A program made the translations under genes and the position numbers. This document shows positions 1 to 64,000 of a stretch of DNA of 64,000 nt, in pieces. Positions within the stretch are counted from its first letter, which is position 1, and every line of letters begins with the position of its first letter. This DNA is from Leisingera aquaemixtae (GTDB taxonomy: Bacteria > Pseudomonadota > Alphaproteobacteria > Rhodobacterales > Rhodobacteraceae): assembly GCF_019801145.1 (NCBI RefSeq), contig NZ_JAHVJQ010000004.1, forward strand, positions 372,001 through 436,000. The letters run 5' to 3'. Below the pieces are notes generated by a model. It ran no database searches and was not told the DNA's origin. It was given only the letters and a program-made list of their open reading frames with translations.

Positions 1-612
1 GCCCATGTGGCGCTGTTCAATGGCAAGGACGGCGAATGGCTGGCCGAAGTGGCGGAGGCCGGAAAGCGCGGCGGCACGCTGGCCTGCCTGGAACAGACGA
101 AGCCGCTGCAGATGCCGCCGGACCTGTGGCTGATGTTTGCCCCGATCAAGAAGGCGCGCACCGATTTCATTGTCGAAAAAGCAGCGGAAATGGGGGCTGC
201 GCGCATTCTGCCGGTGCAGACCGAGTTCACCAATTCCGAGCGCATCCGCCAGGACCGGCTGCAGGCGCACGCGGTCGAGGCGGCGGAACAATGCGGCGGC
301 ACCTGCGTGCCGGAGGTGGCGGATCTGCAAAAGCTCTCCCGCCTCTTGGACCAATGGCCGCAGGAACGCCAGCTGATGTTCTGCGACGAGGCCGAGGTAG
401 GCAATGCGCTGCAACTGGCCGCAGAGACGCAGAAAGACTCGCCCTGGGCCATTCTGATCGGTCCAGAGGGGGGCTTCTCAGATTCTGAACGCAAGCGGCT
501 GCACGCGCTGCCGCAATCCCATGTGGTCAGTCTCGGCCCCCGCATCCTGCGTGCGGACACCGCTGCTGTGGCCGCGATGACCTTGTGGCAGCAGGCACTG
601 GGAGACTGGTAA
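1..612 (+). CDS. rsmE: 16S rRNA (uracil-1498-N3)-methyltransferase RsmE, 5' end outside window
   Basis: RsmE methylates N3 of U1498 in 16S rRNA using S-adenosylmethionine. The reading frame is open from base 1 to the TAA at 610-612, so the N-terminal PUA-like part lies outside the window; a GTG at position 7 is internal, not the start. The visible 200 or so residues contain the SPOUT-fold signatures of the family: an EKAAEMG segment, a conserved E-A-A-E-Q segment, the knot motif IGPEGGFSDSE and the C-terminal LGPRILRADTA. These match the family closely and no frame break is seen. A 163-base spacer follows before the next gene. Confidence 0.95.
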   Translation, partial: AHVALFNGKDGEWLAEVAEAGKRGGTLACLEQTKPLQMPPDLWLMFAPIKKARTDFIVEKAAEMGAARILPVQTEFTNSERIRQDRLQAHAVEAAEQCGGTCVPEVADLQKLSRLLDQWPQERQLMFCDEAEVGNALQLAAETQKDSPWAILIGPEGGFSDSERKRLHALPQSHVVSLGPRILRADTAAVAAMTLWQQALGDW

Positions 613-775
613 AAGCGGGGCATGTGCCGCTGGTCACAGACTGGAAACCATTTTTGGTTAACCTTTCCGTGTGTGGCAACGGCGGCCGGCCATTGCATCC
701 GATGCTGCAGCGCCACAAATAAGGAAGGCATGGCAAGCGGTTCCGCCTGCCAGACTTTGATATGAGGCGAAACAC

Positions 776-1303
776 ATGAGTTTCATCCGCCCCGAAGCCC
801 GCGACACCCTGTGGCAATGGCGCGAGGTCCTTGCCGCCGCGCTGATGTTCCTGCTGGGGCTGAAATGGGCGTTTTCCGCGGCCGGCTTTACTGCGATCAC
901 CGGCTGGGCGCTGGTTGCCACCGGGCTGGTGGCTGCCGTCATCGGCGCCCAGCGGATGCGCTTCCGGCGCGGCACCGGCGGGCCGGGGGTCGTGCAGGTG
1001 GACGAGGGGCAGATCGCCTATTTCGGACCGCTCACCGGGGGCGCTGTGGCGGCCTCGGAACTGGAACGGCTGGCGCTGGACCACACCTCCAAACCGCCGC
1101 ACTGGCTGCTGGAGCAGCCCGGCCAGCCGCCGCTGGCAATCCCGGTGAATGCCGAAGGCTACGAGGCGCTGTTTGACGTCTTTGCCGCACTTCCGGGCCT
1201 CAAGACAGAGCGGATGCTGGCAGAACTGCGCCGCCGCGGCCCTCACCAGGTCGTGATCTGGGAGCGCGCCGCCAGCCGCCCGGAACATCAGCGCCTGCAT
1301 TGA
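776..1303 (+). CDS. Conserved two-TM membrane protein of unknown function
   Basis: A 175-residue protein that I do not recognise by function. Residues about 15-35 and 40-57 form two hydrophobic segments, followed by a soluble alpha/beta-looking region of about 115 residues on one side of the membrane. The spacing of the ATG to a GAGGCG sequence supports this start. The gene lies between rsmE and gshA on the same strand, with 56 to 65 bases before gshA, so it may be cotranscribed with it. Layout (two helices then a small domain) resembles the bacterial PH-like membrane proteins seen at 6082-6465 and 6995-7480, but the similarity is only structural in outline. Confidence 0.75.
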   Translation: MSFIRPEARDTLWQWREVLAAALMFLLGLKWAFSAAGFTAITGWALVATGLVAAVIGAQRMRFRRGTGGPGVVQVDEGQIAYFGPLTGGAVAASELERLALDHTSKPPHWLLEQPGQPPLAIPVNAEGYEALFDVFAALPGLKTERMLAELRRRGPHQVVIWERAASRPEHQRLH

Positions 1304-1368
1304 CACCGGCGGCGATTCCGCCCACGACTGACCCTTCAAGACAGATCTAACAGGACGGAGTGCCAGGC

Positions 1369-2739
1369 ATGTCCATTCCCCAGTCCGGCGGCGGGCCGAT
1401 CGAACGCCACGAGCAGCTTGCCCAGTATCTTGCCGACGGCTGCAAACCCAAGGAAGACTGGCGCATCGGCACCGAGCACGAGAAGTTCGGCTTCTGCAAG
1501 GATACGCTGAAGCCGCTGCCCTATGCCGGTGAACGCTCCATCCTGGCAGTTCTCGAAGGCTTGCGCGACGGCCATGGCTGGGCGCCGCTGACCGAAGGCG
1601 AAAACCTCATTGGCCTGACCAAGGACGGCGCCAACATCAGCCTGGAGCCAGGCGGCCAGCTGGAGCTTTCCGGCGCGCCGCTGGAAACCATCCACGAGAC
1701 CTGCGACGAGGTGAACGCCCACCTGCGCGACGTCAAGGACATCGCTGACAAGATCGGTGTCGGCTTCATCGGCCTGGGCGCTGCGCCCATCTGGAAGCAT
1801 GAAGACATGCCGCTGATGCCCAAGGGCCGCTACAAGCTGATGGACGGCTACATGCAGGAGGTCGGCACCATGGGCACCACCATGATGCGCCGCACCTGCA
1901 CCGTGCAGGTGAACCTCGACTTCTCCTCCGAGGCCGACATGGTGCAGAAACTGCGGGTGGCGCTGGCGCTGCAGCCGGTGGCCACGGCACTGTTTGCCAA
2001 TTCCCCGTTCCTGGACGGCAAGCCCAACGGCCATAAGTCCTGGCGCGCCCGCGTCTGGCGCTCGCTGGACGCCGACCGCACCGGCATGCTGCCCTTCGTG
2101 TTCGAGGAAGGCTTCGGTTTCGAGGCCTGGGTGCAGTATGCGCTCGATGTGCCGATGTATTTCGTCTACCGCAATGGCGAATACATCAACGCGCTGGGCA
2201 TGTCCTTCCGCGACTTCCTGAAGGGGGAACTGCCCGCGCTGCCAGGCGAAACCCCGACGCTCAGCGATTGGGCCGACCACCTGACCACCATCTTCCCCGA
2301 AGCGCGCATCAAGAAATTCATCGAGATGCGCGGTGCCGACGGCGGCCCCTGGCGCCGCCTGTGCGCGCTGCCCGCCTTCTGGGTGGGGCTTACCTACGAT
2401 CAAAGCGCGCTCGATGCCGCCTGGGACCTGGTCAAGGGCTGGGACGCGGAAACCCGCGACGCCCTGCGCGTTGCCGCCTCGGAACAGGGGCTGCAGGCCA
2501 AGGTGGGCGGCATCAGCATGCACGAACTGGCCCGCGAGGCGGTGGCGATCTCCGAAAGCGGCCTCAAGGCCCGCGCGCGCCCCGGCGCCGGCGGTCTGGT
2601 GCCGGATGAGACCCACTTCCTGAATGCGCTGAAAGACAGCCTGGAAACCGGCAAGGTGCCCGCGGATGAGCTGCTGGAGCGCTATAACGGCGCCTGGGAA
2701 GGCGACCTCAGCCGCATCTACAGCGAGTTCGCTTATTAA
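1369..2739 (+). CDS. gshA: Glutamate-cysteine ligase, plant/proteobacterial type
   Basis: GshA joins L-glutamate and L-cysteine with ATP to make gamma-glutamylcysteine, the first step of glutathione synthesis in the cytoplasm. The 456-residue product has the class II (plant-like) family pattern: an IGTEHEKFGF motif near residue 30, an SLEPGGQLELSGAP segment near residue 90, and an RRTCTVQVNLDF segment near residue 180. Length is normal for the family. A GTG in frame at 1360 is an alternative, but AGGACGGAG at 1352-1360 sits 8 bases before the ATG at 1369, which I chose. A strong terminator follows directly. Confidence 0.96.
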   Translation: MSIPQSGGGPIERHEQLAQYLADGCKPKEDWRIGTEHEKFGFCKDTLKPLPYAGERSILAVLEGLRDGHGWAPLTEGENLIGLTKDGANISLEPGGQLELSGAPLETIHETCDEVNAHLRDVKDIADKIGVGFIGLGAAPIWKHEDMPLMPKGRYKLMDGYMQEVGTMGTTMMRRTCTVQVNLDFSSEADMVQKLRVALALQPVATALFANSPFLDGKPNGHKSWRARVWRSLDADRTGMLPFVFEEGFGFEAWVQYALDVPMYFVYRNGEYINALGMSFRDFLKGELPALPGETPTLSDWADHLTTIFPEARIKKFIEMRGADGGPWRRLCALPAFWVGLTYDQSALDAAWDLVKGWDAETRDALRVAASEQGLQAKVGGISMHELAREAVAISESGLKARARPGAGGLVPDETHFLNALKDSLETGKVPADELLERYNGAWEGDLSRIYSEFAY

Positions 2740-2748
2740 CATTAAATG

Positions 2749-2777
2749 AAAAGGCCGCGCTTCGGGCGCGGCCTTTT
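2749..2777. terminator. Bidirectional Rho-independent terminator after gshA
   Basis: GGCCGCGC at 2753-2760 pairs perfectly with GCGCGGCC at 2766-2773 around a TTCGG loop. The stem is flanked by AAAA on the left and TTTT on the right, so it can end transcription from gshA and also act on the opposite strand. Confidence 0.9.
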
Positions 2778-2783
2778 CCATTG

Positions 2784-2820
2784 AAAAACCGGCGGCAGGT
2801 TGCCCCGCCGCCGGCTGTTT
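2784..2820 (-). terminator. Terminator of the YHS-domain gene
   Basis: CCGGCGGC at 2789-2796 pairs with GCCGCCGG at 2807-2814. On the minus strand the stem is followed by a T-run (the AAAAA at 2784-2788 on the plus strand), placing it just downstream of the YHS gene stop. It lies back to back with the gshA terminator. Confidence 0.85.
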
Positions 2821-2843
2821 TTCGTGAGTGGCAGCTTCAGGCC

Positions 2844-3320
2844 TTACTGCGCCTGAAGTTCTTCCGGGGTCTTGTCAGCAATATCGGTCCAGTTGACGCT
2901 GGCCTTCTCGATGAAGCCCGGGATGTCGCCTTCCCAGCGTTCCTGAATGTCCTGCGACAGGTTCAGGTACAGGGTGTTGTCGACGATCTTCCAGTGGTTC
3001 GGATCACCGTCGAACTTGAAGCCCATCGCGGTGCCAAAGGCGCAGTAGCCGCCGTAGGCCGGCACATAGGCTTCGGGATTCTTTTCAAATGCCGCTTTGT
3101 GCTCTTCCGAGGCGAAGCGGTAGGTTGCGTCATTGTAAATGGAAGTGATTTTGTAGCTGCCCTTGGTCGGGGCACCGTCCGTGAAATATGCGACCGGGTC
3201 ATAGCCCTGCATGGCCAGGCCGGTGGAGGATGCGTTGATCTCAACGCCCGCCGCCAGTGCCGAGGTTGCCATCGCAACCGACAGAGCCACACCGCTGATC
3301 AGTGCTTTTACTTTGTTCAT
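2844..3320 (-). CDS. Secreted YHS domain-containing protein
   Basis: A 158-residue periplasmic protein. Residues 1-23 form a Sec signal peptide ending in SALA. The rest matches the YHS family, a small domain often tied to metals or found alone in periplasmic proteins: the diagnostic GYDPVAYF occurs at about residue 39, followed by TYRFASEEHKAAFEKNPEAY and YGGYCAFG, the core of the YHS fold with its tyrosine-histidine-serine type surface. The exact role of such stand-alone YHS proteins is unknown; copper or other metal handling is a guess from the family. It is monocistronic, with its own terminator and a 240-base upstream gap. Confidence 0.9.
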   Translation of the reverse strand: MNKVKALISGVALSVAMATSALAAGVEINASSTGLAMQGYDPVAYFTDGAPTKGSYKITSIYNDATYRFASEEHKAAFEKNPEAYVPAYGGYCAFGTAMGFKFDGDPNHWKIVDNTLYLNLSQDIQERWEGDIPGFIEKASVNWTDIADKTPEELQAQ

Positions 3321-3560
3321 GGTTCCGTCCTTTCTAATCCCGGCCGCGGCGTTCCCAAATGCTTGCCCGGCCGGCGTTTCACCATGTGTGCCGCGGTATG
3401 CTGCGGGTCACGGCACCGATGTGGAGAGCCGGGCGATCACATTCAAAACAACTCAATTTGACTGTGCGCGGGGCGGATGCCGCCTGTGCAATTCCGCGCA
3501 GAACGGGTGACAGGCAGCATGGTTGCGGGCAGACTGGGCACAGGAAACCCGGAGGACAGG

Positions 3561-3911
3561 ATGACACGCTCATTCACAACCCGCCGCGCCGTGCTGGGCG
3601 GCCTTTTGGCGGCAGCAGCCTTTGCAGGGGCGGCCGCAGCCCAGAGCATCAGCGGCAGCTACCGCGCCGAGGGCCGCAACCCCGATGGCAGCACCTATAC
3701 CGGCACGGTGCAAATCCAGGACAATGGCGGTGCGATCGAGATGAACTGGCAGGTCGGTGCCCAGGCCTATGCCGGGACCGGCACCCGCAACGGCGATGTG
3801 GTCTGGGTCGACTGGGGCGATACCTACCCGGTGGTCTACGTGCGGATGCCCAGCGGTGAGCTGCACGGCACCTGGTCCAACGGCCGCGCTTTGGAGCGGC
3901 TCATTCCATAA
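3561..3911 (+). CDS. Small secreted protein with twin-arginine-like leader
   Basis: A 116-residue product with an N-terminal leader TTRRAVLGG followed by a long Ala-rich hydrophobic stretch and a likely cleavage after AAAQ near residue 28; the paired arginines could make it a Tat substrate, though this is not decisive. The mature part, about 88 residues, is rich in glycine and beta-strand-like segments (SISGSYRAEGRNP, TYTGTVQIQ), suggesting a small beta-barrel or sandwich. I do not recognise a function. The start is set by GGAGGA at 3551-3556 before the ATG at 3561. Its 3' end overlaps the convergent neighbour by 11 bases. Confidence 0.8.
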   Translation: MTRSFTTRRAVLGGLLAAAAFAGAAAAQSISGSYRAEGRNPDGSTYTGTVQIQDNGGAIEMNWQVGAQAYAGTGTRNGDVVWVDWGDTYPVVYVRMPSGELHGTWSNGRALERLIP

Positions 3912-4173
3912 CCTGCAGTGCCAGCACGAAGCGGACGACCTTCTCCGCAGGCATCTCGCAGGGTTTGAGGCGGGCGCCGGACGTGAGCCGGTAAAGGTTG
4001 AGGCTGATGTAATCCGTGCCGCCCAGTTCGCGCGCCACCAGCTTTTGCGATTTGCCGCCGGCCAGGTCTTCGCGGGACACCATGTATTTGCACCCTTCCG
4101 CAGTCCCGGTGAAGGCGCCCAGCGGCAGGGCGTCGAAAGCTGCAAGAAAGGCCTGCAGCTTCTCCGGCGTCAC
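3901..4173 (-). CDS. Small conserved cytoplasmic protein downstream of plsY
   Basis: A 90-residue protein without signal peptide or membrane segment and without a function I can name. It starts with a GTG whose last bases overlap the plsY stop (4-base GTGA overlap), so it is translationally coupled as the last gene of the pyrB-pyrC'-plsY operon. The sequence is amphipathic alpha/beta with a KYMVSREDLAGGKSQKLVA segment. Its 3' end overlaps the convergent secreted-protein gene by 11 bases, leaving no room for a terminator. Confidence 0.7.
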   Translation of the reverse strand: MTPEKLQAFLAAFDALPLGAFTGTAEGCKYMVSREDLAGGKSQKLVARELGGTDYISLNLYRLTSGARLKPCEMPAEKVVRFVLALQVME

Positions 4174-4778
4174 TTCTGGCCGATCCGCGGCTCAGTGCCC
4201 GCCCGCAGGCGGGCGATATTGGCCGAGTGCCTGATGAACACCACTGCCGCCAGCAGCGCGGCCAGCAGGGCAACCGGATGGTAGCCCAGCAGCAAGGCCC
4301 AGGCCGCGCCCGACGCGGCCGAAACCAGCGCGCCCATCGAGGAAATCCGGGTCATTGCCGCTGCCGCCAGCCAGGTCAGGCAGCAGGCGATGCCCACCGG
4401 CCAGGCCAGTGCCAGCATCAGGCCGAGGAAGGTTGCCACCCCCTTGCCGCCCTTGAAGCCCAGCCAGACCGGAAAGCAATGGCCGAGGAAGGCCATCAGC
4501 CCTGCCATCTGCGACGCATCCTCGCCGGCCAGAAAGCGGGCCAGAAGCACCGCCACCGCGCCCTTGCCGCCGTCCAGAAGCAGCGTCAGTGCCGCGGCGG
4601 CCTTGCTGCCAGTGCGCAGCACGTTGGTGGTGCCGATATTGCCCGATCCGATTTCCCGCAGGTTGCCGAGGCCGAAAGCCTTGGTCACCACCAGCCCGAA
4701 CGGCACTGAGCCGAGGCCGTAGCCGATAACCGCCCACAGGATCAGAACCGCCGCAGAGCTTTCGAGTACTGGCATCAA
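4170..4778 (-). CDS. plsY: Glycerol-3-phosphate acyltransferase PlsY
   Basis: PlsY is the inner-membrane enzyme that transfers an acyl group from acyl-phosphate to glycerol 3-phosphate, making lysophosphatidic acid for phospholipid synthesis. The 202-residue product has the three family blocks: GSVPFG with REIGSGNIGTTNVLRTG near residue 40, a DGGKGAVAV block near 69, and LGHCFPVWLGFKGGKGVAT near residue 97. Several hydrophobic helices are present and the length is typical. Its ATG overlaps the pyrC' stop by four bases, so it is coupled to the pyrimidine genes; the later acyltransferase of this pathway, plsC, is at 57149-57898. Confidence 0.97.
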   Translation of the reverse strand: MMPVLESSAAVLILWAVIGYGLGSVPFGLVVTKAFGLGNLREIGSGNIGTTNVLRTGSKAAAALTLLLDGGKGAVAVLLARFLAGEDASQMAGLMAFLGHCFPVWLGFKGGKGVATFLGLMLALAWPVGIACCLTWLAAAAMTRISSMGALVSAASGAAWALLLGYHPVALLAALLAAVVFIRHSANIARLRAGTEPRIGQK

Positions 4779-6085
4779 TCCCTCCGGTAGACGGGCTCGC
4801 CCGCCACATATGTCGCTTCGACCCGGCCCTGCATCCGCTGGCCGTCATAAGGCGTGTTCTGTGATTTCGAGCGCAGCTTGAAGCGGTCCAGCACAAACGG
4901 CACATCCGCATCGAACAGCACCAGATCCGCGGGCGCCCCCGCGGCCAGGCGGCCGCTCTCCAAGCCCAGCCGCCTGGCCGGGTTCAGCGACATGGCGCGA
5001 AACAGGGCTGGCAGGTCCAAAAGCTCGGCGTGGTAAAGCCGCAGCGCAGCGGGCAGCAGCGTTTCCAGCGCCACTGCGCCGGCCGCGGCTTCCTCGAACG
5101 GCAGGCGCTTGCTTTCCTCGTCCTGCGGCGTGTGCATCGAGGAGATGATGTCAATGAGCCCGGTCCGCACCGCCTCAACCACCGCCAGCCGGTCGTCCTC
5201 GGAGCGCAGCGGCGGCTTCACCTTGAAGAAGCTGCGGTAGCCCGCCACGTCCAGCTCATTGAGCGTCAGGTGGTGGACCGAGGTGCCTGCAGTGATGTCG
5301 AGCCCGTTCTTCTTGGCGCGTTCCAGTGCGGGCAGGGCGCGCGCGGTGGTGATCTGGTCGGCGTGGTATTTCGCACCGGTCATTTCCAAGAGAGCGATAT
5401 CGCGGTCCAGCCCCATCCGTTCCGCCATCGGGGAGACCGCAGGCAGGCCATACAAGGCTGCAAACTTGCCGCTGGTGGCGGCGGCGCCCTTGCTCAGGAC
5501 CGGCTCCTGCGGGTGGGCGATGACCAAAGCTCCGCAGGACCGTGCATATGTCAGCGCCCGCTGAAACACCTTGGTGTTGCTGACCACATGGTCGCAATCG
5601 GAAAACGCCACCGCGCCGGCATCCATCAGAAAGCCGATCTCAGTCATCTCCCGCCCTTCGCGCCCCTTGGTCAGCGCCGCCATCGGCAGCACGTTCACGG
5701 GCGTGTCCGCCTGGGCGCGGCGGGTCACGAATTCCAGCGTCTCCGGGCTGTCGATTGCCGGGGTTGTGTCGGGCCGGGTGACAATGGTGGTCACGCCGCC
5801 CGCCGCGGCGGCAAGCCCGGCGGTTTTGTAGCTTTCCTTGTGCCGCTCACCCGGCTCGCAGACCTTGACGCCGATATCGACAATCCCCGGCGCCAGGCAT
5901 TTGCCGCCGCAGTCCACCTGGGTGACGTCGTCCGGGCCGGCGTTATGCGCGCGCAGCAGCTGGGCGGGGTCGGCGGCATTCTTTTCGACCGCCGCGATCC
6001 GCCCGTTCTGCACCAGAACCGCGCCGGGCGTGTCGGTGCCTGCCTCGGGATCGATCAGGCGGGCGTTGATGAAGAGAGTGCTCAT
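4775..6085 (-). CDS. pyrC: PyrC' pseudo-dihydroorotase, partner of aspartate carbamoyltransferase
   Basis: A 436-residue member of the dihydroorotase family (amidohydrolase fold). Dihydroorotase closes carbamoyl aspartate to dihydroorotate, but this copy lacks the metal site: where active enzymes have HxH the sequence reads IGVKV (G72, K74), the family CHVST is DQITT (H to Q244), and the catalytic TDHAPH is SSMHTPQ (D to M317). Only the histidine in IAHPQE (H191) is kept. In pseudomonads a similar inactive PyrC' is needed to assemble class A aspartate carbamoyltransferase; I infer the same here because pyrB lies in the same operon. An active dihydroorotase should be encoded elsewhere. It will usually be annotated simply as dihydroorotase. 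Confidence 0.9.
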   Translation of the reverse strand: MSTLFINARLIDPEAGTDTPGAVLVQNGRIAAVEKNAADPAQLLRAHNAGPDDVTQVDCGGKCLAPGIVDIGVKVCEPGERHKESYKTAGLAAAAGGVTTIVTRPDTTPAIDSPETLEFVTRRAQADTPVNVLPMAALTKGREGREMTEIGFLMDAGAVAFSDCDHVVSNTKVFQRALTYARSCGALVIAHPQEPVLSKGAAATSGKFAALYGLPAVSPMAERMGLDRDIALLEMTGAKYHADQITTARALPALERAKKNGLDITAGTSVHHLTLNELDVAGYRSFFKVKPPLRSEDDRLAVVEAVRTGLIDIISSMHTPQDEESKRLPFEEAAAGAVALETLLPAALRLYHAELLDLPALFRAMSLNPARRLGLESGRLAAGAPADLVLFDADVPFVLDRFKLRSKSQNTPYDGQRMQGRVEATYVAGEPVYRRD

Positions 6086-6465
6086 GCCTTGGCTCTTTCA
6101 ATTTCGTTGAGGGTCGCGGCCGGGTCGGCCTGGTATTTGATCAGGTGCTTGTCGCCGGTTTTGGTGACCACTTGCACATAGCTGCCCATAGTGCGGACGG
6201 CCTCTATCTGGTGCAGCGGCACTGAACGCCCGGCCGGGCCTGAGAGGCTTTCCCGGGTCAGTGTCCAGACCACCGCCAGCTCCTCGCTGGCCATATACCA
6301 GCCGCGAAAGGCAATGGCGGCCAGCCCGCCCACGGCGCCGGTCCAGATATGCGGGCTGTCCATGAACCATAGGACAGCCATCGCGCCGCCCATGCCAATC
6401 GCCGCCATCCAGGCGTGGGCGCGGACATAGGCGCTGCGGTCGGGTTTGAATTCAGCCGCTGCCAT
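6082..6465 (-). CDS. Two-TM membrane protein with PH-like C-terminal domain (pyr operon)
   Basis: A 127-residue protein. Residues about 17-33 and 38-53 are hydrophobic helices; the rest (WTLTRESLSG, HQIEAVRTMGSYVQVVTKTG, HLIKY) has the strand pattern of bacterial PH-like (bPH/YdbT-type) domains, which I infer rather than recognise by a signature. The ATG at 6465 shares a base with the upstream stop (TGATG), and its own stop overlaps pyrC' by four bases, so it is translationally coupled on both sides. A longer frame upstream exists but would overlap the previous gene. Its function next to pyrimidine enzymes is unknown. Confidence 0.8.
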   Translation of the reverse strand: MAAAEFKPDRSAYVRAHAWMAAIGMGGAMAVLWFMDSPHIWTGAVGGLAAIAFRGWYMASEELAVVWTLTRESLSGPAGRSVPLHQIEAVRTMGSYVQVVTKTGDKHLIKYQADPAATLNEIERAKA

Positions 6466-6998
6466 CAGAACACCAGGGCCCAGACAGCCAGGGCAATCAG
6501 GGTCATGACTATGGCAAAAAGCGCGGCCCCGATGCGGCGGGCCTTGCTGCGGGCCTCGCGCGGGGGCAGCTTGGGCGCGGAGTAGGGCTTGGCGCTTTCG
6601 GTGGAAACCGGCGGGGCGCTCCAACTGGTCTGCCGCTCTCCGTAGGTGCCTTTGAGCACGATCTGCGCCGCCGGGGTCAGTCGGGTCTCGTCACCCCCGA
6701 AGGCGCGGGAGCGGATCAGCAGCACGTGGCCTTCCAGCGCCTGCAGCATCTCCCGGTCCTCTTCGACCTGCGCCCGCGGCACGCCGCAGCCTTCAGTCAG
6801 GTAGCCGGTCAGGCCGATGTCCTCGAGATCAGAGACCGGGAAGACCTCTACTTGGTCCATGTCGAGCGCCTCGATCCCCAGCACCTGCGCCAGCGCGCCG
6901 GGTTCCTTCAGGAACGCCGCCTGCTCCGGCCGCATGTCCAGCGCAAAGAGCCGGATCACGCCGCGCTCGCCTGCCGGGATATGGATTGCGCCTGTCAA
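6465..6998 (-). CDS. Conserved tail-anchored protein of the pyr operon
   Basis: A 177-residue protein with a soluble N-terminal region of about 150 residues and one C-terminal transmembrane helix (residues about 157-177) right at the end, preceded by an Arg/Lys-rich stretch (PPREARSKARR). This is a tail-anchored topology with most of the protein in the cytoplasm. The soluble part (GERGVIRLFALDM, EALDMDQVEVFPVSDL) matches nothing I can name. It overlaps both neighbours, so it is an obligate member of the pyrB-pyrC' transcription unit. Confidence 0.8.
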   Translation of the reverse strand: MTGAIHIPAGERGVIRLFALDMRPEQAAFLKEPGALAQVLGIEALDMDQVEVFPVSDLEDIGLTGYLTEGCGVPRAQVEEDREMLQALEGHVLLIRSRAFGGDETRLTPAAQIVLKGTYGERQTSWSAPPVSTESAKPYSAPKLPPREARSKARRIGAALFAIVMTLIALAVWALVF

Positions 6999-7480
6999 TT
7001 TCCCACCTGCTGACTTGCTGCCTGTCTTGCTTCAACGCGGCTCAAAAGATCTTTGAGCGTGACATATGCCTCTTTTCGGTTCTCGGTTTCAGTGAGGAAG
7101 ATACTTGGGCCGTTTTTCAGCCTGACTTGCGGACCTCGCTGCACTTTGGCGATCCGGCCGATGGGAATAACCTGATCTTCACCGTAGTAGATGGCGCGTT
7201 CTGTCACCGCCCAGCTGCGAGGCCTTGAGGATGGGTGAAGTGCAAGCATTGAGTAGAAGAGCGCTCCCAAAAGGTAGAGCACGCCGGTAACAATGGAGGC
7301 GAGCGGTATTGGCGCGCCCTTGCCAAAAACGAAGAGGGCAACCAGCATTGGATAGGTCGAAACAAGAATGACCGTAACAACGATGCGGTTGCGCCAGAGT
7401 CGCGCTGGAGGCACATTTTCGGGGCCGCCAACTATTAGGACACTTTCTCCATCTGGTATCTTGGCGCTAGCAGTGTTCAC
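6995..7480 (-). CDS. Two-TM membrane protein with PH-like domain, low GC (pyr operon)
   Basis: A 161-residue protein starting from a GTG at 7480, four bases after the pyrB stop; a longer frame would run into pyrB and is unlikely. After about 35 soluble residues come two hydrophobic helices (about 36-54 and 60-80), then a beta-rich region (RSWAVTERAIYYGEDQVIPI, IAKVQRGPQV) resembling bacterial PH-like domains. The layout repeats that of the gene at 6082-6465 two places downstream. Base composition is visibly less GC-rich than pyrB and pyrC', suggesting faster divergence or later arrival. Role unknown. Confidence 0.75.
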   Translation of the reverse strand: MNTASAKIPDGESVLIVGGPENVPPARLWRNRIVVTVILVSTYPMLVALFVFGKGAPIPLASIVTGVLYLLGALFYSMLALHPSSRPRSWAVTERAIYYGEDQVIPIGRIAKVQRGPQVRLKNGPSIFLTETENRKEAYVTLKDLLSRVEARQAASQQVGN

Positions 7481-7484
7481 GCGT

Positions 7485-8435
7485 TCAGCCCGCTTTTTCC
7501 TGGCGCTCGGCGCGGAGGTTGCGGGCCAGGAGGTCCATCGCCGCCATCCGCACCGCAACCCCCATCTCGACCTGCTCCTGAATGACAGAACGGTTGATGT
7601 CATCGGCAAGCGTTCCGTCGATCTCCACGCCGCGGTTCATCGGGCCGGGGTGCATGACGATGGCGTCCGGCTTGGCCAGCGCCAGTTTTTCGGCGTCGAG
7701 ACCGTAGCGGTGGTAATACTCGCGCTCCGACGGAATGAAGCCGCCGTCCATGCGCTCCTTCTGCAGGCGCAGCATCATGACGACATCCACGTCCTTCAGG
7801 CCTTCGCGCATGTCGTCGTAAATCTCGGCACCGAATTCTGCGAACTGGCCCGGCACCAGGGTCGGCGGGCCGATCAGCCGGATGCGGTTTTCCATCTTGC
7901 CCAAAAGGATCAGGTTGGAACGGGCAACACGGGAATGGGCGATGTCGCCGCAGATTGCGATGTTCAGCCGGTGCAGGCGGCTCTTGGAACGGCGGATGGT
8001 CAGCGCATCCAGCAGCGCCTGGGTCGGGTGCTCATGCTTGCCGTCGCCGGCGTTCAGAACTGCGCAGTTCACCTTCTGGGCCAGCAGATCCACCGCGCCG
8101 GAATGCGGGTGGCGCACGACCAGAAGGTCCGGGTGCATTGCATTCAGCGTCATTGCGGTATCGATCAGGGTTTCACCCTTTTTGATCGAGGAAGCCTGCA
8201 TCGCCATGTTCATCACATCGGCGCCCAGCCGCTTGCCCGCCAGCTCGAAAGAGGCCTGAGTGCGGGTGGAGTTCTCAAAGAACATGTTGATCTGTGTGAG
8301 GCCCGCCAGCACGTCGGAGTGCTTTTCCGGGCGGCGGTTCAGCGCCACATAGTCGTCGGCCAGATCGAGGATCGCGGTGATCTCATGCGGCTTCAGCGGT
8401 TCGATGCCAAGCAGGTGGCGGTGTTCGAAGGACAT
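7485..8435 (-). CDS. pyrB: Aspartate carbamoyltransferase catalytic subunit
   Basis: PyrB condenses carbamoyl phosphate and aspartate to carbamoyl aspartate, the committed step of pyrimidine synthesis. The 316-residue product carries the carbamoyl-phosphate loop [12 protein letters not shown] near residue 53, KKGETLIDT near 85, the VVRHPHSG motif near 106 and [10 protein letters not shown] near 136, all standard for the family. It heads a seven-gene minus-strand operon that includes the pseudo-dihydroorotase PyrC', which fits a class A (dodecameric) enzyme. No PyrI regulatory chain is visible. A dispersed repeat core lies in the upstream gap. Confidence 0.97.
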
Positions 8436-8553
8436 ATGGGGGCGGCTCCGCTTGATTTGCCGGTTCTTATAGGCGGCAGCGCGGGTTGCGGCAAGGCGTT
8501 GCCGCGGCAGGCGGGCGTTGCACTGGCGAGGGGCCGGCCCCTCGCGCTCCCCG

Positions 8554-8576
8554 GAGTATTTTTAGCAAAGAAGAAG
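8554..8576 (+). repeat. Core copy of the GAGTATTTTT extragenic repeat
   Basis: The sequence GAGTATTTTTAGCAAAGAAG, preceded by a GC-rich palindrome (GAGGGGCCGGCCCCTC around 8529-8544), matches the core of a repeat also found near 29100, 36520, 50150 and 62025. This copy sits between the divergent pyrB and uracil-DNA glycosylase genes and lacks the outer part seen in the long copies. Confidence 0.6.
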
Positions 8577-8644
8577 AGGTTGGCCCGAATAATACTTTGA
8601 GCGCAGGTGTTCCGCTTGCCGGCTGGGCGGAGTAGCTTGGGCGC

Positions 8645-9409
8645 ATGGAATCGGCATTGGATTACTGGAGCGCCCGGGCGCTGTTGGAGTGGCAGGCGGA
8701 GCTTGGCGCCACCGAGGCGCTGTGCGACGAACCGGTCGACCGGTATGCGCTGGAACAGGCCGCTCCCAAGCCGAAACCGGGCGCAGCCCCGGCGCCGCCG
8801 CCGAAGCCGAAAGAAGTGGACCCAATCGAGGTGGCCCGGAAGGCGGCCAGGGGCGCGGCCTCGCTGCCCGCCCTGCGCGATGCGATGGACGGCTTCAGCC
8901 ACTGCGACCTGAAACGCGGCGCCCGCCATCTGGTGTTCTCCGACGGCCAGGCCGGCGCGCGGGTGATGATCATCGGCGAGGCGCCGGGCCGCGACGAGGA
9001 CCTGCAGGGCAAGCCGTTTGTCGGCCGCGCGGGGCAGCTTCTGGACAAGATGCTGGAGGCGATCGGCCTCAGCCGCGCGGAAAATGCCTATATCACCAAT
9101 GTGCTGCCCTGGCGGCCGCCGCAGAACCGCGACCCGCTGCCCGCCGAGATTGCCATGCTGACCCCCTTTCTGGAGCGGCATGTGGCGCTGGCAGAACCGG
9201 ACATTCTGGTGCTGATGGGCAATATCAGCTGCCAGGCGGTGCTGGGCAAACGCGGCATCACCCGGCTGCGCGGGCAGTGGGACCAGGCCTGGGGCAAGCC
9301 GGTCATTCCGATGTTCCACCCCGCCTACCTGCTGCGCCAGCCTGCGCACAAACGGCTGGCCTGGGCGGATCTGCTGGAGCTGAAGGCGCGGCTGGGGAGC
9401 TTGTCCTGA
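8645..9409 (+). CDS. Uracil-DNA glycosylase, family 4-like, Fe-S cysteines mostly lost
   Basis: A base-excision repair enzyme that removes uracil from DNA. The 254-residue protein has motif A as GEAPGRDED (111-119) and the C-terminal motif HPAYLLR (225-231), which define the family 4 type. Residues 40-60 are a Pro/Lys-rich linker. Classical family 4 enzymes bind a 4Fe-4S cluster through four cysteines; here only C87 remains, the others being F84 (FSHC instead of CxxC), W156 (WRPPQNR) and L172. The protein therefore probably has no cluster. It is followed at 8 bases by a phosphoesterase gene in a four-gene run ending with moaB. Confidence 0.92.
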   Translation: MESALDYWSARALLEWQAELGATEALCDEPVDRYALEQAAPKPKPGAAPAPPPKPKEVDPIEVARKAARGAASLPALRDAMDGFSHCDLKRGARHLVFSDGQAGARVMIIGEAPGRDEDLQGKPFVGRAGQLLDKMLEAIGLSRAENAYITNVLPWRPPQNRDPLPAEIAMLTPFLERHVALAEPDILVLMGNISCQAVLGKRGITRLRGQWDQAWGKPVIPMFHPAYLLRQPAHKRLAWADLLELKARLGSLS

Positions 9410-9417
9410 GGTAGCCC

Positions 9418-10017
9418 ATGAAAATACTGGCATTCTCCGATCTGCATCTTTCAGCCTCCCACGCTGCGGACATCGTGGCGGCCAGTGCGGGCGCGGATCT
9501 GGTGATCGGGGCCGGTGATTTCTGCAACGTGCGGATGGGCATGAACAGTGCCGTGATCATGCTGGCAGGGCTGAAGGCGCCGATGATTGCCGTGCCCGGC
9601 AACGGTGAAAGCGCCGAAGAACTGCGCGCCGCTGGATTTGCAAATACTACCGTTCTGCACGGAGAAGGCACGGATTTCGAAGGGCTGCGTCTGTTCGGTT
9701 TGGGATACGGCGTGCCGGAAACGCCTTTTGGCGGCTGGTCCTGCGATCTGAGCGAAGTGCAGGCGGGCGCGATGCTGGCGGCCTGCGATCATGCGGATAT
9801 CCTGATTTCCCATTCTCCGCCCAGGGGGCTGGGCGATGTGACCTCCCGCGGGCAGTCTGTCGGTTCCACCGCAGTCCGGGCCGCGGCAGAGCGGATCCAG
9901 CCGCAGCTGTTGCTGTGCGGCCATGTGCATGACTGCTGGGGCTTTCGCGGCAATCTGGGCAAGACGGAGGTGGCAAACCTCGGCCCCGGCGTGAGCTGGT
10001 TCGAGGTGGAGCCGTGA
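9418..10017 (+). CDS. Calcineurin-like metallophosphoesterase
   Basis: A 199-residue cytoplasmic phosphoesterase of the YfcE/MPP type. The metal-binding blocks appear in order: SDLH (7-10), GAGDF (about 31-35), PGNGES (about 60-65), ISHSPP (about 129-134) and GHVHD (about 167-171). The substrate cannot be told from sequence. It starts 8 bases after the glycosylase gene with a GAGG ribosome binding site and its TGA overlaps the GTG start of the LysE gene, so these are likely cotranscribed. Confidence 0.9.
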   Translation: MKILAFSDLHLSASHAADIVAASAGADLVIGAGDFCNVRMGMNSAVIMLAGLKAPMIAVPGNGESAEELRAAGFANTTVLHGEGTDFEGLRLFGLGYGVPETPFGGWSCDLSEVQAGAMLAACDHADILISHSPPRGLGDVTSRGQSVGSTAVRAAAERIQPQLLLCGHVHDCWGFRGNLGKTEVANLGPGVSWFEVEP

Positions 10018-10634
10018 TTGATCCCGTGACCCTCCTGGCCTTCATCCCGGCGGCGCTGGCGCTGAACCTGACGCCGGGCGCGGACATGATGTTCTGCCTT
10101 GGGCAGGGGCTGCGCTCCGGCCGCGCCGCGGCGGTGGCAGCCAGCGCCGGCATCTCTGCGGGCAGCATGGTGCATGTGGTGCTGGCCGGGCTCGGGCTGG
10201 GGGCTGCGGTCTCTGCCATGCCTGCGCTGTTTGACGTGATCCGCTGGGCCGGCGTGGCCTATCTGCTGTTCCTGGCCTGGGGCGCCTTGCGCAGCGGGCC
10301 GGTCCGGGCAGATGCGCCTGCGGTGCCTGCCCGGCGGGCGTTCCGCTCCGGTTTCCTCGTCAACCTGACCAATCCCAAGGTGATCCTGTTCGTGCTGGCC
10401 TTTGTGCCGCAATTCGTGACGCCTGCGGCCGGGCCGGTGCTGATGCAATTCCTGATCTTCGGGCTGATCCTGGCCGCGGGCGGGTTCATCATCAACGGCC
10501 TGGTGGGCATTTTCGCAGGCCAGGCCGGGCGGCAGCTGACAGGCTCGCCGGTCATTGCGCGCTGGCTGGGCCGGGTCTCGGCCGGAATTTTTGCAGGGCT
10601 GGCCGTTCGGCTGGCAATCATGGAGAGGGCGTAG
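10014..10634 (+). CDS. LysE/RhtB family amino-acid exporter
   Basis: A 206-residue inner-membrane protein with about six hydrophobic segments. The N-terminal [19 protein letters not shown] motif and the central [20 protein letters not shown] are hallmarks of the LysE/RhtB family, which exports amino acids such as lysine, threonine or homoserine lactone-type compounds; the specific cargo is unknown. The GTG start overlaps the previous stop (GTGA), and the stop codon is directly followed by the moaB ATG, with no spacer. Confidence 0.93.
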
Positions 10635-11177
10635 ATGTCCCGTATTGACGAAAGCATGGAATTCATCCCGGTCCGCATTGCGGTGCTGACGGTCTCGGAT
10701 ACCCGCAGGATGGAGGACGACCGCTCCGGCCAGGTGCTGGTCGACCGGCTGCGGGAGGCGGGCCATACCCTTGCCGACCGCAAGATCATCCCCGACGAGC
10801 GGGCAGAGATCGCCGCCCAGCTGCGGGCCTGGATTGCCGATCCCAAGGTGGACGTGGTGATTTCAACCGGCGGCACCGGCCTGACGGGGCGCGACGTGAC
10901 GGTGGAAGCGCACCGCGACGTCTACGAGAAGGAGATCGAGGCCTTCGGCACCGTCTTCACCTGGGTTTCCATGCAAAAGATCGGCACCAGTGCGGTGCAG
11001 TCGCGGGCCACTGGCGGCGTTGCGGGCGGCACCTATCTGTTTGCGCTGCCCGGCAGCCCCGGCGCCTGCAAGGACGGCTGGGATGAAATCCTGTCAAAAC
11101 AGCTCGATTACCGCCACCGGCCCTGCAATTTCGTGGAAATCATGCCCAGATTGGAAGAACATCTGCGACGGAAGTAA
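10635..11177 (+). CDS. moaB: Molybdenum cofactor biosynthesis protein B
   Basis: MoaB/MogA-fold protein of the molybdopterin pathway, thought to adenylylate molybdopterin before metal insertion. The 180-residue product has the fold's nucleotide/pterin loop [13 protein letters not shown] near residue 77 and the [17 protein letters not shown] block near residue 139. Length and motifs are typical of proteobacterial MoaB. It is the last gene of a tight four-gene run. The dedicated cofactor operon fdhD-mobA-mobB-moeA lies about 14 kb downstream. Confidence 0.95.
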
Positions 11178-11303
11178 CCGTGCACGGCGTGTAACCTCGC
11201 AAACCTGCGCGGAAAATCGTATATTTCCAAGCGGGCACAAGGCATTTGCGCTTTGGCAGCCCATGCGCGGCTCCGGCAGCAGCCGCCACCGGAAGGGAGA
11301 GAC

Positions 11304-12758
11304 ATGCGCTTTTTGCGTCAGAGTTTGATGGGGCTTTTCCTGGCGTCGCTGACGGCGGCTCTGCTGCTTTATGCCGGGCAGCTGATCTTTGGCGCCATCG
11401 AGGCGCAGCTCAATGCCGAACGCAAGGCGCCGCCGGTGCGGGAAAGGGTGTTTGCGGTCAATCTGGTGACTGCCGACCTGCAGACAGTGGCACCGGAACT
11501 GACCGCCTTCGGCAGGGTTGAAAGCCGCCGCACATTGGAATTGCGCACGGCTGTCGGCGGCCGGGTGGTTCAGCTTTCTGAGGATTTCGAGGAAGGCGGT
11601 GCGGTGCAGGCGGGCGAGGTGCTGGTGCAGATCGACCCTGCGGATGCGCAAGCGGTGCTGGACCGGGCGGAGGCCGACATGATGGATGCCCGCGCCGAGG
11701 AGCGCGACGCGGGCCGGGCGCTGATCCTGGCGCAGGACGAATTGCAGGCGACCCAGGACCAGGCGCAGCTGCGCGAGCGCGCGTTCCAGCGGCAGCTGGA
11801 CTTGCAGGAACGCGGCGTCGGCACCGCAGCCACGGTTGAAACTGCGGAACTGGCTGCGGTGCAGGCCCGCCAGACCGTGATCTCTCGCCGCCAGGCGGTC
11901 AGCCAGGCTGAGGCGCGGGCGGATCAGGCTGCTACCCGCGTGGCCCGGGCGCAAATCGCACTGGACGAGGCGCGGCGCGATCTGGACGACACCACCATCA
12001 AGGCAGGCTTTGACGGCACATTGCAATCGGTCAGCCTGGTGCAGGGCCGGCTTGTGTCCGCCAATGAGAAACTCGCGGATTTGGTCGACCCGGACCTGCT
12101 GGAGGCTGCGTTCAGGGTCTCGACCGCGCAATATGCCCGGCTGCTGGACGGCGACGGCCATCTGCTGAAAGCCCCGGTGCGGGTGTCGCTGGATGCGGCT
12201 GGCGCCGGTCTCAGTGCAACCGGGCGGATTTCGCGTGCCAGCGGTGCAGCGGGCGATGGGCAGACTGGGCGGCTGGTCTATGCCAGCCTGGACGCTGCGC
12301 CGGGTTTCAAGCCGGGGGATTTCGTGACCGTCCATGTGACAGAGCCGGAGGTCCGCGCGGTCGCGCGGGTTCCGGCTTCTGCGCTGGGCGCCGATGGTTC
12401 GGTGCTGCTGCTGGGCCCAGAGGACCGGCTGGAGGCGCTGCCCGTGGAACTGGTGCGCCGCCAGGGCGATGACGTGCTGATCCGCGGATCCGGGCTGGAG
12501 GGGCGCGAAGTTGTCACCGGGCGGACGCCTTTGCTGGGTGCGGGCATCAAGGTGCGTCCCGTGCGCCAGGGCGCGGAGGTGCAGGCGCTGCCGGAGCTGA
12601 TCGAACTGACGGACGAGCGCCGCGCCCGGCTGGTGGCGCTGGTTGAGGGCAACAGCCGGATGCCCTCGGAGATGAAGGCCAAGATGCTGCAGCAGCTCGC
12701 CGAGGCCAAGGTGCCCGCGCAGCTGGTCAGCCGGATCGAATCCCGGATGGGAGGCTGA
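11304..12758 (+). CDS. RND efflux periplasmic adaptor (membrane fusion protein)
   Basis: A 484-residue adaptor that links an inner-membrane RND pump to an outer-membrane channel. The N-terminal helix (residues about 7-27) anchors it. A lipoyl half-motif around RVVQLSEDFEEGG and VLVQIDPADAQ is followed by a long alpha-helical hairpin (about 105-210, rich in Glu/Gln/Arg), then the second half DDTTIKAGFDGTL and beta-barrel domains. GGAAGGGAG just upstream decides the start at 11304 over an upstream in-frame ATG. It is 5 bases from the pump gene. No outer-membrane partner or regulator gene is adjacent. Confidence 0.93.
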   Translation: MRFLRQSLMGLFLASLTAALLLYAGQLIFGAIEAQLNAERKAPPVRERVFAVNLVTADLQTVAPELTAFGRVESRRTLELRTAVGGRVVQLSEDFEEGGAVQAGEVLVQIDPADAQAVLDRAEADMMDARAEERDAGRALILAQDELQATQDQAQLRERAFQRQLDLQERGVGTAATVETAELAAVQARQTVISRRQAVSQAEARADQAATRVARAQIALDEARRDLDDTTIKAGFDGTLQSVSLVQGRLVSANEKLADLVDPDLLEAAFRVSTAQYARLLDGDGHLLKAPVRVSLDAAGAGLSATGRISRASGAAGDGQTGRLVYASLDAAPGFKPGDFVTVHVTEPEVRAVARVPASALGADGSVLLLGPEDRLEALPVELVRRQGDDVLIRGSGLEGREVVTGRTPLLGAGIKVRPVRQGAEVQALPELIELTDERRARLVALVEGNSRMPSEMKAKMLQQLAEAKVPAQLVSRIESRMGG

Positions 12759-12763
12759 GGCCG

Positions 12764-15700
12764 ATGGCGCGCAGGCTCCCCCGGCAGGCCCGCGGGCTGT
12801 TCAGCTACTTCACCCGCCACCGCACGGCGGCCAATCTTCTTCTGGTGATCATGCTGGTGCTGGGCGCTGCGGCAATGCCCAACATGCGGGCGCAGTTTTT
12901 CCCCGATGTGATTGTCGAAAGCGTCACCGTCACCGTCGAATGGGAGGGCGCCGGCCCCGAGGATGTGGACAGCGCCATCGTTCAGGTGCTGGAACCCGCC
13001 CTGCTGGCGGTGGACGGGGTGGAGGAGACCTCCTCCACCTCCCGCGAAGGGCGGGCGACGCTGACGCTGGAGTTTGAGCCCGGCTCTGAAATGGGGCAGG
13101 CCACCGACGATGTGCAAGCCGCGGTGGATAGTATCACCACTTTGCCGGAAGAGGCCGAAAAGCCGGAAGTGCGGCGCGGCGCCTGGCGGGACCGGGTGAC
13201 CGACGTGGTGATCACCGGGCCGGTCGGGGCGGGGCAGCTGGGGCTGTTTGCCGATGAACTGGTGGTGCGCCTCTTTGAGGCCGGCGTCACCCGCACCACG
13301 ATCCGCGGCATGGCGGCACCGCAGACCATCGTCGAAGTGCCCACCGCCAAGCTGATCACCCACGACGTCACCATGCGCGAAATTGCCGAAGCTATTGCTG
13401 CAGAGGTCGATGCAGATCCCGCTGGCGATGTGAGCGGGGCCAACGCCCGCGTGCGCACCGGCAGCGAGAAACGCAGGCCGGATCAGCTGAATGCCATCGT
13501 CCTGCGCACCAATGCCGACGGCTCGGTGCTGACCATCGCCGATGTGGCGCGGGTGCGGGTTGAAGGCGTCGACCGCAACCGTTCCTATTTCGTCGATGAC
13601 AACCCGGCGATGTCGATCAGGGTGGACCGCTCGGATCAGGGCGATGCGATCCGGCTGCAGCACCAGGTGCAGCAAGTGGTGGACGAGATGCAGGCCAGCC
13701 TGCCGCAGGGAGTGACCGCGCAGCTGATCCGCACCCGCGCCGAGCGCATCACCGACCGCCTGGACATTCTGGTCGACAACGGTCTGATGGGGCTCGGGCT
13801 GGTGCTTTGCCTCCTGTTCCTGTTCCTCAACACCCGCATTGCCTTCTGGGTGGCGATGGGCATACCGGCCTCGATGTTTGCTGCGGTGGCGCTTATGTAT
13901 GCAGCCGGGATCACCATCAACATGGTCAGCCTCTTTGGCCTGATCATCACCCTGGGGATCGTGGTGGATGACGCCATCGTGGTGGGCGAACACGCCGACT
14001 TCCGGTTCCGGCGGCTGGGCGAAAGCCCGATGCAAGCGGCTGAGAATGCCGCCCGCCGCATGGCGATGCCGGTTTTTGCCGCAACTCTCACCACCATTAT
14101 TGCCTTCTTCGGCCTGACCCTGGTGGGCGGGCATTTCGGCACGCTGATCCGCGACATTCCCTTCACCGTGATTGCGGTGCTGGCGGCATCCCTTGTGGAA
14201 TGCTTCCTGATCCTGCCCAACCACCTGGCCCATGCGCTGGCCCATGCCCAGGCGCACCACTGGTACGACTGGCCGAACCGGATGGCGAACCGCGGCTTCC
14301 GCTGGCTGCGCGACCATGCCTTCCGCCCGCTGATGGGCGTTGTTGTCACCGCGCGCTATGCGGTGCTTGCAGGCGCGCTGGCGATCCTGGCCAGCCAGGC
14401 GGCCTTGTTCATCAACGGCGATGTGCAATGGCGCTTCTTCAATGCGCCGGAGCGCGGCTCGGTCACCGGCAATTTCGCCATGGCGGAGGGCGCCACCCGC
14501 GCCGACACCCTGGCGATGATGCGTGAAATGCAGCGCGCGGCTGAGGCACTGGGCGCCGAGTACGAAGAACGCTATGGCCGCAACCCCTTGGAGTTCGTGA
14601 TGACCGAGGTGGGCGGCAATGCCGGCCGGGGATTGAGCGGGGCGGAGACCAAAGACAAGGATCTTCTCGGCGGCATCTCGATCGAACTGATCGACGCCGA
14701 CTTGCGCCCCTATTCCAGCTTTGCCTTTGTGGCTGAGCTGCAGGAGCGGGTCGTCCAGCACCCGCTGGCGGAAACGGTCTACTTCCGCGGCTGGCGGTCA
14801 GGGCCGGGCGGCGATGCGCTCGACGTGCAATTCTCAGGTTCCAGCATTCAGGTGCTGAAAGATGCTTCCGAAGACCTGAAAACCGCGCTGTTGCGCTTCC
14901 CGGAAGTCTCGGCTGTCGAGGACAATCTCGCCTATGACAAGGAGGAGGTGATCCTCGACCTTACCCCTCAGGGGCAGGCGCTGAACTTCACCATCGGCAG
15001 CCTGGGCCAAGCGCTCCGGGCGCGGCTCAACGGCATTGAGGCCGCGACCTATCCCGACGGCCCGCGCAGCGCCAAGATCCGGGTGGAACTGCCGGAGAAC
15101 GAGCTGACCGCCGATTTTCTGGAGCGCACCCTGATGCGGGCGCCCAGCGGCATCTATGTGCCGCTTGCCGATATCGTCTCGGTCACACAGCGCACCGGTT
15201 TTTCCACTGTGCGCCGCGAGAACGGCATCCGAGTGATCAGCGTGACCGGCGATATTTCCGAGGACAATCCGGCCCGCGCCGAGGCGGTGACGCAGGCGCT
15301 GCAGAACGAGATCCTGCCCAGGATCGCAAGCGAGCGGCAAGTGGAATGGCGCCTGTCAGGATTGGCAGAACAGGAACAGAGCTTCCTGCAGGAAGCCGGC
15401 ACCGGGCTGATCCTCTGCCTTACCGGAATCTATCTGGTTCTGGCCTGGATCTTTGCCAGCTGGACCCGGCCGCTGGTGGTGATGGCAATCATCCCCTTCG
15501 GCCTCGTCGGCACCATCTGGGGCCATTACATGTGGGAGGTGCCGCTTTCCATGTTCACCGTGGTGGGCCTGTTGGGGATGACCGGGATCATCATCAATGA
15601 TTCCATCGTGCTGGTGACAACCATTGACCAGTATGCCGAGGACCGCGGGCTGATCCCGTCGATCATCGACGCGGCGGCAGACCGGCTGCGCCCGGTGATG

Positions 15701-16159
15701 CTGACCACGATGACCACGGTTCTCGGCCTGGCGCCCCTGCTGTTTGAGCGTTCGCAGCAGGCGCAGTTCCTGAAGCCGACGGTGATCACGCTGGTCTACG
15801 GCCTTGGCTTCGGGATGTTCCTGGTGCTGCTGGTGGTGCCTGCGCTGGTGGCGATGCAGCGCGATCTGTCGCGGCCGCTGACCTCCCTGCGCCGCGCCCT
15901 GCGGCAACAGGCGGGGCGCCTGCGCTGGCTGGTCCTGGGCACGGCGCTGGCGCAGCTGGGCTGGCTGGTGCTGACGCTGGGCTGGGCGATGGCCTCCGGC
16001 GCCCTGCATCCGGCGCTGCGGATGATTCCGGTGCTGGCGGCGATGGAACCGGTGCGGGCGGGTCTGCTGGCATTTGCCGCAGGCGCGCTGCTGCTGGCAT
16101 TGCTGGCCTATGCAGCGGGCGGTATCGCTTACCGGCTCAACACCCGCCAGCGGGCCTGA
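12764..16159 (+). CDS. RND multidrug efflux permease, HAE1-like
   Basis: A 1131-residue inner-membrane proton-driven pump. It has the standard plan: a first helix near 20-40 with the KMRAQFFPD-like NMRAQFFPDV segment, a large periplasmic loop, a block of membrane helices at about 340-540 including GIVVDDAIVVGEHADF (proton-relay aspartates in TM4), a second periplasmic loop and a second helix block at about 875-1035. The C-terminus continues for about 80 residues with two further hydrophobic stretches, longer than usual for AcrB-type pumps. Substrates are unknown. The 3' end overlaps the convergent NUDIX gene by 31 bases. Confidence 0.95.
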   Translation: MARRLPRQARGLFSYFTRHRTAANLLLVIMLVLGAAAMPNMRAQFFPDVIVESVTVTVEWEGAGPEDVDSAIVQVLEPALLAVDGVEETSSTSREGRATLTLEFEPGSEMGQATDDVQAAVDSITTLPEEAEKPEVRRGAWRDRVTDVVITGPVGAGQLGLFADELVVRLFEAGVTRTTIRGMAAPQTIVEVPTAKLITHDVTMREIAEAIAAEVDADPAGDVSGANARVRTGSEKRRPDQLNAIVLRTNADGSVLTIADVARVRVEGVDRNRSYFVDDNPAMSIRVDRSDQGDAIRLQHQVQQVVDEMQASLPQGVTAQLIRTRAERITDRLDILVDNGLMGLGLVLCLLFLFLNTRIAFWVAMGIPASMFAAVALMYAAGITINMVSLFGLIITLGIVVDDAIVVGEHADFRFRRLGESPMQAAENAARRMAMPVFAATLTTIIAFFGLTLVGGHFGTLIRDIPFTVIAVLAASLVECFLILPNHLAHALAHAQAHHWYDWPNRMANRGFRWLRDHAFRPLMGVVVTARYAVLAGALAILASQAALFINGDVQWRFFNAPERGSVTGNFAMAEGATRADTLAMMREMQRAAEALGAEYEERYGRNPLEFVMTEVGGNAGRGLSGAETKDKDLLGGISIELIDADLRPYSSFAFVAELQERVVQHPLAETVYFRGWRSGPGGDALDVQFSGSSIQVLKDASEDLKTALLRFPEVSAVEDNLAYDKEEVILDLTPQGQALNFTIGSLGQALRARLNGIEAATYPDGPRSAKIRVELPENELTADFLERTLMRAPSGIYVPLADIVSVTQRTGFSTVRRENGIRVISVTGDISEDNPARAEAVTQALQNEILPRIASERQVEWRLSGLAEQEQSFLQEAGTGLILCLTGIYLVLAWIFASWTRPLVVMAIIPFGLVGTIWGHYMWEVPLSMFTVVGLLGMTGIIINDSIVLVTTIDQYAEDRGLIPSIIDAAADRLRPVMLTTMTTVLGLAPLLFERSQQAQFLKPTVITLVYGLGFGMFLVLLVVPALVAMQRDLSRPLTSLRRALRQQAGRLRWLVLGTALAQLGWLVLTLGWAMASGALHPALRMIPVLAAMEPVRAGLLAFAAGALLLALLAYAAGGIAYRLNTRQRA

Positions 16160-16590
16160 GCCAGCCGCGCCACCTCTCCCACCTGGTCCAGCAGCTGCAG
16201 GCCGCGGTTCTCGATGCCGTCAACGGGGATCCACTCTGCCTGTTCGGCATCATCATCCGGCACCGGGTCACCGCTCAGGTGTTCGCACAGCACCACGGTC
16301 AGCAGATACTGGCGCAGCGCCGTACCCGGCGCACCGCGCGAGATCACATCCACATTGGTGAGATATTCCAGCGGCCGGGCAGTCACACCCGTCTCTTCCA
16401 TCAGCTCGCGCGCAGCGGCCTGCAGCGCGGTCTCGCCCATTTCCACATGGCCGCCGGGAAAGCCCCACCAGCCTGCGTTCGGCTCCTTGCCGCGCTGCAC
16501 CAGGATCACATGATCCTGACCGCCGAAATGGCGGCAGACAACGGCAATGGTGCCAAGGACCGGGCGGGCAGGGCCGTCAAGCGTGCTCAT
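16129..16590 (-). CDS. NUDIX hydrolase
   Basis: A 153-residue enzyme that hydrolyses a nucleoside diphosphate linked to another group. The NUDIX box is complete: GGHVEMGETALQAAARE followed by LMEETGV, at about residues 46-68, with the metal-binding REXXEE core intact. Near the N-terminus it has the strand pattern VCRHFGGQDHVILVQRG. Substrate class cannot be told. Its start overlaps the stop of the upstream DsbD-like gene by four bases, so the two are coupled; its 3' end overlaps the convergent pump gene. Confidence 0.93.
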   Translation of the reverse strand: MSTLDGPARPVLGTIAVVCRHFGGQDHVILVQRGKEPNAGWWGFPGGHVEMGETALQAAARELMEETGVTARPLEYLTNVDVISRGAPGTALRQYLLTVVLCEHLSGDPVPDDDAEQAEWIPVDGIENRGLQLLDQVGEVARLAQARWRVLSR

Positions 16591-17408
16591 CCAGCACTGC
16601 AGCCGTGAATATCAACTGCATGGTTTTTGCCCAGCACCGTGATCCGCAGCTGCGAGCGGTCGATGGCATAGGCCTTGCCGTCCGCCGGCAGGAACTCGGT
16701 CTCCGCCACCAGCTGCCCGCCTTCGCGCCGGGTCTTGGTTTCGCCGGCATAAAGCTTGGGGTTGCCCGGTTCGATAACTGCAATCTCCTCGCCGCCGGCA
16801 GAGGGCATCGAGATGCGGGCAGTGACCGTCATGCCGTAGTCGGAAGGGCGCAGGCTGCAGGATGCCGCACGCACACCCGCCTCCTTGGCCGACCAAGGGC
16901 GGCTGGCCATTGCGGCGGCAATTGCCGGGTTGCGGCCTGAACTGCTGTCCAGCTGATGGTCGAACTTCAGCTCGGCCGGCACGCAGACATCCTTGCACAC
17001 CCCCAGCTGCATCCGCCCCTTCAGGCGCACCGGCTTGCCCGGAGTCTCGGGGGTGATTTCCACCGGCAGCACCAGTTGATCATGGTAGCCGATGGTGCGG
17101 TATCCGGACGTCATAAACACCTCGGGCGAAGGCCAGGTGATCGACAGTGCGCCGACATTGCGGGCGCCGCGCCAGGAAAAGCTGGGCGGAATGCCGGCAT
17201 CGCCGGGCGCCCGCCAATAGGTCTTCCATCCGGGCTGCAGGGTGATCTTCAGCGCACCCATGTGGGTGCCGCGCGGCGTCATGCCGCCGTCCAGAACCTC
17301 GATCCGCACGATATCGCCATCCACGCTGCCGGAATTGGCCGGCGCGGCGGCAGCGGCGGCAAGCAGGGCAGCCGCGGCGGCAGCGGATTTGGTCAGCATC
17401 TGTCTCAT
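16587..17408 (-). CDS. Stand-alone periplasmic DsbD alpha-like (ScsB-type) domain protein
   Basis: A 273-residue exported protein with an Ala-rich signal peptide (residues 1-24). The body matches the N-terminal periplasmic domain of DsbD/ScsB thiol:disulfide transporters: WKTYWRAPGDAGIPPSF, TIGYHDQLVLPVEI and a CKDVC pair in the LGVCKDVCVPAELKF segment near residue 130, which would be the redox-active cysteines. The membrane and thioredoxin domains of full DsbD are absent, so it must receive electrons from another protein. A longer upstream frame is possible, but the ATG at 17408 gives a clean signal peptide. Confidence 0.87.
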   Translation of the reverse strand: MRQMLTKSAAAAAALLAAAAAAPANSGSVDGDIVRIEVLDGGMTPRGTHMGALKITLQPGWKTYWRAPGDAGIPPSFSWRGARNVGALSITWPSPEVFMTSGYRTIGYHDQLVLPVEITPETPGKPVRLKGRMQLGVCKDVCVPAELKFDHQLDSSSGRNPAIAAAMASRPWSAKEAGVRAASCSLRPSDYGMTVTARISMPSAGGEEIAVIEPGNPKLYAGETKTRREGGQLVAETEFLPADGKAYAIDRSQLRITVLGKNHAVDIHGCSAG

Positions 17409-17587
17409 GCAAGAATAAATGCGCCCGCCAGCCCGGTTTGCCAAGTCACGATCCGGTCATGATCCCATCATCCCCCTGTGTTTGCGGCAAATTTGCCGGA
17501 GCCTGCGCGGGGTTGCGCCGATGCGCCCCTTGCGCGGGAAGCGGGCGCGCGTCATGGTGGGGGGAGGCAGCAGAAAGACGGAACTTC

Positions 17588-18145
17588 ATGGATCTGACTG
17601 GCAAGCTCTTGATTGCAATGCCCGGAATCGGCGACCCGAGATTTGAGCATTCGGTGATCTTCCTGTGCTCGCACGGCGAGGAGGGCGCGATGGGCCTGAT
17701 CGTCAACAAGCCCGCGGACGGGGTGGCGCTGGGGGATTTGCTGGAGCAGCTGGACATGGGCGGTGAAGGCAGCGCAGCATCGGCGCTGCCGGTGCGGTTC
17801 GGCGGCCCGGTGGAGACCCAGCGCGGCTTCGTGCTGCACACGCCGGACTACGAATCGGATGTCAGTTCGCTGAAGGTGCCGGGCGGGTTCTCGATGACAG
17901 CAACGCTGGATATACTGGAGGACATTGCCCGCGGCGAGGGGCCGCAGGACCTGCTGGTCCTGCTGGGCTATGCCGGCTGGGGGCCGGGGCAGCTGGAATC
18001 GGAGATCGCCATGAACGGCTGGCTGACAACGGATGCCAGCCCGGAACTGGTGTTCGGCCTCGCGGATGACAGCAAATGGGAGGCGGCCCTGAAGACCCTT
18101 GGCGTTGATCCGCTGACCCTTTCGGCCAGCGCCGGCCACGCCTGA
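17588..18145 (+). CDS. YqgE/AlgH family protein
   Basis: A 185-residue cytoplasmic protein of the YqgE (AlgH) family, widely conserved but of uncertain biochemical role. Diagnostic segments are LLIAMPGIGDPRFEHSVIF near the start, GLIVNKPA near residue 40, FGGPVETQRGFVLH near 77 and YAGWGPGQLE near 130. The ATG at 17588 aligns with the family start; the frame is open further upstream but that extension shows no conservation pattern. A hairpin terminator shared with the convergent TsaC gene follows. Confidence 0.94.
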   Translation: MDLTGKLLIAMPGIGDPRFEHSVIFLCSHGEEGAMGLIVNKPADGVALGDLLEQLDMGGEGSAASALPVRFGGPVETQRGFVLHTPDYESDVSSLKVPGGFSMTATLDILEDIARGEGPQDLLVLLGYAGWGPGQLESEIAMNGWLTTDASPELVFGLADDSKWEAALKTLGVDPLTLSASAGHA

Positions 18146-18228
18146 CCGCACAAGGCAAAGCCCGTGCTGGGGGAAGGCTCCCGCGCGTTTTCTGATTATC
18201 GGAGATAATCCCAAAACCCTTGGGCCGG

Positions 18229-18249
18229 GCGCCCATCTGCGATGGGCGC
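18229..18249. terminator. Hairpin between convergent yqgE-like and tsaC genes
   Basis: GCGCCCAT at 18229-18236 pairs perfectly with ATGGGCGC at 18242-18249 around a five-base loop. A second smaller inverted repeat, GATTATC/GATAATC, lies at 18194-18210. There is no strong T-run on either side, so termination efficiency is uncertain. Confidence 0.55.
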
Positions 18250-18267
18250 TGCCGCGGCCGGAGTTGT

Positions 18268-19218
18268 TCAGTCCCGCGGTGCGGCGGCGCGGCGCAGGCG
18301 GTCGTTGATGGCTTCGCCCAGCCCGTGCTCCGGCACCGGGGCGACAGCGATCGGCTTGCCAAGAGCGTCGAGCTGGTGGAGATGGCCGAAGAGATTGGAG
18401 GCGGCCTCCGCCAGATCGCCATGTTCGGACAGGTTCAGGTCGCAGGGGCCGGGGCCGAAGCCGAGATACAGCTCGCCCTCGCCGGGCGCGTCAGCATTCA
18501 GTCGCACGGGCGCGCCAGGGGCATAGTGCGACAGCAGCTGCCCGGGGGCGGTCAGCGGGTCGTGCACATCCCGCTCTGCCAGCTTGCGGCCCAGCACTGC
18601 CTCGATCTTCTCTGCCGCCAGCCCGCCGGGGCGCAGCAGCACCGGTTCCGGCCCCGCCAGCCCGATGATGGTGGACTCCAGCCCGACCCCGCAGGCGCCA
18701 TCGTCCAGGATCGCGGCAATCCGGCCGTCCAGCCCGGCCTTCACATGGGCCGCCGTGGTCGGGCTGATCTTGCCGGAGGGGTTGGCGGATGGTGCTGCCA
18801 CCGGCCCGTCCAGCTCCCGCAGCAGCGCCTGCGCCGCCGGATGCGCGGGCACCCGCACGCCGAGCGTCTCCAGCCCGGCGGTGACCAGCGGCGAGATCCC
18901 GTGGCCCTCCCGCAGCGGCAGCACCAGGGTCAGCGGCCCGGGCCAGAACGCCTCTGCCAGCTGTTCCGCAACGTCATTCCATTCCACGTGGCGCCGCGCA
19001 GCCTCCGCCGAATGCACATGGGCAATCAGCGGGTTGAACGAGGGCCGCCCCTTGGCCTCGTAAATCGCGGCGACCGCTTTGCCCTGTCGGGCATCGGCGC
19101 CCAGGCCATAGACCGTCTCGGTCGGGAAAGAGACCAGCTGCCCGGCCTGCAGAAGCTGCGCGGCGCGGGCAATGCCGCCTGCCGTTGCGGCAAGAATTTC
19201 AGTGCTCTGCTGGGGCAT
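18268..19218 (-). CDS. L-threonylcarbamoyladenylate synthase, Sua5 type
   Basis: Makes threonylcarbamoyl-AMP from threonine, bicarbonate and ATP for the t6A37 modification of ANN-decoding tRNAs. The 316-residue protein has the YrdC/TsaC domain (residues about 10-200: FPTETVYGLGADA, KGRPSFNPL, PSANPSGKISPT) followed by the Sua5-specific C-terminal domain joined through a SHYAPGAPVRL linker near residue 230. This two-domain length defines the Sua5 rather than the short TsaC form. It stands alone between convergent and divergent neighbours. Confidence 0.95.
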   Translation of the reverse strand: MPQQSTEILAATAGGIARAAQLLQAGQLVSFPTETVYGLGADARQGKAVAAIYEAKGRPSFNPLIAHVHSAEAARRHVEWNDVAEQLAEAFWPGPLTLVLPLREGHGISPLVTAGLETLGVRVPAHPAAQALLRELDGPVAAPSANPSGKISPTTAAHVKAGLDGRIAAILDDGACGVGLESTIIGLAGPEPVLLRPGGLAAEKIEAVLGRKLAERDVHDPLTAPGQLLSHYAPGAPVRLNADAPGEGELYLGFGPGPCDLNLSEHGDLAEAASNLFGHLHQLDALGKPIAVAPVPEHGLGEAINDRLRRAAAPRD

Positions 19219-19360
19219 TCCGGGTGACGCGGCGTTTTGGTTGATTGAATTGGGCGCCCGGTTAGGTAATCGGACAAGCCACAGACAATAATAGGCCCGC
19301 GCCGGGAAGCCAAGACTGCCCGTGACCGCACGCCCCAGAAACCCCCGTCAGAGGACGCCC

Positions 19361-21064
19361 ATGACTTTCCGCGCCCCCGTTTCCGAGTATGAATTTCTGC
19401 TGAACCACGTTGTGGGCTATGACAGCATCCCCGCCACTGACCGCTTTGCCGAGGCCACGCCCGATACCGTGAGCGCAATCCTGACAGAGGCAGGCAAGCT
19501 GTGCGACGAGGTAATGGCTCCGCTGCAGCGCAACGGCGACCTGCATCCCGCGCATCTGGAAAACGGCGTGCTGCGGACCTCGCCCGGATTTGCCGATGGC
19601 TACCAGGCCATTCGCGAGGGCGGCTGGGTCGGCATCAGCGCAGCGGAGGAGCACGGCGGCATGGGGCTGCCGCAGACAGTTGCGGTCGCAGTCTATGAAA
19701 TGATGGCCGGCGCCTGCCTGTCGCTGCAGCTTGCACCGCTGCTGAGCCAGGGCCAGATCGAAGCGCTGGAGCACCATGCCGCGGATGCAATCAAGGAGCT
19801 GTACCTGCCCAAGCTGATTTCGGGCGAATGGTCCGGCACCATGAACCTGACCGAACCGCAGGCCGGGTCCGATGTCGGCGCACTTACATCGAAGGCGGAG
19901 CCCAATGGCGATGGCACCTACGCCATTTCGGGGCAAAAGATCTTCATCTCCTGGGGCGACAACGACTTCTGCGGCAACGTCTGCCACCTGGTGCTGGCGC
20001 GGCTGCCCGACGGGGTGCCGGGGACCAAGGGGATCTCGCTGTTCCTGGTGCCGAAATACCTGCCGGACGCGGACGGCAACCCGGGCAAGGCCAATGATCT
20101 GAAGGTCGTGAGCCTCGAACACAAGATGGGCCTGCACGGCTCCCCCACCTGCGTGATGCAGTTCGACGGCGCCACCGGCTGGCTGGTCGGGCCGGAGCAC
20201 GGCGGCATGGCTGCGATGTTCACCATGATGAACAATGCGCGCGTCGGCGTCGGCGGACAAGGTGTCGGCGCGGGCGAGGGCGCCTATCAGCACGCGCTGG
20301 CCTATGCGCTGGAACGCAAGCAGGGCAAGACTGCCAGCGGCTTCATCGCCGACCATGCCGACGTGCGCCGGATGCTGATGGAGATGAAGGCGGACCTGTT
20401 CGCCGCCCGCGCGATCCTCATGGCCTGCGCCCGCGCCATCGACATGCAGACCGCCACCGGCGACAGCAGCTGGGCCGCCCGCGCGGCGTTCCTGACGCCG
20501 ATTGCCAAAGCCTTTGGCACCGACACCGGCATGCGGGTTTCGGAAACCGGGGTGCAGGTCTATGGCGGCATGGGCTTCATCGAGGAATCTGGCGCCGCGC
20601 AGTATTACCGCGACGTGCGGGTGACGGCGATCTACGAGGGCACCAACGGCATCCAGTCGATGGACCTGGTGGCGCGCAAGATGATGGACGGCGGCGAAAT
20701 GGCCTTTGCCCTGATCGACGAGATCGAGGAACAGGCCGAACGCGCCCGCGCCACCCATCCGAACATGGCCGAAGCCGTCTGGCAGGCCTGCGAGTCCCTG
20801 CGCGAAGCCACCGAATGGCTGGTGGCGCAGCAGGACATGCAGGACCGTTTCGCCGGCTCAGTTCCGTACCTGCGCGCCTTTGCCCGGGTGCTGGGCGGCC
20901 ATTACCACCTGTCTGCCGCAATGGCGGACCGGGGCGGTGCGCGCGAGAAGCTGGCGCGCTTCTACATCACCCGGATGCTGCCGGAGCATGCGGCGCTGCT
21001 GGCCCATGCGCAGGCCGGGGCAGAGGGCACCTTCGCCCTCTGCCTCGACGAACTGGCGGGCTGA
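19361..21064 (+). CDS. Acyl-CoA dehydrogenase with C-terminal extension, DmdC-like
   Basis: A 567-residue FAD-dependent acyl-CoA dehydrogenase that introduces an alpha-beta double bond in an acyl-CoA. Family blocks include LTEPQAGSDVGALTSKA, ISGQKIFISWGDND, the HKMGLHGSPTCVMQF block and the catalytic base region YEGTNGIQSMDL, where the glutamate is expected. The extra ~120-residue C-terminal helical domain is that of the DmdC/long ACAD group; in roseobacters such enzymes include methylmercaptopropionyl-CoA dehydrogenase of DMSP breakdown, but neighbours give no support for that substrate. Start at ATG 19361 follows GAGGAC. An MBL hydrolase gene follows 5 bases later. Confidence 0.92.
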   Translation: MTFRAPVSEYEFLLNHVVGYDSIPATDRFAEATPDTVSAILTEAGKLCDEVMAPLQRNGDLHPAHLENGVLRTSPGFADGYQAIREGGWVGISAAEEHGGMGLPQTVAVAVYEMMAGACLSLQLAPLLSQGQIEALEHHAADAIKELYLPKLISGEWSGTMNLTEPQAGSDVGALTSKAEPNGDGTYAISGQKIFISWGDNDFCGNVCHLVLARLPDGVPGTKGISLFLVPKYLPDADGNPGKANDLKVVSLEHKMGLHGSPTCVMQFDGATGWLVGPEHGGMAAMFTMMNNARVGVGGQGVGAGEGAYQHALAYALERKQGKTASGFIADHADVRRMLMEMKADLFAARAILMACARAIDMQTATGDSSWAARAAFLTPIAKAFGTDTGMRVSETGVQVYGGMGFIEESGAAQYYRDVRVTAIYEGTNGIQSMDLVARKMMDGGEMAFALIDEIEEQAERARATHPNMAEAVWQACESLREATEWLVAQQDMQDRFAGSVPYLRAFARVLGGHYHLSAAMADRGGAREKLARFYITRMLPEHAALLAHAQAGAEGTFALCLDELAG

Positions 21065-21069
21065 CAGCC

Positions 21070-22116
21070 GTGACCGACATCCCCGACGTCTCCCCCCGCA
21101 CCCCGTGGGAAGAACCGCCCGCGCAGGGCGAGGCGATTGAGGTGGCCGAGGGCGTCCTCTGGATGCGCCAGCCGCTGCCGATGAAGCTCGATCATGTGAA
21201 CATCTATGCGCTGGACGAGGGCGACGGCTGGACGGTGATCGACACCGGCTTCAACTCGCGCAAGAGCCGCGGGATCTGGGAGAGCCTGATGGCCGGCCCG
21301 CTGCAGGGCAAGCCGGTTACGCGGGTGGTAGGCACCCACCATCATCCCGATCACATCGGCCTTGCCGGCTGGTTTCAGAGCGAACACGGCGCCGAGCTGG
21401 TCACCACGCGCACCGCCTGGCTGTTTGCCCGTATGCTGACGCTGGACGTGCAGGAGGTGTGGCCGGAAGAAACCCTGGCCTACTACCGCAGCGCCGGCAT
21501 GGCGCCGGAGGTCTATGGCAAGCGCGTCAAGGACCGGCCCTTCAATTTTGCCGACACCGTGCATCCGATGCCGCTGGGCTTCACCCGTATCAAGCAGGGC
21601 GACGTGATCCGCATGGGCGGGCGCGACTGGGATGTGCACACCGGCAACGGCCACGCGCCAGAGCACGCAACGTTCTGGAGCCGGGATGACAATCTGGTGA
21701 TCACCGGCGATCAGATCCTGTCGACCATCAGCCCCAACATCGGCGTCTACGCGACCGAGCCGATGGCCGACCCGCTGGGCGAATGGCTGGAAAGCTGCGA
21801 GCGGCTGTCGAAACTGGCGCGCCCGGATCATCTTGCCCTGGGCGGCCACAAGCTGCCGTTTTCACGCCTTCCGCTCAGGATGCAGCAGCTGATCGGCAAC
21901 CACCACGGCGCGCTGGAGCGGCTGATGGATCACCTGTCCGAGCCCCGCACTGCCGCCGATTGCTTTGCGCCCCTGTTCAAGCGCACAATCGGCGAGGGCG
22001 AGTACGGGCTTGCACTGGTCGAGGCGGTGGCCCATGTAAATCATCTGTACCATACTGGCCAGGTGGACCGCTGGAAGCGCAACGACGGCGCCTGGCTGTA
22101 TCAGAACAAGGGGTGA
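21070..22116 (+). CDS. MBL-fold metallo-hydrolase
   Basis: A 348-residue metallo-beta-lactamase-fold hydrolase. The binuclear metal motif THHHPDHIGLAG is at about residue 95, a later histidine in GHAPEHATF near 198, an aspartate in ITGDQILS near 216 and a histidine in LGGHKLPF near 263. The C-terminal ~80 residues form a helical, winged-helix-like extension seen in LACTB2-type members. The GTG start at 21070 lies 5 bases after the acyl-CoA dehydrogenase stop; the longer open frame upstream overlaps that gene and is rejected. Coupling suggests a thioester or acyl-related substrate, which is inference. Confidence 0.92.
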   Translation: MTDIPDVSPRTPWEEPPAQGEAIEVAEGVLWMRQPLPMKLDHVNIYALDEGDGWTVIDTGFNSRKSRGIWESLMAGPLQGKPVTRVVGTHHHPDHIGLAGWFQSEHGAELVTTRTAWLFARMLTLDVQEVWPEETLAYYRSAGMAPEVYGKRVKDRPFNFADTVHPMPLGFTRIKQGDVIRMGGRDWDVHTGNGHAPEHATFWSRDDNLVITGDQILSTISPNIGVYATEPMADPLGEWLESCERLSKLARPDHLALGGHKLPFSRLPLRMQQLIGNHHGALERLMDHLSEPRTAADCFAPLFKRTIGEGEYGLALVEAVAHVNHLYHTGQVDRWKRNDGAWLYQNKG

Positions 22117-22144
22117 TGCGCACCCCGCAGGAAGGGGAAGCACC

Positions 22145-22597
22145 ATGGGCGACGAGATTTCCACCAGCGCCGAGGCGGCAGAGGCGGCGGTGCTGCCCTG
22201 CGTGCATGAAGTCCACTCCGATCCCGATGCCTGCGCAGGCCTCAGCAAGGTGCCGGAGAAGCTGCAGAAACCGGATGCCGCCAAAAGCCCGGCCCGCTGG
22301 GCCTACGAACGGCTGATCCTCTATATCCAGAACTTCGAACAGCAGCTGGACGCCGAACACGAGGTCGCGATGGGTTTTACCGGCGGCAATACCGGTGTGC
22401 TCAGGATCGAGGGGATGGGGTATTTCGACCCTGATGTCATCACTTTCTACGGCAGCGAACCAAACGGCTCCCGCACCCAGCTGGTGCAGCACGTGAGCCA
22501 GCTCAATGTGATGCTGCGCGCGGTGCCGAAAGCGCGCGAGGAAGCGCCTGCCAACCGCATCGGCTTCCGCCTGGCCTCTGACCTGCAGCAGGACTGA
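22145..22597 (+). CDS. DUF6173 family protein
   Basis: A 150-residue cytoplasmic protein that I place in DUF6173, a family of unknown function common in Rhodobacterales, from the block YIQNFEQQLDAEHEVAMGF followed by TGGNTGVLRIEGMGYF and LVQHVSQLNVMLRA. No catalytic motif is evident. An AGGAAGGGGAAGC sequence precedes the ATG. It lies 28 bases after the MBL hydrolase and is followed by a very strong terminator, so it may be the last gene of the acyl-CoA dehydrogenase unit. Confidence 0.82.
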   Translation: MGDEISTSAEAAEAAVLPCVHEVHSDPDACAGLSKVPEKLQKPDAAKSPARWAYERLILYIQNFEQQLDAEHEVAMGFTGGNTGVLRIEGMGYFDPDVITFYGSEPNGSRTQLVQHVSQLNVMLRAVPKAREEAPANRIGFRLASDLQQD

Positions 22598-22635
22598 CCC
22601 GCAGCGGGCCGCGCGATTCGCCGCACGGGCAGCCG

Positions 22636-22668
22636 CCGCGGAAAACCGGCCGGTTTTCCGCGGTTTTC
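22636..22668 (+). terminator. Strong Rho-independent terminator (28-bp perfect palindrome)
   Basis: CCGCGGAAAACCGG at 22636-22649 is directly followed by its exact complement CCGGTTTTCCGCGG at 22650-22663 and then TTTTCC. It ends the transcription unit that includes the DUF6173 gene. Confidence 0.88.
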
Positions 22669-22769
22669 CAGGGGCATTTCACCCGGATGCGCCCGAATGA
22701 CGTGGTGACAGGGCGCGGCAAATCCGGTAATCACCGTGAAAATGCACGTGAATTCGAGGGATAACTCAC

Positions 22770-22904
22770 ATGGCTGAACATCAGCACGGCACCATGGACA
22801 CCACCGTTCAGGAAAAGACCTACTCCAGCTTCCTGACCTTTGTGACCCGCTTCTGCATTGCGATGGTCTTCCTGGCGCTGTTCCTGGCCGTTTTCGCTTC
22901 CTGA
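22770..22904 (+). CDS. aa3-type cytochrome c oxidase subunit IV
   Basis: A 44-residue mini-protein, easily missed by gene callers. The first ~18 residues are polar (MAEHQHGTMDTT) and the rest is one transmembrane helix (about 21-43). This layout, including the segment SFLTFVTRFCIAMV, is that of the small fourth subunit of Rhodobacter/Paracoccus aa3 cytochrome oxidase, which packs on the edge of the complex and is not needed for catalysis. A GAGGGA site precedes the ATG. The main oxidase genes are not in this window. A lipoprotein gene begins 16 bases downstream. Confidence 0.88.
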   Translation: MAEHQHGTMDTTVQEKTYSSFLTFVTRFCIAMVFLALFLAVFAS

Positions 22905-22920
22905 AATTAAGGACGCCTTG

Positions 22921-23538
22921 ATGCGCAATCTGCTCTGCTTCGGCGCGGTGATGCTGGCGCTTGCGGGTTGCGCCGCACCGCAGCAGCCCAACGCTGATGC
23001 CGAAACCCTGGCCAAGGTGGCCTACCGCCACCCCGGCCCGCCCGCGCTCACCCTGTATACGATGATCAACAACCGCACCGGGCGGGGCGGCCACACATCG
23101 CTCATGATCAATGCCTCCGAGCGGGTGATTTTCGATCCGGCCGGGTCTTTTTATGCTTCCGTTGTGCCGGAACGAGACGACGTTATTCACGGCATTACAC
23201 CGGCTGTAGAAAAGGCCTACCGCGGGGCGCATGCACGCAGCACTTATCACGTTGTCGTGCAGCGTATCGAGGTTGCTCCGGAACAGGCGGAGAAAGCCTA
23301 TCAGCTGGCGATAAACAATGGCCGGGTTCCCGGCGCTTTCTGTGCCCAGGCGACAATTGGCATCCTGCAGCAGGTTCCGGGGTTCGAAAGCCTGGACCGC
23401 ACCTTTTATCCTGAGAAGCTGGCAGAACAGTTTGGTCAGCTTCCTGGCGTGGTGACCGAACGCTATTACGAAAACGACAGCGCAGATTTGCAGGCGGGTA
23501 TCACCAAGAGCGATGCTGCGCTGAACGAGGCTGAGTAA
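22921..23538 (+). CDS. Putative lipoprotein of unknown function
   Basis: A 205-residue exported protein. The leader MRNLLCFGAVMLALAGC is a lipoprotein signal with cleavage before C17 (lipobox LAGC). The mature protein contains segments such as HTSLMINASERVIFDPAGSF and GAFCAQATIGILQ; the first resembles the strand-His region of papain-like/NlpC-type folds and the GAFCAQ may hold a cysteine nucleophile, but that is speculation. I do not recognise a named family. Start at 22921 is chosen over an upstream ATG at 22858, which would overlap the oxidase subunit gene. Confidence 0.78.
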   Translation: MRNLLCFGAVMLALAGCAAPQQPNADAETLAKVAYRHPGPPALTLYTMINNRTGRGGHTSLMINASERVIFDPAGSFYASVVPERDDVIHGITPAVEKAYRGAHARSTYHVVVQRIEVAPEQAEKAYQLAINNGRVPGAFCAQATIGILQQVPGFESLDRTFYPEKLAEQFGQLPGVVTERYYENDSADLQAGITKSDAALNEAE

Positions 23539-23594
23539 CCCTTCCCCTGTTGCAAGCGCGGGCCACGCTGCGCACGGCTGGGATTTTCTGAGAA

Positions 23595-23625
23595 GGCCTT
23601 GAAGGGCAGGTTTGCCCTCAAGGCC
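23595..23625. terminator. Long hairpin after the lipoprotein gene
   Basis: GGCCTTGA at 23595-23602 pairs with TCAAGGCC at 23618-23625, and GGGCA with TGCCC inside it, with one bulged base. No T-run follows, so it may be a Rho-type or processing hairpin. A second weaker inverted repeat (CAAGGG at 23656 and CCCTTG at 23696) follows before azlD. Confidence 0.45.
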
Positions 23626-23718
23626 GTTACCAAGTCTACCGCATTCCCCGCCGCCTCAAGGGCAAGCCGCGCTTATGGGCGCGGACGCTTGCGCGTCCCT
23701 TGACCCGTCAGGCAGCGC

Positions 23719-24048
23719 TCAGGCAGCGAGATACAAAAGCAGTAGGCTCAGCCCGCCGGTCCCAAGGCCGATCAGCACGTTGCGGGTCAGATAACCCGCG
23801 GCAAAGGTCGCGGCGGCGGCGGCAAAATGCATCAGGCTTGGGTCGCCGCCTGTCGGGGCAGGCCAGACCACCAGCGGCGCCACCAGGGCCGGGATGATTG
23901 CCACGGCGGTATAGCGCAGATGCCGCATCAGCCACTCGGGGATTGGCTTTCCGCCCATGAAACCGATGAAGGCAAACCGCAAGCCATAGCTGCCAAGCGC
24001 CAGCCCGATGATCACGGTCCACAAGACGGGTGTGGGGATACTGCTCAT
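23719..24048 (-). CDS. azlD: AzlD family branched-chain amino acid exporter small subunit
   Basis: A 109-residue membrane protein with about four hydrophobic segments, matching AzlD, the small partner of AzlC. Together they export branched-chain amino acids. Conserved features are the N-terminal GLALGSYGLRFAFIG and the PEWLMRHLRYTAVAIIPAL stretch. The start at 24048 overlaps the azlC stop (ATGA), so translation is coupled; an upstream in-frame start would intrude into azlC. Confidence 0.92.
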   Translation of the reverse strand: MSSIPTPVLWTVIIGLALGSYGLRFAFIGFMGGKPIPEWLMRHLRYTAVAIIPALVAPLVVWPAPTGGDPSLMHFAAAAATFAAGYLTRNVLIGLGTGGLSLLLLYLAA

Positions 24049-24773
24049 TTTGCGCCCTCCGCCTTGGCCTTTTGCCGTTCCAGCCACAGTTCGGCCTGAG
24101 CGCCCGCGACCATGCCGGCAATACCCGCCACAATCAGCCCCAGGTTATAGGGCAGGGCTGCCGCGGGCAGCGAGGCGGCCACCGCGACAAAACACGCTGC
24201 GACATGCGCAGGTGTGCGCAGCATCGGCCCGATCATTGCCAGAAACGCCAGCGGCAGCACGAAATCCACCCCCCAGCTCTCCGGGATCCGGGTGCCGACC
24301 AGCGCCCCCAGAGCAGTTGCAATCACCCAGGCCGGGGTGATCAGCCCGTTGGTGCCAAAGAAATACGCGACCCGCTGCGGCAGTGGCATTTCCGGCTCTG
24401 TCTCGAACTGCACGACCGACAGCGCATAGGACTGATCGACGATGAAATAGGCGGCAATCGCCCTTTGCCACATTGGTGCATCGCCGAGGTATGGCGTCAG
24501 CGAAGCCGAATACATCGCCATCCGCAGATTCACCGCCAGCGCCGAAATCAAGATGATGATCAGCGGCGCGTTTTCCTGCATCAGCTGCAACGCGGTGAAC
24601 TGGGCGGCGCCGGCAAAGACCGTCAGCGAGAAGGCAAAGGCCTCCGGCACGATCAGCCCGGCCTCTGCCGCCAGCACCCCGAACAGAAAGCCGAAGGGCG
24701 AAGCCATGAACAGGAAAGGCGCGCTGTCGCGAAACCCCTTCCAGAAGGCCGATTTGGTGGTGGTGATTGCCAT
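24045..24773 (-). CDS. azlC: AzlC family branched-chain amino acid exporter
   Basis: A 242-residue integral membrane protein of the AzlC/YgaZ family, the large subunit of a two-component exporter of branched-chain amino acids (valine in E. coli YgaZH). It shows the family start SPFGFLFGVLAAEAGL, the AGAAQFTALQLM motif near residue 53 and NLRMAMYSASLTPYL near 80. It is divergent from fdhD with about 58 bases between start codons. Confidence 0.93.
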   Translation of the reverse strand: MAITTTKSAFWKGFRDSAPFLFMASPFGFLFGVLAAEAGLIVPEAFAFSLTVFAGAAQFTALQLMQENAPLIIILISALAVNLRMAMYSASLTPYLGDAPMWQRAIAAYFIVDQSYALSVVQFETEPEMPLPQRVAYFFGTNGLITPAWVIATALGALVGTRIPESWGVDFVLPLAFLAMIGPMLRTPAHVAACFVAVAASLPAAALPYNLGLIVAGIAGMVAGAQAELWLERQKAKAEGAK

Positions 24774-24831
24774 CTGCGCGTCCTAGATTGCGTTGAACCG
24801 CCCTACGGCGGACGCAGAAGGAATGCAATTG

Positions 24832-25713
24832 GTGAGTATGGATATCACGTCAGAATATCTGATCGCCCCCGGTGTCTCCGACCCGCGGCTCACGCGCGCA
24901 GTCACCGGTGTCGACCAGAATGGCGAGCAAAGCGAGATCGCTGTGGTCGAGGAACGCCCGCTGACCATCTTCCTGAACTCGCAGGAAATTGTCACCGCGA
25001 TGACCATCGGCGATTACCCGGAATACCTGGCGCTCGGTTTCCTGCGCAATCAGCGTATGCTGCGCGACGAGGATGAGGTGACCCGCGTCGATTATGACGA
25101 GGACCTGGAAACAGTGGTGGTGCGCACCGCGGTGGAAACCAGCCACGAGGAGAAGCTGAAGAAGAAGACCCGCACCTCCGGCTGCGCGGTCGGCACCGTC
25201 TTCGGCGACATGATGGAAGGGCTGGAGGACGTGCGCCTGCCGCGGGCCGAGGTCCGCACCTCCTGGCTTTACGCGCTGGCGCATAAGATCAACCGCACGC
25301 CTTCGCTCTATCTGGAGGCCGGCGCCATCCATGGCACGGTGCTGTGCCAGCAGGACCGCCCGCTGGTCTATATGGAGGACGTCGGCCGCCACAACGCGGT
25401 GGACAAAATCGCCGGCTGGATGCTGTCGGAGCAAGCCGAGGCCGCGGACAAAATCCTCTACACCACAGGTCGGCTGACCTCTGAGATGGTGATCAAGACC
25501 GCGATGATGGGCATCCCGGTGCTGGCCTCTCGCTCGGGCTTCACAGCCTGGGGCGTGGAGATTGCGCGCGAGGTTGGCCTCACCCTGATCGGCCGGATGC
25601 GCGGCCAGCGGTTTATCTGCCTCTCGGGCGAGGAGCGCCTGGTGCGCGACATGGACCCCAAGGACGCGCCGCTGGAGGAGAAGAAACACAGGCGGAAGAG
25701 TGCGGACGGCTAA
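24832..25713 (+). CDS. fdhD: Formate dehydrogenase accessory sulfurtransferase FdhD
   Basis: FdhD moves sulfur from the IscS cysteine desulfurase to the molybdenum cofactor so that formate dehydrogenase becomes active. The 293-residue product carries the cysteine loop RTSGCAVGTVFG near residue 120 and the MEDVGRHNAVDKIAG and TTGRLTSEMVIK blocks that bind the cofactor. AGAAGGA at 24816-24822 lies 9 bases before a GTG at 24832, which I use as start; an ATG at 24838 is equally possible and a TTG at 24793 less so. It heads the operon fdhD-mobA-mobB-moeA. No formate dehydrogenase is in the window. Confidence 0.93.
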   Translation: MSMDITSEYLIAPGVSDPRLTRAVTGVDQNGEQSEIAVVEERPLTIFLNSQEIVTAMTIGDYPEYLALGFLRNQRMLRDEDEVTRVDYDEDLETVVVRTAVETSHEEKLKKKTRTSGCAVGTVFGDMMEGLEDVRLPRAEVRTSWLYALAHKINRTPSLYLEAGAIHGTVLCQQDRPLVYMEDVGRHNAVDKIAGWMLSEQAEAADKILYTTGRLTSEMVIKTAMMGIPVLASRSGFTAWGVEIAREVGLTLIGRMRGQRFICLSGEERLVRDMDPKDAPLEEKKHRRKSADG

Positions 25714-25740
25714 CCGGAGGCCGGCCCTGGAGGAGAATAA

Positions 25741-26385
25741 ATGACAGAACAGAAGCCTTTGGGCGTTATCCTCGCAGGCGGCCTTGCCACCCGGATGGGC
25801 GGCGGCGACAAGGGGCGGTTGCTAGTCAGCGGCCAAAGCCTCCTGTCCCGTGTCGTTGACCGGCTGTCGCCGCAGGTCGCGGGCCTGGCGCTCAACGCCA
25901 ATGGCGATCCGGAGCGGTTTGCCGACCTGGAACTGCCGGTCATTGCCGACTCGATCGAAGGCTTTGCCGGCCCCTTGGCGGGTGTGCTCGCAGGTCTCGA
26001 TTGGGCGGCAGAGCAGGGGGCCGACACCATCGTCACCGCCGCCGCCGACACGCCCTTCTTCCCGCGGGATCTGGTCGCCCGGCTCACCGCTGCTGCAGAG
26101 GGCATGGATCAACCGCTGGTGCTCGCCACCACCCCGCGCACCGGCGACGAGGCGCTGAAATCCGGCGGCGGCAAGCGCATCAACCGGCACCCGGCCTTCG
26201 GCCTCTGGCCCGTCGCCCTGCGCGATGACCTGCGCGCGGCGTTGCAGGACGGATTGCGCAAGGTCGTGCTCTGGACCGACCAGCACGGCGGCCGCGAAGC
26301 GCTGTTTGAGGCAGACCCCTTCGACCCGTTCTTCAACATCAACACGCCGGATGATCTGGCCAAGGCCGAGGCGCTCTTGAAATGA
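25741..26385 (+). CDS. mobA: Molybdenum cofactor guanylyltransferase
   Basis: MobA joins GMP to molybdenum-molybdopterin to make the guanine dinucleotide cofactor used by formate dehydrogenases and DMSO-reductase-type enzymes. The 214-residue protein has the nucleotidyltransferase signature LAGGLATRMGGGDKGRL near the N-terminus, the VIADSIEGFAGPLAGVLAGL block and a metal-binding TAAADTPFFP. The ATG follows GGAGGAG at 25731. Its TGA overlaps the mobB ATG by four bases. Confidence 0.96.
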   Translation: MTEQKPLGVILAGGLATRMGGGDKGRLLVSGQSLLSRVVDRLSPQVAGLALNANGDPERFADLELPVIADSIEGFAGPLAGVLAGLDWAAEQGADTIVTAAADTPFFPRDLVARLTAAAEGMDQPLVLATTPRTGDEALKSGGGKRINRHPAFGLWPVALRDDLRAALQDGLRKVVLWTDQHGGREALFEADPFDPFFNINTPDDLAKAEALLK

Positions 26386-26873
26386 AGATCTACGGCGTCA
26401 CGGGCTGGAAGAACAACGGCAAGACCGGGCTGATGGAACGGCTGGTGGCGGAGTTCTGCGCCCGCGGATTCTCCGTTTCCACCATAAAGCACGCTCACCA
26501 CGCCACTGATGTGGACCAGCCCGGCACCGACAGTTACCGCCACCGCCAGGCCGGCGCGTCAGAGGTGGTGCTGGCCTCAGCCGGCCGCGTCGCCATCATG
26601 CAGGAACTGCGCGGCGCGGCAGAGCCGCCGCTGGCGGAGCTGCTGGCCCGTCTCAATCCGGTCGATCTGGTGCTGGTGGAGGGCTACAAGCGCGAACCGC
26701 ATCCCAAGATCGAGGCCTTCCGGCAGGCGGCAGGCACCGAACTGATCGCCCCGCAGGACCCCAGCATCCGGGCCGTTGCCAGCGACACCCGGCTGGAGCT
26801 GGACCGCCCGGTGTTCGATCTGAACGACACGGCAGCGATCGCGGATTTCGTCCAGGCGGAATTGGGGCTGTGA
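26382..26873 (+). CDS. mobB: Molybdopterin-guanine dinucleotide biosynthesis adaptor protein
   Basis: MobB is a P-loop GTPase that assists MobA. The 163-residue protein begins MKIYGVTGWKNNGKTGLME, a P-loop of the GxxNxGKT type, followed by the STIKHAHH switch near residue 37 and the VDLVLVEGYK motif near 92. It is coupled to mobA upstream and to moeA downstream by four-base overlaps. Confidence 0.95.
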   Translation: MKIYGVTGWKNNGKTGLMERLVAEFCARGFSVSTIKHAHHATDVDQPGTDSYRHRQAGASEVVLASAGRVAIMQELRGAAEPPLAELLARLNPVDLVLVEGYKREPHPKIEAFRQAAGTELIAPQDPSIRAVASDTRLELDRPVFDLNDTAAIADFVQAELGL

Positions 26874-29002
26874 CCCCCTTTGATACCGTCCTGGCCGTCG
26901 ACTGGTCCGCGGCCAAGCGCAGGCCCCGGCGCCCCAGCAAGGACGCGATCTGGCTCGGTGTGGCGCGCGGCGGCACCGCGGAGCAGCCGGTTTACTGCCG
27001 CAGCCGGATGGAGGCAGAGGCATGGATCAGCAGCTTTCTCGCCACGGAGCAGGCTGCGGGGCGGCGGGTGCTGGCGGCTTTTGATTTCCCCTTCGGATAC
27101 CCGCGGGGATTTGCGCGCCGGATTACCGGATCGGATGACCCCTTCGCCCTTTGGCAATGGCTGGAAGAACGGATCGAAGACGCAGAGGACGGGAGCAACA
27201 ACCGGTTCGGCGTCGCCTCCGAAATGAACCGGCAGTTTGTTGGCGCCGGTCCGTTCTGGGGTAAACCGGACCCGGCGCGCTGGCCGGACATTCCCTATCG
27301 CAAGTCCGGGATCACCTATGCGGACGTGGCAGAACGGCGCAGCGCGGATCTGGCAGCCAAGGCGGCCTCCTCCTGTTTTCAGCTGTTTTTCAACCCGACG
27401 GTTGGCAGCCAGGTCCTGATGGGACTGCCGGTCCTGCAGCGGTTGCGGCTCCGGCACAAGGCCGCTGTCTGGCCTTTCGAAAACATTGCGAAGGCGCAAA
27501 TTGTGTTCGCGGAAATATGGCCAGGATTGATTGAGCCAGCCGTCAAGGCCGCAATGGCCGTTGCAGGCCGCGAAGAAATACGCGACCGGGTGCAAATGCG
27601 GCTGTTGCCGCTGGCGCTCAGCCGCCTGCCGGCAGCGGAGCTGGCCGCAATGCTGGCTGCAGCGCCTGACGAAGCACAAGAGGAGGCCTGGATATTGGGC
27701 ACGGGGCACGAGGACCGCTTGAATGCACTGGCTGCGGATGAGGCGGGCGGGCTGACGCCGCCGCCGCTCAGCAACGATTGTTTTGCCCTGCCTGCGGGCG
27801 TGGACTGGACCCCGGTCGATGACGCGCTAGCGTTGCTCCGGGACAGGCTGGGGCCGGTGACCGGCGCAGAGTCCTTGCCGCTGGCTGATGCGCTGGGCCG
27901 GGTTCTGGCAGAGGATGCACTGGCCAAGCGCTCCAACCCGCCGTTGCCGAACACGGCGGTGGACGGCTACGGTTTTGCCGGCGGCCGCGAGGCGGGTCCG
28001 CATGTGCTGCCGCTGGTGCAGGGCCGGGCCGCTGCCGGGGTGCCGTTTGACGGCACGGTGCCCGAAGGCCACGCCATCCGGGTCCTGACCGGCGCGGCGC
28101 TGCCCGATGGCGTCGACACGGTGATCCTGGAGGAAGACGTCAACACCGACGGCACCCGGATCGCATTCAACGGCCCCTTGAAACACGGCGCCAACACCCG
28201 CAAGGCGGGCGAGGATGTCTGCGCAGATGAGGTCATCCTGCCCGCAGGCCGGGTCATCACCCCTGCCGATCTCGCCCTGGCCTCAGCCACCGGGCTGGCA
28301 GAGCTTACGGTGCGGCTGCCGCTGCGCGTGGGTGTGCTCTCCACCGGCGACGAGCTGGTCGAAGCCGGGGAACCCGCAGGCAAGGGGCAGATTTTCGATG
28401 CCAACCGGCCAATGCTGCTGGCGCTGATCCGCCAGCTGGGATTTGCGCCGGTGGACCTGGGCAAGGCGGAGGACGACCGCGAGGCGCTGCGGGCGCATCT
28501 GGATGGCGCTGCGGCGCAAACGGATGTGATCCTGACCTCCGGCGGTGCGTCCGCCGGGGACGAGGACCACATGTCGGCGCTCTTGCGCGAGGCGGGCGCG
28601 ATGCAGGAATGGCGCATTGCGCTGAAGCCCGGCCGGCCGCTGGCGCTGGGCATGTGGCAGGGCACGCCGGTTTTCGGGTTGCCGGGCAACCCGGTGGCGG
28701 CGCTGGTCTGCACACTGATTTTTGCCCGCCCTGCCATGGGGCTGATGGCCGGTGCCGGCTGGCAAGAGCCGCAAGGCTTCGAGGTGCCCGCCGCTTTCGA
28801 AAAGCGCAAGAAACCGGGCCGCCGCGAGTACTTGCGGGCGCGGGTGCGGGACGGCCGTGCGGAGGTGTTCAAGTCCGAGGGTTCCGGCCGCATCAGCGGC
28901 CTCAGCTGGGCGGAAGGGCTGGTGGAGCTTGGCGACGGTGCCGCTGAGATAAAGCCCGGCGATCCGGTCCGCTTCATTCCTTACGGCAGTTTCGCGATGT
29001 AG
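26870..29002 (+). CDS. moeA: MoeA molybdopterin molybdenumtransferase with N-terminal DUF429-like domain
   Basis: MoeA inserts molybdate into adenylylated molybdopterin. The 710-residue product is about 300 residues longer than normal. Residues ~308-710 are a complete MoeA: NTAVDGYGFAGG, LTGAALPDGVDTVILEE, STGDELVEAG, SGGASAGDEDHMS, KPGRPLALG and GLPGNPVAALV. Residues 1-295 look like a separate domain with an RNase H-like/DUF429 pattern: LAVDWSAAKRR (D11), AAFDFPFGYPRGFARR (about 70-84), and FAEIWPGLI (E215) where DUF429 has an acidic residue before a conserved Pro. The domain is inferred by pattern, not by search. It overlaps mobB by four bases and ends the operon. Confidence 0.92.
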   Translation: MTPFDTVLAVDWSAAKRRPRRPSKDAIWLGVARGGTAEQPVYCRSRMEAEAWISSFLATEQAAGRRVLAAFDFPFGYPRGFARRITGSDDPFALWQWLEERIEDAEDGSNNRFGVASEMNRQFVGAGPFWGKPDPARWPDIPYRKSGITYADVAERRSADLAAKAASSCFQLFFNPTVGSQVLMGLPVLQRLRLRHKAAVWPFENIAKAQIVFAEIWPGLIEPAVKAAMAVAGREEIRDRVQMRLLPLALSRLPAAELAAMLAAAPDEAQEEAWILGTGHEDRLNALAADEAGGLTPPPLSNDCFALPAGVDWTPVDDALALLRDRLGPVTGAESLPLADALGRVLAEDALAKRSNPPLPNTAVDGYGFAGGREAGPHVLPLVQGRAAAGVPFDGTVPEGHAIRVLTGAALPDGVDTVILEEDVNTDGTRIAFNGPLKHGANTRKAGEDVCADEVILPAGRVITPADLALASATGLAELTVRLPLRVGVLSTGDELVEAGEPAGKGQIFDANRPMLLALIRQLGFAPVDLGKAEDDREALRAHLDGAAAQTDVILTSGGASAGDEDHMSALLREAGAMQEWRIALKPGRPLALGMWQGTPVFGLPGNPVAALVCTLIFARPAMGLMAGAGWQEPQGFEVPAAFEKRKKPGRREYLRARVRDGRAEVFKSEGSGRISGLSWAEGLVELGDGAAEIKPGDPVRFIPYGSFAM

Positions 29003-29009
29003 GCGCAGC

Positions 29010-29117
29010 GCTCCCGCCCGCGGCCCGGCGCATCACAGATGCTTGCCCGCCTTTGGGCCGGGCGCAGCGCTGGCGCGGGGCGCCGCTCTTTCATCTTTCC
29101 AAAAATACTTGCGTCCC
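29010..29117 (-). repeat. Dispersed extragenic repeat, long copy
   Basis: Read on the minus strand this holds AGTATTTTTGGAAAGATGAA (29090-29110), then a GC-rich arm, then AAGCATCTGTGATGCG near 29028-29044. The segment 29025-29051 is identical over 27 bases to 36428-36454. The copy lies between the convergent moeA and the membrane gene at 29179, where it could also help end transcription. Confidence 0.7.
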
Positions 29118-29178
29118 GCTGCCCGGCAGGCGGCTTTGCCGCCGATAGGGGAGGCAGCGCCTGAAAGGCGCTTCCTTT

Positions 29179-30213
29179 CTAGTCGAACGTCCCGGCCACC
29201 CGGCCCAGCAGCATGAAGGCGCGGGCGGTGCGGGTGTTGCCAAGCGCCGAAATCTCGCCGTCGGTGGCCTCGGCCTCGAAATCCGCAAACATCTGGTCGA
29301 ACCGGCGCAGAAAATGGTGCGCCGCATCGCGGAAGATCGGGTCCTGCTTCATCCGCGCCGCGGTCAGCGCCAGAGAGGTGCGGTCGCGCACGCCGCCGAG
29401 CGCCGCCACCGCGCGGCCGCGGGCGCCCTGGCCGAACTGGCGCCAGATCTCGGGCCGGGCCATGTCGGGGCGCAGGTCGTCCATGTAGATGCCGTCCTGG
29501 CTCAGCAGCGTCAGCACATCCTGCGCCGCCTGAATCACCTGCGCCGCCTTGCGGTCGCGCAGCGCCGCGCGCAGGGCGGCAAAACCTTCCTCGTCCTCGG
29601 CGGTTTCCGGGAAGTTCAGCGCCCGGATGAACTGCTCGGCGGGCAGCGGCGGCACGGTGTCCGCCGCCTGGGTGCCCAGCGCCAGCGAGCCCTGCTCGGC
29701 AGCGGTCATCTCTGCAGCCTCGGCCGGGATGGCCGGGCGCAGCGGGTTGGCGCGGCGGCTGGTGTGGAAGGTCGCCAGCGCGGTCTCGGTCTTGCGGGTG
29801 GCTTCGGCGATTTCCTCCAGCCGCTTCGCGACCGAGGTCTCGGCCACCGCCGCATGCTGCTGGGCCTGGGCAAGGTAGCTCTGGCGCAACCCGTCGATGG
29901 CGGCTTGCAGCTGCTCGCTCTCCTCCCGCATCACCCGGGCCGAACGCGCAGCAGAGGCCGCGACCCAAAGCATCGCCAGCGGCAGCACCACCGCCAGCAC
30001 GCTGGTGATCAGATCCGCCCACTGCGACAGGCCGGTATCTTCCGGCGCAAGGACATAGAAGCCCACCGCCGCCAGCAGCCACAATGCGCCGAGGGCGATG
30101 GCGGCCATCTCGGCCCCGCCCAGCCCATTGCCGGCAGGCCCCTCGAGCCGCCGCAGCGGGCTGCCGCCTGCGGGACGGGAACCGGAGCCGGGACTGCTGC
30201 TGGAGCCTGTCAT
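29179..30213 (-). CDS. Membrane protein with coiled coil, unknown function
   Basis: A 344-residue protein. A Ser/Gly/Pro-rich N-terminal tail (about 1-35) precedes two transmembrane helices (about 36-55 and 63-85). A helical, Glu/Gln/Arg-rich stretch (about 85-150: REESEQLQAAIDGLRQSYLA, SVAKRLEEIAEATRKTE) suggests a coiled coil, and the C-terminal ~150 residues are a helical cytoplasmic domain. Its helix-coil outline recalls structural or scaffold proteins, but I cannot name a family. The ATG at 30213 is preferred to an upstream start because the extension has no signal. greA lies just upstream on the same strand. Confidence 0.75.
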   Translation of the reverse strand: MTGSSSSPGSGSRPAGGSPLRRLEGPAGNGLGGAEMAAIALGALWLLAAVGFYVLAPEDTGLSQWADLITSVLAVVLPLAMLWVAASAARSARVMREESEQLQAAIDGLRQSYLAQAQQHAAVAETSVAKRLEEIAEATRKTETALATFHTSRRANPLRPAIPAEAAEMTAAEQGSLALGTQAADTVPPLPAEQFIRALNFPETAEDEEGFAALRAALRDRKAAQVIQAAQDVLTLLSQDGIYMDDLRPDMARPEIWRQFGQGARGRAVAALGGVRDRTSLALTAARMKQDPIFRDAAHHFLRRFDQMFADFEAEATDGEISALGNTRTARAFMLLGRVAGTFD

Positions 30214-30232
30214 CACCACTCGGCCTCTCGGA

Positions 30233-30703
30233 TCAGGAATAGACGATCTTGAGAATCTCATAGGCGCGCTCGCCGCCGGGCGTGCGCACTTCCACACTGT
30301 CGCCTTCGTCCTTGCCGATCAAGGCGCGCGCGATCGGGGATTTGATGTTCAGAAGGCCCGCTTCGATGTTGGCCTCATGCTCGCCCACGATCTGCCAGGT
30401 CTTTTCCTCGTCGGTGTCCTCGTCCACCACCGTCACCTTGGCGCCGAACTTGATGGCGCCGGACAGCTTGGCCGGGTTGATCACATCGGCCAGAGACAGG
30501 ATGCCTTCCAGCTCCTTGATGCGGCCCTCGATGAAAGACTGCTTTTCGCGGGCCGAGTGGTATTCGGCGTTTTCCGACAGATCGCCCAGCTCGCGGGCTT
30601 CGGCAATCGCCTGGATGATGGCCGGGCGCTCCACGGATTTGAGGTTCTTCAGTTCGCTTTCCAGGGCGGAGAAACCCGCCGGGGTCATCGGGATCTTTTC
30701 CAT
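30233..30703 (-). CDS. greA: Transcription elongation factor GreA
   Basis: GreA stimulates the RNA polymerase's own transcript cleavage so that backtracked complexes resume. The 156-residue length is standard. The N-terminal coiled-coil tip has the [18 protein letters not shown] signature with its acidic residues near position 40, and the C-terminal FKBP-like domain is present ([22 protein letters not shown]). [11 protein letters not shown] at 30703 is the usual start; a longer upstream frame is spurious. Confidence 0.97.
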
Positions 30704-30948
30704 GTGATTGGTCCAGGTCGCTCTATTGTTCTTGTCTCTATGAAAACCGCAGCCCCGCAGCATGAGCCGCGGGGCCTCCGGTCCGGTTGACAATTACCTG
30801 ACCCAATCCTGCGCCCGATTTCAAGTGGCCGCAGAGGCCCGCCGGACGCAATTCCGCCTAACCGTGCAGATTATGCGGGTTTTCCACAGGTTTGCGCGAA
30901 AAAATGCCGTGCGGGGCGGCGGCAGGCGCCGCCGCCGGCCGCAACAGC

Positions 30949-31329
30949 TCAGTCATATTGCACCGCCTCGTACTCGATGCCGTTCTCATCGTGAAAGTAG
31001 AACCGGTGGCCCGGTTCGTAATCGCCGTGGTTCATCGGGGTGAACCCGGCGGCCTTCACCGCAGCCTCTGTGGCGTCCAGATCCTCGACGATCACCGCCA
31101 GATGGTTCAGCCCGCCGATGATGCCATAGCTTTCCGGCGCTTGGCCTGCCGCAGTGCGCGGCGTGTAAAGCGCGAGGTAGCTGTTTTCCCCGCCCACATG
31201 CACGGTATAGCCGCCGTTCTTGGCCTCGCCCTGCCAGCGCACATGCCAGCCAAAGATCTTCTCCATCCAGGCGGCGGTGCCATTGGGGTCTGCCACGGTG
31301 ACATTTGCGTGTTCCAATACTGCGCTCAT
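30949..31329 (-). CDS. VOC (glyoxalase/bleomycin-resistance) family protein, putative SoxR target
   Basis: A 126-residue vicinal-oxygen-chelate fold protein made of two beta-alpha-beta-beta-beta units (starts LEHANVTVADPN and LNHLAVIVEDLD). Metal-ligand positions appear as the histidine of LEHANV, the histidine of LNHLAV and the final IEYEAV glutamate; members of this family bind metal for isomerisation or dioxygenation or bind drugs, and the role here is not clear. Start at 31329 follows AAGGAG. It is divergent from soxR, and the intervening DNA has a MerR-type promoter with a SoxR-box-like site on its strand. Confidence 0.88.
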   Translation of the reverse strand: MSAVLEHANVTVADPNGTAAWMEKIFGWHVRWQGEAKNGGYTVHVGGENSYLALYTPRTAAGQAPESYGIIGGLNHLAVIVEDLDATEAAVKAAGFTPMNHGDYEPGHRFYFHDENGIEYEAVQYD

Positions 31330-31382
31330 TGAAAAACTCCTTTTCGGCTTGAGCAATCCTGTTGATGCGACTCACCGTAATT

Positions 31383-31400
31383 CCTAAACCTAACTTTAGC
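31383..31400. promoter_or_regulatory. SoxR-box-like operator in MerR-type promoter
   Basis: CCTAAACCTAACTTTAGC matches the canonical SoxR site CCTCAAGTTAACTTGAGG at about 12 of 18 positions and keeps its inverted-repeat form. On the minus strand it sits in a 19-base spacer between TTGAGC (a -35) and TACGGT (a weak -10), the long spacer that MerR-family activators need. This promoter points to the VOC gene. Confidence 0.6.
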
Positions 31401-31427
31401 TCAAGAGATTTCTTCAGGGAGGTTGCC

Positions 31428-31907
31428 ATGCCCCAGTCCGCCGGGATTTCCATCGGCTATCTGGCCGAACGCACCGGCCTCGCGGTGTCCGCGATCCGCT
31501 ACTACGAGGCGCAAGGTTTGGTGGAGCCCTGGCGCAACGCAGGCGGCCAGCGCCGCTTTCACCGGGCCGACATCCGGCGGCTGAGCTTCGTCATGATCGC
31601 CCAGCAGTTCGGTTTCTCGCTGCCGGAAATCCGCGGCTTTCTCAAAAGTCTGCCGGGCAGCCGCACCCCGACCAAGGAGGACTGGGCCTGCATTTCGGAC
31701 ACCTTCCGCAGCCACCTGGACCAGCGAATCGAAACCCTGGTCAAACTGCGCGACAATCTGGACGGCTGCATAGGCTGCGGCTGTCTTTCGCTTCCGAATT
31801 GCAAACTTTACAACCCCGAAGACCGGGCGGCACAGAAGGGGCAGGGACCCCGATACCTGATGGGAGACCGGCCTGAGACAGAAGCTGAGGCGGAAAATGC
31901 TCCTTGA
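31428..31907 (+). CDS. soxR: Redox-sensing transcription activator SoxR
   Basis: A MerR-family activator that senses redox-cycling compounds through a 2Fe-2S cluster. The 159-residue product has the MerR helix-turn-helix (IGYLAERTGLAVSAIRYYEA) at residues 9-28, a dimerisation helix and the SoxR-defining cluster ligands C114, C117, C119 and C125 (Cx2CxCx5C). AGGGAGG lies 5 bases before the ATG at 31428, deciding it over an upstream in-frame start. In bacteria outside the enterics SoxR often controls a few nearby genes directly; the divergent VOC gene is the obvious candidate. Confidence 0.96.
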   Translation: MPQSAGISIGYLAERTGLAVSAIRYYEAQGLVEPWRNAGGQRRFHRADIRRLSFVMIAQQFGFSLPEIRGFLKSLPGSRTPTKEDWACISDTFRSHLDQRIETLVKLRDNLDGCIGCGCLSLPNCKLYNPEDRAAQKGQGPRYLMGDRPETEAEAENAP

Positions 31908-32075
31908 GTGACGAAAATGGACGCACTTTTTGTCTCAGTTGCCTGTTTTACAGGTGTTTGACGCGGAGTTTGGATTGACCCATGGGGGCGCCAAACGCTA
32001 AGCACCGCGAAAGAAAATTGCGCCCGCAGACTGTTGTGGGGCCGGTAGCGAATAGAAAGCCAAGGAGCGCCGCAA

Positions 32076-33725
32076 ATGGCCGAGATTGAACGCGAAGCGA
32101 TGGAATACGACGTGGTGATCGTCGGGGCCGGCCCTGCTGGTCTGTCTGCGGCCATCCGCCTGAAACAGCTGGACGCCGACCTGCAGGTCGTGGTCCTGGA
32201 AAAAGGCTCCGAAGTGGGCGCGCACATCCTGTCCGGCGCGGTGCTGGACCCCTGCGGCCTGAACGCGCTGATCCCCGACTGGAAGGAAAAGGGCGCGCCG
32301 CTGAACGTCGAGGTCAAGGAAGACAACTTCCTGATGCTGGGCGAGGCCGGCAAGGTCCGCATTCCCAACTTCCCGATGCCGCCGCTGATGAACAACCACG
32401 GCAACTACATCGTTTCCATGGGCAACGTCTGCCGCTGGATGGCAGAGCAGGCTGAGGAAATGGGCGTCGAGATCTTCCCGGGCATGGCCTGCTCCGAGCT
32501 GGTCTACGGCGACAACGGCGAAGTGAAGGGCGTGGTTGCCGGCGAGTTCGGCAAGAACCCCGACGGCACCCCCGGCCCGGCCTATGAGCCCGGCATGGAG
32601 CTGCACGGCAAATACGTCTTCCTGGGCGAAGGCGTGCGCGGCTCGCTCTCCAAGGAAGTGATTGCCAAATACGGCCTGTCGGACGGCAAGGAGCCGCAGA
32701 AATACGGCGTCGGCATGAAAGAGATCTGGGAGATCGACCCGGCCAAGCACAAAGAAGGCACTGTCACCCACACCATGGGCTGGCCGCTGGGCTCCAACGC
32801 GGGCGGCGGCTCGTTCATCTACCACCTGGACAACAACCAGGTTTACGTGGGTTTCGTGGTGCACCTGAACTACAAGAACCCGCACCTGTTCCCCTACATG
32901 GAATTCCAGCGCTTCAAGCATCACCCGGTGGTTGCCGACCTGCTGAAGGGCGGCAAGCGCGTGGCCTACGGCGCCCGTGCCATCACCGAGGGCGGCTGGC
33001 AGTCGATGCCGAAGCTGGTGGCGCCGGGCGTTGCGCTGCTGGGCTGCTCCGCGGGCATGGTCAACGTGCCGCGCATCAAGGGTAACCACAACGCGATGCT
33101 GTCGGGCAAGGCCGCGGCCGAAGCCGCCTATGACGCGATCAAGGCGGAGCGTTCGGGCGACGAACTGACCGCCTATGAGGCCGACGTGCGCGACGGCGCC
33201 ATCGGCAAGGACCTCAAGATGGTCCGCAACGTCAAGCCGATGTGGTCCAAGTGGGGTCTCACCGCCTCGCTGGCGCTGGGCGGCCTGGACATGTGGACCA
33301 ACAACCTGTTCGGCTTCTCCTTCTTCGGCACCCTGGGCCACGGCAAGAACGACGCCCAGTCGACCGAGGAAGCCTCCAAGCACAAGCCCATCGACTACCC
33401 CAAGCCCGATGGCGTGCTGTCGTTTGACCGCCTGACCAACGTCAGCTTCTCGATGACCAACCACGAGGAAAGCCAGCCCTGCCACCTGCGCCTGGGCAAC
33501 CCGGACACCCCGATCCAGGTCAACCTGCCGAAGTTCGCGGAACCGGCGCAGCGCTACTGCCCGGCCGGCGTCTACGAGGTGGTCGAAAAGGACGGCAAGC
33601 CGGAGTTCGTGGTCAACTTCCAGAACTGCGTCCACTGCAAGACCTGCGACATCAAGGACCCGTCCCAGAACATCACCTGGACCACGCCGCAGGGCGGCGA
33701 CGGCCCGAACTACCCGAACATGTAA
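32076..33725 (+). CDS. Electron transfer flavoprotein-ubiquinone oxidoreductase
   Basis: ETF-QO passes electrons from electron transfer flavoprotein, which collects them from acyl-CoA and amine dehydrogenases, into the ubiquinone pool. The 549-residue membrane-associated protein begins with an FAD-binding VVIVGAGPAGLSAAIRL, has the quinone-binding central region, and ends with a 4Fe-4S domain whose cysteines are visible as RYCPAGVYEV and NCVHCKTCDI. The length is typical. AAGGAG precedes the ATG. It likely serves the acyl-CoA dehydrogenase at 19361-21064 and others. Confidence 0.97.
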   Translation: MAEIEREAMEYDVVIVGAGPAGLSAAIRLKQLDADLQVVVLEKGSEVGAHILSGAVLDPCGLNALIPDWKEKGAPLNVEVKEDNFLMLGEAGKVRIPNFPMPPLMNNHGNYIVSMGNVCRWMAEQAEEMGVEIFPGMACSELVYGDNGEVKGVVAGEFGKNPDGTPGPAYEPGMELHGKYVFLGEGVRGSLSKEVIAKYGLSDGKEPQKYGVGMKEIWEIDPAKHKEGTVTHTMGWPLGSNAGGGSFIYHLDNNQVYVGFVVHLNYKNPHLFPYMEFQRFKHHPVVADLLKGGKRVAYGARAITEGGWQSMPKLVAPGVALLGCSAGMVNVPRIKGNHNAMLSGKAAAEAAYDAIKAERSGDELTAYEADVRDGAIGKDLKMVRNVKPMWSKWGLTASLALGGLDMWTNNLFGFSFFGTLGHGKNDAQSTEEASKHKPIDYPKPDGVLSFDRLTNVSFSMTNHEESQPCHLRLGNPDTPIQVNLPKFAEPAQRYCPAGVYEVVEKDGKPEFVVNFQNCVHCKTCDIKDPSQNITWTTPQGGDGPNYPNM

Positions 33726-33740
33726 CGGGAACGTTAGGTT

Positions 33741-33765
33741 TCCGGCGGGCTTTTGCCGGATTTTA
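33741..33765 (+). terminator. Rho-independent terminator after etfQO
   Basis: TCCGGC at 33741-33746 pairs with GCCGGA at 33755-33760, followed by TTTTA. It lies 15 bases after the stop codon. Confidence 0.75.
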
Positions 33766-33790
33766 TGGGGCGGTCCTTGGACCGCCCCAT
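33765..33790. terminator. Second long hairpin after etfQO
   Basis: ATGGGGCGGTCC at 33765-33776 pairs perfectly with GGACCGCCCCAT at 33779-33790. No T-run follows, so this may back up the first terminator or protect an mRNA end. Confidence 0.55.
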
Positions 33791-33861
33791 TGCGTGTTGA
33801 CGGGCGCCGCACTACGCTTTCTTAGAAGAGCAAAGAGCAGTAAACCGTAAGGGGGTTCCCA

Positions 33862-35574
33862 GTGCCCGTATCCATTCTTCGCACCCTGTCCTGTGCGGCC
33901 CTGATGGCCGCCGCCGCACCCGCCGTGCAGGCCGAAGGACTGGCGGGATCCTACTTGGCCGGGCGGGCCGCGACCTACGACAGCGACTTTGCCGCCGCGG
34001 CGCTTTATTACACCCAGGCGCTGGCGCGCGATCCGCAGAACCCGCTCCTGATGGAAAACGTGGTGTTTGCGCAGCTCGCCATGGGCAAGGCCGACCTGGC
34101 GGTGCCGGTGGCCGAACGGCTGCGCCAGACCGGCGCCCGCAGCCAGGTGGCCAATATCGTCATTGCCGGCGGCTATGCTGCCAAAGGCAACTACCAGGCA
34201 ATCCTGGACCGGGATCTGGAACAGGAGGCGATTCACCCGCTGGTCGATGGCCTGCTGCAGGGCTGGGCGCATATCGGCGCAGGCTCCGTGTCCAGTGCTC
34301 TGACCGCCTTTGACCGGCTCGCCAAGGACGGCAGCCTGAAACCCTTTGTGCTCTACCACCGCGCCTTGGCGCTGGCCTCTGCCGGCGACTACGGCGGGGC
34401 AGAGGAGCTGTTTGCAGCCGAGGACGGCCGCCTTGCAACCCTCAGCCGACGCGCCGCGGTTGCGCGGGTGCAGATCCTGTCGCAGCTGGGCCGCAATGAA
34501 GACGCCCGCGGCGCGCTCAAGGCCGCCTTCGGCAGCAGTTTCGACCCCGGGCTTGAGGCGCTGGACGCGCAGCTCGCCGCCGGTGAAACCCTGGCCTTTA
34601 CCATTGCCCCCAGCCCGCAAGACGGCATTGCCGAGGTGTTCTTCACCCTCGGCGCGGCGCTGAACGGCGATACCGCCAACGACTATGTGCTGATGTATGC
34701 CCGCATGGCGGCCTCGCTGCGCCCTGACCATGTGGACGCCATCCTGCTCAGCGCGGGCCTGCTGGACCAGCTGGGCCGCTATGAGCTGTCGGTCGCCACC
34801 TACAAGCAGGTGCCGAGCCACCACCCGGACTACCACGCCGCCGAAATGGGCCGCGCCGAGGCGCTGCGCCGCGCCGCCAAGCCGGATGCGGCCATCGAGG
34901 TGCTGGAGAAGCTGGCCCGCGACTTCCCGGCGCAGTCCAGCGTCTACATCAGCCTCGGCGACCTGCTGCGCCAGCAGGAGGATTACGCCGCCGCGGCCCG
35001 CGCCTATGACAAGGCGCTCGCCAATACGCCCGAAGATTCCGGCAGCCGCTGGTTCCTGCTCTACGCCCGCGGAATCTGCCACGAGCGCCTGGACCAGTGG
35101 GAGCAGGCCGAGGCCGACTTCCGCGCCTCCCTGGCGCTGGATCCGAACCGGCCGCAGGTGCTGAACTACCTCGGCTATTCTCTGGTCGAGAAGAGCAGCA
35201 AGCTGGACGAAGCGCTGGACATGATCGAACGCGCCGTCGCGGCCCGGCCCGACTCCGGCTTCATCGTCGACAGCCTGGGCTGGGTGCTTTACCGCATGGG
35301 CCGCTTTGACGAGGCTGTCGCCCATATGGAGCGCGCGGTGGAGCTGATGCCGGTCGACCCGGTGGTCAATGACCACCTTGGCGATGTCTACTGGGCCGTG
35401 GGCCGCGCCCGCGAGGCGGAGTTCCAGTGGAAGCGGGCGCTCTCCTTCATCGACCCGGAGGATACCGACGGCGAAGCCGACCCCGAGCGCATCCGCCGCA
35501 AGCTGGAAGTGGGCCTCGATGCAGTGCTGGCAGAGGAAGGCGCCCAGCCCCTGAAGGTCGCCAATGGCGGCTGA
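33862..35574 (+). CDS. Periplasmic tetratricopeptide repeat protein
   Basis: A 570-residue exported protein. Residues 1-23 are a signal peptide ending in AVQA. The body is built of helical TPR-type repeats; clear examples are the segments YPQ-like ALYYTQALARDPQNPLLMEN near residue 50, EDYAAAARAYDKALANTPED near 380 and DEALDMIERAVAARPDSGF near 450. TPR proteins act as assembly scaffolds; the partner is unknown. The GTG start is supported by an AAGGGGG sequence upstream. The 3' end overlaps ispE by 11 bases, so both are cotranscribed. Confidence 0.87.
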   Translation: MPVSILRTLSCAALMAAAAPAVQAEGLAGSYLAGRAATYDSDFAAAALYYTQALARDPQNPLLMENVVFAQLAMGKADLAVPVAERLRQTGARSQVANIVIAGGYAAKGNYQAILDRDLEQEAIHPLVDGLLQGWAHIGAGSVSSALTAFDRLAKDGSLKPFVLYHRALALASAGDYGGAEELFAAEDGRLATLSRRAAVARVQILSQLGRNEDARGALKAAFGSSFDPGLEALDAQLAAGETLAFTIAPSPQDGIAEVFFTLGAALNGDTANDYVLMYARMAASLRPDHVDAILLSAGLLDQLGRYELSVATYKQVPSHHPDYHAAEMGRAEALRRAAKPDAAIEVLEKLARDFPAQSSVYISLGDLLRQQEDYAAAARAYDKALANTPEDSGSRWFLLYARGICHERLDQWEQAEADFRASLALDPNRPQVLNYLGYSLVEKSSKLDEALDMIERAVAARPDSGFIVDSLGWVLYRMGRFDEAVAHMERAVELMPVDPVVNDHLGDVYWAVGRAREAEFQWKRALSFIDPEDTDGEADPERIRRKLEVGLDAVLAEEGAQPLKVANGG

Positions 35575-36385
35575 GGTCTTTGCGCCCGCCAAGATCAACC
35601 TGACCCTGCATGTGACTGGCCGCCGCGATGATGGCTACCACCTGCTGGACTCGCTCGTGGTCTTTGCGGATACCGGTGACCGCCTGCAGCTTAAGCCGAG
35701 ACCGGAACTGTCGCTTGAGGTTTCCGGCCTGTTTGCAGAGGGCGTGCCCGCAGATCGCAGAAATCTGGTCTGGAAGGCCGCTGCCGGCGCGGGCTGGACC
35801 GGCCGGATCAGCCTGGACAAGCAATTGCCGCACGGTGCGGGTATCGGCGGCGGATCATCGGATGCCGCCGCAGTCCTGCGCACGCTGGCTGGGCAGGGCG
35901 CCAGTATCCCCGAAGCACTGCCCTTGTCGCTGGGCGCCGACGTGCCGGTCTGCATGGCAGCCCGCGCGGCGCGGATGCAGGGCATTGGCGAACAGGTCAC
36001 TCCGGTGGAATTGCCCCAGCTGCACGCGCTCTTGGTCAATCCGGGCGTGCATGTGCCCACCGGCCCGGTGTTTTCCGCACTCGCCTCGCGCGAGAACCCG
36101 CCAATGCCGGACTTCATCCCGTCCTTCAGCTCGGCTGAAGAGTGTGCCGCCTGGCTGGCAGAGCAGCGCAACGACCTGGAGGCCCCGGCCCGGAAGCTCG
36201 CCCCCGTTATCGACCGGACCCTCGCGGACCTGCAAAGCTCCCGCCAGTCCTTGCTGGCACGCATGTCCGGCTCGGGCGCCACCTGCTTTGCGCTCTATCC
36301 TACGAAAAAGGCGGCCCATATGGCCGCCTATGAAATCGGCGCAGAGCATCCCGAGTGGTGGTGCAGCGCTGTTACCCTGAGCTGA
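35564..36385 (+). CDS. ispE: 4-diphosphocytidyl-2-C-methyl-D-erythritol kinase
   Basis: IspE phosphorylates CDP-methylerythritol in the MEP route to isoprenoids. The 273-residue GHMP kinase has the family starts FAPAKINLTLHV, the ATP loop GAGIGGGSSDAAA near residue 94 and the C-terminal MSGSGATCFALY block near 240. Length is normal for the family. It is followed by a convergent polyprenyl synthase gene, with a dispersed repeat in the gap; the pairing with isoprenoid chain synthesis makes sense functionally. Confidence 0.97.
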   Translation: MAAEVFAPAKINLTLHVTGRRDDGYHLLDSLVVFADTGDRLQLKPRPELSLEVSGLFAEGVPADRRNLVWKAAAGAGWTGRISLDKQLPHGAGIGGGSSDAAAVLRTLAGQGASIPEALPLSLGADVPVCMAARAARMQGIGEQVTPVELPQLHALLVNPGVHVPTGPVFSALASRENPPMPDFIPSFSSAEECAAWLAEQRNDLEAPARKLAPVIDRTLADLQSSRQSLLARMSGSGATCFALYPTKKAAHMAAYEIGAEHPEWWCSAVTLS

Positions 36386-36410
36386 CAATCCGCGGCTTGC
36401 CGTGGACACG

Positions 36411-36530
36411 GCCCTCCCGCCTGCGGGCCGGCGCATCACAGATGCTTGCCCGCCGTTGGACCCGGCGCCGCGCTAACGCACGGCGCGGCACGGCCATGCC
36501 TATTCACCTTTGTGGAAATACTCCGGGGGT
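36411..36530 (-). repeat. Dispersed extragenic repeat, second long copy
   Basis: Read on the minus strand: GGAGTATTTCCACAAAGGTG (36504-36523), a GC-rich arm, then AAGCATCTGTGATGCG. Bases 36428-36454 are identical to 29025-29051 and the flanks match with few changes over about 64 bases. It separates the convergent ispE and polyprenyl synthase genes, as the 29-kb copy separates two convergent genes. Confidence 0.7.
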
Positions 36531-36571
36531 GAGGCCGAAAGGCCGAGGGGGCAGCGCCCCCTGGCCCGGTG

Positions 36572-37570
36572 TCAATTCAGCCGCGACACCACGTAGTCGG
36601 CCAGATCGCTCAGCATGGTGCGGATCTCGTGGTCGGGCAGCACCTCCAACGCAGCCCGCGCCTTGGCGGCCCAGCCATAGGCGTCCTCGCGGGTGGCTTC
36701 CAGCGTCTTGTATTTCGCCATCAGCGCCAGCGCCTGCTCCAGGTCTCCGTCTTCCTGCTTGCCCTTCTCGATGGTGCGGGTCCAGAAAGCGCGCTCCTCG
36801 TCCGTGGCCTGCGCCACTGCCTTGATCACTGGCAGCGTCAGCTTGCGCTCGCGGAAATCGTCGCCGACGTTCTTGCCGGTTGCCTTGCTGTCGCCCTGGT
36901 AGTCCAGCAGGTCATCGGCAATCTGAAAGGCGATCCCCAGCGCGTCGCCGTACTCGAACAGCGCCTTTACTTGATCCTCTGGTGCGCCGGCAATCACCCC
37001 GCCCACCTCGGTCGCGGCCGAGAACAGCGCCGCGGTCTTGCCGCGCACCACCTGCAGATAGACCTCCTCGTCGGTCTTCAAGTTCGACGCCGCGGTCATC
37101 TGCAGCACCTCGCCCTCGGCAATGGTGGCAGAGGCATTGGCCAGAATATCCAGCACACGCAGGCTTTCCGTCTCCACCATCAGCTGGAAGCTGCGGGCAA
37201 ACAGGTAATCGCCCACCAGTACTGAGCTCTTGTTGTCCCACAGCAGGTTTGCGGTCGGCCGGCCGCGCCGCTGGGCGCTTTCATCGACCACATCGTCATG
37301 CAGCAGGGTGGCGGTGTGGATGAACTCGACCGTCGCCGCCAGTTTCAGGTGATGGTCGCCCTCGTAGCCGCACAGCCGCGCCGCGGCCAGCGTCAGCATC
37401 GGCCGCAGCCGCTTGCCCCCCGCCTCGACCAGATGCGCGGTCACCTCGGGAATGCGCGGCGCGTGCTTGGAGGCCATCCGAGTGCGGATCAGCGCGTTCA
37501 CCGCGTCCAGCTCCTGGCTCAGCGTTGCGGCCAGCATCTCATGCGGTTTCCTGGTCATCACTTGGTCCAT
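36572..37570 (-). CDS. Polyprenyl (octaprenyl-type) diphosphate synthase
   Basis: A trans-polyprenyl diphosphate synthase that builds the side chain of ubiquinone from isopentenyl diphosphate. The 332-residue product has the first aspartate-rich motif LLHDDVVDES near residue 100 and the second QIADDLLDYQ near 225, plus the conserved GKRLRPML near the N-terminus. Chain length cannot be fixed from sequence, but in alphaproteobacteria a decaprenyl or octaprenyl product is usual. The ATG at 37570 matches the family start; a 107-residue upstream extension is spurious because it overlaps the divergent DUF2007 gene. Confidence 0.94.
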   Translation of the reverse strand: MDQVMTRKPHEMLAATLSQELDAVNALIRTRMASKHAPRIPEVTAHLVEAGGKRLRPMLTLAAARLCGYEGDHHLKLAATVEFIHTATLLHDDVVDESAQRRGRPTANLLWDNKSSVLVGDYLFARSFQLMVETESLRVLDILANASATIAEGEVLQMTAASNLKTDEEVYLQVVRGKTAALFSAATEVGGVIAGAPEDQVKALFEYGDALGIAFQIADDLLDYQGDSKATGKNVGDDFRERKLTLPVIKAVAQATDEERAFWTRTIEKGKQEDGDLEQALALMAKYKTLEATREDAYGWAAKARAALEVLPDHEIRTMLSDLADYVVSRLN

Positions 37571-37627
37571 CACTTTCCCGCTCGCAAGTCTCGACAAGGG
37601 GGACGCCTTGCCCTTAGATCCATCCCC

Positions 37628-37843
37628 ATGAAAGAGCTTCTGCGCAGCACCGATCCGACGATCATGGCCTTTGCCTCCGCCCTCCTTGAGGGTGAGGATA
37701 TAGACTGCTTTCAAATGGACGTAAATATGAGCATCCTGGAAGGCGGGATCGGAATTTTCCCGCGCCGTCTGATGGTTCACGAGGATGACTACGACGCTGC
37801 CGTGATCGTGATGCGCGACAATGAAATCCCGCTTGGCAGATGA
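37628..37843 (+). CDS. DUF2007 domain-containing small protein
   Basis: A 71-residue cytoplasmic protein of the DUF2007 family (putative signal-transducing protein, PII-like fold). The family layout is recognisable: an N-terminal LLRSTDPTIMAFASALLEGEDI, a central NMSILEGGIGIFPRRLMV and a C-terminal DEIPLGR-like end. It starts 57 bases from the divergent polyprenyl synthase start and ends 10 bases before the TrmN6-like methylase start, with which it is likely cotranscribed. Confidence 0.88.
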   Translation: MKELLRSTDPTIMAFASALLEGEDIDCFQMDVNMSILEGGIGIFPRRLMVHEDDYDAAVIVMRDNEIPLGR

Positions 37844-37853
37844 GGCCCGTGCG

Positions 37854-38621
37854 ATGACCGGCTTCCGCGAGGATGAGCTGACCCGCAACGGTTTCCTCGG
37901 CGGCAGGGTGCAGCTGTGGCAGCCGGTGCGCGGCTACCGCGCCGGGGTGGACCCGGTGCTGCTGGCAGCGGCGGTGCCCGCAAGGGCAGGGGAAGCCGTG
38001 CTGGAGCTTGGCTGCGGCGCGGGCCAGGCGCTGCTGTGCCTGGGCGCGCGCGTGCCCGGACTGACGCTGGCCGGAGTGGAGCTGCAGGCGCCTTATGCGG
38101 ACCTTGCCCGGCGCAACGCCCAAGCCAACGGTCAGGATATCGAAGTTTTCGAGGCCGACCTTTCCGCCCTGCCGGAGGCATTGAAACAGCGCCAGTTCGG
38201 CCACGTCATCGCCAACCCACCCTATTACAAGGCCGGCGCCCACAGCCAGGCCCGCGACGACGGCCGCAAGGTTGCACTGGGGGAGGGCACGCCGCTGGCG
38301 GACTGGATCGCCGCCGCCGCCCGCCGCCTTGCGCCCAAGGGCTACCTGCACATGATCCAGCGCGCCGACCGGCTGCCGGACATGCTGGCGGGCTGCGGCA
38401 GCGTGCTTGGCTCGGTAGAGGTGCTGCCGCTGGCGCCGCGCGAGGCCCGCGCAGCGGAGCTGGTGATCCTGCGCGCGCGCAAGGGCGGGCGGGCGGATTT
38501 CCGGCTGCATGCGCCGCTGATTCTGCATGAAGGCGCCCGGCACGAACGCGACGGGGACAGCTACCGGCCCGGAATCCGCGCCGTTCTGCGCGACGCGGCC
38601 CCCTTGCCCTGGCCCCTCTGA
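37854..38621 (+). CDS. TrmN6-like tRNA1(Val) (adenine-37-N6)-methyltransferase
   Basis: A 255-residue SAM-dependent N6-adenine methyltransferase. The SAM motif is LELGCGAGQALLCLG near residue 55 and the catalytic motif for N6-adenine methylation is NPPYYKAG near residue 120. Overall it resembles TrmN6 (YfiC), which modifies A37 of tRNA1Val, though family members can act on other RNAs. The ATG at 37854 follows the DUF2007 gene by 10 bases. Confidence 0.9.
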   Translation: MTGFREDELTRNGFLGGRVQLWQPVRGYRAGVDPVLLAAAVPARAGEAVLELGCGAGQALLCLGARVPGLTLAGVELQAPYADLARRNAQANGQDIEVFEADLSALPEALKQRQFGHVIANPPYYKAGAHSQARDDGRKVALGEGTPLADWIAAAARRLAPKGYLHMIQRADRLPDMLAGCGSVLGSVEVLPLAPREARAAELVILRARKGGRADFRLHAPLILHEGARHERDGDSYRPGIRAVLRDAAPLPWPL

Positions 38622-38856
38622 GGCGCAGTTTTCCGGCGGCGCAAAGTTAGGCGCGCGCTCTGCCGGTTTCAACCTTTGGCGAATCAAAATCAGCTGGTTT
38701 CTGCCGGAATGCGCCGCCGCCTGCGGCAAAATGCGCGGCGCATAGCCGATATGAAAATTTCATGACAAAAATAGTGCGGCTGCAGCGTGACAGACGCGTA
38801 AACATGTGCTCCACTCTTTCTGTCAAACACATCTAGCTCAATAAAGGAGGGTTGCC

Positions 38857-39030
38857 ATGAGCCTCAGCTCGCATCTGACCGAACTTAAGAAGAAGCACGA
38901 GCATCTGAGCATGGAAGTGGAACAGGCCCAACGATCGCCTAGTAGCGACGATCTAGAAATCGCAGCAATGAAAAAGCAGAAGCTGAAGCTGAAGGAAGAG
39001 ATTACGCGCCTGACAGCCGAAGCAGTCTAA
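38857..39030 (+). CDS. YdcH/DUF465 family small coiled-coil protein
   Basis: A 57-residue, strongly helical protein starting MSLSSHLTELKKKHEHL, rich in Lys/Glu/Leu with a heptad-like pattern, matching DUF465 (YdcH). Members are abundant in alphaproteobacteria and of unknown function. A perfect-looking AAAGGAGG ribosome binding site precedes the ATG, suggesting high expression. It is monocistronic, with about 235 bases upstream and its own terminator. Confidence 0.85.
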   Translation: MSLSSHLTELKKKHEHLSMEVEQAQRSPSSDDLEIAAMKKQKLKLKEEITRLTAEAV

Positions 39031-39068
39031 AGAGTTCCCGCCGGTGCGGATAACCGGCACAGCAAAAC

Positions 39069-39104
39069 GGAGGGCCTGCCAGCGCGGCGGCCCTCCTTTC
39101 GTTT
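39069..39104 (+). terminator. Terminator of the DUF465 gene
   Basis: GGAGGGCC at 39069-39076 pairs with GGCCCTCC at 39089-39096, followed by TTTCGTTT. The convergent DMT-exporter gene ends just downstream. Confidence 0.85.
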
Positions 39105-39110
39105 CCGGAG

Positions 39111-39974
39111 TTACTTGGTGGCGCTCGCCCGTGCCGCAATCAGCGCGCCGCCAGTGATCAGCGCCGCTGCCAGCGCCAGCCCCCAGGATGCCGCGGCAAT
39201 CCCCGCCAGCACCAGGATTAGCGTCGACAGCAGTGGCGCAGCGTATGAGCTGGTGCCGAGCATCTGAATGTCGCCCTGCTTGACGCCGATGTCCCAGACA
39301 TAGAACGCCAGCCCGACAGGGCCGAGCCCCAGCAGCAGGGTCGAGACCCAGCCCAGCGTGCCATCGGGCCACACGGTCTCCTCCAGCGCGAAATGCAGCC
39401 CCCAGGAAGCCACGGCAGTGGCCAGGCAGAACACCGCGACCGAACTGGTCGGCGCCCCGCCCACCAGCCGCGACAGCACCGAGTAGCCGGACCATGTCAG
39501 CGCACATAAGAGCGCCAGCCCGTAGCCCGGCAGATACTGCGCCTCAAACCCGCCTCCGCCGCCGGAAATGATGGTGGCCGCCCCGGCAAAACCCAAGCCA
39601 GCCCCGATCAGATGTCCCGCCTTCAGCTTCTCGCCGGGCAGCAGGCCGGAAAACAGCACGATCAGCAGCGGCCACAAATAGGCGATCAGCCCGGCCTCCG
39701 CCGCCGGGGCCAGCCGCAGCGCCGAGAAATAGAGCGCGTGATAGCCGAACAGCCCCAGGGTGCCGAAGAGATAGACCCTCAGCGGCACATGGCGCAGCTG
39801 CCCCAGCTTGCCCGCCGCCGCGGTCCAGATCATCCCCAGCGTGCCGCCGATGGTGAAGCACAGCGCATTCAGCAGCAGCGGCGGGGTTGGTTCCGAGCCG
39901 ACGGTCAAAAGCGCCAGCAGCGCCCACAGCAATACAGCGATGAAACCGATGGCGGTCGCACGGGTCTTGGTCAT
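39111..39974 (-). CDS. DMT superfamily (EamA) transporter, YddG-like
   Basis: A 287-residue integral membrane protein with about ten hydrophobic helices in two EamA halves, typical of drug/metabolite transporters; the ordering resembles YddG, an aromatic amino acid exporter, but the cargo is not established. The start at 39974 overlaps the LysR regulator's stop by four bases (ATGA), so the two are coupled. An upstream frame extension would lie entirely within the regulator gene and is rejected. Confidence 0.88.
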   Translation of the reverse strand: MTKTRATAIGFIAVLLWALLALLTVGSEPTPPLLLNALCFTIGGTLGMIWTAAAGKLGQLRHVPLRVYLFGTLGLFGYHALYFSALRLAPAAEAGLIAYLWPLLIVLFSGLLPGEKLKAGHLIGAGLGFAGAATIISGGGGGFEAQYLPGYGLALLCALTWSGYSVLSRLVGGAPTSSVAVFCLATAVASWGLHFALEETVWPDGTLGWVSTLLLGLGPVGLAFYVWDIGVKQGDIQMLGTSSYAAPLLSTLILVLAGIAAASWGLALAAALITGGALIAARASATK

Positions 39975-40918
39975 TGGGATTGCAGATCCTGAATCGGGAT
40001 AATCTTGATGTCGCCCCACATATGCGCGGTTTTCTCGATCTCCGCAAAGTACCACTCGCGGAAGGCTGCGATCTGCGGCCGGTCCTTGGCTTCCGGTAGG
40101 CACAGGAAGCGGAACCGCGCGTCTGACTGGATGGCGATCTTGAAGGGGGCCACCAGCCGCCCCTCCCGCACGTCCTTGATGATCAGCGGCCGCCGCCCCA
40201 GCGCAACGCCCAGCCCTGCGCAGGCCGCATCGATGGCATGATCGGGGGCGGAAAAATGGGTGCCGCTGGTGGGGGTGAAGCCAACCCCCGCCGCCTGGAA
40301 CCAGGTCGGCCAGTCGCAGCCCGGGGCCACCTTGCTGATGGAATCGTCAAAGATCAGCGGCGCCCCCATCAGCGACTCGGGGGTGGGAAACTGTTCATGC
40401 AGTTCTGGCGTCATCACCGGCGTCAGCCAGTCCGGCCGGGTGCCATAGGAGGCGAGTCCCGCGTCATCCGACACCCCGAAACGGATCGCCACATCTACAT
40501 CGCCGCGGCGCAGGTCCACCACCTTGAGCGACGCCGACAGCCGCAGCTCGATCTCCGGATGGCTGCGGGCAAATTCGAACAGCCGCGGCGCCAGCCATTT
40601 TGCCGTCAGCGCGGGCCCTGCGGTCACCGTCAGCGTGGTTTCGTCCAAGAGCCGCCGGGTGTCCTGCCAGGCCTGGCTCAGCAGGCGGAACCCCTCGTCC
40701 GCGCCGGGCGCCAGCGTCCGGCCCGCCTCGGTCAGCTCCACCGCGCGGTTCAGGCGGCGGAACAGCGGCTGTCCCAGATGCTCCTCAAGCGATTTGATCT
40801 GAAAGGACAGCGCGGCAGGGGTCACGTTCAGCTCCTCCGCCGCCTTGGCAAAGGACATGTGGCGGGCTGCAGCGTCAAAGGCGCGCAAGGCAGTGAGAGG
40901 GGGCAGGCGGTCAGACAT
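39971..40918 (-). CDS. LysR family transcriptional regulator, GcvA-like
   Basis: A 315-residue regulator. The N-terminal winged helix-turn-helix (ALRAFDAAARHMSFAKAAEELNVTPAALSFQIKSLEE, residues 10-45) is classical LysR; the effector domain begins near residue 90 and has the GcvA-type pattern (LTPVMTPEL, DAACAGLGVALGRR). It is coupled to the DMT transporter, which it probably controls. It is divergent from a 49-residue gene with a sigma70-like promoter between them. Confidence 0.92.
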   Translation of the reverse strand: MSDRLPPLTALRAFDAAARHMSFAKAAEELNVTPAALSFQIKSLEEHLGQPLFRRLNRAVELTEAGRTLAPGADEGFRLLSQAWQDTRRLLDETTLTVTAGPALTAKWLAPRLFEFARSHPEIELRLSASLKVVDLRRGDVDVAIRFGVSDDAGLASYGTRPDWLTPVMTPELHEQFPTPESLMGAPLIFDDSISKVAPGCDWPTWFQAAGVGFTPTSGTHFSAPDHAIDAACAGLGVALGRRPLIIKDVREGRLVAPFKIAIQSDARFRFLCLPEAKDRPQIAAFREWYFAEIEKTAHMWGDIKIIPIQDLQSQ

Positions 40919-40960
40919 TTCACATAAGTATACCTTAACTGAAGCTCTGCAAAGTCTCGT

Positions 40961-40989
40961 TTGTCACTTTGACGGAACGTCCTCATATT
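40961..40989 (+). promoter_or_regulatory. Sigma70-like promoter for the 49-residue gene
   Basis: TTGTCA at 40961-40966 and CATATT at 40984-40989 are separated by exactly 17 bases and lie 40 bases before the start codon, which has an AAGGAGG site at 41018-41024. Confidence 0.5.
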
Positions 40990-41029
40990 GGGTCCAGGTA
41001 AAGGATACTGATCCGAAAGGAGGCCTGAA

Positions 41030-41179
41030 ATGCTGGAATATTCTGCTGATGCCGCCGTGAAGTCCGCCATGGCCCGCGCCCACGATGAACGCGGCCAGGC
41101 GCTGAAACGGGCCTGGACCTGGCTGTTCGGCAAGCGCCCGGTGCCAGCCCTCCGCCCCAAGGTTTCCCGCTGGGCCTGA
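41030..41179 (+). CDS. Small protein of 49 residues, unknown function
   Basis: A 49-residue basic protein (MLEYSADAAVKSAMARAHDE start, then RAWTWLFGKRPVPA) with no membrane segment; the second half is Trp/Arg/Pro-rich. It has a strong ribosome binding site and a matched promoter and terminator, so it is likely real, but I recognise no family. It is divergent from the LysR/DMT pair and convergent with phbB. Confidence 0.7.
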   Translation: MLEYSADAAVKSAMARAHDERGQALKRAWTWLFGKRPVPALRPKVSRWA

Positions 41180-41203
41180 GCGCGCAAGCGTCCTTACGGG
41201 ATA

Positions 41204-41236
41204 GGAAAAGGGCCGGTCCATCTGGACCGGCCCTTG
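41204..41236. terminator. Bidirectional terminator between the small gene and phbB
   Basis: AAGGGCCGGTCCA at 41208-41220 pairs perfectly with TGGACCGGCCCTT at 41223-41235. For phbB, on the minus strand, the stem is followed by TTTTCC, a proper T-run. Confidence 0.85.
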
Positions 41237-41258
41237 CCGTTTCTGCTGATGAATTGGA

Positions 41259-41981
41259 TCAGACGAAGAACTGCGCGCCGTTGGCGGAAATGGTCGAGCC
41301 GTTGATGAAGCCCGAGTCGTCGGACGCCAGGAAAGCCACGCAGCGGGCAATCTCTTCCGGCTCGCCCAGGCGGCCGGCCGGGATCTGGCCGATGATCGCT
41401 TCGCGCACCTTCTCCGGCACCGCCATCACCATCTCGGTGGCGATATAGCCGGGGCAGACCGCGTTGGCGGTGATGCCGGCGCGGGCGCCTTCCTGGGCCA
41501 GCGACTTCACGATGCCCAGGTCGCCTGCCTTGGTGGCGGCATAGTTCACCTGCGCGAACTGGCCTTTCTGGCCGTTGATCGAGGAGATCACGATGACGCG
41601 GCCGAACTTGCGCTCGCGCATGCCGGGCCAGATCGGGTGCACGGTGTTGAAGACGCCGGTCAGGTTGGTGTCGATCACCTCCTGCCACTGCTGCGGCGTC
41701 ATCTTGTGGAACGGCGCGTCGCGGGTGATGCCGGCATTGGCCACCACGATGTCGATCGGGCCCATTTCCTCTTCGACCTTGGCGATGCCCGCAGCGCTGT
41801 CCTCATAGCTGCCGACGTTCCACTTGTAGGTCTTGATGCCGGTTTCCTCGGTGAATTTAGCCGCGGCTTCGTCATTGCCGGCATAGGTCGCAGCGACGTT
41901 GCAGCCCTGCGCCTTCAGCGCCTGGGAAATTGCTGCGCCGATGCCGCGGGAACCGCCGGTGACGAGTGCAGTACGTGCCAT
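41259..41981 (-). CDS. phbB: Acetoacetyl-CoA reductase
   Basis: An NADPH-dependent short-chain dehydrogenase that reduces acetoacetyl-CoA to 3-hydroxybutyryl-CoA for polyhydroxybutyrate synthesis. The 240-residue product has the cofactor loop TGGSRGIGAAIS at residues 8-19, NAGITRDAPFHKM, the catalytic YAATKAG (Tyr-x3-Lys) near residue 150 and PGYIATEMV. It is followed by its own terminator, and phbA lies upstream but separated by another terminator, so it probably has a separate promoter. Confidence 0.96.
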   Translation of the reverse strand: MARTALVTGGSRGIGAAISQALKAQGCNVAATYAGNDEAAAKFTEETGIKTYKWNVGSYEDSAAGIAKVEEEMGPIDIVVANAGITRDAPFHKMTPQQWQEVIDTNLTGVFNTVHPIWPGMRERKFGRVIVISSINGQKGQFAQVNYAATKAGDLGIVKSLAQEGARAGITANAVCPGYIATEMVMAVPEKVREAIIGQIPAGRLGEPEEIARCVAFLASDDSGFINGSTISANGAQFFV

Positions 41982-42139
41982 TCGAGAATCCTCCAGTATT
42001 GGTCACTTGGTAATCTTGCTACAGTTTTCACTGCCGGGGAGCAACAATATTGCGCAGGGCATTCGCTGCGGTGCCGCGTAAAAATTGTCGCACCCGCCGC
42101 GCAGGTCTTGCTGCAGTTGCATTATAGCCTTTGATTGTA

Positions 42140-42170
42140 AAAGAAAAAGGACGCCGCGAGGGCGTCCTTC
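42140..42170 (-). terminator. Terminator of phbA
   Basis: GGACGCC at 42149-42155 pairs with GGCGTCC at 42161-42167; on the minus strand the stem is followed by TTTTTCTTTT. This separates phbA from phbB transcription. Confidence 0.9.
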
Positions 42171-42192
42171 ACTTTTTGCGGTTTTGCGCCGA

Positions 42193-43368
42193 TTACGGGC
42201 GCTCAACGCACATCGCAACGCCCATGCCGCCACCGATGCAAAGGGTGGCCAGGCCTTTTTTGGCGCCGCGGCGCTTCATTTCGAACAGCAGGGTGTTCAG
42301 CACCCGGCAGCCGGAAGCGCCGATCGGGTGGCCGATGGCGATGGCGCCGCCGTTCACGTTGACAATCGACGGATCCCAGCCCATGTCCTTGTTCACGGCG
42401 CAGGCCTGAGCGGCAAAGGCTTCGTTGGCTTCGACCAGATCCAGGTCATTGACCGACCAGCCGGCCTTTTCCAGCGCCTTGCGGGAGGCATAGACCGGGC
42501 CGACGCCCATGATCGACGGGTCCAGGCCCGCGGTGGCATAGGAGGCGATGCGGGCCAGCGGCTCAATGCCGCGGCGCTCGGCCTCATCGGCGCTCATCAG
42601 CAGGGTGGCGGCGGCGCCGTCGTTCAGGCCGGAGGCGTTGGCCGCGGTGACCGAGCCGTCCTTGGTGAAGGCCGGGCGCAGCTTCTGCATCGCTTCGATG
42701 GTGGCGCCATGACGGATGTACTCGTCCTGATCCACCACGATGTCGCCCTTGCGGGTCTTGACGGTGAAGGCGGCGATCTCATCGGCGAACTTGCCAGCCT
42801 TCTGCGCTGCTTCCGCCTTGTTCTGCGAAGCAACCGCAAACTCGTCCTGCATGTCGCGGGAGATCTGCCACTGTTCGGCCACGTTTTCGGCGGTCTGGCC
42901 CATGTGGTAGCCGTTGAAGGCGTCCCACAGCCCGTCGCGGATCATGGTGTCGATGTATTTCATGTCGCCCATCTTGTGGCCGGCGCGCAGATGCGCGGCA
43001 TGGGGGGACAGGGTCATGTTCTCCTGGCCGCCGGCCGCCACGATGGAGGCGTCACCCAGCTGGATGTGCTGTGCACCCAGCGCCACGGCGCGCAGGCCGG
43101 AACCGCAGACCTGGTTGATGCCCCAGGCGGCGCTTTCCTTGGGCAGGCCTGCGTTGATGTGCGCCTGGCGGGCCGGGTTCTGGCCCTGGGCCGCGGTCAG
43201 CACCTGGCCGAGGATGGTCTCGGACACCTCGGATTTATCCACGCCGGCGCGTTCCACCACGGCTTCCAGCACCGCAGCGCCCAGGTCATGGGCCGGGGTG
43301 TTGGCGAACGAGCCGCCAAAGGAGCCGACGGCGGTGCGCGCGGCGGATGCGATTACAACATTGGTCAT
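42193..43368 (-). CDS. phbA: Acetyl-CoA C-acetyltransferase (beta-ketothiolase)
   Basis: Condenses two acetyl-CoA into acetoacetyl-CoA, first step of polyhydroxybutyrate synthesis and reversible in ketone metabolism. The 391-residue thiolase has the acyl-enzyme cysteine C88 in [12 protein letters not shown], the GHPIGASG histidine near residue 347 and the C-terminal CIGGGMG cysteine. The ATG at 43368 fits the family; an upstream in-frame extension is spurious. About 113 bases upstream lies a perfect PhaR-type palindrome over a plausible promoter. Confidence 0.97.
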
Positions 43369-43480
43369 TGATTTCTGGTCCTCTGCCATCAATTCAGGTC
43401 TCACGGCGAGCGCCGCGCAAACAAATATGCGGTGTTTGCGCAAGAATCTTTCCCGAGTCCTGCGGGTGCCGACATAATCT

Positions 43481-43500
43481 ATTGCTGCACCTGCAGCAAT
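43481..43500. promoter_or_regulatory. PhaR-type operator and promoter upstream of phbA
   Basis: ATTGCTGCACCTGCAGCAAT is a perfect palindrome with a 4-base centre and contains CTGC-N4-GCAG, the form reported for PhaR of Paracoccus denitrificans. On the minus strand TTGCTG (inside it) and TATGTC, separated by 17 bases, form a plausible -35/-10, so a repressor here would sit on the promoter. Confidence 0.65.
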
Positions 43501-43846
43501 TGACAGCCTGTCTCAGGCGGGGCGGAAGAGTCAACCGCGAGATACGCCATGGCTTGCAGGATTTCCGTCAGCCGGGGCGGGCGGGCGGCAAAACGGCCGG
43601 GGCCGCCGCAGCCAGTGACCGGGTGGGCTGCCGGAAAGCCTATGGGAAAACATCGGGTTGGCCGCAGGCGGGATAGGCGGTGCCAGCCTCAAACTGCAGT
43701 TGGCGGCGCGTTTTTGATACGCTGATACCCGCTCAGCCGGTCAGCGGGGCGGGCCAGGGCTTGGGCCGCGGCTGCGGCGGCAGGCCGCACGGCACAGTTC
43801 GCGCTGGCAGGCGATGTCGCCCCGCGCGTTGGCCCCGGCGCGGCGC
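43501..43846. other. Intergenic gap of about 350 bases, no gene found
   Basis: This stretch between the phbA upstream region and the EAL-domain gene holds only short, GC-rich palindrome-like repeats and no convincing reading frame or RNA gene. A short open frame starting near 43347 has no ribosome binding site or conservation pattern and is not called. Confidence 0.6.
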
Positions 43847-44686
43847 CTAGCCGGCTTTCTTGCCCTGCTTCATGTCCTCGATCCAGGGCGGCGAGACCGA
43901 GGGCGCGCCGAACAAGTAGCCCTGCAGGCAGTCGACGCCGTTTTCCACCAGAAACTCCGCGTCCTCGCGGCTTTCGACTGATTCCGCGACCACGAACATG
44001 TCGAACTGCTTGGCAATGCCGATCAGGGCGCGGACAACCGACTGGTTGTCGTGGCTGGCGTGGATGCCGCGCACGAACTGGCCGTCGATCTTGACCGCGT
44101 CGAAGAAGAACTGGCGGAAATGCCCGATCGCGGTGGTGCTGGCGCCGAAGTTGTCGAGCGCGAAGGAGATCCCGTGCGGCTGCATCCGGCCCATGAAATC
44201 GGTGACCAGCTCCGGCGCCGCCATGGCAGAGGCCTCGGTGATTTCCAGCACCAGCCGTTCGCCCAGCGTGGCGTCGCGTTTCAGGAAGCGGTCCAGCACT
44301 TTGTTCCAGCGCTGATAGCCGATTGAGCGGGCGGACATGTTCACCGACAGGCGGATCTGCGGATATTTCTCCAGCGCCCGCAGCCCGTGCTGCAGCGCCA
44401 GGCAGTCCATTTCGCGGCCGATTTCCTTGTCCTCGACCACATGGATGAATTCGCGCGCGGGGATCACCCGGCCGGTTGGATCCAGCACCCGGATGTAGCC
44501 CTCGTAAAAGGCGACGCCGTGCGGCGGCATCGCCTGCATGATGGGCTGATAGGCCAGCACGGTTTGATTGTGGCGCACAGCCTCCGCGACCATGTCCAGG
44601 GTCGACCGGTCGCGGCCCGCAACCGCCGCGTTCAGCGGGCTTTCGGCGCCTTCGGGAAGATCTGCCATCGCATGTCGTTTGCTCAT
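43847..44686 (-). CDS. EAL-domain protein with degenerate loop motif
   Basis: A 279-residue cyclic-di-GMP phosphodiesterase-type (EAL) domain with no attached sensor. Active-site residues kept: E62 (YEGYIR in place of EAL-L), N116 (VNMSAR), E148 (EITEA), K199 (VKIDG), E235 and Q256 (CLQGYLFG). The DDFGTG loop reads DNFGAS (N179), a change that in other proteins weakens or abolishes activity. It may therefore be a weak enzyme or a c-di-GMP binder. The ATG at 44686 is chosen; an upstream extension is unlikely. It is a single-gene unit. Confidence 0.9.
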   Translation of the reverse strand: MSKRHAMADLPEGAESPLNAAVAGRDRSTLDMVAEAVRHNQTVLAYQPIMQAMPPHGVAFYEGYIRVLDPTGRVIPAREFIHVVEDKEIGREMDCLALQHGLRALEKYPQIRLSVNMSARSIGYQRWNKVLDRFLKRDATLGERLVLEITEASAMAAPELVTDFMGRMQPHGISFALDNFGASTTAIGHFRQFFFDAVKIDGQFVRGIHASHDNQSVVRALIGIAKQFDMFVVAESVESREDAEFLVENGVDCLQGYLFGAPSVSPPWIEDMKQGKKAG

Positions 44687-44812
44687 GTGTTTCCGGGACC
44701 CTGTTTGCGGCAAGATTGGGGGCAGTATGATGCTCCCGGCAGCCTGCCGCAAAAGGGTTGAGGCAGGATTAAAGATCGAATTTGAATGATCTGCCCGCGG
44801 CGGCGCCGGCGG

Positions 44813-45745
44813 TCAGCCGCCGAAGCCGGGGGTGCCCGCATCCTCGGGGTGGCGCGCCAGATGCGCGGCCTTGATCCCGGCCGAGGTGTCGCGGCTGCCG
44901 TCGTGGCTGTAGCCGGGCGGCGCAAAGGCATAAAGCAACCGCTGCTTCAGGGTCAGGCCGGGCTGGCTCATGTCCTTGAAAATGCCCGCCCATTCATGGA
45001 AGGCGACGCGCAGCGGATTGAAGGTGGCGATGTTATGGACCAGGCCGTAATCGGGGCGGTCGTGGTCCTGCTCCGGCACGAAGGTGCCGAACATCTTGTC
45101 CCAGATGATGAAGACGCCGGCATAGTTGCAGTCCAGGTAGCGCGGGTTCCTGCCATGGTGGGCGCGGTGGTGGCTGGGGGTGTTCATCACCGCCTCGAAC
45201 CAGCGCGGCAGGCGTGTGACCGCTTCGGTGTGGATCCAGAACTGGTAGATCAGGTTCAGCCCGCCGCAGAACAGCACCAGCGCCGGGTGGAACCCCAGCA
45301 GCACCATCGGCGCCTTCACGATCATCATGAAGGTAAAGGTGCCGGTCCAGGTCTGCCGCAGGGCGGTGGTCAGGTTGTAGTGCTGGCTGGAGTGGTGATT
45401 CACATGGGACGCCCAGACCCAGCGCACCCGGTGGCCGAACCGGTGCACCCAGTAATAGCGCAGGTCATCCAGCACGAAGCAGGCCAGCAATGCCCAGACC
45501 GAGGTTCCCATGTCCAAGGGCGTCAGCTGCCACAGGAACATGAACAGCGCCCAGGCGACGAAACCCAGCAACAGCCCCTCGGCAACGCTGCCAGCCCCCA
45601 TGATCAATGAGGTCACGGCATCGCGGGTCTCGTACCGGCCGCCGCGCTTTTTCAGGGCGATCCACAGGAACTCAGCCAGGATCGCGGCAATGAAGAACGG
45701 CACCGCCAGCTGGGTCGCATCGGGGTAATGGACGGGATCGGTCAT
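44813..45745 (-). CDS. Sterol desaturase / fatty acid hydroxylase superfamily protein
   Basis: A 310-residue membrane protein with several helices and the conserved histidine clusters that bind a di-iron centre: HRFGHR near residue 102, SHVNHHSSQHYN near 113 and SHHRAHHGR near 191. Such enzymes hydroxylate or desaturate lipid substrates; no substrate can be assigned. It is the last of two coupled minus-strand genes, its start overlapping the neighbour at 45742-46140 by four bases. A second member of the family is at 58061-59068. Confidence 0.9.
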   Translation of the reverse strand: MTDPVHYPDATQLAVPFFIAAILAEFLWIALKKRGGRYETRDAVTSLIMGAGSVAEGLLLGFVAWALFMFLWQLTPLDMGTSVWALLACFVLDDLRYYWVHRFGHRVRWVWASHVNHHSSQHYNLTTALRQTWTGTFTFMMIVKAPMVLLGFHPALVLFCGGLNLIYQFWIHTEAVTRLPRWFEAVMNTPSHHRAHHGRNPRYLDCNYAGVFIIWDKMFGTFVPEQDHDRPDYGLVHNIATFNPLRVAFHEWAGIFKDMSQPGLTLKQRLLYAFAPPGYSHDGSRDTSAGIKAAHLARHPEDAGTPGFGG

Positions 45746-46140
45746 GCGGCCTCCGCTGCGGTAGCAATCTGCGCCAGCCAGGTTCGGCGTTCGCGCTCCG
45801 GCAAGGGCAGCGAGAGGCCGGGGGCCGCGAAGTCATTGAAATCAAAGCGCAGACCGGTGCCGGTTTCGCGGACCTGGCCGACGGCCAGATGGCGGCCAAC
45901 GGTGTCGGCGCCAAAGGCCCAGAGCAGCCCTGGCCCGCCTTCGGTCTGCACCAGCGCGGCCCGTCCGCTGGCGGCGGGCAGCACGGTGATCACACTGTCC
46001 CCGGGAAAGTGGCGCAGCCAGGCGGCGCGGGCGCTGGCAGCGGTCAGAACCACCTGCCGGGAACACCCGGTCAGATGCAGCAGCACGGCAATTCCAGATA
46101 TCCCGCCCAGAACCAGGGCCAGCAGCAGTTCCAGCGGCAT
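45742..46140 (-). CDS. Small membrane-anchored protein coupled to the desaturase gene
   Basis: A 132-residue protein with an N-terminal helix (MPLELLLALVLGGISGIAV, residues 1-20) and a soluble remainder with strand-rich segments (SVITVLPAASGRAALVQTEGG). No family is recognised. It overlaps the desaturase gene by four bases, so it likely acts with it, for example as an accessory subunit; this is inference from coupling only. Confidence 0.7.
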   Translation of the reverse strand: MPLELLLALVLGGISGIAVLLHLTGCSRQVVLTAASARAAWLRHFPGDSVITVLPAASGRAALVQTEGGPGLLWAFGADTVGRHLAVGQVRETGTGLRFDFNDFAAPGLSLPLPERERRTWLAQIATAAEAA

Positions 46141-46228
46141 CGCGTCCTCCCGCAGGCAGACTGGCGGCCCGCCGGGAAGCTGTCAAAGGTGGCGTGGGGT
46201 CAAGCAGTCAGGCGAAGGGCGGTGCTGC

Positions 46229-46573
46229 CTAGTCCGGCGCCGTGACTGCGTGATGGTACTGCGGCAGCACTTCCATTTGCACCACCCGTTCGACAAAGGG
46301 CACCAGCCCCTCCGGCCCGGAGGCGCGGTCCTTGAGGTGGATGCAGACATCGGGCCTGAGCGACGCGATGATGCCGATCAGATCGCCGCGGATCTGGTCG
46401 TCCAGCCCGGCCCCCATGATCACGCAGCCGATGCGCGGCTCGGTTTCCAGCTGGCGCACCACTTCGGAATGGTCATGCGCGCCCAGCCATTGGATCGGCA
46501 GATGGTCCAGCTGCTCGGCCACATTGCCGATCACATGCGGCAGCTTTCCGATCAGTAACACAACAGGTTTCAT
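46229..46573 (-). CDS. Small protein with receiver-like fold, no phospho-acceptor seen
   Basis: A 114-residue soluble protein: KPVVLLIGKLPHVIGNVAEQ then strand-helix-strand (GCVIMGAGLDDQIRGDLIGI, SLRPDVCIHLKD). The pattern resembles a flavodoxin or response-regulator-like fold but lacks the acidic pocket and lysine expected of a receiver. Function unknown. GGAGAG precedes the ATG at 46573; a start 15 bases upstream is possible. The gene lies upstream of the coupled desaturase pair. Confidence 0.65.
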   Translation of the reverse strand: MKPVVLLIGKLPHVIGNVAEQLDHLPIQWLGAHDHSEVVRQLETEPRIGCVIMGAGLDDQIRGDLIGIIASLRPDVCIHLKDRASGPEGLVPFVERVVQMEVLPQYHHAVTAPD

Positions 46574-46664
46574 ATCACTCTCCACCATACAGCCGGGCAC
46601 CCTGTGCGGGCGCCCCTCGGTTAAAGGGTAGTGCGAAAGTCTGCCGGGTCAGTCCCTGCTGCTG

Positions 46665-47294
46665 TTATGACTTGGTCACATGTATTACTCGACAAGTGAG
46701 GTCTTCTGCTTCAATGACATTCCGTACGATATGCGCAGAAGTATCACTGTTCATCTGTTCGACTTTTGATTCGCAGGCCCGTATAGCTGACGTTTTCGCT
46801 TCGATTTCAGAAGCATATCCCCAGCTATACCCAGGCGCTCCGTACCCGGACGTTGCGAAAGCACCATATTTGCCGGCTTTTTGGCTCTGCTGGTACTTTT
46901 TGAAGTAGCGGTTCCCGGTTTGGCTCAGAGTGATACCCTCTCCGGTTGCCGGGTGCTTGGGGCCAACGGTGGCGTAAAGTTTGCAAAGAGAGGGATCTTG
47001 GGATTTCAGGACACAAGATTTCTTGGCGCTTTGCTTGGCCATCGCCATGTTTGGGGCGTTCCAAAACTCGGCGGCTATGTCTTCTTGCAAGTTGACATAC
47101 AGGGCACCATAGAAGTCAGCATTTTTTTTGAAGTAGCCGAACTCTCTTTTAACGCCGCCCTTTAAACGTTCATCGGAATGAATGGTGAGTTTGGGTCGAA
47201 AACCTTCAAGCAAAATCTCTTCTGCCCAAGCGCCGACGGAAACTGAAAGAAATGCAGCTGTGGTCAATGCGGTTTTTAAGAAGTGCTTTTCCAA
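46665..47294 (-). CDS. Low-GC secreted protein of unknown function
   Basis: A 209-residue exported protein. From a TTG at 47294, placed 6 bases after GGAGAC, the sequence opens with KHFLKTALTTAAFLSVSVGA and a Sec cleavage after AWA; a start further upstream (47336) gives a longer, odd N-terminus. The mature part has repeated Tyr/Lys/Ser-rich segments and four cysteines (SCVLK, SLCKLY, RACES, DLTCRV), suggesting disulfides. Base composition is clearly less GC-rich than its neighbours, hinting at horizontal origin. No family recognised. Confidence 0.75.
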   Translation of the reverse strand: MEKHFLKTALTTAAFLSVSVGAWAEEILLEGFRPKLTIHSDERLKGGVKREFGYFKKNADFYGALYVNLQEDIAAEFWNAPNMAMAKQSAKKSCVLKSQDPSLCKLYATVGPKHPATGEGITLSQTGNRYFKKYQQSQKAGKYGAFATSGYGAPGYSWGYASEIEAKTSAIRACESKVEQMNSDTSAHIVRNVIEAEDLTCRVIHVTKS

Positions 47295-47354
47295 AGTAGT
47301 CTCCTGGAGCCGGTATTCCGGCCCCAAGCTACTCAATTGAATTTCAAGCGCAAG

Positions 47355-47918
47355 CTACTTTGAGGCGATCATCGCCTTCAAAATCGCCTTGGCACTGTCA
47401 GAGTTCCACTCGGCATCGCCCAAGAGCCGCGCCACCTCGTTGCCGTCACGGTCCAGCAGCACCGTGATGGGCAGACCGATCACCGCCATCTCCCGCGCCA
47501 GCGCCTGTTGCGGGTCCTGGTGGCGGGGCAGGCTGTTGATGCCGTTCTCGTCAAAGAATTTCTGGATGCCTGCCGGAGAATTGCGCCCTGTCGCGATGGT
47601 CAGCACCTGGAAATCCTCGCCGCCAAACTCCTGCTGCAGCTCCTCCAGCTGCGGCATTTCCTTGCGGCAGGGGGCGCACCAGGTGGCCCAGAAGTTCAAT
47701 AGCACGATCTTGCCCTGGTAATCTCCCAGGGTTGCGGTGCCCTGTTCGTCCTCCAGGTTGAAGGCTGTGGCGGAAACCGGCTTGGGCTCGGCATGCACCA
47801 CCAGTTTCTTCATCGAGCCGTCGCGCAGCGCTTCCAGCTGCGCCTGATCCGCCGCAAAGGCGGCATTTGCACCCAAGGTCAGGGCCATATAAAGGGAAAG
47901 CTGACGAAACAGACGCAT
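47355..47918 (-). CDS. TlpA-like periplasmic thioredoxin
   Basis: A 187-residue exported thioredoxin of the TlpA/ResA group. Residues 1-22 are a signal peptide ending AFA; the catalytic [11 protein letters not shown] is near residue 80, in a fold beginning at about residue 50, with the cis-proline GLPITVLLD near residue 150. Such proteins reduce cysteines of cytochrome c apoproteins or copper sites. GGAGA precedes the ATG at 47918. It is divergent from argH with only about 22 bases between start codons. Confidence 0.9.
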
Positions 47919-47940
47919 ATTATCTCCGGGGTTCCACACC

Positions 47941-49335
47941 ATGACAGATCAATCCTCGAACCAGATGTGGGGCGGCCGCTTTGCCGCTGGCCCGGACGCG
48001 ATCATGGAGGCGATCAACGCCTCGATCGGGTTCGACAAGCGGATGGCAGCACAGGACATTGCCGGCTCCAGGGCCCATGCGGCGATGCTGGCCGCCACAG
48101 GCGTCATTACGGATAATGATGCTGAGGCCATTCGGGAAGGGCTGCTCACCGTTTTGTCAGAGATCGAGGGCGGAACCTTCCAGTTTTCCACAGCACTTGA
48201 AGACATCCACATGAATGTGGAGGCCCGCCTGAAGGAGATCATCGGCGAGCCTGCGGGCCGCCTGCATACCGGCCGCAGCCGCAATGACCAGGTCGCAACC
48301 GATTTCAAACTCTGGGTGCGCGACCAGCTGGACGCAGCCGAAAGCGGCCTCTTGGCGCTGATCCGCGCGCTTCTGTCGCAGGCCGAGGCCGGCGCCGATT
48401 GGGTGATGCCGGGCTTCACCCATCTGCAGACCGCGCAGCCGGTGACCTGGGGCCACCATATGATGGCTTACGTCGAGATGTTCGGCCGCGATCTGTCCCG
48501 CGTCCGCGACGCCCGCGCGCGCATGAACGAATCGCCGCTGGGCGCAGCGGCGCTGGCCGGCACCTCCTTCCCGATCGACCGGGAGATGACGGCATCGGCG
48601 CTGGGCTTTGACCGCCCCGCCGCCAACTCTCTGGATGCGGTTTCCGACCGCGACTTCGCGCTGGAATTCCTCAGCACCGCCTCGATCAGCGCCGTGCACC
48701 TGTCGCGCTTTGCCGAGGAGCTGGTGATCTGGTCCTCCGCCCAGTTCCGCTTCGTGACGCTCAGCGACCGCTTCTCCACCGGTTCTTCGATCATGCCGCA
48801 GAAGAAGAACCCGGATGCGGCTGAGCTGATCCGCGCCAAGGTGGGCCGGATCTTTGGCGCCAACACCGCGCTGATGATGGTGATGAAAGGCCTGCCGCTG
48901 GCCTATTCCAAGGACATGCAGGAAGACAAGGAGCAGGTCTTCGATGCAGCCGACAACTGGATGCTGGCACTGGCGGCGATGGAAGGCATGGTCAAGGACA
49001 TGACCGGCAACCGCGAGTCGCTGGCCGCTGCGGCGGGCTCCGGCTTCTCCACCGCCACCGACCTGGCCGACTGGCTGGTGCGGGTGCTGAAGGTGCCGTT
49101 CCGCGATGCCCATCACGTGACCGGCACCCTGGTTGCGATGGCCGAGCAGCGCGGCTGCGACCTGCCGGACCTTTCGCTGGCGGACATGCAGGGCGTGCAC
49201 GCAGGCATCACCGAGGACATCTTCTCTGTGCTCGGCGTCGAAAACTCGGTAAACTCGCGTATGTCTTACGGCGGCACCGCGCCCGCCCAGGTGCGCGCGC
49301 AGATCGCCCGCTGGAAAGAGGTGCTGGCAGGCTGA
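47941..49335 (+). CDS. argH: Argininosuccinate lyase
   Basis: Splits argininosuccinate into arginine and fumarate, the last step of arginine synthesis. The 464-residue product has the family signature [12 protein letters not shown] near residue 280, the [12 protein letters not shown] block near 107 and the [17 protein letters not shown] segment near 158. The length is typical. A lipoprotein gene and lysA follow, an order common in alphaproteobacteria that ties arginine and lysine synthesis genes together. Confidence 0.97.
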
Positions 49336-49385
49336 GCCCGCAAGGGCCGCCCGTTGAAGGCCGGATCTCGGCAAGGAGGCAGACA

Positions 49386-49565
49386 ATGCGCAACATGATC
49401 TTTGCTTTGCTGGGGCTGATGGTGCTGTCCGCCTGCGGGGCGGACGGCGAGCCGGTGCAGCCGACCCTGAACGCAGGTGTTGGCGTCGGCAGCGGCGGCG
49501 GCGTCCACGTCGGCGGCGCTGTGGGACTGCACAAGGGGCCGCTCAGCGTCTTTCTGGGCTTCTAG
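49386..49565 (+). CDS. Small lipoprotein between argH and lysA
   Basis: A 59-residue lipoprotein. The leader MRNMIFALLGLMVLSAC has the lipobox LSAC with cleavage before C17; the mature 43 residues are Gly/Val-rich (GVGVGSGGGVHVGGAV). AAGGAGG precedes the ATG. Short lipoproteins in this position between argH and lysA are usual in this group; function is unknown. Confidence 0.8.
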   Translation: MRNMIFALLGLMVLSACGADGEPVQPTLNAGVGVGSGGGVHVGGAVGLHKGPLSVFLGF

Positions 49566-49608
49566 CGCCCGGCGCCCTTGATGCAGCGCAGCTGAACAAC
49601 CACTTCAG

Positions 49609-49640
49609 AACCGCCCCCGCCGCTGTGCCGGGGCGGTTTT
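49609..49640 (+). terminator. Terminator after the argH-lipoprotein unit
   Basis: AACCGCCCC at 49609-49617 pairs with GGGGCGGTT at 49630-49638, followed by T-rich sequence (TTTTC from 49637). It lies about 45 bases after the stop codon. Confidence 0.8.
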
Positions 49641-49657
49641 CATTTGAGGATGTTGCG

Positions 49658-49810
49658 ATGAAAACAACGTTTGCTGTGCTGGCCCTTATTGGCCTGGCGG
49701 CCTGTGAAACCGGCGCGCCGGCGGCAAACCCGCCGCAAAAGCATGAACCCGCGGCAACCGGTATCAAAGTGTCCGGTTATGCCCGCGCCGGGGTGTCCGG
49801 AACGTTCTAA
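49658..49810 (+). CDS. Second small lipoprotein
   Basis: A 50-residue protein with a lipoprotein leader (MKTTFAVLALIGLAAC; lipobox LAAC) and a mature part of 35 residues rich in Ala/Pro (AAANPPQKHEPAATG). A GAGGA site lies seven bases before the ATG. It starts 18 bases after the terminator above. No function is recognised. Confidence 0.65.
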   Translation: MKTTFAVLALIGLAACETGAPAANPPQKHEPAATGIKVSGYARAGVSGTF

Positions 49811-50397
49811 AAAACACAGATAATGGCCGGAGCGGGTATCTTTCCCGTCCGGTTGCAGCCTGCTTTGGTGTGTTCCGTATCTGATATGCTGAACATCAGC
49901 AGTTAGGAGTGGCGGCGCCGCCAAGGGGCGGAGGTGGGACGGGAGGGTTTCTCCCGCACGCGAAACGTCGTCTGTGCGTGCCCGTGCCAATGGGCCCTGT
50001 TCCAAAGTGCCGGGTTTGTCAGGCCCGGCGGTGATCGCGATCAGAGGTTACTATGCCAACCCGGGCTTAATATGCCGTGACAGCGGCGTGCGCCGGATGC
50101 GCAACACCACAGGCGCCGCGTGTGCCGCTGATGCCGCGCAGTGAGTATTTTTGGAAAGATGAAGGCGCAGGCCCGGTGTTTTCATCTTTCCCCAAATACT
50201 CAAATACTGCCGCCCGCGCGGAACGGAACGCCAGCGGGGGATGCGGCCCGCCGCGCACCAGCGCGGCGGCGGGCCCAACCGGCGGGGGCGCATCTTTGAT
50301 GCGTCTGCGGCGGGCGGGAGAGCCGCTTTGTTTCCGGCAAGGCGCGCGGGTCGGAATCATTTGATCCATCTGCCCCTTTTGCCCTAAACGCGGGGTC
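49811..50397. other. Gap of about 590 bases upstream of lysA with structured RNA-like sequence and a repeat
   Basis: No gene is found. Bases 49905-50045 contain consecutive stem-loops: GGCGGCGCCGCC (49911-49922), GGGAG/CTCCC (49941-49955), GCACGC/GCGTGC (49956-49981) and GCCGGG/CCCGGC (50009-50029), then the palindrome TGATCGCGATCA (50032-50043). This could be an uncharacterised small RNA or lysA leader. A dispersed repeat follows at 50143-50320. No matching known RNA family is recognised. Confidence 0.5.
50143..50320 (+). repeat. Dispersed extragenic repeat, expanded copy with inverted pair
   Basis: Starts with GAGTATTTTTGGAAAGATGA and carries a nearly exact reverse complement at 50180-50200 (TTCATCTTTCCCCAAATACT), which would form a long hairpin. 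The distal part GCATCTTTGATGCG at 50290-50303 and GGCGGGAG nearby correspond to the other end of the long copies at 29010 and 36411. It lies about 80 bases before the lysA start. Confidence 0.65.
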
Positions 50398-51663
50398 ATG
50401 GATCATTTTCTCTACCGTGACGGCGCGCTCTGCGCCGAAGACGTTCCCATCTCCGAGATCGCCGCGGCGGTGGGCACCCCGTTCTATGTCTATTCCACCG
50501 CCACCCTCTTGCGCCATTTCCGCCTGTTCGACGAGGCGCTGGAAGGCACCGACCACCTGGTCTGCTTTGCGATGAAAGCGGCCTCCAACCAGGCGATCCT
50601 GAAGACCCTGGCGCAGGCAGGCGCGGGCATGGACGTTGTCAGTCAGGGCGAATACCTGCGCGCCAAGGCGGCAGGCGTGCCGGGTGACAGGATCGTGTTT
50701 TCCGGCGTCGGCAAGACGGCAGAGGAAATCCGCACAGCTCTGACCGGCGGTATCCGCCAGTTCAACGTGGAATCCGAGCCGGAAATGGAAGTGATCAGCG
50801 CCGTGGCTGTGGAACTGGGCGCAGTGGCCCCGGTCACCATCCGGGTCAATCCGGACGTGGACGCCAAGACCCACGCCAAGATCGCCACCGGAAAATCCGA
50901 GAACAAGTTCGGCATCCCGATTGCCCGCGCCCGCGAGGTCTACGCCCGCGCTGCCGCGCTGCCGGGGCTGGAGGTGGTGGGGATCGACGTCCATATCGGG
51001 TCGCAGCTGACCGATCTGGAGCCGTTCCGTCTGGCCTATCAGAAGGTGGCCGAGCTGACGGAAACCTTGCGCGCCGATGGCCACGATATCCGCCGCCTCG
51101 ACCTGGGCGGCGGGCTTGGCATTCCTTATGAGCGCTCCAATTCGGCACCGCCCCTACCGGTGGAGTACGGCCAGATGGTCAAGGAGACTCTGGGCCACCT
51201 GGGATGCGAAATCGAGATCGAGCCGGGGCGGCTGATCGCGGGCAACGCGGGCCAGCTGGTGTCGAAAGTGATCTATGTGAAATCGGGCGAGGGGCGCGAT
51301 TTCCTGATCCTGGATGCCGCGATGAACGACCTGATCCGCCCGGCGATGTATGAGGCGCATCACGACATCATCCCTGTGCAGGAACCTGCGGCAGGCACCG
51401 AAAGCCAGCCCTATGACATCGTCGGCCCGGTCTGCGAAACCGGCGATACCTTTGCCAAGCAGCGCGATCTGCCGCCGCTTGCTGCCGGCGATCTGGTCTC
51501 CTTCCGCAGCGCCGGCGCCTATGGCGCGGTGATGGCGAGCGAGTACAATTCGCGCCCGCTGATCCCCGAAGTGCTTGTGCACGGGGATCAATTCGCGGTT
51601 ATTCGCCGGCGGCCGGACTATGAAGAGATGATAAACCGCGATACCATCCCGGAGTGGCTCTGA
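50398..51663 (+). CDS. lysA: Diaminopimelate decarboxylase
   Basis: PLP-dependent enzyme that decarboxylates meso-diaminopimelate to lysine, the last step of lysine synthesis. The 421-residue product has K60 in CFAMKAASN as the likely PLP-binding lysine, the HIGSQLTDL block near residue 200, a glycine-rich LDLGGGLGIPY near 235, and the C-terminal catalytic GPVCETGDTF near 345. It follows the argH-lipoprotein cluster and is followed 48 bases later by the TIGR02302 gene. Confidence 0.97.
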   Translation: MDHFLYRDGALCAEDVPISEIAAAVGTPFYVYSTATLLRHFRLFDEALEGTDHLVCFAMKAASNQAILKTLAQAGAGMDVVSQGEYLRAKAAGVPGDRIVFSGVGKTAEEIRTALTGGIRQFNVESEPEMEVISAVAVELGAVAPVTIRVNPDVDAKTHAKIATGKSENKFGIPIARAREVYARAAALPGLEVVGIDVHIGSQLTDLEPFRLAYQKVAELTETLRADGHDIRRLDLGGGLGIPYERSNSAPPLPVEYGQMVKETLGHLGCEIEIEPGRLIAGNAGQLVSKVIYVKSGEGRDFLILDAAMNDLIRPAMYEAHHDIIPVQEPAAGTESQPYDIVGPVCETGDTFAKQRDLPPLAAGDLVSFRSAGAYGAVMASEYNSRPLIPEVLVHGDQFAVIRRRPDYEEMINRDTIPEWL

Positions 51664-51711
51664 AGCGATCCGGGCGCGATCCGGCGCGGGCCATCAGATC
51701 ATGAGGCCCGA

Positions 51712-54342
51712 ATGCCCTTTCTTCGCCGAACTGACCGCCGGGCCGGCCAGCAGGCCGATCCGGTTCTGAAACAGCTGGGCTGGCCCCTGCGCCTGACGCG
51801 GGCCGGGCTGGTGGCGGAACGTGCCTTGCGCGCCTTCTGGCCGCTGGCCTCGGTGCTGATGGCGGCGCTGGCGGCGCTGATGCTGGGGCTGCACCAGATG
51901 CTGCCGGAGCGGTTGGTCTGGACCGGCGCGATGGCGGTGCTGATTGCCGCCACTGCGGCGCTGGGGCGGGGCCTCTGGCGCTTTCGCTGGCCCAGCCGGG
52001 CCGCGGCGCTGGAGCGGCTTGACAGCACCCTGCCGGGCCGCCCGGTCACCGCACTCTTGGACACCCAGGCCATCGGCGCAGAGGATGCCGCCTCAGCCGC
52101 GCTGTGGCGGGCGCACCAGCGCCGGATGGCCGCAGCTGCGGCCAAGGCCAGAGCGCCGGCGCCTGATCTGAATATTGCGTCCAATGATCCCTACGCCCTG
52201 CGCTATATGGCCGGGCTGCTGCTGGCGGTGGCGGTGCTGTTCGGCTCGATCTGGCAGGTGGCCGCGGTGAAGGACTTGGGTTCGGGCAGCGGTGCCGCGC
52301 TGAACGGCCCGGCGTGGGAGGGCTGGGCGGAGCCGCCCGCCTACACCCGGCTGCCGGTGCTTTACCTGAACGACCAGGACGGCGGCCTTCTGCATCTGCC
52401 GGAAGGCAGCCGCGTGACCCTGCGGTTCTATGGCGAGGCAGGAGCGCTTGAGCTGGCGGAAAGTGTGTCGGGCCAGGGCGGAGGCGAACCGGAAACCCCT
52501 CAGGCCGCTATGGAGTTTGACGTCGCCCGCAGCGGCGCCGTCTCAATCGAAGGCAGCGGCGGCCGCAGCTGGCAGGTGGAAGTGATCCCCGACAGCCCGC
52601 CCAAGGTGGCGGTTGCGGGCCAGCCGGAACTGGAAAACGACGGCTACACCTCGCTGGCCTTTGCTGCGCGCGATGACTACGGCGTTGCCGCCGGGCAGGT
52701 GCGGATCACGCTGGACCTGCCAGCGGTGGAGCGGAGCCACGGTCTGGCCGCCGCCCCGGACCCGCGCGAGGCGCTGGTGCTGGATCTGCCGCTGCCCCTG
52801 TCCGGTTCGCGCAAGGAATTCACCGAGAAGCTGATCGAGGATTTCGCCGAGCATCCCTGGGCCAACCTGCCTGTGGTCTTCACCTTTTCCGCGGTGGATG
52901 AAGCGGGGCAGTCCGCAGCCGCCGCGGGCTTTGGCGCCAGCCTTCTGACCCGCCGCTTCTTTGATCCGCTGGCCGCTGCGGTGATCGAACAGCGCCGCGA
53001 CCTGTTGTGGACGCGCGCCAATGCGCCGCGGGTGGCCCAGATCCTGCGCACCCTGTCGCACCGGCCGGAGGGGCTCTACCGCGATTACGGCGATTACCTT
53101 CGGCTGCGCACCATCCTGCGGCGGCTGGAAAGCTATACCGTGAAGGGCACGATCCCGGAACCGCGGCAGGAGGAGATCGCCGCTGCGCTGTGGGACCTGG
53201 CGATCCAGCTGGAAGAGGGCGATGTCGGCGACGCGCTGGAGCGGATGCAGCGGGCGCAGGAGCGGCTGAGCCAGGCGATGCGCGACGGAGCAAGCGACCA
53301 GGAGATCGCCCGGCTGATGCAGGAGCTGCGCGAAGCGACCCAGGACTACCTGCGCCAGCTTAGCCGCCAGGCCGAGGCCAACGGCGAGATGATGGACCCG
53401 GGCGAGATGTCCGGGGATATGATGACCCTCAGCCAGGACGACCTGCAGGCGATGATGGACCGCATCCAGGAGCTGATGGAGCAGGGCCGCATGGCCGAGG
53501 CCGAACAGGCGCTGCGCGAGTTTCAGCAGATGATGGAGAACATGCGGATGACCCGCTCGCAGCAGGGCCAGGGCCAGGGCGATGAGGGCCGCCAGGCGAT
53601 GGAGGGGCTGGCCGAGACCCTGCGCGAGCAGCAGGGGCTGTCGGATGAGGCGTTCCGCGACCTGCAGGAGCAGTTCAACCCCGGCGCCCGCAGCGGCGAG
53701 AGCCAGGGCAACGAGGGCCGCGACGGCGGATTGGGCCGCGGCCAGAGCCATCAGGGCGGCCAGGGCGGTGACAGCGGCCAGGACGGCCAGGGCGGCGAAG
53801 GGGCACAGAGCCGCAATCCCGATGGCCAGGGCGGCAACGGGCGCGAACAGTTGGGGCAGGGCGGATCGCTGGCGGACCGCCAGCAGGCCCTGCGCCAGCA
53901 GCTGCAGCAGCAGCGCGACGGGCTGCCCTACCTGGGCGGCGAGGCCGGTGACGCCGCGCGCGAGGCGCTGGACCGCGCAGGTCGCGCCATGGAGGGGGCG
54001 GAGGATGCGCTGCGCGGCGGCGACAATGCCGAAGCCATCGACCGCCAGTCCGACGCGATGGAGGCATTGCGCGAGGGCATGCGCAGCCTTGGCGAGGCGC
54101 TGGCGCAGCGCGATGACGGGCAGCGCAACGGCCAGGGGCAGCCTTCCGCCACCGCGCAGGGCGAAAGGCTGGATCCGCTGGGCCGCGGCAACGGCACCGT
54201 GGATGACGGCGGCAAGGTGGGCGAGGGCAATGCCTACCGCCGCGCCTGGGATCTTCTGGAGGACATCCGCCGCCGCGCCGGCGAGCGCGAACGCAGCGAG
54301 CGCGAGCGCAGCTACCTGCAGCGGCTGCTGGACCGTTTCTGA
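51712..54342 (+). CDS. TIGR02302 (DUF4175) family membrane protein
   Basis: An 876-residue protein of the TIGR02302 family, large alphaproteobacterial proteins of unknown role. The N-terminal ~180 residues include two to three membrane helices (about 45-62, 68-85, 165-182); the family sequence GWAEPPAYTRLPVLYL is near residue 205. The middle is helical and charged (ERMQRAQERLSQAMRDGA, EQGRMAEAEQALREFQQMME), and residues about 620-730 are a Gln/Gly/Asp-rich low-complexity stretch before a conserved C-terminal helical tail. It is convergent with the zinc-ribbon gene. Confidence 0.9.
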   Translation: MPFLRRTDRRAGQQADPVLKQLGWPLRLTRAGLVAERALRAFWPLASVLMAALAALMLGLHQMLPERLVWTGAMAVLIAATAALGRGLWRFRWPSRAAALERLDSTLPGRPVTALLDTQAIGAEDAASAALWRAHQRRMAAAAAKARAPAPDLNIASNDPYALRYMAGLLLAVAVLFGSIWQVAAVKDLGSGSGAALNGPAWEGWAEPPAYTRLPVLYLNDQDGGLLHLPEGSRVTLRFYGEAGALELAESVSGQGGGEPETPQAAMEFDVARSGAVSIEGSGGRSWQVEVIPDSPPKVAVAGQPELENDGYTSLAFAARDDYGVAAGQVRITLDLPAVERSHGLAAAPDPREALVLDLPLPLSGSRKEFTEKLIEDFAEHPWANLPVVFTFSAVDEAGQSAAAAGFGASLLTRRFFDPLAAAVIEQRRDLLWTRANAPRVAQILRTLSHRPEGLYRDYGDYLRLRTILRRLESYTVKGTIPEPRQEEIAAALWDLAIQLEEGDVGDALERMQRAQERLSQAMRDGASDQEIARLMQELREATQDYLRQLSRQAEANGEMMDPGEMSGDMMTLSQDDLQAMMDRIQELMEQGRMAEAEQALREFQQMMENMRMTRSQQGQGQGDEGRQAMEGLAETLREQQGLSDEAFRDLQEQFNPGARSGESQGNEGRDGGLGRGQSHQGGQGGDSGQDGQGGEGAQSRNPDGQGGNGREQLGQGGSLADRQQALRQQLQQQRDGLPYLGGEAGDAAREALDRAGRAMEGAEDALRGGDNAEAIDRQSDAMEALREGMRSLGEALAQRDDGQRNGQGQPSATAQGERLDPLGRGNGTVDDGGKVGEGNAYRRAWDLLEDIRRRAGERERSERERSYLQRLLDRF

Positions 54343-54403
54343 GCCCCGGCAACTGGCCGCCCCTGCTGCGGGGCGCGGGAGGCTGAGCGCGGAAAAGCGG
54401 GTG

Positions 54404-55372
<969 letters not shown>

Positions 55373-55393
55373 CATGCTCTCCTCGGCACCATC

Positions 55394-55423
55394 CCGCCGC
55401 CCTGGCGGCGGCAGGTTGTTTTT
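55394..55423 (+). terminator. Terminator-like hairpin between divergent genes
   Basis: CCGCCGCC at 55394-55401 pairs with GGCGGCGG at 55404-55411 and a run of six T follows at about 55419. It faces the plus strand although no plus-strand gene ends here, so it may block read-through from spurious or antisense transcription into the region before ftsE. Confidence 0.45.
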
Positions 55424-55578
55424 TAAGGGACTATAGGCATCCGCAGCGGCTGGTGAAAGTGCCATTTGCGGCGGCATCCGGGCACCGGGTTTCCCGGCAA
55501 CAGAGCCCCCATTGAAACTGCCGGCCCCTTGGGGCAAAACAGCCGGGCGCAAATAACGGGCGCGTTCAGGGGGCAGCA

Positions 55579-56256
55579 GTGATCGAGCTGGAAAATGTGG
55601 GCTACAATTACGGCGGCGGCGAGCTGCTGAATGCGGTGTCGGTGCAGCTGGCACCGGGCTCCTTCCATTTCCTGACCGGCCCCTCCGGGGCAGGCAAGAC
55701 CACGCTTCTGAAACTGTGCTACGGCGCGCTGATGCCGACCGCGGGCCGGGTGCGCGCCTTCAACATGGATGTGCACGGGCTGGACCGCGACCAGATGGCC
55801 TATCTGCGCCGCCGGGTCGGCGTGGTGCACCAGGACTGCCGGTTCCTGGACCACCTGCCGGTGATCGAGAATATCGCGCTGCCGCTGCTGGTGTCCGGCC
55901 GGGAGCTGAGCCATGAGGAGGCCAACCTTCAGGAACTGCTGAACTGGGTCGGCCTCAGCGAGCGCGCCCATGCGCTGCCGCCGGAACTGTCGGGCGGCGA
56001 GCGCCAGCGGGCTGCCCTGGCACGCTCGGTGATCCTGTCGCCGGATGTGATCATTGCCGATGAGCCGACCGGCAACGTCGACTGGGAAATGTCGCAGCGG
56101 CTGCTGCAGCTGCTGGTGGAGCTGAACCGGATGGGCAAGACCATCCTGGTCGCCACTCATGACCTGTCGCTGATCCGGGCCGCCAAGAACCAGGTGCAGG
56201 CGCGGGTGCTGCGGATTTCCAACCGGCAGCTGCAACTGGCGGGGGCCGACCTATGA
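55579..56256 (+). CDS. ftsE: Cell division ATP-binding protein FtsE
   Basis: FtsE is the ATPase of the FtsEX complex, which links cell division to septal peptidoglycan hydrolases. The 225-residue ABC protein has Walker A GPSGAGKTT near residue 35, a Q-loop HQDCRFLDH, the signature LSGGERQRAAL near residue 139 and Walker B VIIADEPTGN near 158. It overlaps ftsX by four bases (ATGA), and the pair is followed by plsC. The order fits the usual alphaproteobacterial ftsE-ftsX unit. Confidence 0.97.
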   Translation: MIELENVGYNYGGGELLNAVSVQLAPGSFHFLTGPSGAGKTTLLKLCYGALMPTAGRVRAFNMDVHGLDRDQMAYLRRRVGVVHQDCRFLDHLPVIENIALPLLVSGRELSHEEANLQELLNWVGLSERAHALPPELSGGERQRAALARSVILSPDVIIADEPTGNVDWEMSQRLLQLLVELNRMGKTILVATHDLSLIRAAKNQVQARVLRISNRQLQLAGADL

Positions 56257-57152
56257 GCGAGGGCAGGCTGCGCAAGCTGATCCTGGGCGATACCCAGGCC
56301 GACCGTGTGGTGCCGCCGAGCGGCTTTACCGCCCAGCTGACCCTGTTTGTCTCCGGCGCCATGGCCTTCCTCACGGTTTTTGCGCTGGCGCTGTCGATGG
56401 CGTCGGGGCGGCTGGCGGATCAATGGGCGTCTGAGCTGGCGCGGGCCGCCACCCTGCGCATCAACGCCCCGGCAGAGCAGCGTGCCGCCCAGACCGAGGC
56501 GGTGCTGGAGATCCTGCGCCAGACGCCCGGCGTCGCCACTGCGCGGGCGCTGACGGGCGAGGAGCAGGCAGCGCTGCTGGCGCCCTGGTTCGGCGCCAGC
56601 GTTCCGGTGGGCGATCTGCCGCTGCCGCAGCTGATTGAGGTGACCGGCGACGACGCCGGCTATGACGCCCAAGGTTTGCGGCTGCGGCTGCAGGCCGAGG
56701 TTCCGGGCGCGGTGCTGGATGACCACACCCGCTGGCGGGCGCCGCTGGTGGATGCCGCACGGGCGCTGCGCCGCCTGGCCTGGGTGTCGATCCTGCTGAT
56801 CGGCGGCGCAACTGCGGCAATGATCACCCTGGCCGCCAACGCGGCGCTGGCGGCCAACGCCCAGGTGATCGAGGTGCTGCGGCTGGTCGGCGCGCTGGAC
56901 AGCTATATCGCCCAGGCCTTCATCCGCCGCTTCACCTTGCGGGCGCTGACCGGCGCTGCCGCGGGCATGCTGCTGGGCATGATCGGCGTCTGGCTGATGC
57001 CTGAAGCTTCCGATGAGGGCGGCTTCCTCACCGGTCTCGGCTTTCAGGGCTGGGGCTGGCTGGTGCCGCTTTTGATACCGCCGCTGGGCGCGCTGGTGGC
57101 CTTTGCCGCCACCACCCGTGCGGCCACCAAACGTCTGGGGGAACTGTCGTGA
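56253..57152 (+). CDS. ftsX: Cell division protein FtsX
   Basis: FtsX is the membrane half of the FtsEX complex. The 299-residue protein has four transmembrane segments: one near residues 25-47, then a periplasmic loop of about 120 residues, then three further helices (about 170-190, 220-245, 265-285). The cytoplasmic N-terminal tail of about 25 residues and the ALDSYIAQAFIRRF segment before the third helix suit the family. It is coupled to ftsE upstream and to plsC downstream by four-base overlaps. Confidence 0.93.
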   Translation: MSEGRLRKLILGDTQADRVVPPSGFTAQLTLFVSGAMAFLTVFALALSMASGRLADQWASELARAATLRINAPAEQRAAQTEAVLEILRQTPGVATARALTGEEQAALLAPWFGASVPVGDLPLPQLIEVTGDDAGYDAQGLRLRLQAEVPGAVLDDHTRWRAPLVDAARALRRLAWVSILLIGGATAAMITLAANAALAANAQVIEVLRLVGALDSYIAQAFIRRFTLRALTGAAAGMLLGMIGVWLMPEASDEGGFLTGLGFQGWGWLVPLLIPPLGALVAFAATTRAATKRLGELS

Positions 57153-57898
57153 AAAATCCCGTCCAATGGCTGCGCTCCTTTGTGTTCATCGTGCAGATGT
57201 ACCTGGCGATGCTGGTTCTGGGGATCGTGTTCGCGCCCTGGGCAATGGCCTCCCCCAAAGGCGCGCGCGTGGCCTGCAAGAGCTTTGCCCGCTGGGCGCT
57301 GTGGACCGCCCGCTGGATGGTCGGCATCCGCACCGAGGTGCGCGGGCTGGTGCCCTCAGGCGAGGTGATCATCGCGGCCAAGCACCAAAGCTTTCTGGAC
57401 ATCATCATCATCTTCAACGCGGTGCCCTCGGCCCGGTTCATCATGAAGCGCGAGCTGATGTGGACCCCGGTGATCGGCGTCTATGCCAAGCGGCTGGGCT
57501 GCGTGCCGGTCGACCGCGGCAAGCGCGGTGCGGCGATCGCCAAGATGGTCAAGGATGTCGCCAAGGAGACCAAGGAGCCGGGCCAGCTGATCATCTATTC
57601 GCAGGGCACCCGCGTGGCCCCCGGCGCCCGGAAGCCGTACAAGATCGGCACCGCGGTGCTTTACGAGGGGCTGAAGCAGCCTTGCATCCCCGCCGCCACC
57701 AATGTCGGCGTGTTCTGGCCGCGCACCGGCATCTACCGCAAGCCGGGGCTGGCGGTGGTGGAGTTTCTGGAGCCGATGCAGCCGGGGATCGCCCGCGGCG
57801 ACTTCATGGAGCAGCTGGAAGCGCGTGTCGAAAACCGCTCCGACGATCTGATGCGCGAAGCCGGGTTCGACCCGGAGCAGGCAGCGGTTCAGGCCTAA
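57149..57898 (+). CDS. plsC: 1-acyl-sn-glycerol-3-phosphate acyltransferase PlsC
   Basis: PlsC transfers a second acyl chain to lysophosphatidic acid to make phosphatidic acid. The 249-residue membrane protein has an N-terminal hydrophobic helix (about 11-31), the catalytic HxxxxD as KHQSFLDI near residue 78, and the EGTR-like block as SQGTRVAPG near 150, a variant of the glycerolipid-binding motif. It is coupled to ftsX by a four-base overlap, so phospholipid synthesis is cotranscribed with division genes; plsY, the previous step, is at 4170-4778. Confidence 0.95.
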   Translation: MKNPVQWLRSFVFIVQMYLAMLVLGIVFAPWAMASPKGARVACKSFARWALWTARWMVGIRTEVRGLVPSGEVIIAAKHQSFLDIIIIFNAVPSARFIMKRELMWTPVIGVYAKRLGCVPVDRGKRGAAIAKMVKDVAKETKEPGQLIIYSQGTRVAPGARKPYKIGTAVLYEGLKQPCIPAATNVGVFWPRTGIYRKPGLAVVEFLEPMQPGIARGDFMEQLEARVENRSDDLMREAGFDPEQAAVQA

Positions 57899-58060
57899 CC
57901 TGCCGCCAAGGCGGCGGGCCGGGGCAAACCAGCTGTCGAATTGCCGGGGTGACGCCTTGCCAGAAACAGGTTAGCGTCATGGCAAAGGCGCAGCGGGCTG
58001 CAGCTTTGCGGCAGCGCGGCCGGCCGTGGACAACAAGAGCCAACAACGGGCAGTGAACGA

Positions 58061-59068
58061 ATGAGCGATTTTCTGGCTTCCTATCTGGCCTATGCCAGAG
58101 ATGTCGTCCTTTATTTTCTCGACCCCGGGCAGCGTGTTTTTTACCTGTATATCGCGACCTCCGTTCTGGCGGCATACGGGGTTTACCTGTTCCAGCGCAG
58201 GCAGAGCCGTTCTGCCGGACGGGGCTCTTTCCTGGCTTTCCTGTTTCCCAAGTCTGTATGGTCGCACCCCTCCGCCTGGCTCGACGTGCGCTATTTCTTC
58301 TTTCACAAACTGCTGGCCCATTTCCTGCTGCTGGGCCTTTTTGCCGGTTCCGCAGCCACGGTGTTCCGGTGGATCACCGGCCATGCGATCACCTCTCTGC
58401 CCGCCACCGCTGAGGGCGCCGCAGGGTGGGGGATTGTGATCGGCTACATGCTGGTCAGCACAATTGTCCTCGATCTGATCGGCTATACCGTGCACTACCT
58501 GCAGCACAAGGTGCCGATCCTGTGGGAATTCCACAAGGTGCACCACAGCGCCGAGGTGATGCATCCGCTGTCCAACTACCGCGAGCACCCGGTGGACAAT
58601 TTCTTCTACCTGCTTCTGATCGGCGCGGGCTACGGGGCAGTAGCGGGCGGTGTCTACCAGTATGCCGCAGTGGTGCCGAGCGTTCCCAGCATTCTGGGCG
58701 TGCCCGTGCTGATGTTTGCCTTCAACATCCTGGCCTATAACCTGCGCCATTCCCACGTCTGGCTGCGCTGGCCCGGCGTCTGGTCCAAGGTGTTTCCGTC
58801 GCCCGCCCATCATCACGTGCACCACAGCTGCCACCCGGATCATTTCGACAAGAACTTTGCCTTCATGTTCCCGGTCTGGGACGTGATTTTCGGCACCTAT
58901 GAGATGCCGGAGGACAACCGCGATGTGAAATTCGGAGTCGCGGGCATGAAACCGATGGAGATGGACACCTGCTGGAAGCTCTATTCCATCCCCTTCGTCA
59001 AGGCTGCGCGCCGTTTGAAACGGAACGGCAAGGCGGCCGGGGCCAGCAGCCGGACAGATGCCGGATGA
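58061..59068 (+). CDS. Sterol desaturase / fatty acid hydroxylase superfamily protein, second copy
   Basis: A 335-residue membrane protein with several hydrophobic helices and the histidine clusters of the fatty acid hydroxylase superfamily: HYLQHKVP near residue 145, FHKVHHSAEVMHP near 160, and PAHHHVHHSCHPDH near 250. The substrate is unknown. It is longer than the copy at 44813-45745 and has an extended N-terminal region. No ribosome binding site of note is seen; the ATG at 58061 is supported by the length of the N-terminal helices. Confidence 0.88.
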   Translation: MSDFLASYLAYARDVVLYFLDPGQRVFYLYIATSVLAAYGVYLFQRRQSRSAGRGSFLAFLFPKSVWSHPSAWLDVRYFFFHKLLAHFLLLGLFAGSAATVFRWITGHAITSLPATAEGAAGWGIVIGYMLVSTIVLDLIGYTVHYLQHKVPILWEFHKVHHSAEVMHPLSNYREHPVDNFFYLLLIGAGYGAVAGGVYQYAAVVPSVPSILGVPVLMFAFNILAYNLRHSHVWLRWPGVWSKVFPSPAHHHVHHSCHPDHFDKNFAFMFPVWDVIFGTYEMPEDNRDVKFGVAGMKPMEMDTCWKLYSIPFVKAARRLKRNGKAAGASSRTDAG

Positions 59069-59119
59069 TCGCGGTACGGACCGCCGCGGCGCAGGGACTG
59101 TCCGGCGTCGCCTGGGAGA

Positions 59120-59428
59120 TCAGCGGATCACTTCGCCGATCAGGATCTGCGGCTGAACATCGGTGAAATTCGGAATGTCGTCCAGCGCAGGCCCAGCCGC
59201 CTGCATCGCCGCGTCCATCGCGGCCTGATCGGCAAAGACGAATGTGGCAATGGCAAAGAACGGCGCCGGGACATGCGGTCCGCCCGCCAGCCCCTTGGTC
59301 ACCACAGCCGATTGGATGTGCGGCCCCATGTGCTGGTCCACGATCTGCATGTGGGTGTCTGCGTAGTAGGCGTGGTCGAAGGTCTTGCCTTCGGCAGCCG
59401 GGTAGATGACTTGCAATGAAATGGCCAT
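59120..59428 (-). CDS. EthD-like small protein
   Basis: A 102-residue cytoplasmic protein whose sequence (LQVIYPAAEGKTFDHAYYADTHMQIVDQHMG) fits the EthD or related ABM-type dimeric alpha-beta barrel fold, which in other bacteria helps cytochrome P450 or other oxidations or simply binds small molecules. It stands alone, with a GGAGACA sequence upstream of the ATG. A specific role cannot be given. Confidence 0.75.
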   Translation of the reverse strand: MAISLQVIYPAAEGKTFDHAYYADTHMQIVDQHMGPHIQSAVVTKGLAGGPHVPAPFFAIATFVFADQAAMDAAMQAAGPALDDIPNFTDVQPQILIGEVIR

Positions 59429-59674
59429 GGTGTGTCTCCTGGGGGTTGAAAAGCTGCAGCTGCTTGTAGGTTGGTTTTCCGCTGCTCCAAAGGAAAAAAT
59501 GGGTTTTCAGCGAATAGTCTCGGATGCAAGAAGTTACTTAAGAACAGCTCTTAGTGGTTGAAAAACTCTACTTTCTCCTTTTGGGCGTTTTTGATAACTG
59601 GATTTTGACCGTTCGGATTAATTACGTGAAGGGGCGGTGCAAGACCGCTGGAAAATATCAATTAATGGAACAAT

Positions 59675-60085
59675 ATGATGCTGAAAAAGATTGGCGCTGC
59701 TGCGTGCGTCTCTGCGATGCTTGCCTCAGGCTGTGCCCAAAAAAGTGAAAATGTAGCAGGTGCATATGTTTCGCCTCTCGCCTATCAAGGGCTGAGTTGC
59801 CACCAGATCGAATCCGAAGCTCGGCGTGTTTCCTCGCGGGCAGCATCCGTTTCAGGTATCCAGGATAAGAATGCCTCGAATGACGCCGTCGCAACAGGCG
59901 TGGCGCTTGTACTCTTCTGGCCAGCTGCATTCTTTATCAAGGGAAACAAAGAAAATGCAGCGGAACTCGCCCGTCTGAAAGGCGAGCTCGAAGCACTTGA
60001 GCAGATTTCGATACAGAAAAATTGTGGAATTGTGTTCCAAGCACCTGTAGCGGAAAAGCCGAAGGCGACGGAAGAAGAAGCCTGA
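59675..60085 (+). CDS. Low-GC lipoprotein of unknown function
   Basis: A 136-residue exported protein with a lipoprotein leader (MMLKKIGAAACVSAMLASGC; lipobox ASGC, cleavage before the cysteine at 20). The mature part has a coiled-coil-like C-terminal segment (AAELARLKGELEALEQ) and a hydrophobic stretch (ATGVALVLFWPAAFF) that could be a second membrane contact. The surrounding DNA is clearly lower in GC than average. An ATG three bases later is an alternative start. Its 3' end is followed by a perfect hairpin. Confidence 0.72.
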   Translation: MMLKKIGAAACVSAMLASGCAQKSENVAGAYVSPLAYQGLSCHQIESEARRVSSRAASVSGIQDKNASNDAVATGVALVLFWPAAFFIKGNKENAAELARLKGELEALEQISIQKNCGIVFQAPVAEKPKATEEEA

Positions 60086-60113
60086 ACTGCGGTTCTCTAC
60101 CGGTGAACAATTA

Positions 60114-60137
60114 GAGGCGGTGCAATTGCACCGCCTC
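60114..60137. terminator. 24-base perfect palindrome between convergent genes
   Basis: GAGGCGGTGCAA and its exact complement TTGCACCGCCTC fill 60114-60137, between the lipoprotein gene and lpdA. It can act as a terminator on both strands; T-rich sequence follows on the plus side. Confidence 0.75.
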
Positions 60138-60144
60138 ATCTTTC

Positions 60145-61536
60145 TTAGCTGTGGATTGGCCCGTCGCCGCAGGCCAGCGCGGCCTCGCGCACTGCCTCGG
60201 AATAGGTCGGATGCGCATGGCAGGTGAGCGCCACATCCTCGGCCGAGGCGCCGAATTCCATTGCCACGCACAGCTCGTGGATCATGTCGCCCGCCGCCGG
60301 GCCGATGATCGCGGCGCCCAGGATGCGGTCGGTGTCCTTGTCGGCGATGATCTTGACGAAGCCGCCCTCGGCCTGGTTCACCGCCTTGGCGCGGGCGTTG
60401 CCCATGAACATGAACTTGCCAACTTTGATTTTGCGGCCCTCGGCCTTCAGCGCGTCCTCGGTGGCGCCGACGGTGGCAACCTCTGGCGTGGTGTAGACGA
60501 CGCCGGGGATCACGCCATAGTTCACATGGCCGTGCTTGCCGGCGATCTCCTCGGCCACCGCCATGCCCTCATCCTCGGCCTTATGCGCCAGCATCGGGCC
60601 TTCGATCACGTCGCCGATGGCATAGATGCCGGGGATATTGGTGCGCCAGTGGTTGTCGGTGGCGATCTGGCCGCGCTCGGTCATCTTGATCCCCAGCGCA
60701 TCGAGCCCCAGCCCCTCCGAGTAGGGCTTGCGTCCGGTCGCAACCAGCACCACGTCGGCGTCCAGCACCACCTCGTCGCCGCCTTTCTTGGGCTGATACT
60801 TGACCTTGGCCTTGGTCTTGGAGGTTTCCACCCCCTGCACCGCAGCGCCCAGGATGATGTTGAGGCCCTGCTTTTCCAGGATCCGCTTGAAGGAGCGCTG
60901 CACGTCCTTGTCCATGCCGGGGCAGACCGCGTCCATGTATTCCACCACGGTCACCTCGGAGCCGAGGCGGGCATAGACCGAGCCCAGTTCCAGACCGATC
61001 ACGCCGGCGCCGATCACCGCCAGTTTCTTCGGGATCTTCGGCAGCTCCAGCGCGCCGGTGGAGGAGACCACGATCTTCTCGTCGATCTCGACGCCCGGAA
61101 TGGAGGCGGGCACCGAGCCGGAGGCGATCACGATGCTCTTGGCCTCGTGCACCTCGTCGCCGACCTGCACCTTGCCGGCCGCCGGAATGGACGCCCAGCC
61201 CTTGATCCAGTCGATCTTGTTCTTCTTGAACAGGAATTCGATGCCGCCGGTGTTCTGGCCGATCACCTCGTCCTTGTAGGCCTTCATCTGGTCCCAGTCG
61301 ACCGAGGGGCTTTTGCCCTTGAGGCCCATATGGGCAAAGTTGTGCTCTGCCTCATGCAGCAGGTGGGTCGAGTGCAGCAGCGCCTTGGAGGGGATGCAGC
61401 CGACGTTCAGGCAGGTGCCGCCGAGGGTCTCGCGGCCCTCGACAACAGCTGTTTTCAGTCCCAGCTGGGCGCAGCGGATGGCGCAGACATAGCCGCCGGG
61501 GCCGGCGCCGATTACGATGACGTCATATTGGGACAT
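60145..61536 (-). CDS. lpdA: Dihydrolipoyl dehydrogenase (E3)
   Basis: E3 reoxidises the dihydrolipoyl group of 2-oxo acid dehydrogenase complexes, passing electrons to NAD+. The 463-residue flavoprotein begins [19 protein letters not shown], has the redox disulfide [13 protein letters not shown] near residue 40, a NAD-binding [10 protein letters not shown] near residue 180, and the C-terminal [10 protein letters not shown] with its catalytic histidine. The ATG at 61536 matches the family; the longer upstream frame is spurious. odhB (E2) lies about 1.5 kb away on the same strand. Confidence 0.97.
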
Positions 61537-61606
61537 GGGTCTGTCTTCCTCTGTTCTCCCTGGTTCCGTTTTCCGGAACACGCGTTAAGGGATAGTGGTC
61601 TTAGGA

Positions 61607-61876
61607 TCAGACGGGGGTCAACATCTTGATCGAGATATTGATGACCCCGTCGCGTTCAAGGTGCATGGCCAGTTCCTCCGATCCGAAGAAGGCGCGGGCC
61701 TTTTCCAGATCGGTGATCGCGAACAGCGCCACGGCGTGGTTTTTCTGGTCCGGATCGCTCCAGACGTTCAAATCGGTGATGCCCGCGGCCTGCCGGTTGC
61801 GCTTGTCCTGCCGGAACACGGTGAGCCAGGCATCGAAATCGGCCACATCGGCCTGCCAGAGAACATGGGTTGCCAT
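61607..61876 (-). CDS. Small protein with barrel-like pattern, unknown
   Basis: An 89-residue protein (THVLWQADVADFDAWLTVFRQ, KNHAVALFAITDLEKARAFFG) with a strand-helix-strand pattern like small dimeric alpha-beta barrel (ABM/EthD) proteins; no catalytic motif is visible. It follows an AAGGAG sequence. It lies between the MAPEG gene and lpdA and, with them, interrupts the odhB-lpdA run. No function recognised. Confidence 0.7.
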   Translation of the reverse strand: MATHVLWQADVADFDAWLTVFRQDKRNRQAAGITDLNVWSDPDQKNHAVALFAITDLEKARAFFGSEELAMHLERDGVINISIKMLTPV

Positions 61877-62016
61877 TGGTTATACTCCTTTTCCGTATTG
61901 AAGGCAGGATGCCCTGGCAAGGGTAAGGAGCGCTTTGATTCCACTCAAGAAAGGCAGGTGTTGCAGCAGTTTCCGAAGAAAAGGGGCGCTGCCCCCGGCT
62001 TGGGCGGAGCCATTTT

Positions 62017-62037
62017 GAGTATTTTCGGAAAGATGAA
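62017..62037 (+). repeat. Core copy of the GAGTATTTTT extragenic repeat
   Basis: GAGTATTTTCGGAAAGATGA immediately abuts the stop codon of the MAPEG gene and matches the core of the repeat at 8554, 29090, 36504 and 50143. A GC-rich palindrome-like stretch (GGGGCGCTGCCCCC) precedes it. It lacks the outer part of the long copies. Confidence 0.55.
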
Positions 62038-62040
62038 AGC

Positions 62041-62433
62041 TCATGCGAGGAGCACCCCCGCGAGCATTGCGGCAAGGCCGCTGGTGGCGATGAGCCAGAT
62101 GGCGGTGCGCAGGTAGGGCACGCCGCTGAGGTAGGCGGGCAGGTAGAGGGCGCGGCCCCCGAGATAGGTGTAAAGGCCGCCGGTGATCAGCGCACTTTGC
62201 AGACCACCCAGTTCGGCCACCAGCGCCAGGCTGATGAAGACCGGGGCGGTTTCCAGGAAATTGGTGAAGGCGCGCCGCGCCCGGCCCGCCAGCGCGCTGC
62301 GGCTGACGGAACTGTCGCGCGGACCTGCGGTCCAGGCGTTGCCAACGGAGAGTTTCAGCAGGAAGCTGTCGCAGCTCACGTGGATCAGGGCGAGGATCGA
62401 GAGGCAGACAAGGCCCCAGAGCGGGAGGGTCAT
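62041..62433 (-). CDS. MAPEG family membrane protein
   Basis: A 130-residue, four-helix membrane protein of the MAPEG family (membrane-associated proteins in eicosanoid and glutathione metabolism). The RARRAFTNFLETAPVFISLAL segment is the family hallmark, with the Glu/Arg glutathione-binding positions in the second helix. Bacterial members have poorly known roles. Its ATG overlaps the stop of the upstream gene at 62430-62927 by four bases. Confidence 0.9.
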   Translation of the reverse strand: MTLPLWGLVCLSILALIHVSCDSFLLKLSVGNAWTAGPRDSSVSRSALAGRARRAFTNFLETAPVFISLALVAELGGLQSALITGGLYTYLGGRALYLPAYLSGVPYLRTAIWLIATSGLAAMLAGVLLA

Positions 62434-62927
62434 GTCCTCTTTTTCCGCGCCAAAGACTTCAGTTCCTTTTTAAATGCTGCAGGCAAAAACGGAGTCAAAA
62501 TGCCGTTAATATTGCCATAAAGAAGAAGCGCAAAGTACGGTGCTGCAAGCAGACTTGACACAGTTGGAAGCAAGACTGAGTCGGATAAGCCTGCGTTATA
62601 TGCATAGTCTAGCCCTGCACAGGTCAGGGGAACCAAGATCGCAATTTCAACTAAAAGCCGGGCTTCGCCAAAAATGGACCCTAGAAAATGGTGGGCTTTG
62701 TAAGCGGCCACCATTAGGTCGGATTTGTAGCAGAAAATCGACGCACAGGTGCAGAGCGCGTACACGGTAAACCACTTTGGACCGTTAGGCTGTGTTTCTA
62801 AGAGGCCGACCGACAAAATATTGGACAGCGAATAGATCAACCCAAAGGCATACAATGGGAATTTTGTCAGTTGGAGAAACCAAGCTTTTCGGATCTCCTT
62901 CTGGCTGACTGCTGGAAAATTTCTCAA
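62430..62927 (-). CDS. Low-GC polytopic membrane protein, unknown function
   Basis: A 165-residue protein with about four hydrophobic helices and a C-terminal Lys/Arg-rich tail (KKELKSLARKKRT). The start is a TTG at 62927, six bases after GGAGA, which decides it. The gene has notably lower GC than its neighbours and is coupled to the MAPEG gene. With MAPEG it lies between odhB and lpdA. Function unknown. Confidence 0.7.
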   Translation of the reverse strand: MRNFPAVSQKEIRKAWFLQLTKFPLYAFGLIYSLSNILSVGLLETQPNGPKWFTVYALCTCASIFCYKSDLMVAAYKAHHFLGSIFGEARLLVEIAILVPLTCAGLDYAYNAGLSDSVLLPTVSSLLAAPYFALLLYGNINGILTPFLPAAFKKELKSLARKKRT

Positions 62928-62985
62928 AACTTATCTCCGCAAAAACGGCCGCCCAGTATACAACCGAGCGGCCCCTTGCTTTAGC

Positions 62986-64000
<1,015 letters not shown>

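Follow-up and report, generated by a model that had tools for sequence, protein, structure and literature searches.

The window, a stretch of 64,000 nucleotides of Leisingera aquaemixtae, carries a molybdenum cofactor operon in which MoeA has an additional domain at its amino-terminus, and this raises the question of what such a domain does in front of a complete MoeA. The operon order fdhD-mobA-mobB-moeA, proposed in an earlier note on the sequence, was confirmed upstream of the fusion by Pfam (Table 1), and the stop codon of mobB overlaps the GTG start of the fusion by 4 nucleotides. Within the 710-residue frame, MoeA_N (residues 315-475), MoCF_biosynth (488-623) and MoeA_C (639-704) were found in order and above their cut-offs, showing that MoeA is complete, as the note had stated. 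Its start, however, was placed there at about residue 308 and lies nearer residue 295, from which the plain MoeA of a same-genus relative aligns. The MoeA half was also matched by the models PRK14491 (MobB-MoeA fusion, E 7e-124) and PRK10680 (plain MoeA, E 8.7e-105), both below the curated cut-offs and starting at residues 299 and 315, and neither spans the amino-terminal domain. The extra domain of about 295 residues is separable, with no Pfam family in front of the MoeA set. No Rfam family reached its gathering score in the window between 22000 and 31500, and a riboswitch-based link was rejected.

Table 1. Features of the fusion gene and its operon (positions in the window)
Feature	Position	Strand	Evidence
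fdhD, formate dehydrogenase sulfurtransferase	24793..25713	+	PF02634 E 1.8e-75; longest frame, true start may be later
mobA, molybdenum cofactor guanylyltransferase	25741..26385	+	TIGR02665 190 bits, over cut-off
mobB	26382..26873	+	PF03205 E 3.9e-48; TIGR00176 over cut-off
Fusion ORF, 710 aa	26870-29002	+	one open frame, GTG start; complete MoeA and extra N-terminal domain
N-terminal domain, residues 1-294	26870..27751	+	no Pfam family; predicted RNase H/RuvC-like fold
D11 codon, VDWS motif, strand 1	26900..26902	+	D in 90/90 aligned rows
D72 codon, DFPFGYP motif	27083..27085	+	D in 90/90 aligned rows
E215 codon, EIWPGL motif	27512..27514	+	E in 90/90 aligned rows
D239 codon, fourth acidic residue, start of C-terminal helix	27584..27586	+	D in 85/90 rows
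Complete MoeA, residues 295-710, and stop codon	27752..29002	+	MoeA_N, MoCF_biosynth, MoeA_C above cut-offs

An assembly or annotation artefact that joins two genes was worth checking, since 7 sampled genomes have a separate domain gene at the same place. Another 33 sampled genomes of the window's order carry the same domain-MoeA fusion, as do 71 of the 80 loci from named genomes, and selection on the domain is purifying, with a pairwise dN/dS of 0.10-0.20 in 7 comparisons. Because the fusion is conserved across genomes and the dN/dS of the domain is low, a frameshift or start error is excluded and the fusion is real; we give the artefact practically no credence. The domain is not a known part of MoeA either: the one sampled same-genus relative keeps fdhD-mobA-mobB-moeA with a plain MoeA, and exactly the segment 26894-27751 is absent. 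As this relative lacks the domain, and none was found in 53 of 149 sampled genomes of the order, all 53 with MoeA, it is dispensable for MoeA. The annotated records inspected for domain-containing proteins read 'gephyrin-like molybdotransferase Glp' or hypothetical.

The relationship of the domain to known families was tested with profile searches. Residues 1-310 matched no Pfam family, even at E<=10, whereas residues 3-285 matched positions 166-448 of the NCBIfam model PRK14495 (NF011066) with E 9.2e-73. This model is named 'putative MobB / unknown domain fusion protein', and its C-terminal 'unknown domain', common to 50 of 50 members of subfamily A1, is the domain of the window; the name is the only previous NCBIfam label for it. 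The fusion did not reach the whole-protein cut-off of the model (245.7 bits against 596), and MobB is a separate gene here.

The domain had also been called DUF429-like. PF04250 (DUF429) was matched neither by residues 1-310 at E<=10, nor by the 13 members of the more distant subfamily A2, nor anywhere in the genome of the window, and direct profile-profile comparisons gave 2.3% (with a 5-sequence DUF429 profile) and 0.4%, which is not significant. Direct membership was rejected on the missing Pfam match and the 2.3%. A bridge was found in subfamily A9, for which the profile match to A1 was 98.6% and to DUF429 17.7%, and one A9 member reached E 1.1e-4 against DUF429 (22.4 bits, cut-off 23). 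By eye, and in comparison with subfamily A4, A1 has the DUF429-type motifs: the D of strand 1, D-x-P-[FI]-G, E-x-[HWY]-P and a D in the last helix. From these sequence comparisons, the label appears to hold only as a distant relation through A9.

The structure of residues 1-305 was then predicted with AlphaFold (AF2), which gave a confident model (pLDDT 94.3, pTM 0.91) with a beta-beta-beta-alpha-beta order; the single-sequence AF2 model of the domain had a pLDDT of 47.6. No Foldseek match at E<=0.001 was obtained for the domain model, and a PDB sequence search gave one chance-level match (E 0.43). In the VIA fold comparison the best Z score was 7.1, a value that common arrangements also reach; the 50 matches shown had Z scores of 5.5-7.1 and no DUF429 structure was among those listed. 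The nuclease domains of RuvC, YqgF, Tex, Spt6 and terminase appeared together in this comparison, none of them significant alone. The confident model and the consistency of these matches suggest, and do not prove, an RNase H/RuvC-like fold, in line with the RNase H-like pattern that the earlier note had recognised.

The conserved residues were inspected in an alignment of 90 rows (44 Mo-linked, 12 B12-linked, 21 other A1-type and 13 A2-type). D11, the D72 of DFPFGYP and E215 were located as previously described, and D239 also belongs to the set. The four residues fall on strands 1 and 4 and in the C-terminal part, as in the RNase H-like acidic pattern, and all are kept in 44/44 Mo-linked and 12/12 B12-linked rows; D239 is also kept in 21/21 other A1-type and 8/13 A2-type rows. 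No histidine or cysteine is among the invariant residues. R46, N120, Q181 and Q242 were considered as special to the Mo- and B12-linked members. This was rejected, since 20-21 of the 21 other A1 rows, which lack cofactor neighbours, share them, and they therefore mark the subfamily and not the cofactor setting. N120, Q181 and Q242 occur in none of the 13 A2 rows.

The domain was found in 96 of the 149 sampled genomes of the order, and the contexts were read in detail for 66 of them, with the MobA and MobB parts assigned by Pfam. In 34 genomes the domain is fused before MoeA, in 7 it stands as a gene of its own between mobB and moeA, in 16 it directly follows mobA and in 2 it follows mobA-mobB; a stand-alone gene is TM1040_RS04220 of Ruegeria sp. 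TM1040. One genome has a fusion to MobA (L101), one a fusion to MobB with the architecture of PRK14495 (L097), and 5 have other contexts. The most constant neighbour in the contexts read is mobA. In 19 loci the domain stands beside mobA with no moeA within the fetched flanks; in 18 of these 19 genomes the single MoeA gene lies elsewhere, and all 19 have FdhD at another place. A general tie of the domain to fdhD or to a second MoeA was therefore rejected, as was a loss of fdhD in these genomes. Enzymes of the bis-MGD type (PF01568) were present in 30/30 genomes tested and hence do not separate the context types. The fusions to three proteins and the stand-alone genes beside mobA and mobB support the suspected link to cofactor maturation.

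A second cofactor, which lay outside the view of the earlier note, appeared in other alphaproteobacteria. The closest relatives outside the family often belong to cobalamin clusters there: B12 genes are near 11 of 25 A1-type loci and molybdenum genes near 0 of 25, and neither set is nearby in the remaining 14. For a control, arbitrary 17-kb stretches were inspected, and 0 of 20 held molybdenum or B12 genes. These counts do not depend on the gene caller behind the Pfam neighbour tallies, which missed the domain in 10 of 80 loci, so that the tallies cover only part of the loci. The reference proteins used for the counts were taken from some of the counted loci (L036, L041, L043, L045, L067), which necessarily match themselves; the main ones were confirmed by Pfam. 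The order cbiX-domain-cobH-cobL was found in 3 loci, cobU/cobP lies directly upstream of the domain in another arrangement seen in 3 loci (PF02283 in 3/3, no cbiX recognised nearby), and the domain is fused to CobH (PF02570) in L043, L044, L057 and L122. In the tree, the Mo-linked forms are one clade amid the B12-linked rows. One scan of viral_contigs with the L032 domain gave no relative, and a viral or mobile origin is not supported. The domain is linked to both molybdenum and B12, and its role as an accessory to both pathways is considerably better supported than the mechanism that we infer below.

Our preferred reading, held tentatively, is that the domain adopts an RNase H/RuvC fold, is distantly related to DUF429 and is probably a metal-dependent phosphohydrolase that aids the assembly of nucleotide-tailed metal cofactors. 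D11, D72, E215 and D239 would hold two divalent metals, as in RuvC and RNase H, and a phosphoanhydride or phosphodiester bond would be cleaved in some small molecule that carries a nucleotide. The simplest substrate would be a guanylylated intermediate (a molybdopterin-GMP conjugate or cobinamide-GDP) that was made incorrectly, lacks its metal or is in excess. The domain would then proofread or recycle next to the guanylyltransferase, and the fusion to MoeA would bring this function close to the insertion of the metal and to guanylylation in the formate dehydrogenase branch. CobU transfers GMP. The same is described for MobA in the accessible part of one paper (PMC13197769). Two relatives of the domain are fused to a HIT domain, which supports the theme of nucleotide conjugates, and NUDIX and RelA/SpoT fusions are given for DUF429 in the available portion of another (PMC3985635). 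Against this reading, the B12 neighbours cover early and middle steps too (CbiX, CobH) and not the guanylyltransferase alone.

The same predicted fold and acidic residues would also fit a nuclease with DNA or RNA as its substrate, comparable to RuvC and to the nucleases that DUF429 proteins are expected to be (PMC3985635); the place in cofactor operons would then be incidental co-expression or a run-on fusion. The domain is nearly always present in one copy per genome whatever its neighbours, the 14 A1-type loci without cofactor genes agree with this, and A2 members stand beside RarA (10/13 loci) and RluC (11/13), which fits nucleic-acid work. However, as N120, Q181 and Q242 are missing from A2, its setting need not tell the function of A1, and the repeated cofactor neighbours and the fusions to MoeA, MobB, MobA and CobH contrast with 0 of 20 among the control stretches. 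We consider a nuclease rather unlikely. A non-catalytic domain with a docking or regulatory role, which assembles MobA, MobB and MoeA (or enzymes of the B12 pathway) or senses a cofactor nucleotide, would account for fusions at several points of one relay, and MoeA1-MobB contacts matter for maturation in Methylorubrum extorquens (PMC13197769). The full acidic set is nevertheless invariant in Mo- and B12-linked members, which is unusual for a pure scaffold. Since CobH and CbiX are, to our knowledge, unrelated to MobA and MoeA, one docking surface for both pathways is improbable, and we regard this possibility as unlikely. Still more doubtful is a role in handling the metal or its insertion (Mo/W by MoeA, Co by CbiX) instead of the nucleotide. 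The domain forms one protein with the metal insertase MoeA, adjoins cbiX in several cobalamin clusters, and in M. extorquens the MoeA1-MobB-FdhD branch serves tungsten (PMC13197769), but the 19 mobA loci have no moeA within the fetched flanks, the 3 loci after cobU/cobP have no recognised cbiX, and the invariant residues offer no histidine or cysteine.

Carried further, the hydrolase reading would make the domain a new enzyme family for editing or recycling the guanylylated intermediates of metal cofactors in two unrelated pathways. It would have originated beside CobU/CobP, CbiX and CobH, have been transferred a single time, as a gene in one copy, to MobA and later have become joined to MobA, MobB and MoeA. 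As a whole this scenario is unlikely; if it were true, the known bis-MGD and cobalamin pathways would lack a hydrolytic quality-control step. The double link to molybdenum and B12 points to a shared chemistry, for which a guanylyl-linked intermediate is the obvious candidate. The domain, spread over 96 of the 149 genomes sampled, has no Pfam entry. Its stand-alone versions open the idea to direct test, and the close relative without the domain offers a natural control. No paper on the domain was seen among the listings and opening lines of abstracts searched, from which most subscription journals were missing.

Compared with known systems, the domain resembles RuvC, YqgF, Tex, Spt6 and terminase in its predicted fold but is without a sequence relative in the PDB, and no DNA-repair neighbour was recognised in A1-type loci. 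With DUF429 (PF04250; COG2410, COG4328, COG4923; RNase H-like superfamily) it shares, by eye, the order of the motifs, but the DUF429 model has 214 positions and the domain about 300 residues. The PRK14495 model covers MobB fusions without naming a function, whereas the domain has MoeA as its partner here and elsewhere stands alone or is joined to MobA or CobH.

The earlier note had described a complete MoeA preceded by a separate N-terminal domain, encoded in the order fdhD-mobA-mobB-moeA. Both points held: Pfam and NCBIfam agreed on this setting, with fdhD, mobA and mobB upstream of the fusion, and Pfam placed a full MoeA at residues 315-704 and no match before 315. Profile searches of the N-terminal part gave 0 Pfam matches at E≤10 with residues 1-310 alone, and residues 3-285 were covered by the NCBIfam model PRK14495 ('MobB/unknown domain' fusion, E 9.2e-73). 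The domain is encoded once in the window's genome, which has two MoeA genes (see table) and may run two MoeA branches. The nearest named-genome loci, among the best 80 of at least 517 relatives, were 8 of Leisingera (84-91% identity) and one of a Rhodobacteraceae MAG (92%). The fused protein is annotated 'gephyrin-like molybdotransferase Glp' in Alloyangia and Salipiger records. In Ruegeria sp. TM1040 a stand-alone domain gene, TM1040_RS04220, is annotated 'hypothetical protein', and the gene order is azlD and azlC (other strand), fdhD, a hypothetical gene, mobA, mobB, domain, moeA.

Positions of the fusion gene and of further genes named in the text
Feature	Source	Positions	Strand	Remark
domain-MoeA fusion	window	26870-29002	+	single frame, 710 codons; GTG start within final codons of mobB
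azlC	window	24045-24773		
second MoeA	window's genome	G000:C1:629226-629699		frame of 390 aa
domain with C-terminal part	window's order	L128:6069-7730	+	same-frame part has no Pfam match; resembles decayed MoeA (by eye)
decayed domain-CobH fusion	later locus	L255:3844-5154	-	between cbiX and cobL; domain recognisable in parts only
A9 member with HIT domain	A9 subfamily	L257:3854-5314	-	C-terminal HIT, PF01230, E 7.1e-15
A9 member with HIT domain	A9 subfamily	L258:4110-5537	-	C-terminal HIT, PF01230, E 5.8e-15
DUF429 protein	DUF429	L145:1501-2211	-	PF04250, E 5.2e-7; directly after cobQ-like gene (by eye)
frame ending in DUF429 domain	DUF429	L140:583-2214	+	first part resembles pyridoxal kinase (by eye)

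Apart from the window's own genome, the sample included a single genome of the genus, G428; it lacks the domain but keeps the order fdhD-mobA-mobB-moeA. In G428, 51 bp stand in place of window positions 26894-27751 (858 bp, residues 9-294), and the flanking sequences are 84% and 81% identical. Its MoeA, which reads MTLTPPPFSNDCFALP, aligns to the window protein from residue 295 onward. The domain is therefore not required by MoeA. That the domain is a known part of MoeA is ruled out by the same protein, encoded without it in the same operon. We infer the direction of change and read it as a loss by deletion in G428. Further genomes have the full operon without the domain (L271, L272 and L274).

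The domain was found in 96 of the 149 sampled genomes of the window's order, one copy in each; the wider profile added a weak partial match in G291. Sixty-six of these loci were read in detail, and the remaining 30 are known by frame length alone. The fusion to MoeA occurred at 34/66, the window counted. A separate domain gene beside mobAB or moeA, which the earlier note had thought worth looking for, does exist: it lay between mobB and moeA at 7 loci, directly 3' of mobA at 16 and after mobA-mobB without moeA at 2. The domain was fused once to MobA (L101) and once to MobB (L097). At the other five loci, it was fused to CobH (L122, in the window's own family), stood directly after a Mo-hydroxylase gene with MoCoBD domains (L126), preceded a part without a Pfam match (L128, see table) or had no recognised cofactor gene near it (L119, L129). 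The 114 neighbour proteins scanned at the 22 loci without moeA included 15 AzlC and 14 MobA-like transferases. The best 80 of at least 517 named-genome relatives, skewed to close kin of the window, comprised 71 domain-MoeA fusions, 7 loci with the domain separate before moeA and two whose frames stop inside the domain (L206, L215). Of the 19 mobA-domain genomes, 18 have a single MoeA_N gene genome-wide, compared with 0 of the 41 with domain and moeA together, which indicates that the domain keeps to mobA where a second moeA is missing. FdhD occurred in all 19, at different loci from the domain. The domain is a real, separable unit.

Outside the order a different linkage was observed. The window's domain had matches in 45 of 289 alphaproteobacteria and the wider profile in 67; in a phylum sample of 299 genomes 37 matched, 4 of them from outside the class (2 weakly). 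Large flanks were taken for 38 of 42 outside matches, 25 from the window's subfamily A1 (L034-L058) and 13 from the more distant group A2 (L059-L071), whose alignments match by profile at 99.9%. Counting recognised genes within about 8 kb of the domain, cobalamin genes were near 11/25 A1-type loci and molybdenum-cofactor genes near 0/25, with neither set at 14/25; at 42 loci of the window's family, molybdenum genes were found in 37 and cobalamin genes in 2. Twenty hand-picked control stretches of 17 kb (15 from A1-locus genomes, 5 from other genomes of the set) contained neither, and 11/25 versus 0/20 gives a Fisher p of 4.6e-4 on partly non-independent rows. The layout cbiX-domain-cobH-cobL occurred at L035, L037 and L041, domain-CobH fusions at L043, L044 and L057, and cobU/cobP directly 5' of the domain at L045, L047 and L051; cobQ lay directly 5' at L036 and a cbiB-like gene adjoined on the opposite strand at L040. 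Pfam bore out CbiX, CbiC, CobU and CobQ-type domains at these loci. Loci examined later stand outside the counts: L255 has a decayed fusion (see table), in L261 a truncated domain frame lies roughly 1 kb away from cobH, L263, L264, L265 and L267 have RarA, and L256-L260, L262, L266, L268 and L269 had none of the sought neighbour genes.

The A2-type loci had cobalamin genes in 0/13 and molybdenum genes in 0/13, with RarA in 10/13 and RluC in 11/13. The rarA neighbour (L061, L062, L064-L071) was often accompanied by degP before and by rluC and a HAD phosphatase gene after. A RuvC-like protein next to a RuvB-like ATPase merits separate study.

In an unrooted tree of 90 rows, computed by a quick method with SH-aLRT support only, one clade of 48 rows (support 96) held all molybdenum-linked rows (44, with 4 others). 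The B12-linked rows were scattered outside it, with partly weak forks, and A2 was separate (support 100). The tree required 14 neighbourhood changes, compared with 40.5 with shuffled labels. The wider profile, with at most 8 candidates scored per genome, gave one match in 60 of 67 genomes, two full-length matches in G197 and second matches that are gene pieces or fragments in six. The simplest story, in a direction that the unrooted tree leaves to inference, is a single move of a B12-cluster gene into the molybdenum cluster, followed by fusions.

Residue counts cover 90 rows: the window plus 89 of the 111 loci with the domain cut out, after duplicates and near kin were dropped. D11, D72 of the DFPFGYP motif and E215, singled out as conserved in the earlier note, were each present in 90/90. 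D239 was found in 44/44 molybdenum-linked, 12/12 B12-linked, 21/21 other A1-type and 8/13 A2-type rows. R46, N120, Q181 and Q242 were invariant across the 56 molybdenum- and B12-linked rows and present in 20-21 of the 21 other A1 rows, and therefore mark the whole A1 subfamily; N120, Q181 and Q242 occurred in 0/13 A2 rows. None of these residues tells the molybdenum and B12 forms apart. Against 7 of the closest loci, dN/dS was 0.10-0.20 for the domain and 0.056-0.091 for MoeA.

An AlphaFold2 model with 74 sequences (pLDDT 94.3, pTM 0.91) has strands 6-11, 27-33 and 41-43, helix 46-62, strand 67-71, a long insertion, strand 211-216 and helices 218-232 and 238-252, an order that we read as a likely RNase H fold in which strand 4 is followed by an insertion. 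The 50 VIA-align matches shown (Z 5.5-7.1) include Spt6, Tex, Cas9/Cas12 chains, RuvC, YqgF, terminases and MutS. Foldseek listed terminase, RNase H, Ppx/GppA and kinase chains in the PDB, and RNase H, RuvC and terminase among viral protein models, none at E≤0.001 in either set. The RNase H-like pattern proposed earlier thus gains a confident model and a coherent set of structural matches, but because Z below 8 can reflect a common arrangement, an RNase H/RuvC-like fold is likely, short of proof. The label 'DUF429-like' stood in part: direct Pfam searches did not show membership, direct profile-profile comparison gave no significant match, and kinship came through a third subfamily, A9 (L256-L259, L268). 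A9 matches A1 by profile at 98.6%, and its member L259 matches PF04250 just below the cut-off (E 1.1e-4), so a distant kinship to DUF429 is likely. Profile comparison of A9 with five DUF429 sequences gave 17.7%, with E-x-x-P and D-x-x-DA motifs in register. Because L145 lies directly after a cobQ-like gene (see table), true DUF429 proteins may also have cobalamin neighbours.

GMP is attached to a cofactor precursor by both MobA and CobU/CobP. For MobA, PMC13197769 describes this activity. A small-molecule phosphohydrolase beside these enzymes could serve to proofread or recycle guanylylated intermediates. The HIT fusions of A9 members share the theme of nucleotide conjugates, as do the DUF429 fusions to NUDIX and RelA/SpoT reported in PMC3985635. 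Several observations speak against such a role: two neighbours, CbiX and CobH, act at early steps, a share of the A1 loci have no cofactor genes nearby, the A2 members lie by RarA, and the domain is dispensable. Our confidence was lowered because R46, N120, Q181 and Q242 proved common to all of A1. Even in its broad form, a phosphohydrolase on guanylylated intermediates is a tentative and rather doubtful assignment.

In Alloyangia pacifica, formate dehydrogenase genes come after the same fdhD-mobA-mobB-MoeA set. In M. extorquens, MoeA1, MobB and FdhD form a branch maturing a tungsten formate dehydrogenase, according to PMC13197769, and by analogy the window's set is plausibly the corresponding formate-dehydrogenase branch.
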